Assembly (NCBI GenBank): GCA_021772565.1
Contig: JAJFLR010000076.1
Location: forward strand, 1 to 41,972
Origin: Opitutales bacterium
GTDB lineage: Bacteria; Verrucomicrobiota; Verrucomicrobiia; Opitutales; JAJFLR01
DNA length: 41,972 bases
Direction of reading: 5' to 3'
Position numbers and translations under genes: made by a program. Below are positions 1-41,972 of the stretch, piece by piece (position 1 is the first letter of the stretch; the number at the start of each line of letters is the position of its first letter). The notes beneath the pieces are model-generated. The model saw only the letters and a list, made by a program, of their open reading frames with translations. It was not told the origin of the DNA and made no database searches.

Positions 1-288
1 AATTGCTCGCCACTTGTCTACTTCAGAACGGAGTTTATTTATAACCGGGGTCGGGTTGTATTGTTGTTCCCGAGTTGAAAGTCCTATGCCTTCGTCAAAA
101 ACAATTTCTTGCTGATTGGATGATCTCTTTCTTTTTCTGGGCTTCGGTATCGGTGTTATAAATTCTGCGTTGCGACGACTCTCGATTATCTTCTGTGTCG
201 GCTGTCCATCCTTATCGAGTTCCCAATGACGTTTTGGATATTCATAAGGAGAGTTAAGTATCGGTTTTTCGAAAAAAGGATTTTCCAT
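1..288 (-). CDS. BPTD_3080-type restriction endonuclease, N-terminal fragment
   Basis: An open frame runs from an ATG at 288 leftwards off the window edge, 96 codons with no stop. The protein begins MENPFFEKPILNSPYEYP and continues with KRHWELDKDGQPTQ, ITPIPKP, FDEGIGLSTREQQYNPTP. From memory this is the conserved N-terminus of BPTD_3080-family restriction enzymes, large type III-like proteins with a DEAD/DEAH helicase and a C-terminal nuclease. Those domains would lie outside the window, so activity cannot be judged. The matching methyltransferase would be expected further left on the chromosome. The frame is intact over its visible length. A palindromic repeat sits just upstream of the start. 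Confidence 0.75.
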   Translation of the reverse strand, partial: MENPFFEKPILNSPYEYPKRHWELDKDGQPTQKIIESRRNAEFITPIPKPRKRKRSSNQQEIVFDEGIGLSTREQQYNPTPVINKLRSEVDKWRAI

Positions 289-405
289 GTGGCATTTGAG
301 TTATGCTCGATTAATGCGAGACGTATTCACTGAGTCAATCGTTTATCATAATAAGCTTAAAGTTAATATACTGATTCCAGGAATTAATTTCACAAAAAGT
401 CAGCT

Positions 406-492
406 GGATTGCCACATTCGACTAAAGTCTAATTCGCAATGACAAATGAAAACACTGTTGTCATTGCGAGAAGCAACGCGACGAAGCAATCT
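406..492. repeat. REP/BIME-like dispersed palindromic repeat, copy 1
   Basis: Two half-sites face each other. The left half begins GGATTGCC and ends CGCAATGACA. The right half begins TGTCATTGCGAGAAGCAACG and ends GAAGCAATC. GATTGCC pairs with the terminal GCAATC, and GCAATGACA pairs with TGTCATTGC, so the unit can fold. A second copy with the same order of half-sites lies at 5913-5999. The short ORF that follows starts inside this repeat. Confidence 0.7.
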
Positions 493-823
493 ATGTAACT
501 TGAGCCTTCATAACTTTTTCAAATCACTTTATGAAATTATTTTCCAGAACCAGTATAGGTGTTATAATCCGGTTAAACCTTGTAAATACAAACGATCAAC
601 ATCAAAAATAATTTATGTAGTGCTTTTAAATATTAACCTTAACTTTTGGGACTATGCATTTAATGGATCAAGTGGACCCTCATTTTTTAGTACCGAGTCT
701 GTCGATTCTATATCTTTTGAATCCACCATTATACCAGAACCTTCAGATTATAATATTATCATTTCTGTCATGCTTATTGGGACTGTCCTAGTTAAGGTTT
801 TCACAAAAATATATAAACAATAA
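446..823 (+). pseudogene. Remnant of a PEP-CTERM protein (C-terminal sorting tail only)
   Basis: The 125-residue frame has no recognisable N-terminal domain or signal peptide, and its first codons lie inside the palindromic repeat. Its C-terminus is a textbook PEP-CTERM tail: IIPEPS near residues 95-100, a hydrophobic stretch IIISVMLIGTVLV, then a basic end (KVFTKIYKQ). Such tails direct exported proteins to an exosortase in the inner membrane. The likely history is loss of most of a PEP-CTERM gene, leaving the tail fused by chance to repeat-derived codons. The alternative of a genuine small surface protein is weaker because there is no export signal. The stretch 824-1011 that follows holds only AT-rich sequence. 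Confidence 0.5.
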
Positions 824-997
824 TATTTAACGGCGGCCAAAATCAGGCAGATCCCTACCCTGCAAAGTCAAAGGAAATAGATTTGTAGTTTAAATTATAT
901 AATTTGTAATTTGGTGTTTATCGGTAGAAGCCCTCTGGGCAGTAGCACTAAAATCAGTAATTGACAATAAAAGAATCTTATTAAAACTTATTAATTA

Positions 998-1004
998 AAA
1001 GGAG
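998..1004 (+). promoter_or_regulatory. Strong ribosome binding site of the first antitoxin gene
   Basis: AAAGGAG lies seven bases before the ATG at 1012. It is notable because almost no other gene in the window has a Shine-Dalgarno sequence. A TTGACA at 961-966 could be a -35 box, but no good -10 follows at normal spacing. Confidence 0.6.
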
Positions 1005-1011
1005 ATCCATT

Positions 1012-1224
1012 ATGTTTAAAACAATCGAAGCAGTTATCGATAAAGAGGGAAACATTCAACCTCTCGAAAAATTAAATAACAAGTCAACTAAACGGGCACT
1101 TGTTACTATTCTCGATGACTTTGACGATGATACTGTTCAAGAGACAGCAATATTAAGTGAAGCTTCTCTTGCAGAAAGTTGGAATAGTAAAGAGGAAGAT
1201 GATGCATGGGGACATCTCCAATAG
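1012..1224 (+). CDS. Antitoxin of a PemK/MazF-type toxin-antitoxin pair
   Basis: A 70-residue acidic protein whose N-terminus (MFKTIEAVIDKEGNIQPLE) looks like the short beta-strand segment common to antitoxins that precede PemK-like toxins. It continues with RALVTILDD and ends with an acidic tail, LSEASLAESWNSKEEDDAW. In such proteins the N-terminus is structural or DNA-binding and the tail wraps the toxin. The gene overlaps the downstream toxin start by 19 bases, which implies translational coupling. It has one of the few clear ribosome binding sites in the window. The family assignment rests mainly on the pairing, as the sequence is not a canonical MazE. Confidence 0.75.
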   Translation: MFKTIEAVIDKEGNIQPLEKLNNKSTKRALVTILDDFDDDTVQETAILSEASLAESWNSKEEDDAWGHLQ

Positions 1225-1556
1225 GAACAATAGTTTTAGTTAGATTTCCATTTTCTGATCTAACGAATGCTAAACTTAGACCGGCTTTAGTATTAGCTGA
1301 TGTTGGAAGAAATGACTCCATACTTTGTCAAATTACAAGTAATCCGTTTGGAGATAAAAATACAATCAAATTGACTGAAAATAATTTCATTAGTGGTAGC
1401 CTTGACCGTATTAGCTATGCGCGACCAGGTCGACTGTTTACAGCAAATAAGAATATTATTAGTCGTGAAGTTGGAAAATTAAAATCAGATACTCATGCTA
1501 AAATAGTGAGTGCCATTATCTTGATTCTCAAAAAGTATTCGATTTCTCACTCATAA
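1206..1556 (+). CDS. PemK/MazF-family toxin (endoribonuclease)
   Basis: A 116-residue protein beginning MGTSPIGTIVLVRFPFSDL, followed by KLRPALVLAD and later SYARPGRLFTANK. This is the PemK/MazF fold: an SH3-like barrel that usually cleaves mRNA at short motifs. The RPALVL segment after the first strands is the family signature. Length is typical (about 110 residues) and the frame is complete. The ATG at 1206 lies inside the antitoxin gene, so the pair forms a two-gene operon with antitoxin first, the usual order. Cleavage specificity cannot be read from the sequence. Confidence 0.85.
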   Translation: MGTSPIGTIVLVRFPFSDLTNAKLRPALVLADVGRNDSILCQITSNPFGDKNTIKLTENNFISGSLDRISYARPGRLFTANKNIISREVGKLKSDTHAKIVSAIILILKKYSISHS

Positions 1557-1640
1557 GAATTTCTGTATTACAAAAGGCATGCCCTACAAAAGACGTCAAT
1601 CATTTGATGTATAACTATTGTTAATAATCGCGTAAAACCG

Positions 1641-1669
1641 TTGACAAGTAGATACTTTGTAATTACATT
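1641..1669 (+). promoter_or_regulatory. Candidate promoter of mazEF, giving a near-leaderless mRNA
   Basis: TTGACA (1641-1646), a 17-base spacer and TACATT (1664-1669) match sigma70-type boxes at 6/6 and 4/6. The predicted start point falls at or within a base or two of the ATG at 1676, so the transcript would have essentially no leader. No Shine-Dalgarno sequence is present. Confidence 0.5.
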
Positions 1670-1675
1670 CCTGGC

Positions 1676-1930
1676 ATGCAATCAAATATAATTAAAATAG
1701 GGAACTCACACGGTGTGCGCATTCCCAAACCGTTTTTAGAAGAATGTGGGCTGTCCGATGAGATTGAAATTAATATAATCGATAACGGCATTATGATAAC
1801 ATCACCCAACCATCCTCGTAAGGATTGGGATAAAGCTTTTAAGGATATGAAACAAAATAACGATGATAATCTTGTTGATGAATTATTAACTCATTCTGAT
1901 TGGGATGATAAAGAGTGGGAATGGAAATAA
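1676..1930 (+). CDS. mazE: MazE-type antitoxin with AbrB/SpoVT DNA-binding fold
   Basis: An 84-residue protein with the classic MazE opening: MQSNIIKIGNSHGVRIPKPF, then a short hydrophobic strand region and an acidic C-terminal tail (NDDNLVDELL, WDDKEWEWK). The N-terminal half forms the swapped-hairpin AbrB barrel that binds the operator. The tail neutralises the toxin. It overlaps the next gene by ten bases, as expected for a mazEF operon. This antitoxin is of a different type from that of the neighbouring pair at 1012-1556, so the two toxin-antitoxin loci are not simple duplicates. Confidence 0.88.
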   Translation: MQSNIIKIGNSHGVRIPKPFLEECGLSDEIEINIIDNGIMITSPNHPRKDWDKAFKDMKQNNDDNLVDELLTHSDWDDKEWEWK

Positions 1931-2244
1931 ATAGATTTGATGTAGTTATCGTTACTCTTGATCCGACTAAGGGTAGTGAAATTAAAAAAACAAGACCTTG
2001 TCTGGTAATTTCTCCAAATGAAATGAATTTTCATATTTCAACTGTTATTGTAGCTCCAATGACCAGTAAGGGGAGAAACTATCCTACAAGAATAAATTGT
2101 ACTTTTCAAAAGATAAAAGGACAAGTGGTTCTTGATCAAATTCGAACTATTGATAAATCTAGAATCAACAAAAATTTAGGGCACATAGAATCAAAAACTC
2201 AGGATAAAGTTTTAAATGGATTACTAGAATTGTTCTCAAAATAA
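1921..2244 (+). CDS. mazF: MazF-type toxin (mRNA endoribonuclease)
   Basis: A protein of 107 residues beginning MEINRFDVVIVTLDPTKGSE, then TRPCLVISP, STVIVAPMTSKG and GQVVLDQIRTIDKSRI, all hallmarks of MazF. The known fold is a dimeric SH3-like barrel that cuts single-stranded RNA. I place the start at the ATG at 1921. A GTG at 1915 in the same frame would add two residues. Both starts lie inside mazE, so the genes are translationally coupled. Length is normal and the frame is intact. It differs clearly in sequence from the PemK-like toxin at 1206-1556. Confidence 0.88.
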   Translation: MEINRFDVVIVTLDPTKGSEIKKTRPCLVISPNEMNFHISTVIVAPMTSKGRNYPTRINCTFQKIKGQVVLDQIRTIDKSRINKNLGHIESKTQDKVLNGLLELFSK

Positions 2245-2256
2245 TCACTAGCTTTA

Positions 2257-2292
2257 ATTTTAAATTCCTGAAACATTTTAAATTCCTGAAAC
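2257..2292 (+). repeat. Perfect 18-bp tandem duplication upstream of hisC
   Basis: The unit ATTTTAAATTCCTGAAAC occurs twice head to tail without mismatch, immediately before the hisC start at 2312. It may be a recent slippage product or may affect hisC expression. Confidence 0.9.
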
Positions 2293-2311
2293 TATAAATG
2301 ACCAATAAAAA

Positions 2312-3406
2312 ATGACCTACAACGATCTTGTTAAAAAAACAGTTTTGACCCAGCCTGTTTATGAACCGGGAAAGCCGATTGATTTGGTTGCGCGTGAAAT
2401 TGGTTTTGATCCTGAAGAAATTATTAAACTCGCTTCGAATGAAAATCCGTTAGGCGCATCACCAAAAGCTATCGAGGCAATAAAAAAAGAAGCTTCATCG
2501 GTAAATCAATATCCGGAAAACAGTTGTTATTTTTTAAGACAAAAGCTGGCTACACGACTAGAATTGACAGAGGATCAAATTATTGTCGGGCATGGTTCGA
2601 ATGAAATTATCTCACTGCTGACTAACGCTTTCGTTGAGCCTGGTGTAAACACTGTTATGGGTAAAAGTGCTTTTATCTCTTATAAACTATTTACTCTTTT
2701 GGCTGGTGGCACACCAATTGAAGTTCCACTAAAAAATTTTTGTCATGACTTGGATGCGATGTTGGCCGCTATAAATTCCGATACCAGAATAGTCTATCTA
2801 CCCTGTCCCAATAACCCAACCGGCACTGCAAATTCTGCAGATGAAATAAATCAGTTTATCGAAAAATTACCGGATCATGTAGTTCTTTGTTTTGATGAAG
2901 CTTACGCCGAGTACCAAGATAGTCCACCGGACTTGAGATCATGGATTGCAAAGGGGAAAAAAATTATCTGTCTTCGTACTTTTTCAAAAATTTATGGCTT
3001 GGCCGGATTGCGTATCGGTTATGGGTATTGTCAATCTGAGTTGACTTCTATTCTAAACAGAGTGCGGCCGCCTTTTAATGTTAACGGTGTAGCACAAAAA
3101 GCTGCATTAGCTGCCCTCAGCGATGATGATTGGGTCAAACAAAGTAAAAGTGAAAATGATCAAGGCCTGATTCAATTGACTGACGGTCTGACTGAACTAA
3201 ACTTAGCCATCGTACCCAGTAAGGGAAATTTTTTGCTTGTGCAGTTCGAAAAAAGTGACAGCATCTGTCAGCAATTATTAAACAAAGGATTCATAGTCAG
3301 ACCATTGAAAGGTTATTCGCTACCCGATCATCTAAGAATAACGATTGGGACAAAAGAGCAAAACCGCAAGTTGCTTGTTGTGTTAAAAGAGATACTCCAA
3401 AACTAA
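2312..3406 (+). CDS. hisC: Histidinol-phosphate aminotransferase
   Basis: A PLP-dependent class I/II aminotransferase of 364 residues. It transfers the amino group between glutamate and imidazole acetol phosphate in histidine synthesis, in the cytoplasm. Visible motifs are LASNENPLG near the N-terminus (substrate clamp), CPNNPTG around 165-171, FDEAYAEY around 194-201 (the Asp that contacts the cofactor nitrogen) and LRTFSKIYGLAGLRIGY, where K226 is the Schiff-base lysine. The C-terminal LRITIGT is the usual HisC ending. Length is normal. It stands just after the MazF gene and 28 bases before a membrane protein gene, with no other his genes nearby. Some HisC homologues also accept phenylalanine or tyrosine precursors. 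Confidence 0.93.
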   Translation: MTYNDLVKKTVLTQPVYEPGKPIDLVAREIGFDPEEIIKLASNENPLGASPKAIEAIKKEASSVNQYPENSCYFLRQKLATRLELTEDQIIVGHGSNEIISLLTNAFVEPGVNTVMGKSAFISYKLFTLLAGGTPIEVPLKNFCHDLDAMLAAINSDTRIVYLPCPNNPTGTANSADEINQFIEKLPDHVVLCFDEAYAEYQDSPPDLRSWIAKGKKIICLRTFSKIYGLAGLRIGYGYCQSELTSILNRVRPPFNVNGVAQKAALAALSDDDWVKQSKSENDQGLIQLTDGLTELNLAIVPSKGNFLLVQFEKSDSICQQLLNKGFIVRPLKGYSLPDHLRITIGTKEQNRKLLVVLKEILQN

Positions 3407-3434
3407 TCATGGGGCTAAACCGCAATTTACAAGA

Positions 3435-4754
3435 GTGATACTCGAAACAAATTATTTGTTTCTACATGTTGTTGGTGTAACAGGATTGCTTATCTTAAAT
3501 GCGCTATTGGTTGCCTGTGAATTTAGTCTTATTCGAATCCGACATTATCATTTCAAGAAGGATTTGATAAATAAAATTAAAGAAGACAGACGGGTCACCC
3601 AACTTTTAGAAAACGCCGACGCTATCGAACGCAGTATTCAATTGGGCGTAGTATTCTGCACAATCGGTATCGCGTTACTGCTGTTTCCGGTTTTATATAA
3701 CTTACTGGTAGCTTTAGGGTTATCTGATTCGATGGCAAACTCATATCCGATAGTCATCTTATCATTTCTTTTGTCTGTTATTTTTCATTATATGATTGGA
3801 GATTTAATTCCGCGAGGATTGGGAGCATTATTTCCAATTCAAGCTGTGAAAGCACCTTTCTTATTAATCAATGCTCTTTCAGTAGTCAGTCATCCAATCT
3901 ATAAAATTCTCAATCTTATTGCACAAAATTTATTTGTTCTGCTTAAAATAGAAAGAAGGGCCGATTTGAAATCGTTTGATATTGAATCGCGAATTGAGTC
4001 GATCGAACAAAAGAGCGAAGAAGCGGATGAAAATGACGTCCCACTATCAATTTTGAAAAATGCCCTGCAGATGGGCAAATTGGAGGTGGAAGATATTTTG
4101 CTGCCGAGAAATCAGGTTAAATTCTTTGATATCAATGATTCCAATGAAGAAAATATTAAGATGGCTATCGAGTCGGGGCACACTCGATTTCCATTATGTG
4201 TCGGTGATCTGGATCAGTGTCTTGGATTGATTCATATTAAAGATATTTTCAGGGAAAATTTGCATATCAATAATTTAAATCTGCGAACAATTAAAAGGAA
4301 TATTTTACGATTTGAAGCAGATATCCCAATCGATCAGTCACTCCGAATTATGTTGAGAGATAAAAAACATATGGCACTGGTGATCGATGATTTTGGCGGC
4401 ACCATCGGCGTCATCACCCTCGATCTGATATTAGAACAAATAGTCGGAGATATTCAGGACGAGTTCGATCGAGAAGAGGCATTAATTAAAACTATTGGTG
4501 ATAACGAGTTTATTGTTTCAGGGCTTACGCCAATGCATGAACTGGAAGAATCATTAAACATAAAAATTGACTACGATGAAATTTCAACTTTTGGAGGATT
4601 GATAACGGGGAAGGTCGGCAGAATACCAGGAGTTGATGAAGAAATTGAACTGGAAAATCTATTTATTAAAATTACCGAAGTTAACGAAAAACGTGTTATA
4701 GCCGCGAAGATTCGTTTGAAAATGGATAATGAATTAGAGAGTATTACTTCTTAA
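3435..4754 (+). CDS. CNNM/CorC-type transporter-associated membrane protein (DUF21 + CBS pair + CorC_HlyC)
   Basis: A 439-residue inner-membrane protein. An N-terminal DUF21 region spans about residues 5-170, with several hydrophobic helices and the EFSLIRIR segment typical of the family. A CBS pair follows at about 210-335 (DILLPRNQVKFF, HTRFPLCVGD, HMALVIDDFGGTIGVITLDL). The C-terminal CorC_HlyC domain covers about 350-430 (EFIVSGLTPMHELEE, TFGGLITGKVGRIPG). Members are often called hemolysin-like but more likely act in magnesium or other cation export. The start is a GTG at 3435, 28 bases after hisC, so the two may be cotranscribed. The substrate cannot be read from the sequence. Confidence 0.88.
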   Translation: MILETNYLFLHVVGVTGLLILNALLVACEFSLIRIRHYHFKKDLINKIKEDRRVTQLLENADAIERSIQLGVVFCTIGIALLLFPVLYNLLVALGLSDSMANSYPIVILSFLLSVIFHYMIGDLIPRGLGALFPIQAVKAPFLLINALSVVSHPIYKILNLIAQNLFVLLKIERRADLKSFDIESRIESIEQKSEEADENDVPLSILKNALQMGKLEVEDILLPRNQVKFFDINDSNEENIKMAIESGHTRFPLCVGDLDQCLGLIHIKDIFRENLHINNLNLRTIKRNILRFEADIPIDQSLRIMLRDKKHMALVIDDFGGTIGVITLDLILEQIVGDIQDEFDREEALIKTIGDNEFIVSGLTPMHELEESLNIKIDYDEISTFGGLITGKVGRIPGVDEEIELENLFIKITEVNEKRVIAAKIRLKMDNELESITS

Positions 4755-4796
4755 CAAATGCTGTATGAGTATCAATAAATGGTATCAAATAATTTT

Positions 4797-5468
4797 TTAG
4801 CTACTCTCCTTTTCGGGAAATGATAATTTAGCTAACGATTCTCTCAATTCCTCAATAAAATTCTTGAAATCAACCAAATCAAAATTTCCGTGTACATATT
4901 CCGGTATTTCATCAATTTCAATATCTGCCAGTAAATATGATATCATTGCAGGATCTAATCCTGCTTCTTTATGTTTAGCCTCCTCAAAATAACTATCAAT
5001 CGTATATCCCTTATTTTTAAGAAAATATAGATCAATTAAATCTTTGGTCTCACATCGACTGACCAGAGTACAAATTTTGTTCAGCATAATTTCTTTCAGA
5101 GTATCGACTATGATATCGCCAAATTTGTTTTTATTAATATCAATTTGTGGTACACTTTCTAGAACAAAGTCCAAAATTTCAGATTCACCCTGTCTACTTA
5201 ACTCATATCTATAAAAAGTAGGAGACGCAGTTATTGTTCTGCACTCAGCATTCAATTGCTTAGCAATATTTAGAACCGCATTTTCCAGTAGATGCCAATT
5301 AATAGAATCTTGAGTAAAGAAATCGAGATCATATGACAGTCGATGATCCAGATAAAAAATCCCCAACGCTGAACCTCCTGTGAGAAAAAATCTCTGTTCA
5401 ATATCAAAAAATGATTTTAAAAAATCAGTTTTAAGCTGAGTTGTAGATTTAGATTCTTCCCAGTTCAT
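4797..5468 (-). CDS. AbiEii/AbiGii-type nucleotidyltransferase (toxin of a two-gene locus)
   Basis: A 223-residue protein carrying the polymerase-beta-like nucleotidyltransferase motif of the AbiEii/AbiGii family: FFLTGGSALG at residues 28-37 and LSYDLDFF at 44-51, with the DxD metal ligands D47 and D49. TLKEIMLNKICTLVSRCETKDLIDLYFL then gives the second conserved block (Lys, then Arg-x-x-KDliDly). Related toxins transfer nucleotides to tRNA or other targets and are held in check by a partner. The start overlaps the preceding small gene by 20 bases, so translation is coupled. The protein is shorter than AbiEii proper. An immunity role is plausible but not shown. Confidence 0.8.
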   Translation of the reverse strand: MNWEESKSTTQLKTDFLKSFFDIEQRFFLTGGSALGIFYLDHRLSYDLDFFTQDSINWHLLENAVLNIAKQLNAECRTITASPTFYRYELSRQGESEILDFVLESVPQIDINKNKFGDIIVDTLKEIMLNKICTLVSRCETKDLIDLYFLKNKGYTIDSYFEEAKHKEAGLDPAMISYLLADIEIDEIPEYVHGNFDLVDFKNFIEELRESLAKLSFPEKESS

Positions 5469-5730
5469 GCCATGTTTCCAGAATGTAACTCCAAAATTTC
5501 TTTCTTCTACCTAAAAAAGGCTGTAATTCACTGAACCTGGCATAAACCTCATCGGGAGTTAAAAACTGCCAAACATCACTTATCACTGCTTCACGCATAA
5601 TCCAAGTTGCAGTTTTCACCCATTCCTTCTTAGACGAATTGCAAAGTTGTTTACGAATAGCACCGGCATTTAACGCTCTATCCCAGGCAAAATATGGAAT
5701 CTCGTCATCTTTTATTCTTTTGGTTTTCAT
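5449..5730 (-). CDS. Small conserved partner of the AbiEii-type nucleotidyltransferase (probable antitoxin)
   Basis: A 93-residue protein with no named domain that I can assign. Recognisable traits are YFAWDRALNAGAIRKQL near the N-terminus, WIMREAVISDVWQFLTPDEV in the middle and FWSYILETWHEL at the C-terminus. Similar small proteins with a (F)WD-x(3,4)-LR...DVW-x-F-x-TPEEV pattern often sit directly before nucleotidyltransferase genes. It is the first gene of the pair and overlaps the toxin gene by 20 bases. It lacks an obvious helix-turn-helix of the AbiEi type, so how it would regulate or neutralise its partner is unknown. Calling it an antitoxin is an inference from gene order. Confidence 0.6.
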   Translation of the reverse strand: MKTKRIKDDEIPYFAWDRALNAGAIRKQLCNSSKKEWVKTATWIMREAVISDVWQFLTPDEVYARFSELQPFLGRRKKFWSYILETWHELGRI

Positions 5731-5820
5731 TTAAGACCTCTTAATATTTTTCGATAAAATAATATTCTGTCATCAGGGTACAGAGCAAATAGAAAATTAA
5801 GACTCATTCAACGACTTGCT

Positions 5821-5854
5821 TATAGCGTCTGCCATAATAAATTGGCAGATGTCG
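5821..5854. repeat. TATAGCRTCTGCCA motif with inverted half-site, copy 1
   Basis: TATAGCGTCTGCCATAATAA is followed by TTGGCAGATG. TCTGCCA and TGGCAGA form a seven-base stem. The same 14-base core recurs at 35904-35917 and, inverted, at 32176-32189, always between genes. Confidence 0.6.
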
Positions 5855-5912
5855 TTTTCAACTCGGCACAGAAATAAATCAGTGTATGCAATCAATAGAC
5901 GTAAGTCAGATA

Positions 5913-5999
5913 GATTGCCGCACTCTGCTTTCGCAGAGCTCGCAATGACAATTAGGTATCTACTTTGTCATCGCGAGGAGTAACACGACGTGGCGATCC
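5913..5999. repeat. REP/BIME-like dispersed palindromic repeat, copy 2
   Basis: It has the same layout as 406-492: GATTGCCGCACTC, CGCAATGACA, then TGTCATCGCGAGGAGTAACA and CGACGTGGCGATCC. The outer and inner halves are complementary. It differs from copy 1 at scattered positions, so the copies are not recent. Confidence 0.7.
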
Positions 6000-6298
6000 A
6001 TGACTTTTTGTAACCACCTACCTCAAAGAGTTAATGGTATTTCATATCGATTTGTAATAAATATTTTTGGTTAAGAATTTTCATCTCTCATTAACTCTTC
6101 TACGTAGGTATTTACACTTCATAATCTAAATGCTGTAAGTAATTTCAACAAAAATTAGAATATCATGACTTAATTCAGATACACGTCACAATTAGTTTTG
6201 TTAATATAAATAATGAGAATTGAAATATTTGGGCAATTTGAAACAACATTAAATCACCAGAACTTTAAATTATACAATATACAAAAATTAAAAAAATT

Positions 6299-7654
6299 AT
6301 GTCTAAAAATACAAAAACAGAAGTTGAAAAATTCATGAGGGGATTGGTAAAGCGAAATCCTGGTGAAATTGAATTCCACCAGGCTGTCAGAGAAGTAACT
6401 GAGTCACTTATGCCATTAATACTTGATAACCCGCAATATCGGAAAGCACAAATACTCGAACGGATGACAGAACCGGATCGTATAATTATTTTTCGTGTAA
6501 CCTGGGAAGATGATGAAGGTAACTTTCGGGCAAACAGAGCTTGGCGGGTGCAATTCAATAATTCAATTGGCCCCTATAAAGGTGGACTCCGATTTCATCC
6601 CAGTGTAACGCTGAGTATTCTTAAATTTCTTGGATTTGAGCAAACGTTCAAAAACAGTCTAACCGGCTTGCCTATGGGCGGTGGTAAAGGTGGTTCAAAT
6701 TTTAATCCAAAAGGTAAGAGCGATCACGAAGTAATGCGATTTTGTTATTCTATGATGACTGAGCTGCATCGTCATATTGGTGAAGATACAGATATTCCAG
6801 CGGGTGACATTGGAGTGGGTGCACGTGAGATCAGTTTTCTATTTGGTCAGTACAAAAGAATGAAAAACCGCTTCACCGGAATTTTAACCGGCAAGGGACT
6901 ATCGTTTGGAGGAAGTAGTGGTCGACGCGAAGCGACCGGTTATGGTTGTGTTTATTTTTGTGAAAATATGTTTAAACATCGTGGAGAAAGCATTGAAGGA
7001 AAACGCTGCCTCATATCCGGCTCTGGAAATGTAGCGATTTATAGCATTGAAAAAGCTCTTGAAATGGGTGCCAAGGTGTTAACTTTTTCAGATTCTTCTG
7101 GATTTATTTACGATCCAGACGGTATTAATCAGGATAAGCTAGCATTCCTTAAAGACTTAAAAGAAGTCCGACGTGGACGTGCACACGAATATGCAGATAA
7201 ATTCAAAAACGCCGAATTTCACGCAGGTAAACGACCATGGAATGTGCCTGCTGATATTGCTTTTCCCTGCGCTACCCAAAATGAAATCAGTAAAGAGGAA
7301 GCTGAAACATTAATAAAAAATGGTATTCAAGCTGTATCTGAAGGGGCCAATATGCCAACTGTCCTTGAAGGTGCTCATGCTTTTGTAAATGCCAAGATTT
7401 TATTTGGCCCTGCAAAAGCAGCAAACGCTGGTGGTGTTGCAGTCTCAGGACTTGAGCAAAGCCAAAATGCACTGCGACTTTCTTGGGACCACAGAGAAGT
7501 TGATGATCGACTTAAAGATATCATGCGTAGCATTCATGCTAAATGTGTTGAGCACGGCAGTGATGATGATAATTTTGTAAACTATGTCAAAGGAGCAAAC
7601 ATAGCAGGGTTCATAAAAGTCGCCGATGCGATGTTGGCATACGGTGCTGTTTAG
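6299..7654 (+). CDS. gdhA: NADP-specific glutamate dehydrogenase
   Basis: Hexameric-type glutamate dehydrogenase of 451 residues, the usual length. It aminates 2-oxoglutarate with ammonium and NADPH, the main ammonium assimilation step when ammonium is plentiful. Motifs include GPYKGGLRFHPSV, the glycine-rich catalytic block PMGGGKGGSNFNPKGKSD with K130, PAGDIGVGAREI and the dinucleotide fold SGSGNVAIYSIEKALEMGA. A Ser follows the second strand of that fold (FSDSSG), which agrees with NADP use. The C-terminus (VKGANIAGFIKVADAMLAYG) is typical. There is no Shine-Dalgarno sequence at the ATG. The gene stands alone between repeats. Confidence 0.95.
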   Translation: MSKNTKTEVEKFMRGLVKRNPGEIEFHQAVREVTESLMPLILDNPQYRKAQILERMTEPDRIIIFRVTWEDDEGNFRANRAWRVQFNNSIGPYKGGLRFHPSVTLSILKFLGFEQTFKNSLTGLPMGGGKGGSNFNPKGKSDHEVMRFCYSMMTELHRHIGEDTDIPAGDIGVGAREISFLFGQYKRMKNRFTGILTGKGLSFGGSSGRREATGYGCVYFCENMFKHRGESIEGKRCLISGSGNVAIYSIEKALEMGAKVLTFSDSSGFIYDPDGINQDKLAFLKDLKEVRRGRAHEYADKFKNAEFHAGKRPWNVPADIAFPCATQNEISKEEAETLIKNGIQAVSEGANMPTVLEGAHAFVNAKILFGPAKAANAGGVAVSGLEQSQNALRLSWDHREVDDRLKDIMRSIHAKCVEHGSDDDNFVNYVKGANIAGFIKVADAMLAYGAV

Positions 7655-8046
7655 AAAAAACTGAAAAAGTTATTTTTATAGAAATTGTGAGTTCCATCGA
7701 AGAAACAAAAGAAAATCAACTTCTGTTATTTTTTTCAGTAGCAACGCAAAAAATGTCTCTATTGGGTGGTGTTAAAGTGTCTGTTGTTGTGGGGACTATG
7801 GTAAATATTCCTGACTGCTCGCATTGTGGGAAGGATACGCAATGGGCGCATTAATAAAAAATTATATGAAATCAAAGAATTTAAAAATCGCTATCGGTAT
7901 CAGTACACCAATCCATAACCTATTGGCAAAGGCTGGTGTAACGGCTAACGGGATCGCTTTCGATTTGTTCGGGAGTAAATCCGATACCGATACCGATGGC
8001 CGCACAATAAAATTGTGCTGATAGCGATAGGGATAAAATAAATATT
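7655..8046. other. Gene-poor stretch with TATCG-rich repeats
   Basis: No convincing gene. A 65-codon frame at 7824-8021 is open but has no domain, and it runs through short repeats that translate into low-complexity SDTDTD, so I do not call it. No terminator for gdhA is obvious. Confidence 0.5.
7887..8035. repeat. Cluster of TATCGSTATC-type short repeats with a hairpin
   Basis: ATCGCTATCGGTATCAG at 7887-7903 is inverted relative to CCGATACCGATACCGAT (7981-7997) and to CTGATAGCGATAG (8018-8030, 12 of 13 bases complementary). Between the last two, GCACAAT-AAA-ATTGTGC (8002-8018) forms a perfect hairpin. Confidence 0.6.
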
Positions 8047-9390
8047 ATGGAAAAAAATAAATTCGACACAATTGTCGTAGGCTCTGGAACATCAGCCTAT
8101 TATTGTATAATGGCGCTTAACAAAGCCGGACAAAAAGTAGCGGTTATTGATGAACGAGAATATGGTGGCACCTGTGCTCTACGCGGTTGTCAGCCAAAAA
8201 AATATTTAGTGGCAAATGCTGAGGCTGTTGCCATGGCTAAACATTTAGTCGGTAGAGGAATTGATAAGGCTCCTAAAACTCAATGGCACGCACTACAAAA
8301 ATTAAAAAACGAGTTTCTTAGTGGAATCCCTGAAGGAGAAATCGAAGAATTTAATAACGCTGGTGTTACTACAATTTCAGGAAGAGCCAAACTGGTCGGA
8401 AAAAATGAAGTAGAAGTCAATGGCCAGAAACTATCAGCAAAAAACATTGTTATAGCCACTGGAGCAAATCCACGAAAAACAGTTATACCTGGATCAGAAT
8501 TTACTCAAGATAGCGAATACTTTTTAAATCAGAAAGAATTACCAGAACGCATTGTTTTTATCGGTGGTGGGTTCGTCTCATTTGAATTTGCTCACGTTTC
8601 TGCGCAAGCTGGTAGTCAAGCTACAATTCTGCACCGATCAGCCAATCCACTAAAAGCGTTTGATAAAGATATGGTTAATGTAATTTTAGAAGCGTCTAAG
8701 TCGTTTGGAATTTCTGTGGTAACCAATGAAACACCAACGAGTATCCAACAAAAAGATTCCGCTTATATAATAAAATGTAATACTGGAAAAGAATACGAAG
8801 CTGACTTGATTATTGCAGCTACAGGAAGAATACCTAACCTGTCTGTGCTCAACGATAATTTAGGAGAGATTGAGAGTTCTGCTAAAGGAATCGCAGTAAA
8901 TGAATATCTACAGAGTGTTTCAAATGAAAATGTCTATGCAATTGGAGATTGTGCCGCGACTAAGTACCAATTGGCACCGGTTGGTGATGAAGAAGGTAAG
9001 ATAGCAGCTCATAATATTTTGCATGGTAATACCAAGACAGTCGATTATTCGGTTGTGCCAAGTTCTGTATTTACCATTCCAACTTTGGCAACAGTCGGAC
9101 TAACTGAAGTGCAGGCAACAAAGAAGAACTTAAATTTTCGAGTTAATATAGGATCAACAATTCAATGGCCCTCATCAAAACGTATTGGTGAAGAACATTC
9201 CGGCTATAAGGTTTTGATCAATAAAGATGATGACACAATAGTTGGTGCGCACATCGCACGTCATAATGCTTCAGAGGTCATCAATATTTTTGGTCTGGCA
9301 ATGAAGTTTAGCGTAAAGGCGACCGAGCTCAGTGAATTCATGTGGGCTTATCCGACTTATACATCGGATCTTAAGTATATGGTGAAATAG
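8047..9390 (+). CDS. Glutathione-reductase-like FAD/NAD(P) disulfide oxidoreductase with atypical active site
   Basis: A 447-residue member of the class I pyridine nucleotide-disulfide oxidoreductases. The FAD fold is at the N-terminus (VVGSGTSAYY), the redox cysteines are C43 and C48 in GGTCALRGCQPKK, the second dinucleotide fold is FIGGGFVSFEFAHV and the second FAD motif is YAIGDCAAT. The usual C-terminal HPT..E that supplies the catalytic base is replaced by AYPTYTSD, so the His is a Tyr. The spacer between the cysteines is ALRG, not VNVG. The fold and disulfide are intact, but glutathione, mercuric ion or lipoamide as substrate cannot be assumed. It may be a distinct reductase subfamily. 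It stands alone, with no start-site ribosome binding sequence. Confidence 0.82.
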   Translation: MEKNKFDTIVVGSGTSAYYCIMALNKAGQKVAVIDEREYGGTCALRGCQPKKYLVANAEAVAMAKHLVGRGIDKAPKTQWHALQKLKNEFLSGIPEGEIEEFNNAGVTTISGRAKLVGKNEVEVNGQKLSAKNIVIATGANPRKTVIPGSEFTQDSEYFLNQKELPERIVFIGGGFVSFEFAHVSAQAGSQATILHRSANPLKAFDKDMVNVILEASKSFGISVVTNETPTSIQQKDSAYIIKCNTGKEYEADLIIAATGRIPNLSVLNDNLGEIESSAKGIAVNEYLQSVSNENVYAIGDCAATKYQLAPVGDEEGKIAAHNILHGNTKTVDYSVVPSSVFTIPTLATVGLTEVQATKKNLNFRVNIGSTIQWPSSKRIGEEHSGYKVLINKDDDTIVGAHIARHNASEVINIFGLAMKFSVKATELSEFMWAYPTYTSDLKYMVK

Positions 9391-9589
9391 GTGTTCGAAG
9401 TTTGAAAGAGAGATATCCTCTCGCAGAGACGCGTAGGCGCTGAGAAGGTTAAATCAGTTATATACAGAATATTCGGCACATTACCTTTTATTTGGACGTT
9501 CGAGGCTTCGGTCATAAGCTCAGCCAAACGAACAGCCATCTCTACCTTTTTAAAAAATTCACATTTGTCTCAGCAATTTTATTTGAAAT

Positions 9590-12265
9590 ATGTACAATTC
9601 ACTGATTAATTACGCAAAAAATTTTATTAAATTAATTCATATGAACGATACTATAAAAAAAATAAACAACTTCGCCGAAGAATTTAAGGCAATCAAAACT
9701 GACCCTGATCGCGCGCAAAAATCTCAAATGCCCGGCAACGCATATTTTTTGAAGGACAATAACATTTTAGTATTGCCCGGCGGAAATGGGGACAGCCGTT
9801 ACCCGTATGGATTCGATGGGTTCAATTTCTGGGCCTGTGCAACCGGCTATATGAATTGTAATGAGGGACTTTTTTCACCCTTTCGCAGAGCTGCTGAGGA
9901 ACAGGAACCGGCTATCGCATTTTTTGCCGGTATCCCGTCTGAGGAAAGTAAATTTGTTCCGGTGCCGATACTATCGGTGCCTCGAATAATCGATAGTAGT
10001 ATTCCGGACGTTCAACGCTACACCGTATTTACTAAAAGTGCCGCATATTATATTGCAGAATTTTCGGGCTTTCGCATAAGCGTTAGAGTTTTCCCAACTG
10101 AACAACGAGATATCAAATTTACAACGATCGTTCAAAATTTAACCGACTCATCCAAAAAATTATTTTTGTCATCATATATAAATCCTTTTATGCGTAACCG
10201 GATTTTCAGAACTGATGAAGATCGATGGTTTAAGGAAATCAGAGTTCTAGCACCCATTAATAATAATTCTTTGAGCAGTTTTCTGGTTAAAGTAAATGAA
10301 GATATGGATCGTCATCATTCAATATCGCATTATGGATTAATTCGTCGAAAAATTTCATTGGGCGAGAAAAACAAATTAACAGCCAAGGAAGAAACTCCGT
10401 CACGATACCGGTATGTAGGAGGATCATTCAGTAGTCTACATACACCCACTCCTTTTTATGAAGGAAGTTTTAATGATGCTGGAAAGGTTTGTACATTTGT
10501 CGAATCAGCAATTGCCGGTGACATACTCCATCTGGAAATAGAATCCGGAAGTAATATTCGAACTGATACAATTTTTTTATTTAATAATGACCATGACCTT
10601 ATTCAACAGCAGAACAACATCGAGATTGATCCAATACTGATAGATAAAAAACTAAATGAGCTGGAAAATATAGATGCAAATCGTCAGCAAAGTCTAAAAA
10701 TTAAGGTAGATAAAATAAAATCAGATGACTTAAAAACTAACGTATTTAATGCATTTATCGAACACCTGAAGAAACAAGTTGAGTTTTGTTCGCTGATAAA
10801 GGGATATATTCAACTCTCGCCCAACTCATTAATCGGAATTCGTGATGTCTTTCAAGCATTGGAAGGTCTGGCCTTTTACCACCCAAGACAGACAAAGGGG
10901 AAAATGCTGGAAGCACTCAATTATACCGCTCCCGATGGTCGTTGCTTCAGGCAATATTCTCTTCCGTCAAGCACAGGTGAAATAGGACGTATGGATCTTC
11001 GACCATTCATTGATCAAGGGGTATGGGTGATATCGACTATTATTACTTATGTTCGTATAACAGGTGATTTAGAATTTTTGAAAGAAAATTGCGGGTATCA
11101 CGAAATTGTAAATGAAGCGTCACAAAAGGTTAAACAATCAGATAAGAAGGATAGCGTTCTCGACCACCTGATTAAAATTTTTGCTTATCTACTCAGACAT
11201 CTCGACCATGAACAGACGGGGTGTTTGAGAACAATGTACGGTGACTGGAATGACGCGGTTGACGGTTTGGGTATCAGCAAGGACCCCAACACGGACTACG
11301 GCACAGGGGTCAGTGTGATGGCAACTATGCAGCTCTATCAAAATTGCAGCGAGATGATTGAACTGCTGGAAGAGGTCGATAGAGAAAAATTCAAATCCAA
11401 AATTGATGAATGCCGTGAGGCCAAAGCCAACCTCGAAAAATCACTGAAAGAGCATGCCTTGATCAGTAATAGTAAAGGCGAAAAACGTATACTACACGGT
11501 TGGGGTGACAAGAAAAGTTATTTGGTAGGCAGTTATGAAGATCCCGATGGCGCATCGCGTGATGCGTTAACGGCTCCGGCATTTTGGGTTTTATCAGGTC
11601 TCTACGAAACAGATACGAGTTTAAAAGAAGATATACTAAGATCATTCGATCGTTTGGATTCTAAATATGGCTTACGGACATTTGATCCGGCTTTCTCGGA
11701 AAATACTCCCTGGGTTGGAAGAATTGGGAAACTGCCACCCGGTACTGCCGAAAACGGCGCTTCTTATATTCACGCAACTGCGTTTGGCATTATGGCACTT
11801 TTTAAAATGGGATGCCCTGAAAAGGCCTGGGATCAATTAATAAAAATTCTACCTTTCACTGATATTCACGATAATTTATCGCATTCTCCATTTGTTATGC
11901 CCAATTCATATGGCTATAATCCTGAAAAGGGAATAGATGGGCAAAATATGAATGACTGGCAAACCGGCAGTTCAAATGTTGTACTAAAAGTTTTAATTAG
12001 ATTTGTTTTTGGTTTTGAACCAATGTTGAATGGATTATGGATTCAACCGGCAGCATGGGCGCCTTTTGATGAATATAGTTTTGAATCAAAATTTCGAAAT
12101 CAGACTGTCAAAATTCAATATACAAATAAGAGTAGTGGCAGCCGAATTTTTCGAGTAAATGGCGTTAAGCAAAAATCTGTGAAGGATGAATTTCTTGGGA
12201 TTGATAAATTATGGATAGACGCGAATTCGGAGTGTGAAACTATCTCAGTTGAGATTATTGATTAG
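9590..12265 (+). CDS. GH94-like glycoside phosphorylase (cellobiose phosphorylase family)
   Basis: An 891-residue protein resembling cellobiose, cellodextrin and chitobiose phosphorylases, which break beta-glycosidic bonds with phosphate. The N-terminal beta-sandwich region includes YPYGFDGFNFWACATGYMN. The (alpha/alpha)6 barrel carries MYGDWNDAVDGLG near residue 550, where the first Asp matches the GH94 catalytic acid. Later GTAENGASYIHATAF and NDWQTGSSNV match family blocks lining the phosphate and sugar sites. It has no signal peptide, so it is probably cytoplasmic. An internal ATG at 9641 would remove 17 residues and fits the globular domain better, and neither start has a ribosome binding site. 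The sugar specificity is not readable, and no transporter or sugar kinase is adjacent. Confidence 0.75.
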   Translation: MYNSLINYAKNFIKLIHMNDTIKKINNFAEEFKAIKTDPDRAQKSQMPGNAYFLKDNNILVLPGGNGDSRYPYGFDGFNFWACATGYMNCNEGLFSPFRRAAEEQEPAIAFFAGIPSEESKFVPVPILSVPRIIDSSIPDVQRYTVFTKSAAYYIAEFSGFRISVRVFPTEQRDIKFTTIVQNLTDSSKKLFLSSYINPFMRNRIFRTDEDRWFKEIRVLAPINNNSLSSFLVKVNEDMDRHHSISHYGLIRRKISLGEKNKLTAKEETPSRYRYVGGSFSSLHTPTPFYEGSFNDAGKVCTFVESAIAGDILHLEIESGSNIRTDTIFLFNNDHDLIQQQNNIEIDPILIDKKLNELENIDANRQQSLKIKVDKIKSDDLKTNVFNAFIEHLKKQVEFCSLIKGYIQLSPNSLIGIRDVFQALEGLAFYHPRQTKGKMLEALNYTAPDGRCFRQYSLPSSTGEIGRMDLRPFIDQGVWVISTIITYVRITGDLEFLKENCGYHEIVNEASQKVKQSDKKDSVLDHLIKIFAYLLRHLDHEQTGCLRTMYGDWNDAVDGLGISKDPNTDYGTGVSVMATMQLYQNCSEMIELLEEVDREKFKSKIDECREAKANLEKSLKEHALISNSKGEKRILHGWGDKKSYLVGSYEDPDGASRDALTAPAFWVLSGLYETDTSLKEDILRSFDRLDSKYGLRTFDPAFSENTPWVGRIGKLPPGTAENGASYIHATAFGIMALFKMGCPEKAWDQLIKILPFTDIHDNLSHSPFVMPNSYGYNPEKGIDGQNMNDWQTGSSNVVLKVLIRFVFGFEPMLNGLWIQPAAWAPFDEYSFESKFRNQTVKIQYTNKSSGSRIFRVNGVKQKSVKDEFLGIDKLWIDANSECETISVEIID

Positions 12266-12323
12266 ACTAGGGGGTAGGCATATTATAGAAAAGCTTTGCC
12301 ATTCATAGGAGGAAAAATTAATA

Positions 12324-12362
12324 ATGCTTGCAATCTTGAGTAAATTGCCTAATTTACTATAG
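12324..12362 (+). CDS. Possible 12-codon leader ORF upstream of cysH
   Basis: AGGAGG at 12307-12312 is the best Shine-Dalgarno sequence in the region. Eleven bases later an ATG opens a 12-codon frame (MLAILSKLPNLL) that stops at 12362, 12 bases before cysH. The peptide has no run of Cys or Met codons that would suggest attenuation. It could be a coupling leader or chance. Confidence 0.3.
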   Translation: MLAILSKLPNLL

Positions 12363-12374
12363 TTATAAATTATT

Positions 12375-13103
12375 ATGATCAAAATGAATCAAATATCAAC
12401 CGAGACTGAAAAATTAAATGATGCTGTAAATTCATTGGTGGCAATGGATCGCATCGACTATGTCTCCCAATATTTTAAAGAAAAATTAGTAATGAGCACA
12501 AGTTTTGGCACGCAATCGGCTGTTTTGCTGCACATGGTAACACAAGTAAACCCAGATATTCCAATAATATTCATTGATACTGGTTATCTATTTAAAGAAA
12601 CATATGAATTTGCTGAGAATTTAACAAATCGCTTGAAATTAAATATTAAAACCTATCAGGCTAAAATTACACCCACCGAGCAGGAAACAGAGTCGGGAAA
12701 ATTATGGGAACAGGGCAAGGAGGGTTTAGAAAAATATAATTTTATTAGAAAAGTAGAACCGATGAATCGCGCTATTAAAGAATTAGATGCGACTGCATGG
12801 ATATCAGGGTTGAGATGGGCTCAATCGACAACACGAGAAAATTTGAAGGTAATTGAAAAGCAAAATAAAATTATTAAAATACACCCAATTGTTGATTGGA
12901 GTGACTTTCAAATATACAAATATTTGAGGCAACATGATTTGCCGTATCACCCATTATGGGATGAAGGATATGTCTCGGTTGGAGATTGGCACAGCACATC
13001 AAAATTAGTTGAAGGAATGACAGCTGAAGACACTCGGTTTAATGGCATTAAAAGAGAATGCGGCTTACATGAAATATCTAAACGTGTGGACTTTCAGATA
13101 TAA
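12375..13103 (+). CDS. cysH: Phosphoadenylyl-sulfate reductase
   Basis: A 242-residue PAPS reductase. It reduces 3'-phosphoadenylyl sulfate to sulfite using thioredoxin in assimilatory sulfate reduction. The PP-loop at residues 40-48 (MSTSFGTQS), the IPIIFIDTGYLF block and GLRWAQSTTRENL line the nucleotide site. The catalytic cysteine is C229 in ECGLH close to the C-terminus. The paired cysteines that bind a 4Fe-4S cluster in APS reductases are absent, which favours PAPS as substrate. The usual GLRREQS is GLRWAQS here. No sulfate transporter, cysN/D or sulfite reductase gene lies nearby. The stop codon abuts that of the convergent gene. Confidence 0.9.
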   Translation: MIKMNQISTETEKLNDAVNSLVAMDRIDYVSQYFKEKLVMSTSFGTQSAVLLHMVTQVNPDIPIIFIDTGYLFKETYEFAENLTNRLKLNIKTYQAKITPTEQETESGKLWEQGKEGLEKYNFIRKVEPMNRAIKELDATAWISGLRWAQSTTRENLKVIEKQNKIIKIHPIVDWSDFQIYKYLRQHDLPYHPLWDEGYVSVGDWHSTSKLVEGMTAEDTRFNGIKRECGLHEISKRVDFQI

Positions 13104-15254
13104 TTATTCGTATATATTTTGTTTATTTTTGTAATATTCCAAACGCTTTATTGATCTTTCGAGCAATCCGGTGTTACCTGTAGTTTTAGCAAGCTCTATA
13201 CATTCATTAAGTCTTTTAACAGCATCTTCAAATTGTCCTAATTCTGCAAGTGCAGCAGCAAGAGTACTGAGCACACTTATGTTTTCATATTTTGTTAATC
13301 GTGCAGCAATTCTAGCGAGCATCAGAGCTTTTTCACCGTCTCTAATAGTTACGTCTTTAGATGTTGCCAAAACCCAAGCATAATTATTGAGATTAACCAC
13401 GTTATAGATATTCTTTTCAAGTGACTCGTGATAAACTTTTACAGCCTCACTGTCCATCCCAGCTAACAAATATGCCTCTGCAATATAAGAATTAATGTTA
13501 TCATTCTCAGGAGAAATTTCTTTTGATTTTTGAAAGTAAATTAGAGCTTCTTTCTGATACCCAAGGTATAATTTTGATGCACCTAGGTTAGCAAGTGTAT
13601 CAGGGTCATTATCATCTATCAAATATGAATCATAAAAATAATCGTGAGCCTTTTCATAATTCTTATTATTTAGTTCAAATCGACCTAAATGATATAGAGC
13701 TTTTGCATTTTTTGGATTTAATTTAATTAAATTAACAAAAATTTCATTCGATTCCTGAACTTTATTTTGGTTAACTAAAGTTACACCAAGCATAGTGAGA
13801 TATTTATCATTGTTTGGATACACTTCTGTAACTTTCCTGAGTAGTTCTTCAGCACTTTCATAGTTATTATTTTCATATTTTATTTGAGCCAAATCTGTTA
13901 TTGCAGGGATATAATCTTTTTTGATCTTCAAAACCTTTTTTAACAGATTTGAAATTTCATTGATATCACTATCCTCATCAGTCACATAAAGATGGTGAGC
14001 TAACCTGTATTGAGCCAAATATGATTTCGGATTTTTTTTAATTACATTTTGCCATAGCACTTTCTGTGATTGAAAATTTCTAGTATGGTTAAATGACAAG
14101 TAACAAAGGCTACCAATAAGAATTAAAATAAAAATATACTGTGCAATTTCTGCAATATGAATATTTTTAAAAATTAATCTGAATATTATAACAACAAAAC
14201 ATAGCATTGGTACTATAATCTGATACTGCCAATGATCTGCAGCAATATGTGCATTTTTAAATATTCCGATATCTATTGAAACAAGAAATGGTAAAACTAG
14301 TATTAAATAACTGCCTAGCGTTATGATTATAAAAATTCCAATATCATAAGTATTTTTCCTGGTAACCAATCTAATTGAAGTAATGAGTAGAATGAATAAA
14401 ATAATTACACCAAATTTATGAAATGAAATTGAAAATCCCCCAAGAAAATTCACTAACTGTTGATGACTCATATTGTATATAAAATTCAAGTCAATTGGTA
14501 GAACAGTTTTTGAAACATAGAGAGCAAGATTTGTTGAAAATGTTTTTATAGGATCAAAATTTGAAGTAACAATTTCCCAACTCGGGACTGGCACACTTGC
14601 AACCTTAAACCAAATTAGCGAAATTATAGACAGGAGAAAATAGACCGTTAGCTTATAGATGGATTTCAATGAAACTTCACCGTGTCTCCACCACGTTATC
14701 AGTAAAAGTAAAATTGGAAGTGTTACAGCTCCGGATTTACTAAACAATGCAATAATAAAACAAAATATTGACTTAATAGAATATGATTTATCATCACCAA
14801 TGAAGTAATATATAGCTAGCAATGTAAACAAATATGAAATTAAAACTTGCCGATAAAAGACCCAAGCAACAGTTTCAACATTAACTGGGTGAATTGCAAA
14901 AATTAAAGCAACTAGCCACGCTAATGATATACCCAGTCGACTGAGAACTAAATATATTAACGATACATTGACTAGATGCAAAACTATATTAATCAGATGA
15001 TGCAGCAATGCACTATCTTTTGCTACCTTTTCTTCAATCCAAAAACTAGATAGTGTTACCGGGCAATAATTTGTAAGAGCAGTATTTTTCCATATCTGTA
15101 ATAAACTATTTGGTGATTCAATATAACTCTCATAAATATTTCTACTATCTTCACCAAAAATAATATCTGATTTAAATATTGGTGAGTAAATTGCCAAAAC
15201 TAATGCAACTACAACTAATAATTTTAAAATGAAATTTTTGCTATATACCTGCAT
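13104..15254 (-). CDS. Multi-pass membrane protein with C-terminal TPR repeats (GT-C/TMTC-like)
   Basis: A 716-residue protein in two halves. Residues 1-390 contain about ten hydrophobic segments with loops such as HLINIVLHLVNVSLIYLVL and IFAIHPVNVETVAW. The HPVNVE loop is typical of GT-C-fold glycosyltransferase-like proteins of the TMTC type. Residues from about 400 to 690 are tandem TPR helices (KALYHLGRFELNNKNYEKA, DPDTLANLGASKLYLGYQKEA). Such proteins may glycosylate exported proteins or assemble envelope complexes. Substrate and donor are unknown, and glycosyltransferase activity is an inference from architecture. It is last in a minus-strand run lgt-thrH-tolQ-this gene and ends base-to-base against cysH. 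Confidence 0.7.
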   Translation of the reverse strand: MQVYSKNFILKLLVVVALVLAIYSPIFKSDIIFGEDSRNIYESYIESPNSLLQIWKNTALTNYCPVTLSSFWIEEKVAKDSALLHHLINIVLHLVNVSLIYLVLSRLGISLAWLVALIFAIHPVNVETVAWVFYRQVLISYLFTLLAIYYFIGDDKSYSIKSIFCFIIALFSKSGAVTLPILLLLITWWRHGEVSLKSIYKLTVYFLLSIISLIWFKVASVPVPSWEIVTSNFDPIKTFSTNLALYVSKTVLPIDLNFIYNMSHQQLVNFLGGFSISFHKFGVIILFILLITSIRLVTRKNTYDIGIFIIITLGSYLILVLPFLVSIDIGIFKNAHIAADHWQYQIIVPMLCFVVIIFRLIFKNIHIAEIAQYIFILILIGSLCYLSFNHTRNFQSQKVLWQNVIKKNPKSYLAQYRLAHHLYVTDEDSDINEISNLLKKVLKIKKDYIPAITDLAQIKYENNNYESAEELLRKVTEVYPNNDKYLTMLGVTLVNQNKVQESNEIFVNLIKLNPKNAKALYHLGRFELNNKNYEKAHDYFYDSYLIDDNDPDTLANLGASKLYLGYQKEALIYFQKSKEISPENDNINSYIAEAYLLAGMDSEAVKVYHESLEKNIYNVVNLNNYAWVLATSKDVTIRDGEKALMLARIAARLTKYENISVLSTLAAALAELGQFEDAVKRLNECIELAKTTGNTGLLERSIKRLEYYKNKQNIYE

Positions 15255-15371
15255 AGATGCTCAATATCAATTGTTAAGGAATTACATTATTATATTTATG
15301 AAAACAAATTGTTTAAATAAAAGATAAAATCATCCGTAAAAAGACAAGAGACAAAATCAATAATGAATTTT

Positions 15372-16019
15372 TCATTTTTGATTTTCAGTATTATCATCAG
15401 GCAAACCCCGTAGTAAAAACTGCATAATATCGTGTCCTGCCCACTCCATATCATGAATAATAGCACGCATTCGGCCGTGTAAAAAATGATGTGCAAGATA
15501 AGCAATAGATGCTATACTCAATCCTAATGCAGTACTTATTAAAGCTTCGCCAACACCAATAGACATAATATTAACATGCGAATATGCCCCTGAGTCATGT
15601 AATTCTTGAAATGCTTTTAAAACTCCAATTGTTGTACCAAGTAATCCCAACAATGGTCCAATTCGGGCTATTGCAGCAATTGATCCAATACGACGCTCCA
15701 AATTTGGAATTTCAATGAGTGCAGCTTCTTGAATAGCATTTCTCATTTTAGATTCATCTTCATCATAGTGCAACAGTGCAGCCTTAACAACATTTGGAAC
15801 CGGGCCGGGAGTTTCTTCACATACGGTTAATGCTTCGATGAGACGCCTTTTTTGAAGTAGGTTTTTTAAACCAGTTAAGAAGTCGTGCGCTTTTATTTGG
15901 CCTTTATGCAAATAAAGTATCCTCTCAACAAATAAAACTGTACCTATGAAACTTATTAAGAGTAAGGGCCACACAATTAGCCCACCTTTTTCTACAATTG
16001 TTAAATCAAATATATTCAC
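15372..16019 (-). CDS. MotA/TolQ/ExbB-type proton channel protein
   Basis: A 215-residue inner-membrane protein with three hydrophobic segments: GGLIVWPLLLISFIGTVLFV near the N-terminus and two towards the C-terminal half (ARIGPLLGLLGTTIGVLKAF and ISTALGLSIASIAYLAHH). The LLGLLGTTIG and GEALISTALGL blocks are the conserved core of TolQ/ExbB. With an ExbD/TolR subunit these proteins turn the proton gradient into force for TonB, Tol-Pal or gliding machinery. No ExbD/TolR gene follows. The next gene downstream encodes the TPR membrane protein, so the partner must be elsewhere or the complex is unusual. The start is a GTG at 16019. Confidence 0.88.
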   Translation of the reverse strand: MNIFDLTIVEKGGLIVWPLLLISFIGTVLFVERILYLHKGQIKAHDFLTGLKNLLQKRRLIEALTVCEETPGPVPNVVKAALLHYDEDESKMRNAIQEAALIEIPNLERRIGSIAAIARIGPLLGLLGTTIGVLKAFQELHDSGAYSHVNIMSIGVGEALISTALGLSIASIAYLAHHFLHGRMRAIIHDMEWAGHDIMQFLLRGLPDDNTENQK

Positions 16020-16068
16020 AAATATTCAAAAAATAAATTTATAATGAAGAGTGATTATAGATTGAAGT

Positions 16069-16671
16069 TCACAAAAGCAAAGATTGAATTTTATCTTTTA
16101 AATCAGAATATGAACGACTAACCGGTAAATGAGGATTAGTTTCAACTATGCTATCTGGTGGGCAAAATAAAATTCCGTGATCAGAAGCGTTTAACATTTC
16201 TAAATCGTTGTATGAATCGCCAGCGGCAATTACATCAAAATTTAGTGATTTTAATACTTCTACAGTTTTTTTCTTATGATTATCTAATCTAATATTATAA
16301 TTAATAATATGATCTGATTCATCTACAATTAACTCATGGCAAAATAAAGTTGGGTAATCCAGTTTTCCCATAATTGGTAAAGCAAATTGATCGAAAGTAT
16401 CAGATAATATAATGAGTCTCGTTTGGGAAACTAACCACTCCTTAAATTTTATTGCTCCATCTAAAGGTTCAAGTGATCTAATAATTTGCTGAATTACAGA
16501 AAGAGTTAAATTATGTTGATTAAGAATATCGAGTCGATAATTCATTAGTTTATTATAATCTGGTTCATCACGTGTCGTTCGCTTTAGTTCAGGAATTCCT
16601 GTTTTATCTGATATAGCTATCCATATCTCCGGCAAAAGTACTCCCTCTAAATCCAAACAAACAATTTTCAT
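16069..16671 (-). CDS. thrH: ThrH-type phosphoserine phosphatase / homoserine phosphotransferase
   Basis: A 200-residue HAD-superfamily enzyme matching ThrH. The first motif is CLDLEGVLLPEIW, with nucleophile D6 and the DLEG variant that marks ThrH in place of SerB's DxDST. LIILSDTFDQFA is motif II, the Lys lies in LDNHKKKTVEVL, and AAGDSYNDLEML is motif IV with its metal-binding aspartates. ThrH removes phosphate from phosphoserine and can pass it to homoserine, linking serine and threonine synthesis. Length is that of the Pseudomonas protein. It lies between the tolQ-like gene and lgt on the same strand, with gaps of about 50 to 70 bases. Confidence 0.9.
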   Translation of the reverse strand: MKIVCLDLEGVLLPEIWIAISDKTGIPELKRTTRDEPDYNKLMNYRLDILNQHNLTLSVIQQIIRSLEPLDGAIKFKEWLVSQTRLIILSDTFDQFALPIMGKLDYPTLFCHELIVDESDHIINYNIRLDNHKKKTVEVLKSLNFDVIAAGDSYNDLEMLNASDHGILFCPPDSIVETNPHLPVSRSYSDLKDKIQSLLL

Positions 16672-16737
16672 ATTATTAAAATTAAGGAATTAATTTAACC
16701 AATTGTTAGAAGTATAACTCAATACTAAACTATCACC

Positions 16738-17589
16738 TTAGCTCATGTCTCTATTCCCATCCATATTATAACGTTTAATAAATGAGAACATAAAAATAGA
16801 AACTCCTGTTATCAGCAAAATTATAGAATAAAAAATTCCTCTACTTAACCCTAAAATTAGTGAAGCATCCGGTTCACGAAAAAATTCACAAAAAATTCTA
16901 ACAACCGAATAAATAATAAAAAATTCTCCAGTTATCTGACCATAAGCTCTATTTTTTAAAAGACCTTGTCTAAATCGATAAAGAATTAGTAACCCCAAAA
17001 AAAGTCCCTCTAGTCCAGCCTCATAAAGTTGTGAAGGGTGTCGAGGTGAAATAAATTCAACAGGTGTTCCAGGTGGTGCACTCATTGGAAATATGACAGC
17101 CCACGATTTATTTGTAACTTTACCCCAGAGTTCACCATTAATGAAATTAGCAATACGTCCAAAAAAAATGCCTGCCGGTGCTAGTGTAACGATTATATCA
17201 CTCACTTTTAGTAACGGCTCCTTTAATTTAACTGACAACCACCAAACAGCAAAACCACATCCAATAATACCGCCATGGCTAGCCATCCCACCTTCCCAAA
17301 TTTTGATAAAAATAATTGGATTTCTAAATAAATTGGAAATATCATATAACAATAAATAGCCCAATCTCCCTCCAACCATGACTCCAATTACTAGCGCATA
17401 TAATATAGTTTCCTGTTCTTGAGAATTAAAAGTTGAATAACCTCTGCGATAGTAGAACTTTAATAATAAAATCGCAGCTATAAATCCGAAAACATATGCT
17501 ATTCCATAATAATGAATAGCTAATTTATCATTAAAACGAAGCAAAACAGGATCTAAATTATGAACCCAATATAAGAGAGGTATCGACAT
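16738..17589 (-). CDS. lgt: Prolipoprotein diacylglyceryl transferase
   Basis: An integral membrane enzyme of about 283 residues that moves diacylglycerol from phosphatidylglycerol onto the lipobox cysteine of prelipoproteins. The Lgt signature is present as FFGRIANFINGELWGK, together with GGMASHGGIIG and SPRHPSQLYEAGLEG, which hold residues essential in the E. coli enzyme. Seven hydrophobic segments are seen. I choose the ATG at 17589 (MSIPLLYWVHNLDP), which fits family N-termini. A TTG at 17619 in frame would add ten residues of no clear value. A divergent lipoprotein gene begins 130 bases upstream. Confidence 0.93.
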   Translation of the reverse strand: MSIPLLYWVHNLDPVLLRFNDKLAIHYYGIAYVFGFIAAILLLKFYYRRGYSTFNSQEQETILYALVIGVMVGGRLGYLLLYDISNLFRNPIIFIKIWEGGMASHGGIIGCGFAVWWLSVKLKEPLLKVSDIIVTLAPAGIFFGRIANFINGELWGKVTNKSWAVIFPMSAPPGTPVEFISPRHPSQLYEAGLEGLFLGLLILYRFRQGLLKNRAYGQITGEFFIIYSVVRIFCEFFREPDASLILGLSRGIFYSIILLITGVSIFMFSFIKRYNMDGNRDMS

Positions 17590-17719
17590 TTTAGTATTTA
17601 GTGAATTCAAACTACACAATTACTTAAACAATCATAAAGCGAAGAAGAGATTTTATACTTCTGTGATTATAAAAAAAGTAAATAGCTAAATATTTATTGC
17701 AAACAACAAATTAAGATTA

Positions 17720-18409
17720 ATGCGAATAAAAATGAAATTTGTTAATGTTTTTCTGATTCTTATATTATTAACATTCACAGGTTGTAAAACCACAATAAAG
17801 ACCCCTTCCTTAAATGGTAATCATATTAAAAATAACGGTAAAGGCATAGTCTTGTTATCAACTGGTAGAACACAAATACGAAGGCAAAATCTATATTTAC
17901 CATTAGTTAATTTTATGGTTTTCAAATTAGACAAGAACAACTCACCATTTGAAAGTTCAGTAAAACTGATTCAAGGTGAGCCCACCCTGGCCGCACTCTC
18001 AGATCCAGGTGGACACTTGGGTCGCAAAAAATTTGGTTTTGTACAGGCATTTGAATTGGATCAAGGAAAATATGTCATGATTGGCAGAAAAAGAGGCAGT
18101 TATGGACTAAAGACACCAAAAACATTCTACCAAGCAGTTAGAGATTCCAATAATAATAATTTCCATTCTAATATTTACATTACATTTGAAATTGAGAAAG
18201 GAAAAATTAATTATATTGGTGAACTTTTAACAGCAATCGATAAGAAAAATAGAGGTAGAGGCAAAATAAGAATCACAGATCAATTCGAGCGTGACATACA
18301 ATATGTCAGTAAAAGAAATAAAAGCTTTTCAAAATTAGATAAGATTAAGACTATTTCAATAATAGTTAGTCCAAAACTTAACAAAATGGGACAGTATTTT
18401 TTTGATTAA
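17720..18409 (+). CDS. Putative lipoprotein of unknown function
   Basis: A 229-residue protein with a lipoprotein signal: a basic start (MRIKMKF), a hydrophobic core VFLILILLTF and a near-canonical lipobox ending TGC at Cys22. The mature part is rich in beta-prone, basic sequence, with SDPGGHLGRKKFGFVQAFEL and ITFEIEKGKINYIGEL. The last segment resembles small lipoproteins with an immunoglobulin-like or DUF2846-like fold, but I cannot assign a family. A second in-frame ATG at 17732 would also leave a workable signal peptide. It lies divergent from lgt and ends five bases from the convergent pcm gene. Confidence 0.7.
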   Translation: MRIKMKFVNVFLILILLTFTGCKTTIKTPSLNGNHIKNNGKGIVLLSTGRTQIRRQNLYLPLVNFMVFKLDKNNSPFESSVKLIQGEPTLAALSDPGGHLGRKKFGFVQAFELDQGKYVMIGRKRGSYGLKTPKTFYQAVRDSNNNNFHSNIYITFEIEKGKINYIGELLTAIDKKNRGRGKIRITDQFERDIQYVSKRNKSFSKLDKIKTISIIVSPKLNKMGQYFFD

Positions 18410-18414
18410 ACAAA

Positions 18415-19152
18415 CTAATAACTACTCCCTTTATTATCAATCATTGGAACAAACCTAACTGGTAAAACTGATTTCTCTATTAATTTTCCATTAACCTTCA
18501 TAAATAAAATTAGATCCTGTGCACCCTGATGATTAACCGGAATTATTATTTTACCCCCATCAGCCAACTGCCTCACTAACGGTTCAGGAATTTTTGATGG
18601 TGAGCAAGTCACAATAATTGAATTATAGGGACTATATTTATCCCAACCTAAAAACCCATCACCTACTTTGATATGAATATTATCATAGCCCAACTCAGCA
18701 ATAGTTTGAATCGCACTCTTACCCAAGTTTTCATTGATCTCAATTGTATAAACATCTTTACAAATTTCAGCTAATATAGCTGCTTGATACCCTGACCCAG
18801 TGCCAATTTCTAATATTTTATCACTGTCTTTTATGTCTAGCGCCTCTGTCATATAAGCGACTATATATGGCTGAGAAATTGTTTGCCCTTCTCCGATCGG
18901 CAAAGGATGATCGTCGTAAGATTGATTTTGTAACTCACTGGCCACAAAATGATGTCTTCCAACATTTCGCATCGCATTAATAACTTTTTTATCTTTGATG
19001 CCTCTGGCAATAATTTGCGTTAACACCATTTCTTCTCGTTTTTCCTTAAAACGGTATTCATCAGATAAACTTGAATCGCAACTAATATTAATCATCATCA
19101 ATGCAATATAAACAACAATTGAGTTTCTTCGATAAATTGAATGATGCAGCAT
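18415..19152 (-). CDS. pcm: Protein-L-isoaspartate O-methyltransferase with N-terminal export-type extension
   Basis: A SAM-dependent enzyme of 245 residues that methylates L-isoaspartyl residues so damaged proteins can be repaired. The core is typical: MVLTQIIARGIKDKKV, FVASELQNQSYDDHPLPIG, GQTISQPYIVAYM, the SAM motif LEIGTGSGYQAA and IIVTCSPSKIPEPLVRQL. Before it lies an extra stretch of about 35 residues with a basic start, a hydrophobic core (SIVVYIALMMINIS) and Cys25. This looks like a signal peptide, possibly a lipoprotein one, although Asn at -3 is not canonical. An internal Met42 could give a cytoplasmic form. The open frame and clean hydrophobic core favour the longer form, hence an envelope-located repair enzyme. 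Confidence 0.88.
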   Translation of the reverse strand: MLHHSIYRRNSIVVYIALMMINISCDSSLSDEYRFKEKREEMVLTQIIARGIKDKKVINAMRNVGRHHFVASELQNQSYDDHPLPIGEGQTISQPYIVAYMTEALDIKDSDKILEIGTGSGYQAAILAEICKDVYTIEINENLGKSAIQTIAELGYDNIHIKVGDGFLGWDKYSPYNSIIVTCSPSKIPEPLVRQLADGGKIIIPVNHQGAQDLILFMKVNGKLIEKSVLPVRFVPMIDNKGSSY

Positions 19153-19210
19153 AATTTATTAAAGTAAAGATTCTTGTAAAATTCATTTGTTTAAAATTTC
19201 ATATTAATTC

Positions 19211-19810
19211 ATGAATTTATGCCTGGCAACTGGAAATAAAAACAAAGAAGCGGAGTTTGCAAAAATAATCTCGTTCAATAAATCCGATATAAAACTTTTA
19301 TCGGCAAAAGAATTTGGAGGTGTGCCCGCAGTCGATGAGACAGGTGAAACATTTAAGGAAAATGCATATTTAAAATCTATTGCTCTTAAAATAAAATTAC
19401 CGAATTATGTTTGGTCACTAGCTGATGACAGCGGGTTGTCGGTTGAGATACTTGACGGCAAACCAGGAGTAAAATCTGCTAGATATGCTGGAGAAAATAG
19501 CTCTGACAGTGAGAATATTCAAAAACTTCTATATGATTTAAAAAAAATTACTTCTGAAAAGGTGAATGCTAAATTTGTTTGCTGGTTATGTCTTATCGGA
19601 CCAGATGATCGCATTCGCTATTTTATGGGTAAATGTGAAGGATCAATTGTTAGTCAACCATCGGGGACTAACGGATTTGGCTATGACCCAATTTTTCAGC
19701 CTAATGGATATTTAAAAACTTTTTCTGAACTTGGATCAGAAATAAAAAACAAAATAAGTCACAGAGCTAATGCATTTACTAATTTCATGAATTGGCATAA
19801 AAATTATTAA
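19211..19810 (+). CDS. rdgB: Non-canonical purine NTP pyrophosphatase (RdgB/HAM1 family)
   Basis: A 199-residue house-cleaning enzyme that hydrolyses dITP, XTP and related triphosphates to the monophosphate, keeping deaminated purines out of nucleic acid. Signature blocks are LATGNKNKEAEF at the N-terminus, SLADDSGLSVEILDGKPGVKSARYAG around residues 75-100 with the metal-binding acidic residues, and GTNGFGYDPIF with the base-recognition loop. SHRANAF at the C-terminus is also conserved. Length is normal. The stop codon overlaps that of the convergent DCC-LMF gene by four bases. Confidence 0.93.
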   Translation: MNLCLATGNKNKEAEFAKIISFNKSDIKLLSAKEFGGVPAVDETGETFKENAYLKSIALKIKLPNYVWSLADDSGLSVEILDGKPGVKSARYAGENSSDSENIQKLLYDLKKITSEKVNAKFVCWLCLIGPDDRIRYFMGKCEGSIVSQPSGTNGFGYDPIFQPNGYLKTFSELGSEIKNKISHRANAFTNFMNWHKNY

Positions 19811-21750
19811 TTCTTATTATTTGTTTTTAAAGTAATTGTATATTGGTTTAACAATTCTCGATTCCACCAGTCGCCAGTTAGTTGACGCTCTTGTTGATTT
19901 GTGAATGTATAATTATAAAATTCAACTTTAAAAAATTTTGGAGGAACATCTGGAAATGGATTACTTTTTAATAGACCCATATCGATTGGATCCTCTCTTA
20001 TTAAAAGTGAGATAAATCTAACCAACCAATATGGCAATCGCTGACTTCCTTCGAATTGTAACCCGGCAAACCACATCTGCCAGTCAAGTCGCGGCATGTG
20101 CATGATAAAAAACTTAGGTCTAACGTCTTGTAATACTGGCTTGTAATTGAATAAATACGGTATCCATTCTTTTTCATCATTACTGCCGAACAAAATTATT
20201 TCTGGTCTCGTTTTTGTCATTACCCGAAATAATCCATATGGATTTACGACATGAAATCGCTGCAAAGACATTTTAAAGTTTTTTAAACTTTTATGTTCAT
20301 CAAGCCAAATACTAGATTTTCGAGTCTCTCGACTATCTTCGCAGCTTTGCCATATTTGAACAATGCCAACAGTCACAATTAAAAGTGAAATTGGAAATAA
20401 TGCAGTATTCTTTAAAATGTTTCTAATTTTAGGAACGTAATCTCCAATCAGAAAAATATTATATTTCCTGATTATTGATTGAGGAAGACTTTGATCATCA
20501 ATTAGAGTGAGACAGAGTAAAATTGTTAGAATATTGAAATAGCCATAATTTCCGGTAAAGATAATTACTACCTGAAGTATTACCTGAGACAGTACAGCAA
20601 AATTACGTAAGCGTCTTGGTGCAAAAAAGAAAAATGGTAGAATCAATTCAATTACTAACATTATTATAATTGAAGATTGATGTATCCAGTCAGGCATCTG
20701 ATTAATGTACCAACTAATCCATGACGGTAATGGTTGACTCCAATAGTGATAATTTAAAGCAGTTAGGTCAAGCCAGGTATTAGACCCATCAATAGCATTA
20801 AATGACTGAATCTTTACCATTCCGGATTCAAACATGAGTCGAAATAAAAGAAACCAAATCAACAACCTGGATAGGGTAGAAATTTTAGGTCTTTTTTCCA
20901 ATGAATCATAAAATTTCCACGGTGCAAAAAATATTAGGAGAAAACTAGTTTCAATAAGTAAAATATCCCATTGAAATGATAAAAATAATTGACCTACTAT
21001 CATGAGTGACAAATAGGTTATCCAAATTACAGCTGCACTTAACGCAGGACAAATACCCGCTATCAATAATAATGATGCCCCCGTGCCAATTGCAAATATC
21101 AGATGCAAAAATGAATCGTTAGTGTCGAGCCAAAACAATGTCGGCAATTGAGAAAATTTTGAAACATCAGGTTTATTATTTTCTAAATAATCACCACTTT
21201 TATTTAAATATTCGGCAAATGGCAGTATTCCATCGCTGCCAACAAGTCCCTGTGCTTGTGTCCAATATGACAAAAAAGCGCAGAGGCAAACTACGCCAAA
21301 TAATCTAATAAATAACCAACTCGAATAATTAAATGTAGAAGGTTGAACATTTTTGCCCCAAAAACATTTTGTTATTAATGAAAATAAATAACGATTTTGA
21401 GCAACCGTTTTATAGGCAAATTCAGATATTCCTGCGAACAAGGAACTTTGCAAATAAAGAGAATGCATCCAACGTTTTCCAGATGCGAAATTTAATGCAC
21501 GATAAATTGCGTTAGCTGATGTATAAACATTACCCTCAGAATCAATATACTGAATAGCATTTTCACATGATTCTTGTGAAATTTCCGGAAATCTTTTTTC
21601 ACGAGCTCCCTGAAATGTAACATACTCTACCTTAACACCAGTTAAACTATGCCAACGGGCGACCCATCTACAGCAGAAATTGCATTCACCATCGTACATT
21701 AAAACCGGACGATCAATTGGTGGCTTAGCAACTTTGATACTGTCATTCAT
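19807..21750 (-). CDS. DCC (DUF393) thiol-disulfide domain fused to a lipase maturation factor-like membrane protein
   Basis: A 647-residue fusion. Residues 15-125 form a DCC/DUF393 domain, a thioredoxin-like fold with D20-G-E-C-N-F-C26 as redox motif. Residues from about 145 to 470 carry a series of membrane segments in HTTM/LMF style. The rest matches the soluble tail of lipase maturation factor family proteins (MPRLDWQMWFAGLQFEGS, YWLVRFISLLIREDP, WWNRELLNQY). In animals LMF1 helps dimeric lipases fold in the ER. In bacteria the role is unknown, and a link to disulfide handling of exported proteins is an inference from the fusion. The two halves are often separate genes. No lipase gene is adjacent. 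Confidence 0.85.
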   Translation of the reverse strand: MNDSIKVAKPPIDRPVLMYDGECNFCCRWVARWHSLTGVKVEYVTFQGAREKRFPEISQESCENAIQYIDSEGNVYTSANAIYRALNFASGKRWMHSLYLQSSLFAGISEFAYKTVAQNRYLFSLITKCFWGKNVQPSTFNYSSWLFIRLFGVVCLCAFLSYWTQAQGLVGSDGILPFAEYLNKSGDYLENNKPDVSKFSQLPTLFWLDTNDSFLHLIFAIGTGASLLLIAGICPALSAAVIWITYLSLMIVGQLFLSFQWDILLIETSFLLIFFAPWKFYDSLEKRPKISTLSRLLIWFLLFRLMFESGMVKIQSFNAIDGSNTWLDLTALNYHYWSQPLPSWISWYINQMPDWIHQSSIIIMLVIELILPFFFFAPRRLRNFAVLSQVILQVVIIFTGNYGYFNILTILLCLTLIDDQSLPQSIIRKYNIFLIGDYVPKIRNILKNTALFPISLLIVTVGIVQIWQSCEDSRETRKSSIWLDEHKSLKNFKMSLQRFHVVNPYGLFRVMTKTRPEIILFGSNDEKEWIPYLFNYKPVLQDVRPKFFIMHMPRLDWQMWFAGLQFEGSQRLPYWLVRFISLLIREDPIDMGLLKSNPFPDVPPKFFKVEFYNYTFTNQQERQLTGDWWNRELLNQYTITLKTNNKN

Positions 21751-21816
21751 AATTTAAGTAGAGACCACAAAATCAAAACATAATTACAAATGCTTATAGT
21801 ATTTTTAGAAACTATA

Positions 21817-23397
21817 TTAACTGTCCTCTTTTTGTAATTTATAAGTAACTGAATCAAGTAGAGCTTCCCAACTTGCCTCGATAATATTATCGCTGGCACC
21901 GACAGTACCCCAAATTTCATCACCATCCGATGATTCAATATGAACTAATACTCGCGCATCTGACCCTTTGTCGCCGGGCAATATTCTAACATTATAATCT
22001 TTCAAAGTAACTTCATTGATAATAGGGAAAAACGGAACTAATGCTTGCCGCAAAGCATGATCAAGTGCATCTACAGGTCCAGAAGATTCAGAAACTTTAT
22101 AACTTTCTACGCCATCAATTGAAAGTTTAACTGTGGCTTCAGAAATCATCGAACCGGAAATTTTATCTTTTTCTGTGATGACTCTGTAGTGAAGTAATTT
22201 GAAATATTCCTTTTTCTTTTTCAGCCAATTATTGAGAAGTAATTTGAACGAAGCATCAGCAGATTCATATTCGTATCCTTTATTTTCAAGACTTTTCAGC
22301 TCATCAATAAACTCTTTTAACTCCGACGACTTTTCTGCCAAATCAACACCAATTTCACGGGCTTTCATAATAATACTGCTGCGTCCAGACATATCTGAAA
22401 CCAAAACCCGTTGTCGATTGCCAACTAATTTAGGTTCGATATGTTCATAGCTCCTTGCCACCTTTGCGGCAGCATTTGCATGCACCCCACCCTTATGAGC
22501 AAATGAACTTGCACCGACAAATGGAGCTTTAATATCATGTTGCTGGTTTGCTAAATCATCAACTAGCAAAGATAGATCACGTAAATTTTTTAAGTTATTG
22601 AGACAATTGATCCCGTATCCCATTTTTATCGATAAATTTGGGATAATCGATGTCAGATTTGCATTTCCATTACGCTCGCCAAATCCGTTCATCGTACCAT
22701 GAACCATGACAGCTCCAGCATCAATACCTGCTAAAGAAACCGCTACGCCTAAACCAGCATCATTGTGACAATGTACACCAATATTGGTATTGGGGAAATT
22801 GCTTTTAACTACAGACGTAATATTTTCAACTTCATTGACAAGTTTTCCGCCATTTGTATCACAAAGAACCAAAAATTTAGCACCACCACGCTCAGCAGCT
22901 TTCAAACTTTCGATGGCATATTCGGGATTATCAGAATACCCGTCATAAAAATGTTCAGCATCATAGACAACTTCCTTATTGTGATCTACTAAAAAGCGTA
23001 CTGATTGCTCAATCATCAGAATATTTTCCTCAGCAGTTGTTCGAAGAACTTCAGTTACGTGTAATAACCAGCTCTTTCCAAATATAGTGACAACTGGAGT
23101 TTCTGCCTCCAATAAGAGCTTTAATTGCTGATCATCTTCGACTTTAACTCCAGATCTGCGAGTTGATCCGAACGCTGCAAGCTTTGCATGGCTAAACTTA
23201 ATGCCCTTTGCTTTATCAAAAAATTCTTTGTCTCTTGGATTTGATCCTGGCCATCCGCCTTCAATATAGTCCACACCAAACTGATCTAGTTTCTCTGTAA
23301 GCCTTATTTTTGAAATAACAGAAAACGAGATACCCTCACCTTGTGTTCCATCACGCAAGGTTGTGTCATAAATAATAATATTTGATTTACTGCTCAT
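21817..23397 (-). CDS. cimA: (R)-citramalate synthase
   Basis: A protein of 526 residues from the chosen ATG at 23397 (MSSKSNIIIYDTTLRDGTQG). An in-frame codon at 23445 would add a 16-residue hydrophobic leader that makes no sense for a cytoplasmic enzyme. It condenses acetyl-CoA with pyruvate to open the citramalate route to isoleucine. The DRE-TIM core shows DTTLRDGTQGEG, DYIEGGWPGSNP, GVHCHNDAGLGVA (metal-binding His pair) and GTMNGFGERNGNANL. The WPGSNP and FGERNGNA variants separate this clade from 2-isopropylmalate synthase. The C-terminal 150 residues are a LeuA-type allosteric dimer domain, so isoleucine feedback is likely. An SSRS-type Leu or Ile gene cluster is not seen nearby. Confidence 0.9.
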   Translation of the reverse strand: MSSKSNIIIYDTTLRDGTQGEGISFSVISKIRLTEKLDQFGVDYIEGGWPGSNPRDKEFFDKAKGIKFSHAKLAAFGSTRRSGVKVEDDQQLKLLLEAETPVVTIFGKSWLLHVTEVLRTTAEENILMIEQSVRFLVDHNKEVVYDAEHFYDGYSDNPEYAIESLKAAERGGAKFLVLCDTNGGKLVNEVENITSVVKSNFPNTNIGVHCHNDAGLGVAVSLAGIDAGAVMVHGTMNGFGERNGNANLTSIIPNLSIKMGYGINCLNNLKNLRDLSLLVDDLANQQHDIKAPFVGASSFAHKGGVHANAAAKVARSYEHIEPKLVGNRQRVLVSDMSGRSSIIMKAREIGVDLAEKSSELKEFIDELKSLENKGYEYESADASFKLLLNNWLKKKKEYFKLLHYRVITEKDKISGSMISEATVKLSIDGVESYKVSESSGPVDALDHALRQALVPFFPIINEVTLKDYNVRILPGDKGSDARVLVHIESSDGDEIWGTVGASDNIIEASWEALLDSVTYKLQKEDS

Positions 23398-23532
23398 TTG
23401 ATAAAAACTGACAAATAGTAATAATATTAAAAATAACAACCACAACCTTTAGATTAATTTTAGTTTAAACAAAAAAATTTATTAAATTGAATTTTTTTTG
23501 AAATCTGATTTTCATCCTTCTTTTTAATTATT

Positions 23533-25122
23533 GTGAAATATATTTTCATTACAGGAGGAGTCGTTTCCTCATTAGGAAAAGGGTTAACAACCGCAGCTTT
23601 AGGAGCTTTGCTCGAAGAACGCGGACTCAATGTCCATCTTCAAAAATTTGATCCTTACCTAAATGTTGACCCTGGAACCATGAATCCATTTCAACATGGA
23701 GAAGTCTATGTTTTGGATGATGGAGCAGAAACTGATTTGGACTTAGGGCATTACGAAAGATTTACTTCCGGGAAATTGACCAAAAATAATAATTTAACGT
23801 CTGGTCAAATTTATGAATCACTCATCAGCAAAGAAAGAAAAGGAGATTATTTAGGAGAAACAGTTCAGGTTATCCCACACGTCACAAATGAAATTAAAGA
23901 ACGTATTAGAAGTATAGATTCAGACGTAGATGTAGTGATCACTGAAATAGGCGGTACTGTAGGAGACATTGAAGGCCTACCATTTCTTGAAGCTATGAGG
24001 CAATTCTCACTAGAAGAGGGGAAAGAGAATGTATTATTTATCCACGTAACTTTAGTTCCCTACTTACAAGCTGCGGGAGAATTAAAAACAAAGCCTTCAC
24101 AGCAAAGTGTAGCAAAATTAAGAGAAATTGGTATTCTACCAGATATTTTAGTTTGTAGAACAGAAAATGAGTTGCCCACTGAACTAAGACAAAAACTGAG
24201 CCTATTTTGCAATGTGCCAACAAAGGCCGTCATAGAGGAACGTGATGTCGAAGTCTCCATTTACGAAGTTCCTCAAATGCTGAAAAAAGAAAAAATGGAT
24301 GAATTGGTAATCAGTATGCTAAACTTGAAACCACTAAAAAATTCAAATGGAGCATGGGAGACAATTGTTGATAGATTAAAACATCCGTCACACAAAGTAA
24401 AAATTGGTGTCGTTGGTAAATATATTGAATTACAGGACGCTTATAAATCAGTTTATGAATCTTTGACGCACGGTGGAATTGCAAATGATTGTAAAGTTGA
24501 GATTCAACGTATAGATTCAGAATCTATTGCATCTGATAAAAATGTAGATATGTCCGAGTTAGATGCAATTTTAATTCCCGGTGGCTTTGGTTCTAGAGGA
24601 ATCGAAGGAAAAATTTATGCCGCAAAATATGCGAGAGAAAACAAAATTCCATATTTCGGTATTTGTCTGGGTATGCAGATTGCCGTTATTGAGTTTGCCA
24701 GGAACAAAGCTGGATTAGTAAATGCTGATAGTACAGAGTTTAATAACAGTACACCATATCCCATAATTGATATCATGCATGACCAAAAAAATATTGATAC
24801 CAAAGGAGCTACTATGAGATTAGGCTCATTCAAATGCAATATTGTAGATGGATCATTAGCAGAAAATGCATATAATAAAAAAGAAATATCTGAGAGACAT
24901 CGACATCGTTTTGAATTCAATAATGAATATAAAGATTGTCTAGAAAAAAACGGTATGCGTTTTTCTGGGATAAATAGATCTAGAAATCTTGTTGAAATTA
25001 TCGAAATCAAGGATCACCCTTGGTTCATTGGTGTTCAATTTCATCCCGAATTTCAGTCAAAACCACATATTCCACATCCTTTATTTGACAGTTTTATTAG
25101 ATCTGCTTTACAAAATAAATAA
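23533..25122 (+). CDS. pyrG: CTP synthase
   Basis: A 529-residue CTP synthase that aminates UTP with glutamine-derived ammonia and ATP. The N-terminal synthase domain opens with [16 protein letters not shown], followed by [20 protein letters not shown], and [11 protein letters not shown]. The C-terminal glutaminase has the nucleophile C378 in FGICLGMQ and the partner His504 and Glu506 in [10 protein letters not shown]. All catalytic residues are present and the length is normal. Translation begins at a GTG at 23533, which the conserved N-terminus requires, with no ribosome binding site in the pyrimidine- and A/T-rich leader. The gene is divergent from cimA, about 135 bases away. Confidence 0.96.
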
Positions 25123-25599
25123 GGTTAGTTATTTAGCTTGATATTAAATTTTTTATAATCTACATTAGAATCCTTAGAATCTCCGTGTCTGTTTAATTTC
25201 TAGGTTACTCACAGTCTGTATAATTTCAATTAATATAATTAATTATAATTTGACTAAAAAATGATAAGTGAGAACACGGATGTACTTAATGCTATATTGT
25301 TCAAGACTACCATTAAATTACGTGGATTCAATTAATTTTGAAATTTCATTTAAAATTATAGCTTCTGAATTGACTTAATTCAATTTTGTGTGATACTTAT
25401 ATTATAAGCATTTTATAATACAAACTACACTAGAAAATAAGATTATTAGACATTTTTAAATTCATAAAATACTTTAATTTAAGCTTTTAGCGAATACACA
25501 CCATTAAACATTAAATAAATATATAATTAATTCATTTCTAAATTCCCCGTTTTACATAGCACGAAGATTATAGAAATTTTGCACTAGATTGGGTACAAA
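25123..25599. other. AT-rich intergenic region before the large PEP-CTERM gene
   Basis: No gene seen. It contains the candidate promoter at 25370-25397 and long AT-rich runs. A pyrG terminator is not obvious. Confidence 0.5.
25370..25397 (+). promoter_or_regulatory. Candidate promoter of the 541-residue PEP-CTERM gene
   Basis: TTGACT (25370-25375), a 16-base spacer and GATACT (25392-25397), with a TG three bases upstream of the -10 box (extended -10). The TTGACT sits within the interrupted palindrome GAATTGACTTAATTC. The transcript would carry a leader of roughly 195 bases. Confidence 0.3.
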
Positions 25600-27225
25600 G
25601 TGAGAATTGGCACCCACAGTGCTAGTTATTTAAACCTCAAAATTATAAAAAGTATAATTAAAAGGAAATTTACACTTGATAAAGGTGTTTTACCGCCAGC
25701 GGTTACACTGATTCTTGCGGTTACACTGATTTCAGTGACTACTCAAGTCAAAGCACTTGAAGTAGCCATCAATACCATCATCCCTGATATCACAAATAAA
25801 TCAAAAACTTTTAATATAGATTCTGCATCAAAAATTATCCTGGAATCACTAGTAATAAAAAGTGAGCAAGATTTATATAGCGAAAATCAACATTTCTCAG
25901 AAAAATCTGAGAAATTGCCTATTTTTAATCTACATGAGTTTATTAAGAGTCAAAACAGTGTAGAGGAGCTAAATCTTAACGATTTGGGGTTAAATTATCT
26001 AGTTGATAATCCAATCCTTAATTTAAATTCGCTTAATATTAAGGAAATAATAGAACTATTTGATAAACTAAGTGACCCAAAATCGCCAACACCATTAAAC
26101 TTGCGAAATTCAACTGGAGAATTCATTGATTTTTCTAATGTAGATCTTGAAGCTTTTTATAGCTATTTAACTACTTTAAAAAACCCGCGCGCAATGGGCA
26201 CAAATTCACCTGGAATTGGAGCTATTTCGACTATCTCAGTAAAAGAAATAAAACCAAATATTGAAAATTATTTAGAGTCTTTCAGCCTGGCATCAAATAA
26301 CCACAATAGCTGGTCATCAAATATTCAAGATGATGATATCCCTTATAACAGTGATGGTTTATCATACATTGAAAATAATGGTTATGAACAATATAATTAT
26401 GGAATACCGACTTATACTGCAAATAACAGAAACAACCGAGGGTCAGTAATTGGCATTGGAATACCTCAGTTCAATGATTTTAATAATGTATACGCAACTA
26501 ATTTTAGTGGATCTTCAAACTCAGTAGATACTATTGACCGTAAACAAAATTTCGAAATAAATATTAATATAAATTTTTCAACTACTTCATCAACAATACC
26601 TTCAGCAAGTGCACAGTTTAATAACTCTTCAGCCCAAAATATTACATCAAGTAGTGCCAATTCGGCTGTAAGTGTCGATATATCATTTCAAACTACTACT
26701 ACAAACATTGCAAATAACTCAAATAGTTGGAATATTACAAATAGTGGCATTACCTTATCAGGCTCAAATCCAGGTTCACCTGACGCTGATTTTGATGTCG
26801 CTTCTACCGGTATGTTTATTGGCAGAGTCGTTTTCTTTGGCTTTACTCATCCGTTTAGTCTTGAAACATTCGATATTGATATAACAGTGCCTTCCGGAAA
26901 GCGATCTGGGACTATAGACTCTTTTGGAATTGCATTAAATCAAGCTACTACAGGCACCAGTGTACATTTTGAAAATCACACAACTGGTGGTAGTACTGAC
27001 ACAGTTGTTATTGCAGGTGGATCAATTGGCACATTTAATTTTGGGCTCCCATTACCATTTACTACTGGTGATGATATAGAATTTTTTGCTTCTGGTCCAA
27101 ATCAATTACGAGCTGTTTTACTGAATGAAATTACAATTAATGTCCCTGAACCATCAACTTATGCAAAAATTGTTGGTTTATTTATTTTAATTTCAACAGT
27201 TATTAAACGTCGATATGCCAAATAA
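25600..27225 (+). CDS. Large Asn/Ser-rich exported PEP-CTERM protein
   Basis: A 541-residue protein with no catalytic domain that I recognise. It has a long basic N-terminus (residues 1-29), a hydrophobic export core (LPPAVTLILAVTLISVTT) and a likely cleavage after VKA near residue 52. The next 250 residues are acidic and Asn-rich. The region 310-395 is low-complexity Ser/Thr/Asn (TTTTNIANNSNSWNITNSG). A beta-rich segment follows, and the end is NVPEPSTYAKIVGLFILIS plus a basic tail, a full PEP-CTERM signal. Such proteins are exported, processed by an exosortase and often glycosylated. The call rests on both terminal signals. It starts at a GTG and lies convergent to aroE. Confidence 0.8.
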   Translation: MRIGTHSASYLNLKIIKSIIKRKFTLDKGVLPPAVTLILAVTLISVTTQVKALEVAINTIIPDITNKSKTFNIDSASKIILESLVIKSEQDLYSENQHFSEKSEKLPIFNLHEFIKSQNSVEELNLNDLGLNYLVDNPILNLNSLNIKEIIELFDKLSDPKSPTPLNLRNSTGEFIDFSNVDLEAFYSYLTTLKNPRAMGTNSPGIGAISTISVKEIKPNIENYLESFSLASNNHNSWSSNIQDDDIPYNSDGLSYIENNGYEQYNYGIPTYTANNRNNRGSVIGIGIPQFNDFNNVYATNFSGSSNSVDTIDRKQNFEINININFSTTSSTIPSASAQFNNSSAQNITSSSANSAVSVDISFQTTTTNIANNSNSWNITNSGITLSGSNPGSPDADFDVASTGMFIGRVVFFGFTHPFSLETFDIDITVPSGKRSGTIDSFGIALNQATTGTSVHFENHTTGGSTDTVVIAGGSIGTFNFGLPLPFTTGDDIEFFASGPNQLRAVLLNEITINVPEPSTYAKIVGLFILISTVIKRRYAK

Positions 27226-27241
27226 TTTATTAGACAGTAAT

Positions 27242-28171
27242 CTATACAGATTTCAATAATGATTTAGCATGCCTCTTCATAACCTCAACTGGCGATTTTG
27301 TCTTCGTCCAAATCTCAAGTGCTTTTTCTCCCTGCCAGACAAGCATTGACAGTCCATCAGTACATTTTTGTCCCAGAAATTTAGCATCTTTAATCAACTG
27401 TGACTCGCCCGATTTATAGATCATGTCAAAAACCATAAGCTCACGACTTAGACTTTTTAAGTTAACAGGTGATGGATCTTCAGATTTGAGTCCCAAAGAT
27501 GTCGCATTTATTAAAATACCCTCTTTCGGTAAATTTTCTGGTAAATTTTCTTTTATGCTAAAACCTGTTATCTCACTACTTGAATAAAAAGACTTCAAAT
27601 CCTTAATTAAATTTGATAATCGATCCTGATTGCGATTCCCGATCCATAGAGATTTACATTGGCTATTTAAGCATTGGCTAGCGGCAGCTCTAGCGGCACC
27701 ACCGGCTCCAATCAAAATTATATTGGAGTCAACTAATCTGCCACCTAAATCAAATTTGATAGCTTGCTCAAGACCATAACCATCTGTATTATGGCCCGTA
27801 TAGCCACTAGATTCTTTCACAAGCGTGTTAGTGGCACCAATTATTTTCGCCTCTTTAGAAATGTTTTTGATAAGATTACAGGCGATAAATTTATGGGGTA
27901 TCGTAAGGTTTAATCCAATGAAGTTTTTTTGAAAAAACAAAGATAAAGCCAACTTCAAGTCTTCCGGGATGATATCAAATTTAAAATATTTCCATTTTTT
28001 AAAAAGATCGTTTGATTTTGAGAGTTCTGCCAATGCTGCATTATGAATTTGAGGACTAATTGAATGACTTACAGGATGCCCCAAAACTGCTAAGGATGGT
28101 TCTTTTCTAGACCAATGCTTAAGATCTTCAAGTGTGAATACTGTATCATCATCAGATATACATTTCGACAT
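27242..28171 (-). CDS. aroE: Shikimate dehydrogenase
   Basis: A 309-residue NADPH-dependent enzyme that reduces 3-dehydroshikimate to shikimate in aromatic amino acid synthesis. The substrate site is visible as GHPVSHSISPQIHNAAL, NLTIPHKF (catalytic Lys) and GHNTDGYGLEQA (catalytic Asp). The nucleotide fold is LIGAGGAARAAASQ, and the C-terminal MLVWQGEKALEIW is standard. There is an N-terminal extension of about 28 residues before the first strand (MSKCISDDDTVFTLEDLKHW), longer than in E. coli but still coherent. It is nine bases downstream of the SirB1-family gene and probably cotranscribed with it. Confidence 0.93.
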   Translation of the reverse strand: MSKCISDDDTVFTLEDLKHWSRKEPSLAVLGHPVSHSISPQIHNAALAELSKSNDLFKKWKYFKFDIIPEDLKLALSLFFQKNFIGLNLTIPHKFIACNLIKNISKEAKIIGATNTLVKESSGYTGHNTDGYGLEQAIKFDLGGRLVDSNIILIGAGGAARAAASQCLNSQCKSLWIGNRNQDRLSNLIKDLKSFYSSSEITGFSIKENLPENLPKEGILINATSLGLKSEDPSPVNLKSLSRELMVFDMIYKSGESQLIKDAKFLGQKCTDGLSMLVWQGEKALEIWTKTKSPVEVMKRHAKSLLKSV

Positions 28172-28180
28172 AAATTATCT

Positions 28181-29044
28181 TCAAGAATGTTTTCTATAAG
28201 TAGCAGCAAATTCTCTGGAAAACTCATTGAACTGCTTCGCACGTGCAGGATTATTTTTCAAAGTATATTGTCTCACTAAAACCCTACAGCACTGGCACAA
28301 TACATCTCCAACCGAAATTGGTGCTAAATATCCAATTTGCGGAAAATGATTATTGCTAGACAAAATTTCTTCGAGTTCCTCAAGAGTTCTAAACATTCCA
28401 TTTTCAAATGGATCAATATAGAAAGGAGTTTTATCCAAAAAACAGCCCACCAAAAACCTGCCAGGCATGCCGATTGGTTCTAATTCTAAACCACACCTTT
28501 GTGCGATAAGAATATATAGTATTGATAGTGAAATTGGTATCCCGGTACGTCTAACCAAAACATAATTTAAAAAGCTATTTAATGGGTCATTATAATTTTC
28601 AACATTACCCCTAAACCCATATTCATGATATAAAACTCTATTAATGATATGGCATGTCTCCCAAGCTGAACTTGGCGGATTAATCAACTCCATGCACCTG
28701 GAAGAAATTTCGTCGAGTTTTAAACAAACTTCTTTAGTTTCAAAATTGGGCGTTGCGATGCGACTAAGAAAGAGGCATCCTGTTTCCAATTCATAATTCA
28801 TTGACTGGATAAATTGAATAAACTCATCTTTGGGATCAGGTCCCTGTATCTCTTTTAGGATATTATTAGCAACATCACTTAATTTTCCCCTTTTGCTCAG
28901 AATAATGTTTTTTAAAAGCTGTATCCCAATAATATCGAGTCTCTTATATTCATTAATGAGAGCACCCCTTACAACAGGTGAATCATCATCTAGTAATTTA
29001 ACTAGTGATTGCTCATAATTGTCATCTATTTTTCGTAAAGCCAC
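28181..29044 (-). CDS. SirB1-family protein with transglutaminase-like core
   Basis: A 287-residue protein of the SirB1 family (transglutaminase-like core 2). Residues 1-75 resemble HEAT-like helices (SPVVRGALINEYKRLDIIGI). The family block begins near residue 90 (LETGCLFLSRIATPNFE). Key segments are CHIINRVLYHEYGFRGN, FLNYVLVRRTGIPISLSILY and GMPGRFLVGC, then FYIDPFENG. The classic catalytic Cys of transglutaminases is not placed here, so the fold may be non-enzymatic. The molecular role is not established. The gene has a GTG start, follows yggS by about 170 bases and precedes aroE by nine. Confidence 0.85.
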   Translation of the reverse strand: MALRKIDDNYEQSLVKLLDDDSPVVRGALINEYKRLDIIGIQLLKNIILSKRGKLSDVANNILKEIQGPDPKDEFIQFIQSMNYELETGCLFLSRIATPNFETKEVCLKLDEISSRCMELINPPSSAWETCHIINRVLYHEYGFRGNVENYNDPLNSFLNYVLVRRTGIPISLSILYILIAQRCGLELEPIGMPGRFLVGCFLDKTPFYIDPFENGMFRTLEELEEILSSNNHFPQIGYLAPISVGDVLCQCCRVLVRQYTLKNNPARAKQFNEFSREFAATYRKHS

Positions 29045-29216
29045 TAGAAAAACATTGAATGAAATATATCCATTGGCAAACCAAAATTATGAATAATATC
29101 GCTAATCTTACTTAAAATTATTATAAATTGTTACAGACATGCTACTTATAAATCTCAATAGATAATGGAAATAGCATTGAGTTTTTCAAATAGAAGCCAC
29201 AAAAATAGTAAAGCAA

Positions 29217-29924
29217 CTAAGCATAAACCCTATCACCAAATAAAGCTGTGCCAATTCGGATCATCGTACTACCGGCCTTTATTGCTTCATCCATATCGGA
29301 GGTCATTCCCATTGATAAAACAGGTAGTGCAACTTGAAATTTTTCCTCTAATTGATCCCTTAGAACCTTCAATTTTTTAAAAGAATCTATTGCACAAAAA
29401 TTATCACACTCAATTGGTGCTACAGTCATTAAACCCTCAACCTTTAGATATCTAGATTTTAATGCAGCTTCCAATAAATACGGTGCATTATTTACTGTAG
29501 CTCCATACTTAGAAGGATCTTCGCCTGAATTAATTTGAATTAAAATCGGCATACTTTTGTTTATTTGCTCCAATTGCTTAGAAAGTGATTTTACTAACTT
29601 TATTCTATCAACTGTTTGGATACGATCAAATAATTCAACCGCGCGTTTAGTTTTATTACTTTGCAGGTGTCCGATTAATTCCCATTTAACAGAACTTTTT
29701 ACCAAAGGTTTTTTTGATTCAGTCTCTTGAATTCTATTTTCACCAATTGCTTTCAATCCATATTGAGAAACAAATTCAACAGCAAATGGTCCATGATTTT
29801 TTGTAACCGGCAAAAGTGTTATATCTTCTGGATTTCGTTTACACTCCTTACAAATTTTTATAATTCTTTTTTCAATTTCAGTAATATTTTTCAGAAAATT
29901 GTTATAATCCATATCCATAAACAA
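29217..29924 (-). CDS. yggS: YggS-family PLP homeostasis protein
   Basis: A 235-residue PLP-binding protein of the YggS/PROSC family, which buffers free pyridoxal phosphate and affects amino acid and keto acid pools. The cofactor lysine is K42 in LLPVTKNHG. Later family blocks are KAIGENRIQE, WELIGHLQSNK, LIQINSGEDPSKYG, GLMTVAP and SMGMTSDMDEAI, then GSTMIRIGTALFG, which binds phosphate. The N-terminus has three closely spaced in-frame Met codons (MFMDMDYNNF), so the exact start is uncertain. It diverges from the LysR gene across 75 bases that must hold both promoters. Confidence 0.93.
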   Translation of the reverse strand: MFMDMDYNNFLKNITEIEKRIIKICKECKRNPEDITLLPVTKNHGPFAVEFVSQYGLKAIGENRIQETESKKPLVKSSVKWELIGHLQSNKTKRAVELFDRIQTVDRIKLVKSLSKQLEQINKSMPILIQINSGEDPSKYGATVNNAPYLLEAALKSRYLKVEGLMTVAPIECDNFCAIDSFKKLKVLRDQLEEKFQVALPVLSMGMTSDMDEAIKAGSTMIRIGTALFGDRVYA

Positions 29925-29999
29925 AATTAATATGTTAAAAGTATTTCTTATTGATCATAGTAATTAATATTATTAATCGGTATATTGTAATTAAAAAAA

Positions 30000-30908
30000 A
30001 TGCACATAGAAAATTTTAAAATATTTATAGATTTAGTTGAGAAAAAAAGTTTCTCTAAAGCTGCTAAACTAAACAAAATCACTCAATCTGCGGTTAGTCA
30101 GCAAATTAAAGTTTTAGAAAAACATTATAATATTACTGTCATTGATAGATCTCATAAAAACTTCAGTATGACTTCTGAGGGTGAAAAATTATTTGAAAGT
30201 GCTAGAGAAATTATCAATAAATATGAAAAGATGTCTGCTGAAATACTTGCATTGAAAGATGTTGTATGTGGCACAATTCATATTTCTACAATTTACAGTA
30301 TCGGCCTACACGAATTACCCCCCTACATAAAAAACTTTTTGAGGGATTACCCAACAGTTAATGTAAAAGTTGAATACAGAAGATCCAACCTTGTTTATGA
30401 TGATATCTTGGGTAAATCAGCAGATCTCGGAATCGTGGCATTTCCAATTAAACTAAAACAATTAGAAATTTTACCATTTAGAGAAGATAAATTATCACTC
30501 GTTTGCAGCCCGGAACACCGACTTGCCAATAAAAAAGAAATTGATATCAAAGAGATTAAAGACCAAAAATTTATTAGTTTTGATAAAGATATCCCAACTC
30601 GAAAAGCTATCGATCTAATTTTCAAGGAAAAGAAGATTTCTGTCGAAACAGTTATGGAGTTCGATAATGTCGAAACAATAAAACGCGCTGTTGAAATAAA
30701 TGCCGGTGTATCAATTATTCCGGAAATCACTGCTTCACAAGAAGTAAATCTTGGGGTTCTTAAAACTGTAAAAATCAAAGGGAAAAAATTTAAGCGGCCA
30801 CTAGCTATAATCTATTTAAAAGGCCGTCACCTTACTCCTGCCATGCATAAATTTATTGGTATGCTGATGGGTAAACCATTTGTTAGACCAGATAAAAGTT
30901 TAAATTAA
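30000..30908 (+). CDS. LysR-family transcriptional regulator
   Basis: A 302-residue regulator. The N-terminal winged helix-turn-helix (FIDLVEKKSFSKAAKLNKIT then QSAVSQQIKVLEKHYN) is the LysR signature. Residues 90-295 form the periplasmic-binding-protein-like effector domain (GTIHISTIYSIGLHELPPY). The effector is unknown, though the domain style is that of the CysB/CbbR/CysL branch. LysR proteins often control a divergent neighbour, so yggS and the 75-base gap are the obvious candidates for regulation. The gene is AT-rich with no ribosome binding site, and is complete. Confidence 0.9.
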   Translation: MHIENFKIFIDLVEKKSFSKAAKLNKITQSAVSQQIKVLEKHYNITVIDRSHKNFSMTSEGEKLFESAREIINKYEKMSAEILALKDVVCGTIHISTIYSIGLHELPPYIKNFLRDYPTVNVKVEYRRSNLVYDDILGKSADLGIVAFPIKLKQLEILPFREDKLSLVCSPEHRLANKKEIDIKEIKDQKFISFDKDIPTRKAIDLIFKEKKISVETVMEFDNVETIKRAVEINAGVSIIPEITASQEVNLGVLKTVKIKGKKFKRPLAIIYLKGRHLTPAMHKFIGMLMGKPFVRPDKSLN

Positions 30909-30922
30909 CAAATCAAACTACG

Positions 30923-30970
30923 CTGATAGAAGTTTATTTCCCCAATTGAATAATCAATGCATCGTTGTTA
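30923..30970. repeat. Flank repeat A, copy 1
   Basis: A 48-base block around TTCCCCAATTGAATAAT and TCGTTGTTA that matches 32038-32085 at roughly 40 of 48 positions. Read on the minus strand it encodes NNDALIIQLGK followed by a stop, close to the NNEALIIQSGKK read from copy 2. It lies about 20 bases beyond the PEP-CTERM stop codon. Confidence 0.7.
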
Positions 30971-30987
30971 GGCATCTCTTCATTCGA

Positions 30988-31668
30988 TTACTTTTCTATT
31001 CTTCTGATAGCAATTAAAAGACCAACAAGCCCCATTAACAACCCGGAAGTAGGTTCGGGAATAGTAGTTATAAACCCATTGGCATTTGGTCTGTCATTAC
31101 TCGAAAAATTATTTGGAAAATTCAGCCCAGGTGTGGTAAAAAGAAAAGCGGGAGAATCATAACTGGCTATTCCAGAATTTAGCGGTCCAAAAGAAATTCC
31201 GCTAGAACTTGTAAAAGCATAGTTATCTCCATTTGTCTGAGAGCCAATTCGATAAGTAGTATTGCCAGATAATATAACAGGCGTAATGCTAACCATTCTC
31301 CAAGCATCAACCAAGGAAGCAACAGTACCCGCAGAAACAGTAGCACTGGCTACCAATGTCCCATTGTCTTCCCAAATACCGACTTCATGGGAAACGTTGA
31401 GACCGTCAAGATTATGGTCCCAGTGCCCTAATTGTGTAAGCAAAACCGATTCTGAACCTACTGTAAACTGAAACCCTTGTGTGCCTACAACAGACGCGTT
31501 TCCAAGAGATTCTCCTGAAAAACTAGTTAGAATAAGTGAGGGATTAATTGCCGCACTTAGATAGTTGCCTGTAATGAAGAATATAGTTGTATACAAAATG
31601 ATGTAATTAATGAAATTGTTGTTCAAAGTATGAAATCGAACTTTTTTGAGATGTGATGTAATACTCAT
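30988..31668 (-). CDS. Exported PEP-CTERM protein, beta-rich
   Basis: A 226-residue protein with an export signal (hydrophobic segment INYIILYTTIFFITG after a basic start, cleavage near LSA) and a complete PEP-CTERM tail: TIPEPTSGLLMGLVGLLIAI, then RRIEK. The mature middle (FQFTVGSESVLLTQLGHWDH, GLNVSHEVGIWEDNGTLVAS, GNTTYRIGSQTNGDNYAF) is the beta-sandwich type often found in PEP-CTERM proteins and similar to DUF4082-like domains. It is presumably displayed on the outer surface or in the exopolysaccharide layer. Its upstream region (31741-31821) is duplicated upstream of the next minus-strand unit. Confidence 0.85.
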   Translation of the reverse strand: MSITSHLKKVRFHTLNNNFINYIILYTTIFFITGNYLSAAINPSLILTSFSGESLGNASVVGTQGFQFTVGSESVLLTQLGHWDHNLDGLNVSHEVGIWEDNGTLVASATVSAGTVASLVDAWRMVSITPVILSGNTTYRIGSQTNGDNYAFTSSSGISFGPLNSGIASYDSPAFLFTTPGLNFPNNFSSNDRPNANGFITTIPEPTSGLLMGLVGLLIAIRRIEK

Positions 31669-31740
31669 AATTATTTCCTTTTCTTTGTTATTAATAGTTT
31701 ATGATTTAGTATTTTAATCAAACATGGATATTGGATGGAA

Positions 31741-31821
31741 AATTTCCCATGTCAATTAATACTAAGTATAAAAAATGTGGAAAAATGTAGCTGTCAAATG
31801 ATAAGATAAAAATAATTTATT
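31741..31821 (-). promoter_or_regulatory. Flank repeat B, copy 1, with a candidate minus-strand promoter
   Basis: Nearly identical to 33482-33561, with about 46 bases without mismatch. On the minus strand it contains TTGACA (31792-31797) and, 18 bases downstream, TTTTAT as a weak -10 box. This would direct the PEP-CTERM gene starting at 31668. Confidence 0.55.
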
Positions 31822-32196
31822 AGTTTCCATCCAGTACAATATTAAAACATATAAAATGGAAAATAGACGCAAGTGAAGGAATGGTGAATGAAATTCCTAA
31901 ATGTAACTTCCCTCAATGAAATTGTAGGGACATAACGATATTGGTTTACACTCACGTTATGTAAAAAAATTTAGCTGACATAAATAAAATGCCCTGTTCT
32001 TACATATACCTGGAAACGTTAAGTTAATTAGATAACTCTGAAAAATGTTTTCTTCCCCGATTGAATAATTAATGCTTCGTTGTTAAAATTTGTAGCATAG
32101 ACAATAAATCAGCCTGCAAATTAATCTTTGCGGTAAACGCGAATGAGCGAGCCGCTCATCCCTGCTATTTTATTTTGGCAGATGCTATATACTCAA
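31822..32196. other. Intergenic stretch with flank repeat A copy 2, a hairpin and a dispersed motif
   Basis: No gene. It contains repeat A at 32038-32085, the perfect hairpin ATGAGCG-AGC-CGCTCAT at 32143-32159 (possibly a structure downstream of the minus-strand hydrolase, though without a T-run) and an inverted copy of TATAGCATCTGCCA at 32176-32189. Confidence 0.6.
32038..32085. repeat. Flank repeat A, copy 2
   Basis: Matches 30923-30970. On the minus strand it reads YATNFNNEALIIQSGKK and continues TFFRVI to a stop at 32024-32026, with an in-frame stop a few codons upstream of this stretch. It looks like the orphaned C-terminus of a lost protein. Confidence 0.65.
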
Positions 32197-32964
32197 CTAG
32201 ATATTTTGACGAATAAAATTCTGTGTTATCCTCACAAACTCTTCAGAATTTTCCCAGGGGACCCTGTGTGTTGCATTTGGAACGATCGCATGATTTACCA
32301 ATGGACAGGCGCGTTCAAGTTTACGGCCAATTTCACAATACTTCGTATCTTGCTCTCCAGAGACAAAAAGTATTGGGAGCGTATGTATTTTAGAGAGAGC
32401 TGGCAAGAGATCCTCTTGACGACCTTTGGAAAAAACGTCGAAAAATCTAGAAATTTTCTGGCGAGAAAAATTACACTCCTCTCTTGGAATTGTATTCGGG
32501 CGGCTTCCAAACACCGAAAGGCTGTCCCATTCATTTAAAAGTTCGGTCCAAGATTCACTGAGAAATCTCTCCCCCCATTTCTTATCCAGCAAAAGCTGTT
32601 GGGCACGACCTTCCTTATCACTAATCCCCGGATCAGCACCAACTACAATTGCGCCATTCCACAAAGAAGGTCGCTCTATAATCGAATGTAGAGCTAGGCG
32701 TCCACCGAGAGAGTAGCCAACTAAAAATTGGGGTATCGTACTTGAGAAATGCGCAACACGGGAACAAAAGTCATCCGTCCAAGATTGAAAACGATCAGCA
32801 GATGTGTCCCACAAGTTTTCGAATTCATGCTCAAAACTCCATCCATTCTCTCCTGATTTTTCAAAAGCAATTGCTCTAGAAATATCTAACCAAACGTTCG
32901 AATTTTGAAGATTACCGTGCAGGTAGTAAATTCTTGCACGTTGGGATGACTTAATGGCTCTCAT
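32197..32964 (-). CDS. Alpha/beta hydrolase of the MenH type
   Basis: A 255-residue alpha/beta hydrolase. YYLHGNLQNSNVW supplies the oxyanion region, FLVGYSLGGRLALHSI the nucleophile elbow with Ser in GYSLGGR, and NATHRVPWENSEEF the catalytic His. Asp is likely in SGEQDTKYCEI. The GYSLGGR elbow followed by GAIVVGADPGISDKEGR is the pattern of MenH (SHCHC synthase, a step in menaquinone synthesis). The protein lacks the HGF start of E. coli MenH, and no other men genes are present, so a different substrate is possible. It is second in a minus-strand pair after the small membrane protein, enclosed by flank repeats A and B. Confidence 0.75.
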   Translation of the reverse strand: MRAIKSSQRARIYYLHGNLQNSNVWLDISRAIAFEKSGENGWSFEHEFENLWDTSADRFQSWTDDFCSRVAHFSSTIPQFLVGYSLGGRLALHSIIERPSLWNGAIVVGADPGISDKEGRAQQLLLDKKWGERFLSESWTELLNEWDSLSVFGSRPNTIPREECNFSRQKISRFFDVFSKGRQEDLLPALSKIHTLPILFVSGEQDTKYCEIGRKLERACPLVNHAIVPNATHRVPWENSEEFVRITQNFIRQNI

Positions 32965-33030
32965 AAGAATGAGTAGTTTGACGAATTATAACGTCCTAGT
33001 GAGACGCAGGACTTCTTCCCGTTGTCTCAT

Positions 33031-33441
33031 CTAGCTGACAGTGCTGGCTTTAGGTTGGAGGTTTACGAAGTTTATCACGTCTTCAATAGTGTAAACTTTC
33101 CCAATCATCGGATTTTCTTCAAATTCGATGGATCTGTTAGTTTTTTTGCAGATTTCTGAGATGGCATCTTCAAGGTCATAGTCACAACACCCAAATTCTT
33201 CGACATTATCATTTTTTCGGTAGGGTATCTTCTTTTCTCCCATAGACCACCACATTTCGAATGGTTCCGTTGTCGCGCGAACAATAGATAAATCGATTTT
33301 TCTGTAATCGAGTGATCGAACAAAAGTGCAGATAGATTCTCCTATTCTGTCTTCGTAAATCTTCAGTTTTTTAATTCGTTCGAAAACGATGAGAAGAGCG
33401 TAGATTCCGATGAAAATTGAGATAATTACGAGAACCGTCAT
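33031..33441 (-). CDS. Small protein with one N-terminal membrane helix, unknown function
   Basis: A 136-residue protein. Residues 2-20 form a hydrophobic helix (VLVIISIFIGIYALLIVF), followed by a basic linker and a soluble domain of about 105 residues. No named domain is recognised. The C-terminal part (EEFGCCDYDLEDAISEICKK, then GKVYTIEDVINFVN) has the helix spacing of acyl carrier-like proteins but without the DSL serine, so that likeness may be only of fold. Start ATG at 33441, just downstream of flank repeat B copy 2, which would provide its promoter. It is likely cotranscribed with the MenH-like gene. Confidence 0.6.
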   Translation of the reverse strand: MTVLVIISIFIGIYALLIVFERIKKLKIYEDRIGESICTFVRSLDYRKIDLSIVRATTEPFEMWWSMGEKKIPYRKNDNVEEFGCCDYDLEDAISEICKKTNRSIEFEENPMIGKVYTIEDVINFVNLQPKASTVS

Positions 33442-33481
33442 TTCATTTCTATATTTGTACTACAGTGTTATTAGCTGGAAT

Positions 33482-33561
33482 AATTTCTATGGAAATTAAT
33501 ATTAAGGATAAAAAAGTGGAAAAATGTAGCTGTCAAATGATAAGATAAAAATAATTTATTA
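33482..33561 (-). promoter_or_regulatory. Flank repeat B, copy 2, with a candidate minus-strand promoter
   Basis: Duplicate of 31741-31821. On the minus strand TTGACA (33531-33536) is followed after 17 bases by TTTTAT, about 40 to 75 bases before the ATG at 33441. A one-base difference in the spacer separates it from copy 1. Confidence 0.55.
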
Positions 33562-33718
33562 ACTACTGTCAGGATTTGTTTATCAATGATGGAGCGCATT
33601 TAGCGTTTGAGTCTTGTTTGAGGCGTGTGAAATGTTTGGCTGGATTTTGGAAGGTTATTGTATGATGACTAATCACTTCAATCTAGTGATCCACACTTCA
33701 AAAAGGAAATTTGGTCTA

Positions 33719-33861
33719 TGGAATGAAAAAGAAATAAAGCAGCTAAGAAAAAAATTATTAGGAGAAGAACATAAAAATGAAGAAAAACATTAGAAAAAAA
33801 ACAAACACAGAAGTCTGTATAATACTGCTTGATTTTATAGGAAAATTTGGACTTAACCCAT
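33719..33861 (+). pseudogene. 3'-end remnant of an IS256-family element
   Basis: Closely matches the last 140 or so bases of the intact element at 38159-39629: the end of the transposase frame (AATAAAGCAGCTAAGAAAAA, then GAAGTCTGTATAATACTGCT) and the terminal region TGATTTTATAGGAAAAT followed by GGACTTAACC. It carries small deletions and substitutions, so it is an old copy. No left end or transposase body is present. Confidence 0.85.
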
Positions 33862-33917
33862 TCCGTGTTTCTTCAGTACCATTAGCCATCAACTATTAGA
33901 CATTCGTCATCCATACT

Positions 33918-35822
33918 ATGGCTCTCCTTACATACAGAAATCTTACCGTCTCCTTTGGCGGTCCACGTCTACTCAACGACGCAGACCTCACTGTCGAAAA
34001 GCGTGTGCGCATCAGTCTGATTGGGCGCAATGGTGAGGGTAAATCCACACTGCTGCGCATTATTGGCGGGCAAATCAAACCCGACGCCGGCGAGATCGAA
34101 GCCATCCCGGGGCTACGCATCGGTAAGCTCGACCAAGAAGTCCCGGCCCACCTCGAAGGCACCGTCTTCGAGATCGTTGCCGACGGCCTGGGGATAGCCG
34201 CCAAGACAGTGGCGGAATACCACCGCCTCGCTCACGAATACGCGGAAAATCCGGACGATGCCGTCGCAGAACGCCTGGACCATCTTCAAGAAGAACTCAA
34301 CCGCACTGACGGCTGGTCGCTGGAACACAAAGTCGAAAGTATCCTCAACCGTGTCGAGCTCGACGGTGACATGCTCTTTTCCGCACTTTCCGGTGGTAAC
34401 AAGCGCCGCGCCCTACTCGCCCGTGCGCTCACAATGGAGCCACACATTCTACTGCTCGATGAGCCGACCAATCACCTGGACATCCCCGGCATCCGTTGGC
34501 TGGAAGAATTCCTGCGCAAGTCTGATATTTCTCTGCTGTTCGTCTCGCACGATCGTGCCTTCATCCGCCGTGTGGCAAACCGTATACTCGACCTAGACCG
34601 TGGCCAGCTCACCTCATGGAATTGCGACTACGAGACTTACCTCACTCGCAAGGCCGACCTGCTCGCCGGCGAGGCTAAGCAACAATCAGTCTTCGATAAA
34701 AAGCTCGCCGAGGAAGAGGTCTGGATTCGCAAGGGCATTCAGGCCCGTCGCACTCGCAACGAAGGCCGCGTGCGCTCACTGCAGAAAATGCGTGTCGAGC
34801 GTGCCAAGCGCCGCAACATCATCGGCACGTCCAACCTCAATCTTAACGAGGGGCAACTGTCCGGGCGTAAAGTCATCACCGTCGATAACATCAGCTACGA
34901 CTGGGGCAACAAGCCACTGATCCAAAACTTCTCCACCATCATCTGGCGTGGTGACAAAATCGGCATCATCGGCCTCAATGGCTCGGGCAAGACCACCCTA
35001 ATCAACCTGCTCCTCGAAAAACTAAAGCCACAGCAAGGCACCGTCGCTCCCGGCACCAAGCTCGATGTCGCCTATTTCGACCAACACCGTGCGCAGCTTG
35101 ATGAAACACTTTCTGTGGCCGAAAATGTGCATCCTTACGGTGAGATGGTCTCCATCAATGGTAAGCAGCGCCACATCATCACCTATCTGCAGGACTTCCT
35201 ATTTACGCCTCACACCTCACGCTCACCGATTATCAGGCTATCAGGTGGAGAGCGTGCGCGCCTTCTTTTAGCGCGTCTGTTCTTGCAACCAGCCAATGTG
35301 CTCGTACTGGATGAGCCGACCAACGACCTGGACATTGAAACCGTCGAGCTACTCGAAGAGCGGTTACTCGACTACGACGGTACTTTACTCCTCGTCAGCC
35401 ACGACCGTAGCTTCCTCGAAAATGTCGTCACTAGCACTATCGCTCTTGAAGGCGCCGGAATTGTTGCCGAATACGACGGAGGCTGTGCAGACTGGCTTGT
35501 GCAATACGAAGCCCGAAAAGCGGCAGAGGTGCAGACCGCCAAAGCCCCCCCACCCGTTGCAAAAGTTGCCGAGCCAGCACCAGCTTCGGCAAAGCCCAAT
35601 CGCAATTTGACCAATAAAGAGCGCGAAGCGATAAAAACTTTGCCGGGCCTAATCGCGAAGCTAGAAGCCGAGTACGCCACTCTGAGCGAAAAGATGGCCT
35701 CAGCCGAATATTATCAAGACAAGAGCAGCGACCTATCTGGCGACGCAAAACGCTTGGAACAACTCGAGGCCGACACATTGGAAGCCTACGAACAGTGGGA
35801 ATCGCTGACAGCGAAGGAATGA
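33918..35822 (+). CDS. uup: ABC-F family ATPase, Uup type
   Basis: A 634-residue protein with two ABC ATPase domains and no membrane part. Domain 1 has GRNGEGKST, signature LSGGNKRRA and Walker [14 protein letters not shown]. Domain 2 has [18 protein letters not shown] and [13 protein letters not shown] linker rich in Arg and Lys lies between them. A C-terminal coiled coil of about 70 residues ([19 protein letters not shown] onward) marks the Uup subgroup. ABC-F proteins act on the ribosome, and Uup also affects transposon excision and branched DNA. Base composition is far richer in G+C than in its neighbours and the codon choice differs, so recent transfer is likely. The 3' end is duplicated at 37381-37446. 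Confidence 0.92.
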
Positions 35823-35841
35823 AGTAAGTCTTGCTCCAAAC

Positions 35842-35901
35842 CCGACTTCAATACTTCTTCTTAAAAAACGGCAAATTTTGAAGAAGAAGTGTCGAAGTCG
35901 G
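35842..35901. repeat. Long imperfect hairpin downstream of uup
   Basis: Left arm 35842-35862 (CCGACTTCAATACTTCTTC and two more T) and right arm 35881-35901 (AAGAAGAAGTGTCGAAGTCG plus G) are complementary at 19 of 21 positions with an 18-base loop. It lies 20 bases after the uup stop and may serve as a terminator for both convergent genes, although no T-run follows. The motif TATAGCATCTGCCA follows at 35904. Confidence 0.75.
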
Positions 35902-35948
35902 TTTATAGCATCTGCCATCATTTTGAAAACGTGGGGCTAGATTCCGGG

Positions 35949-37157
35949 TCAAACTAATTGGCTTAATAATGTTTGCGCTGATACGATTACCGGTGTCGTT
36001 ACTGAAAAAACAGATTTATTAACATACGGCAGGTCTTTCACTAGTTGAAAGGCATGATCGGTTTTTAAATGGTTGTGGAAACGCAGTAAATGCTTACTGA
36101 GCGGCCTATCCGCAGATAACTTTACTTCAACCAAAAACCAAGGCTTCTCTTCCTGTGTTACCAGAAAATCCACTTCTCGCTTCTCTTTGTCTCTGATGAA
36201 GTAGAGCTCAAATTTCCCCAAGCCGATATCAGACCAAAACTGCGTCGCCTTGAGTAAGTGACAAGCGATCATGTTTTCAAAGCGTGCTCCCGAGTCTTTG
36301 ACACAACTCCAGTCCCATAGATATAATTTCGGTTCTTTTAAGAGCGAACGGGTAATATTTTTTTGATACGGTCTTAACCGGAAACAATAGTAAAAGGATT
36401 CAAGCGTATCAATCCATCGCCGAATGGTATCGACACTGACACGAACTTTTTTTGCCAATGAACTATAACTGGTTAATTGAGTCGCTTGCCCTGCAATCAA
36501 ACGACTGAGAATTTCCAATTGCGCAATTTCGTGAACACGACCGGAATCTCTAATTTCTTCGCGCAGTAAAAGATCGTGCCGATTTCTCTGCCAACGATTA
36601 TAAAAACGTTTGTTCTTTTTAATATAAGGCTCGGGGAAACCACCGTAATCCAATAGCCGGGAAAATGTTTTTTTGGTTGGCTTTTTCGGTGACCGCACCG
36701 GCATTTCCGGCACATTCCAGCGAGTCGTCTCAGCCAGACCATACGGATGTATGTGATAGTGAAAATACCGGCCTGACATACTATCGCCGCCTCTTTTAAA
36801 AATATCCAATTGTGAACTTCCGGTTACAATTATTCGAGTGGACTCAAAATACTTGTCATAAAAACCTTTTAGAAAATTTTTCCAATGCTTGTATTTGTGA
36901 ATTTCATCAAAAACTATGGTCGTTCTTTGTTTCGATAATCTATTTAATTTACAATAATCGGCAATCACCTGAGTCCCGGATAATAATCGTTCTCGATCAT
37001 CAGGGTCATCCCAATTGAGATAATGAAAACTTCCCTGCAATTTTTTAGCACTTAAAGCGACTGTCGTTTTTCCGACCTGGCGAGGGCCGGACAGAAAGCA
37101 CATTTTATCAGTCATTTTAAAATGATCGATAATCAATGAATTATAAACACGATTCAT
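35949..37157 (-). CDS. AAA-type ATPase with DUF4143 C-terminus
   Basis: A 402-residue protein. Walker A is GPRQVGKTT at 24-32 and Walker B is IVFDEIHKYKHWKNFLKG, with VTGSSQLDIF as sensor region and LSGxxxxF-like MSGRYFHYHI following. Residues 195-400 match DUF4143: a winged-helix part (YSSLAKKVRVSVDTIRRWID) and a C-terminal block with FYFIRDKEKREVDFLV and WFLVEVKLS. That end is an (E)VDFL...E-x-K pattern resembling the PD-(D/E)XK nuclease fold. These ATPases are widespread and of unknown function, often near toxin-antitoxin genes. The gene is complete, and its start is overlain by two tandem palindromes. Confidence 0.88.
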   Translation of the reverse strand: MNRVYNSLIIDHFKMTDKMCFLSGPRQVGKTTVALSAKKLQGSFHYLNWDDPDDRERLLSGTQVIADYCKLNRLSKQRTTIVFDEIHKYKHWKNFLKGFYDKYFESTRIIVTGSSQLDIFKRGGDSMSGRYFHYHIHPYGLAETTRWNVPEMPVRSPKKPTKKTFSRLLDYGGFPEPYIKKNKRFYNRWQRNRHDLLLREEIRDSGRVHEIAQLEILSRLIAGQATQLTSYSSLAKKVRVSVDTIRRWIDTLESFYYCFRLRPYQKNITRSLLKEPKLYLWDWSCVKDSGARFENMIACHLLKATQFWSDIGLGKFELYFIRDKEKREVDFLVTQEEKPWFLVEVKLSADRPLSKHLLRFHNHLKTDHAFQLVKDLPYVNKSVFSVTTPVIVSAQTLLSQLV

Positions 37158-37161
37158 AGCC

Positions 37162-37223
37162 GACTATTTTTATTAGTATCGTAAAACAGTCAAGACTATT
37201 TTCTTATATGTCGTAAAATAGTC
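37162..37223 (-). promoter_or_regulatory. Two tandem operator-like palindromes at the DUF4143 gene start
   Basis: Two 30-base units at 37162-37191 and 37194-37223, 32 bases apart. Both begin GACTATTTT and end in GTAAAAYAGTC. In the second the arms GACTATTTT and AAAATAGTC are perfectly complementary. In the first one arm base differs. They lie four bases upstream of the ATG at 37157, where a repressor would block transcription or translation. Confidence 0.65.
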
Positions 37224-37380
37224 GCTATAGCTTTGTCAGTACGTATGAACGAGCCAATCGAACGTTGAAAGAAAACATCCATGATTAATTTTTCTAAACG
37301 AAAACATTTATAGCAATCGGTATATATCTTAACAGATGTTATGATTTCTTATTGATTTCTTATTGATTTCAGATTGCAAA

Positions 37381-37446
37381 AAACTCGAAGCAGACACGAT
37401 GGAAGCCTACGAACAGTGGGAATCGCTGACAGCGAAAAAAGAGTAA
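37381..37446 (+). pseudogene. Displaced second copy of the uup 3' end
   Basis: Encodes [20 protein letters not shown] then E and stop, against [20 protein letters not shown] at the end of the intact uup. A run of 37 bases is identical (37400-37436 versus 35779-35815). Nothing of uup precedes it; the upstream bases are an 11-base tandem repeat (TGATTTCTTAT) at 37342-37374. It is a direct repeat that, with the uup end, encloses the DUF4143 gene. Confidence 0.85.
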
Positions 37447-37517
37447 AAATAACATCGGATTTATTTTGTATAGACGTTAGTATTTATATTTTGCGTTCGA
37501 CGCATTTTTTGTTTTCC

Positions 37518-37778
37518 CTAAAGTATTTTCAACAACCGATCGTATTCTTTATGATGACCAATCCAAAACCACAAAACTCCTTCTGAAACTTCAATTCCAA
37601 TAGCCCTATAGGATAATCCAATTCGAACAGTCCTATGATTTCTAACCTTCTTGAAATTCAAAGAAGGATGAGATAAATCTCTTTTAAGCATTCTATAATT
37701 AGCTTTTGCTAACTGCTGAATATCTACCGGCAACTTATCATGATACTGCCAAAATTTCTTAGTTGCTAAATGCTTCAC
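37518..37778 (-). CDS. RelE/ParE-superfamily toxin
   Basis: A protein of about 86 residues from the GTG at 37778, one base after the antitoxin stop. A TTG further upstream (37814) would add 12 residues and overlap the antitoxin. Visible blocks are FWQYHDKLPVDIQQLAKANY, HPSLNFKKVRNHRTVRIGLS, YRAIGIEVSEGVLWFWIG and HHKEYDRLL, the pattern of a ParE/HigB-like branch in which the strand ends W.WIG.H.EYD. RelE-fold toxins cleave mRNA on the ribosome and ParE-type ones act on gyrase, and this branch is not clearly either. The partner lies directly upstream. Confidence 0.85.
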   Translation of the reverse strand: MKHLATKKFWQYHDKLPVDIQQLAKANYRMLKRDLSHPSLNFKKVRNHRTVRIGLSYRAIGIEVSEGVLWFWIGHHKEYDRLLKIL

Positions 37779-37779
37779 T

Positions 37780-37983
37780 TCACAGCTCTTTAACAGAACC
37801 TTGAGAATATTCAACCAATGCCTCCTCTACTAAAGAACTTAACTTACCAGACTTAATATCACGTTCGATTTGTTCATCCCATTGATCTGAATCATGCACA
37901 GAAAACCAATCTCTAAATTTCTTATAGTCATCTGGAGGTAAACTATTTACGGCATTTTTTAATTCTTCTACTTGCATTATCAC
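37780..37983 (-). CDS. Antitoxin of the RelE/ParE-type pair
   Basis: A 67-residue protein with an N-terminal helical segment (VEELKNAVNSLPPDDYKKFR), the motif DWFSVHDSDQWDEQIERDIK and SGKLSSLVEEALVEYSQG at the C-terminus. This is typical of small antitoxins preceding HPSL-type RelE/ParE toxins, where the last segment covers the toxin active site. It shows no obvious DNA-binding domain, so regulation may depend on the complex. Its stop is separated from the toxin GTG by one base, implying coupled translation. Confidence 0.82.
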   Translation of the reverse strand: MIMQVEELKNAVNSLPPDDYKKFRDWFSVHDSDQWDEQIERDIKSGKLSSLVEEALVEYSQGSVKEL

Positions 37984-38042
37984 TCATCAAGTTATTCAAC
38001 ATTCTAAATTTTTCAACTATTTTATTTTTACTAGTCGATCGG

Positions 38043-38145
38043 GGGTGCAAATAAAAGTGCGGGGACTAAGCAGCTAAATTGTTCCAATAATTATTCCATA
38101 GGCCATTAGCTCTTAAAGCTCTAGCTGCAGCCATAGCATTGGCAT
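38043..38145. repeat. Left 103-bp arm of a perfect inverted repeat around the IS256 element
   Basis: Exact reverse complement of 39630-39732 over all 103 bases. The outer end is GGGTGCAAATAAAAGTGCGG. On the minus strand the arm contains a frame ending ARALRANGLWNNYWNNLAA and a stop, which looks like the C-terminus of another transposase. Confidence 0.92.
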
Positions 38146-38158
38146 TATGTATATTCCA

Positions 38159-39629
38159 GGTTCCGTCCATAAACTCCTGTAAAATTGAAAGAGGAAATCG
38201 AAAAAGATTCGATTTCCCCTTCCGTAGAAACAGTTAATAATTTAAAGAAAAATATCACTAAATCATTAAATCAAAAAACCATTAATAAAATTATGCTAAA
38301 AAAGAAAATATCACCAAGTGAAAACAAGAAGCAAGAACTCAATGAACTGCTAAGAGGAAAACACAGAACAGAAAATGGAGAACAGATGCTGAGTTCATTG
38401 ATACAATTATCTGTTGAACACATCATCCAGGAAGGGCTGGAAATGGAACAGTCGCAGGCGTTAGGCAGGCAGCGTTATGAAAGAGGTTCAAATGAAAATG
38501 AACCGAAAGGATGTCGCAATGGCTATGAACCCGGAAGGCTGCGCACAGCCGAAGGAATACTCGAAATACAAAAGCCACAGATAAAAGGGCTGGAACATCC
38601 TTATCGCTCAAAACTGTGGGATCAACTAAAGGGAATCAGTAGTCAGCTAAAAGATCTGGTAATAGAAATGTATACAAACGGGATGAGCACCCGAGACATC
38701 GAAGAAAGTCTACAACGAACGTTTGGAAGATTCGTATTATCGAAAAGCAGCGTAAGCGTACTTACGGAGCAGTTACACGAAGAATATGAACAATTTGGCA
38801 ATCGAGATTTAAGCGGTTATGAGATAGCTTATTTATTCATAGACACGGTATACGAACCGTTGCGCCGGTATGGGAGCCGCACCGGAGTGACCTGCTGTTG
38901 GGCAATATTAATAGACGGAACGAAAGCCCTGATAGACATGACAATGATGAACACCGAAAGCTATGAAAGCAGTATGGACTTTCTACGAGGGATGGTCAAA
39001 CGAGGCTTGGCAATACCGCTAACGATAACAACAGACGGAGCGCCCGGACCAATAAAAGCAATAGAAGCGATGTGGCCGAAAAGCAAACGAGTAAGATGCT
39101 GGTTTCACAAAATGCAAAATCTGCAAAATAAAGTACCGCCCCAGATGTGGCCGGAGTTTAAGACGCTGGTCGAAGATATGCGAGATGCCCCTGACTGCAA
39201 AGAAGGCAAAAAGCGTATGGACAAAATTGTAGAAACCTACAGCGCAGAATATCCGGATGCGATCCGATGTCTGCAAGATGACAGTGAAGCCAGTTTGAAT
39301 CATTTATACGTACCGAAACGACATCGCCAAAATGTACGAACAACGAACCTTGTAGAACGAACGTTTGTAGAAGAAAGACGCCGGACAAAAACGATACCGC
39401 ATCTATGGACGGAAAAAAGTCTAACGAAGTTGGTATATGCGGTATTAATCCGAGTCAGTGAAAGATGGAGTCGGAGACAATACAGCGAATGGGAAGAAGC
39501 AGCAATAAAGCAGCTAAGAAAAAAAATATTAGGAGAAGAAAATAAAAAAGAAGAAAAAAATGAAAGGAAATCAAAACGTAGAAGTCTGTATAATGCTGCT
39601 TGATTTTACAGGAAAATTAGGACTTGACC
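38159..39629 (+). mobile_element. Complete IS256-family insertion sequence
   Basis: About 1.47 kb with imperfect terminal inverted repeats of roughly 30 bases: GGTTCCGTCCATAAACTCCT then GTAAAATTGA on the left, against GGTCAAGTCCTAATTTTCCT then GTAAAATCAA on the right. The GTCC six bases in and the GTAAAA block are usual for IS256 ends. No 8-9 base target duplication is seen (TATATTCCA against ATGCCAATG). The flanking DNA forms 103-bp inverted arms instead. Confidence 0.85.
38185..39603 (+). CDS. IS256-family transposase
   Basis: A 472-residue mutator-type DDE transposase. D220 lies in YLFIDTVYEPLRR, D284 in TITTDGAPGPIKAIE and E391 in LVERTFVEERRRTK, the three acidic catalytic residues, with the KRVRCWFHKMQNLQNKVP block between. 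The N-terminal half contains the helix-turn-helix (LVIEMYTNGMSTRDIEESLQ). The TTG start lies 26 bases inside the left terminal repeat, and an ATG further in (38293) is an alternative. The frame is uninterrupted and all catalytic residues are present, so the element could be active. Confidence 0.92.
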   Translation: MKEEIEKDSISPSVETVNNLKKNITKSLNQKTINKIMLKKKISPSENKKQELNELLRGKHRTENGEQMLSSLIQLSVEHIIQEGLEMEQSQALGRQRYERGSNENEPKGCRNGYEPGRLRTAEGILEIQKPQIKGLEHPYRSKLWDQLKGISSQLKDLVIEMYTNGMSTRDIEESLQRTFGRFVLSKSSVSVLTEQLHEEYEQFGNRDLSGYEIAYLFIDTVYEPLRRYGSRTGVTCCWAILIDGTKALIDMTMMNTESYESSMDFLRGMVKRGLAIPLTITTDGAPGPIKAIEAMWPKSKRVRCWFHKMQNLQNKVPPQMWPEFKTLVEDMRDAPDCKEGKKRMDKIVETYSAEYPDAIRCLQDDSEASLNHLYVPKRHRQNVRTTNLVERTFVEERRRTKTIPHLWTEKSLTKLVYAVLIRVSERWSRRQYSEWEEAAIKQLRKKILGEENKKEEKNERKSKRRSLYNAA

Positions 39630-39732
39630 ATGCCAATGCTATGGCTGCAGCTAGAGCTTTAAGAGCTAATGGCCTATGGAATAATTATTGGAACAATTTA
39701 GCTGCTTAGTCCCCGCACTTTTATTTGCACCC
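39630..39732. repeat. Right 103-bp arm of the perfect inverted repeat
   Basis: Reverse complement of 38043-38145 without mismatch, starting at the last base of the insertion sequence. Read on the plus strand it encodes NAMAAARALRANGLWNNYW and the rest of the tail, ending at a TAG. Confidence 0.92.
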
Positions 39733-39793
39733 TTGTATTCGGGATTACCGATTGACAAGTTCAAGTTAATTCAATAATTTTACGAAAATTAAA

Positions 39794-40045
39794 ATGAAAG
39801 ACTCTTCCCATTTTGAAGACATGCTGAACGAAAGAGGCATTGATGCAAAATGGGTTGATCGCACAATCAATGATCCGGATTACGAAGAGACTTATGATGA
39901 CGGAACTCATCATTTCATAAAACAAATATCAGAATTTGGAAATCGATGGCTTCGAATAATTGTTAATGATAAAGACGATCCAAAAATACGAATAACTGCC
40001 TTTTTTGACCGTCGATTAATGAAAAAATATGAGAGTAAAAGTTGA
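39794..40045 (+). CDS. DUF4258-type small protein, probable toxin
   Basis: An 83-residue protein: HFEDMLNERGIDAKWVDRTI, then DDGTHHFIKQISEFGNRWLR and KIRITAFFDRRLMKKYESK. The H..(E)RM.ERGI..EWV start and the FGNRWLR...FFDRR ending are those of the DUF4258 family, which is generally paired with DUF2283. Its fold is thought to resemble BrnT/RelE ribonucleases, so an RNase role is likely but inferred. It overlaps the following gene by 17 bases. A TTGACA at 39752 could be a -35 box, without a convincing -10. Confidence 0.82.
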   Translation: MKDSSHFEDMLNERGIDAKWVDRTINDPDYEETYDDGTHHFIKQISEFGNRWLRIIVNDKDDPKIRITAFFDRRLMKKYESKS

Positions 40046-40229
40046 TAAGAAAAGTGATGCCCTATATTTTCGACTAGATGAAAATAAAATCGAGGGGTCG
40101 GAAGAAGTCAGACCAGGAATTATTCTTGATTTTGATAAAAATGATCAAGTAGTAGGTATTGAATTTCTTCATATTTCATCACGCGCTACACCTGAGGAAC
40201 TTTCATCCATTCAATTCCAGACAGTATAA
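40029..40229 (+). CDS. DUF2283-family protein, probable antitoxin
   Basis: A 66-residue protein, MRVKVDKKSDALYFRLDENK followed by VRPGIILDFDKNDQVVGIEF and LHISSRATPEEL. This is the compact beta-rich DUF2283 domain, usually encoded directly after a DUF4258 gene. Pair order here is toxin-like first and DUF2283 second, with overlapping frames, as is usual for this pair. It lacks a DNA-binding domain. Confidence 0.85.
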   Translation: MRVKVDKKSDALYFRLDENKIEGSEEVRPGIILDFDKNDQVVGIEFLHISSRATPEELSSIQFQTV

Positions 40230-40286
40230 ATATAATTTGACTTCAATAAAATTTACCCGGCCTGATAAGAAGTTCCCGATAGCACA

Positions 40287-41000
40287 GTGTCTCAATATAA
40301 TATCAATAAACAGCTAGACGGCAAAAGCGTTCCCGTTACTATAATGGTCGATCATCGAGAAAATGCCGAGGTGCTTCTTAAAGATTTAAAGGAACATCAT
40401 TATCTGGTTGTGGAAAAAACGCATCTCGAAATTGGCGATTATAAAATTTTTCCGGATATAATCCTCGAGCGAAAGACAGTAGATGATTTTTGTTTGTCAA
40501 TAGTTGACGGACGACTTTTTCGACAGGCATTTCGATTGGTCCAACTGACCGAGAATCCAATATTAATCATAGAAGGCAGCACATTTGCCAATCGCAATCA
40601 CAAAGTCTCAATAGAATCAATCAAAGGCGCCCTCGTCACTTTGGCTCAAACTTATCGTTTACCGGTAATTCGAAGTAGTAACCAAAAAGATAGTGCTTGG
40701 TACATTAACCTCCTTTGCCGACAACGTAAACGAATCGGTCAGAACTCGGGAGTGTTGTCTAGCTACCGACCCAAAAGATTAAACAAACAAAAAGAATACC
40801 TCTTACGAAGTTTACCCGGTGTCGGTCCAAAACTGGCAAAATCCATACTCAGACAATTTGAGACCATTGAGAATGTGGCTCACGCAACACAAAAAGATTT
40901 AGCAGAAATTGATGGCTTGGGTGAGAAAAAATCAGAAAAAATATATCAGGTATTGCACGAATCACAATCTGAGTATCCGGAAATAAACCGAGGCGAATGA
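40287..41000 (+). CDS. Compact ERCC4 (XPF/MUS81-type) nuclease with helix-hairpin-helix tail
   Basis: A 237-residue protein. Residues 15-150 are an ERCC4 nuclease domain: TIMVDHREN, then the complete catalytic signature GD at 50-51, nine residues, ERK at 61-63, TVD and D67. Residues 170-230 form a tandem helix-hairpin-helix domain (YLLRSLPGVGPKLAKSIL, LAEIDGLGEKKSEKIYQVL). This is the catalytic half of archaeal XPF/Hef and eukaryotic MUS81 without the helicase. Such nucleases cut branched or flapped DNA. Bacterial stand-alone members are uncommon. The start is a GTG at 40287 with no ribosome binding site. Its neighbours are a TA pair and a reverse transcriptase fragment. Confidence 0.88.
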   Translation: MSQYNINKQLDGKSVPVTIMVDHRENAEVLLKDLKEHHYLVVEKTHLEIGDYKIFPDIILERKTVDDFCLSIVDGRLFRQAFRLVQLTENPILIIEGSTFANRNHKVSIESIKGALVTLAQTYRLPVIRSSNQKDSAWYINLLCRQRKRIGQNSGVLSSYRPKRLNKQKEYLLRSLPGVGPKLAKSILRQFETIENVAHATQKDLAEIDGLGEKKSEKIYQVLHESQSEYPEINRGE

Positions 41001-41180
41001 TTCGACATCTTTCAAATGAATAGGAATGGGGTAAGATGACATGGGAGTTGTCAGCAGGAATAGACCTAGATACTGATAAGTTGAGATTCATTTTGTTCCA
41101 TCAGTTCTTCTATGTGGTTAATATTTTCAACTTAACTTTTGTTTCTAAATCCTTATGATTTTTAATTCCGTTAGTTATAA

Positions 41181-41945
41181 GATCATCAGTCTGACCCTTT
41201 TTTATTTCTCGATGCCGACATCAAGGGATTTTTCGATAACATCCCCCACCGTCTCATCGTCGATACCGTTGCTGAAGAAATTGCCGATGGGAATATTCTC
41301 TGCCTTATTGAGAAATTTCTCGCCGCGGCGGTCATGGACAACGGTGTGTTTAAACCGACTAACATCGGCACACCACAAGGCGGGGTGCTTTCACCCTTAC
41401 TTGCCAACATTGTCCTGAATAAATTGGACAAGCAACTCGATCAAGCAGGCTTTCGCTTTGTGCGTTATGCCGACGACTTCATCGTGCTTACCAAAAATCG
41501 CTGTCAAGCGGAAGAGGCTCTGGCATTTGTCAGTCGTATTATGCAGTCCCTCTCCTTGCAATTAAGCCAGGAGAAAACGCAGATTACCACATATCGGAAG
41601 GGATATTCCTTTCTCGGTTTCGTAATCTCGTCACGGTCTCGCAGCATACGTCCCAAATCCATTGAGAAGTTCACAGATAAGATCAAGGAAATTACCCGAA
41701 GGAAACACAATTTCGATGCGGAAGTTATCGAAAAGCTCAACCGAGTCATCAGAGGCACTGCACGGTATTTTGGCACGAAGTTCTCAACCTGTCGAAGTCG
41801 ATTTATCTATCTGGACGCATGGATACGCAGGAGACTGCGCTGCATGAAGTTCAAGAGGAAAAGTCACAGAGACAATTACCGAATGACCGTTGCCACATTC
41901 AATAAACTCGGGCTAGAGAAAATGGTAAACTATTATCAATATTAG
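41181..41945 (+). pseudogene. 5'-truncated group II intron-type reverse transcriptase/maturase
   Basis: The frame is open from 41181, but recognisable protein begins at 41208 (LDADIKGFFDNIPH) with no start codon in range. Following blocks are GTPQGGVLSPLLANIVLNKL (RT4), FVRYADDFIVL with the YADD active site (RT5), YSFLGFVIS and a maturase-like tail (IRRRLRCMKFKRK). The first 120 to 150 residues of a normal RT are missing, so this is a broken gene. No intron domain V/VI is seen in the few bases left. It is distinctly richer in G+C than neighbouring DNA. A shorter ATG start at 41334 would be non-functional. Confidence 0.88.
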
Positions 41946-41972
41946 CTATGAAAGAACGTTTGAAGATTCCTC

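Follow-up and report, generated by a model that had tools for sequence, protein, structure and literature searches.

Displaced 3′ ends of tyrS mark a probable tandem-accretion island in an Opitutales genome

Why should two neighbouring units that carry unrelated genes be bounded by the same pair of short repeats? The locus lies in the window, the whole stretch of 41,972 nt analysed here (contig JAJFLR010000076.1 of an Opitutales bacterium, below C98), which belongs to a draft genome of 124 contigs with 95% completeness. A self-BLAST of the window recovered both repeat pairs, at about the positions given by an earlier, sequence-only reading of this DNA. A (30911-30970) and A′ (32026-32085) share 78% identity over 60 nt, with 82% in the best 51 nt (E 4.6e-7), and B (31729-31822) and B′ (33469-33561) share 88% over 94 nt (E 1.3e-26), with a single mismatch in the innermost 52 nt; for a 30-nt piece of B, the number of chance matches expected in the window is 0. 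The A repeats are real but longer than was first described: the homology of A extends from about 30911 to 30986 and reaches the stop codon of the PEP-CTERM gene, while A′ is homologous to tyrS, the gene for tyrosyl-tRNA synthetase, over 32005-32091. The genes between the repeats are indeed unrelated, namely a PEP-CTERM/DUF4082 protein in one unit and a MenH-like hydrolase together with a 136-aa protein (no Pfam match above cut-off, no NCBIfam match) in the other. When the two units were compared by BLASTN and TBLASTX, convincing alignment was limited to A and B, and no residual homology of the unit bodies was detected.

The identity of A follows from its occurrence in the genome. The degenerate pattern NNxxLIIQxGK has exactly three matches in 3.57 Mb, at A, at A′ and on a second contig (C62), and the reversed control has 0. 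The match on C62 belongs to a tyrS piece of 78 codons, of which it is the tail; this piece ends KFNNEELIIQSGKRTFFRVI and lies 3.5 kb downstream of an intact tyrS of 393 aa that carries a substituted end, KPESEIIIQSGKRRFFRIR. A′ (tail T1) reads NNEALIIQSGKKTFFRVI and is open to its stop, as is the fragment on C62 (tail T2); the two are 87% identical over 87 bp, including about 20 nt past the stop, and A′ thus carries the tyrS tail plus some 3′ flank. At the protein level A′ matches tyrS with E 3.5e-4. In a codon alignment A (tail T0) reads NNDALIIQLGK-stop-TSISVV-stop, the same tail with an in-frame stop. No A-type tail occurs elsewhere in the genome, and the three share one orientation if the contigs join as proposed below. 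We regard A and A′ as displaced 3′ ends of tyrS with very little doubt. The sequence-only reading had called for an intact protein ending NNEALIIQSGKKTFFRVI downstream of a B-type promoter; this check succeeded in that the tail is that of tyrosyl-tRNA synthetase, although the resident gene has no B upstream. Two other identities considered for A, a promoter partner and the tail of an uncharacterised protein, were rejected, as A corresponds to the last ~20 codons of tyrS.

Two related Opitutales genomes show the tyrS-LysR locus uninterrupted. One of them, the Verrucomicrobia MAG L094, has peroxiredoxin, tyrS, LysR, YggS, transglutaminase-like and AroE genes in this order, with LysR running towards tyrS at a distance of 28 bp from the stop of tyrS; LysR adjoins tyrS in the other (G041) too, and the DNA of the two is 77.5% identical across this stretch. 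In the target genome, peroxiredoxin and tyrS are located on C62. The orthologues of LysR, YggS (29217-29924), the transglutaminase-like protein (28181-29044) and AroE (27242-28171) lie in the left side of the window in the order and relative orientation of L094, and A is found directly beside the LysR stop. Because tyrS stands tail to tail with LysR in both relatives, A is the original end of tyrS, still in its place, and therefore everything between the working tyrS and A is inserted DNA. This insertion amounts to ~14.8 kb, the exact length assuming that C62 and C98 join. The right ends of these contigs overlap by exactly 22 nt, an overlap that was sought only after tails were known on both, and the same 22 nt also end contigs C96 and C6. 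A group II-type reverse transcriptase repeat (window 41208-41972, 5′-truncated; C96 7900-8664; the ends of C62 and C6) creates a two-by-two assembly ambiguity. Since this repeat is present twice, the 22-nt overlap alone permits two pairings, and it is synteny that favours C62 with C98. The features of the island on the window contig are listed in the table.

Table. Features of the proposed island on the window contig, with the inserts (E1, E2) and tyrS tails (T0, T1) to which they are assigned.
Feature	Position	Strand	Basis
LysR-family regulator, ancestral right neighbour of tyrS, distal island flank	30000..30908	+	Pfam LysR_substrate, HTH_1; synteny in L094, G041
A (T0), decayed original tyrS 3′ end	30911..30986	-	pattern match with one mismatch; codon alignment; conserved place beside LysR
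Core-like stretch just past PEP-CTERM stop	~30971-30986	-	core similarity equalled by 9/5000 random stretches
PEP-CTERM/DUF4082 protein, 226 aa, cargo of E1	30988..31668	-	Pfam PF13313, TIGR02595
B, upstream of PEP-CTERM gene; proposed left-end region of E1	31729..31822	-	88% to B′; two genome copies
E1 spacer between B and T1	31823..32004	.	unique in genome, no other significant match
A′ (T1), second displaced tyrS 3′ end with the element's flank past the stop	32005..32091	-	87%/87 bp to C62 fragment
Probable internally deleted MITE, terminal repeat TAGCATCTGCCA.., TA target, between MenH stop and A′	32093..32187	.	
MenH-like alpha/beta hydrolase, cargo of E2	32197..32964	-	TIGR03695 E 1.3e-38, below cut-off
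136-aa protein, N-terminal hydrophobic segment, cargo of E2	33031..33441	-	open frame
B′, proposed remnant of E2 left-end region	33469..33561	-	self-BLAST match to B
E2 debris: REP-associated transposase-like motif (by eye) joined to IS256 transposase 3′ fragment	33614..33858	+	
Rest of E2: ABC-F ATPase, AAA ATPase, IS256, Xpf/Hef-like nuclease, 5′-truncated group II-type reverse transcriptase	33918..41972	.	contig-end overlap with C62

We propose that foreign DNA probably entered at the 3′ end of tyrS several times in succession and left A and A′ behind, the inserts together forming a tandem-accretion island. In such a history at least three integrations would have followed one another at the tyrS 3′ end, each pushing the previous tail outward. 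An incoming element would bring a substitute tyrS tail and recombine at the pre-tail core near AATCCGAGTGAGGAGATAA, so that tyrS would stay functional throughout. With the tail of the working gene named T3, the resulting order would be tyrS-T3-E3-T2-E2-T1(A′)-E1-T0(A)-LysR. The state of the tails is consistent with this order, as A carries an in-frame stop whereas A′ and the C62 fragment are open; because the tails are short, their relative ages were judged from position and decay rather than from a tree.

The newest insert, E3, comprises 3,474 bp between 67-bp perfect direct repeats. It encodes an antitoxin-like protein of an addiction module (TIGR02574) and, after it, a small protein, and it carries a PEP-CTERM-like gene; no homology was found between the PEP-CTERM proteins of E1 and E3. 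The repeat located 3,474 bp downstream of the working tyrS is a copy of the pre-tail region of that gene and is followed by an A-type tail. Over the ~200 bp before the tail, the resident tyrS and the C62 fragment are 94% identical, differing at 11 of 199 positions (8 of the 11 at third codon positions), and the last 67 positions are the same. At the tails the identity drops abruptly to ~60%, with 21 of 54 coding positions different, as it would at an attachment core.

Could all this have arisen without any mobile element, if the tyrS 3′ region was duplicated locally in tandem and the copies then decayed and received unrelated genes? The three tail copies do lie in one orientation near tyrS, in a region full of MITE, IS and reverse transcriptase debris. 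However, the 21 differences between the resident and fragment tails are far above the level just upstream, and the boundary between the two levels is abrupt. Duplication alone would also not replace the tail of a working gene, and T1 and T2 have a common flank that is absent from the native end. We consider this explanation improbable.

E1 (~1.1 kb) consists of B and the PEP-CTERM gene. E2, read on the tyrS strand, contains half a MITE, the reverse transcriptase, the Xpf/Hef-like nuclease, IS256, the AAA ATPase, ABC-F, debris, B′, the 136-aa protein and MenH; its transposon, MITE and reverse transcriptase would be later gains, and such later transposon insertions may also have separated B′ from T2. 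The core that follows the PEP-CTERM stop of E1 is short and diverged, and its similarity is above chance (see table). On the MenH side of E2 the core is weak, being equalled by 203 of 5000 random stretches, and the MITE remnant sits in this junction, with its right-end terminal repeat at 32169-32187 and just TAGCAT as its left end. The sequence upstream of the tail differs at the three insert-to-tail junctions, which are formed by the PEP-CTERM end, the MenH end and the tyrS fragment, and at the E3 junction ~135 bp of extra tyrS-like sequence lie upstream of the 67-bp repeat.

Several of these features count against the accretion history. Unless deletions followed, a single attP family should not give differing upstream junctions; the MenH-side core is weak, and the extra tyrS-like sequence at E3 looks more like homologous recombination. 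To these may be added the lack of a recombinase gene within the island, the lack of a convincing tail duplication in 80 loci of relatives (see below), and the fact that the assembly permits a second pairing besides C62-C98. The main rival is homologous recombination of the Campbell type, in which circles or plasmids carrying the 3′ part of a donor tyrS and its downstream DNA enter by single crossovers and no dedicated integrase is required; it applies chiefly to E3, where ~200 bp of tyrS precede the tail at the distal end. The 94% identity of those ~200 bp to the resident gene, with most differences at third positions, is as expected of a donor orthologue, and an island without a recombinase agrees with it as well. 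On the other hand, no tyrS homology precedes the tail or core at A and A′, where it sets in directly behind the cargo stop, and random crossovers would hardly strike the same few codons three times. The donor would, moreover, have to match the recipient at ~94% up to one point and at ~60% beyond it. Campbell-type integration thus appears unlikely to us, though it is to be taken seriously, and we retain successive insertion at an attachment core as the preferred history.

A number of features within and around E2 deserve mention in their own right. The ABC-F ATPase gene (33918-35822) has 56% GC amid 34.5% GC, which suggests a foreign origin. The IS256-family transposase (38043-39732) lies between perfect inverted repeats of 103 bp, a length that greatly exceeds that of usual IS ends; the 3′ end of this copy (39489-39629) is 84% identical to 33718-33858 in the debris. 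The Xpf/Hef-like nuclease (40287-41000) is of archaeal type (ERCC4 plus helix-hairpin-helix) in a bacterial host. The truncated reverse transcriptase runs into the end of the window contig, where it overlaps C62. A family of MITE-like elements has terminal repeats TAGCATCTGCCATAATAA and duplicates its TA target; complete copies measure 271-334 bp, and members lie at L004 5652-5767, window 5823-6008, window 32093-32187 and over 30 further genomic positions. The MenH-like gene, although below cut-off, matches MenH better than any other gene of the genome, so a step of the menaquinone pathway may be island cargo.

What, then, is B? It has two copies in the genome, B and B′, and is absent beside the third tail on C62. 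No match was found in viral contigs, phages or plasmids, nor a convincing one in 51 genomes of the same order, and no Rfam family was found in the window or the C62 end. B had been called promoter-like, and it does contain a TTGACA hexamer; a sigma-70 consensus scan, however, placed no site inside it, and shuffled sequence contains promoter-like sites at least as often as the region does, which leaves that description unsupported. The divergence of B and B′ (12%) is of like size to that of T1 and T2 (14/84), so B fits a left-end region common to E1 and E2. The tails that head the two units, A′ and the C62 fragment, also have the first ~22 nt past the stop in common: of 30 positions beyond it, 22 are identical between T1 and T2 and 8 between T0 and T2. 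Such a pattern is expected if T0 is the chromosomal end and related elements brought T1 and T2. E1 and E2 thus appear to be sister elements with a common left end, and E3 a different element.

The sequence-only reading had explained the arrangement by a tandemly duplicated ancestral gene, with B as promoter and A as tail, whose bodies were replaced. The order B, genes, A is the same in both units. However, A belongs to tyrS, and no B lies upstream of the resident tyrS; A sits in its native place next to LysR, the tail on C62 has no B, and a promoter role of B is not supported. As tyrS synteny already contradicts it, we hold this explanation to be scarcely tenable. The other option of that reading, a cassette with conserved ends, was partly right in outline, in that each unit ends at a tyrS tail and both units carry B. 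A and B do occur independently of one another, but as displaced gene ends and not as ordinary dispersed repeats.

Which enzyme might have carried out the insertions? Neither C62 nor C98 encodes a tyrosine recombinase (PF00589; nine matches in the genome, all on other contigs), and the genome has no resolvase-type serine recombinase (PF00239), so the integrase of its own that characterizes an IME or ICE was not found. Because the island holds no recombinase gene, we infer the integration enzyme; the chances seem even that it was a site-specific recombinase, either working from another place or lost in the meantime. In 80 loci of relatives with long flanks (L078-L157) no convincing duplication of the tyrS tail was found, and a scan for recombinase motifs returned a single Xer-like motif; the L039-L067 loci are less informative owing to short flanks and a computed gene end that is wrong for reverse-strand matches. 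No tyrosine recombinase lies within 10 kb of tyrS in same-order relatives among the matches listed, and the literature searched gave no relevant report of tyrS as an integration site. Separately, in an Opitutales MAG (L103 8973-9257) the tyrS frame has an in-frame insertion of ~95 codons just before the S4 domain.

A bolder version, to which we give little credence, would make the tyrS 3′ end the attachment site of a recombinase-less cassette system moved in trans by a chromosomal recombinase, with units of ~1-3.5 kb in which a left end of tail and B is joined to a gene or gene pair ending right at the core. Every capture would then also swap the C-terminus of an essential synthetase, and truly recombinase-free cassettes would give Opitutales a way to shuffle their surface-protein (PEP-CTERM) genes. 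The successive-insertion history as such turns an odd repeat pair into a readable record, in which the end of an essential gene was apparently replaced at least three times and the old ends serve as boundary markers. It also shows that where unrelated genes are separated by short “conserved tails”, these can be the displaced ends of a housekeeping gene located far away.

Among known systems, integron gene cassettes are likewise small units of a gene and an attachment site stacked in one orientation. They differ from the tyrS island, where no attC-like RYYYAAC..GTTRRRY pair 40-150 nt apart was found on either strand of 30850-32249, which covers A and A′, and where neither contig, having no tyrosine recombinase, encodes an integron integrase. 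Phage 21 and e14 in the icd gene of Escherichia coli supply an alternative C-terminus of an essential protein and displace the old 3′ end, but each is one intact (pro)phage that brings its own integrase, and neither forms a serial stack. The replacement of the C-terminus is alike in the tyrS island, which would instead be a serial stack and encodes no integrase. Streptococcal ICEs are integrated in the 3′ ends of lysS, guaA, rpsI and rpmG, with direct repeats of 12-54 bp, and encode tyrosine integrases and conjugation modules (PMC4701971). They resemble the tyrS inserts in entering the 3′ end of a housekeeping gene, an aminoacyl-tRNA synthetase (lysS) included; here the target is tyrS, and inserts of 1-11 kb encode neither an integrase nor a conjugation module. 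The ssrA-specific islands of Dehalococcoides are arranged in tandem downstream of an essential single-copy gene, the tmRNA gene, are bounded by repeats of the gene's 3′ end (a 20-bp direct repeat) and carry variable cargo; their serine recombinase is DsiB, and an integration module is present in just 16 of 31 (PMC3146451). The tyrS island is unlike them in its protein-coding target, its longer tails and the absence of a recombinase among its genes, and like them in its stacked inserts bounded by 3′-end repeats of the target gene. Insertion at gene 3′ ends is a known route of bacterial genome growth, to which the tyrS target and the small, recombinase-less inserts add a new aspect.
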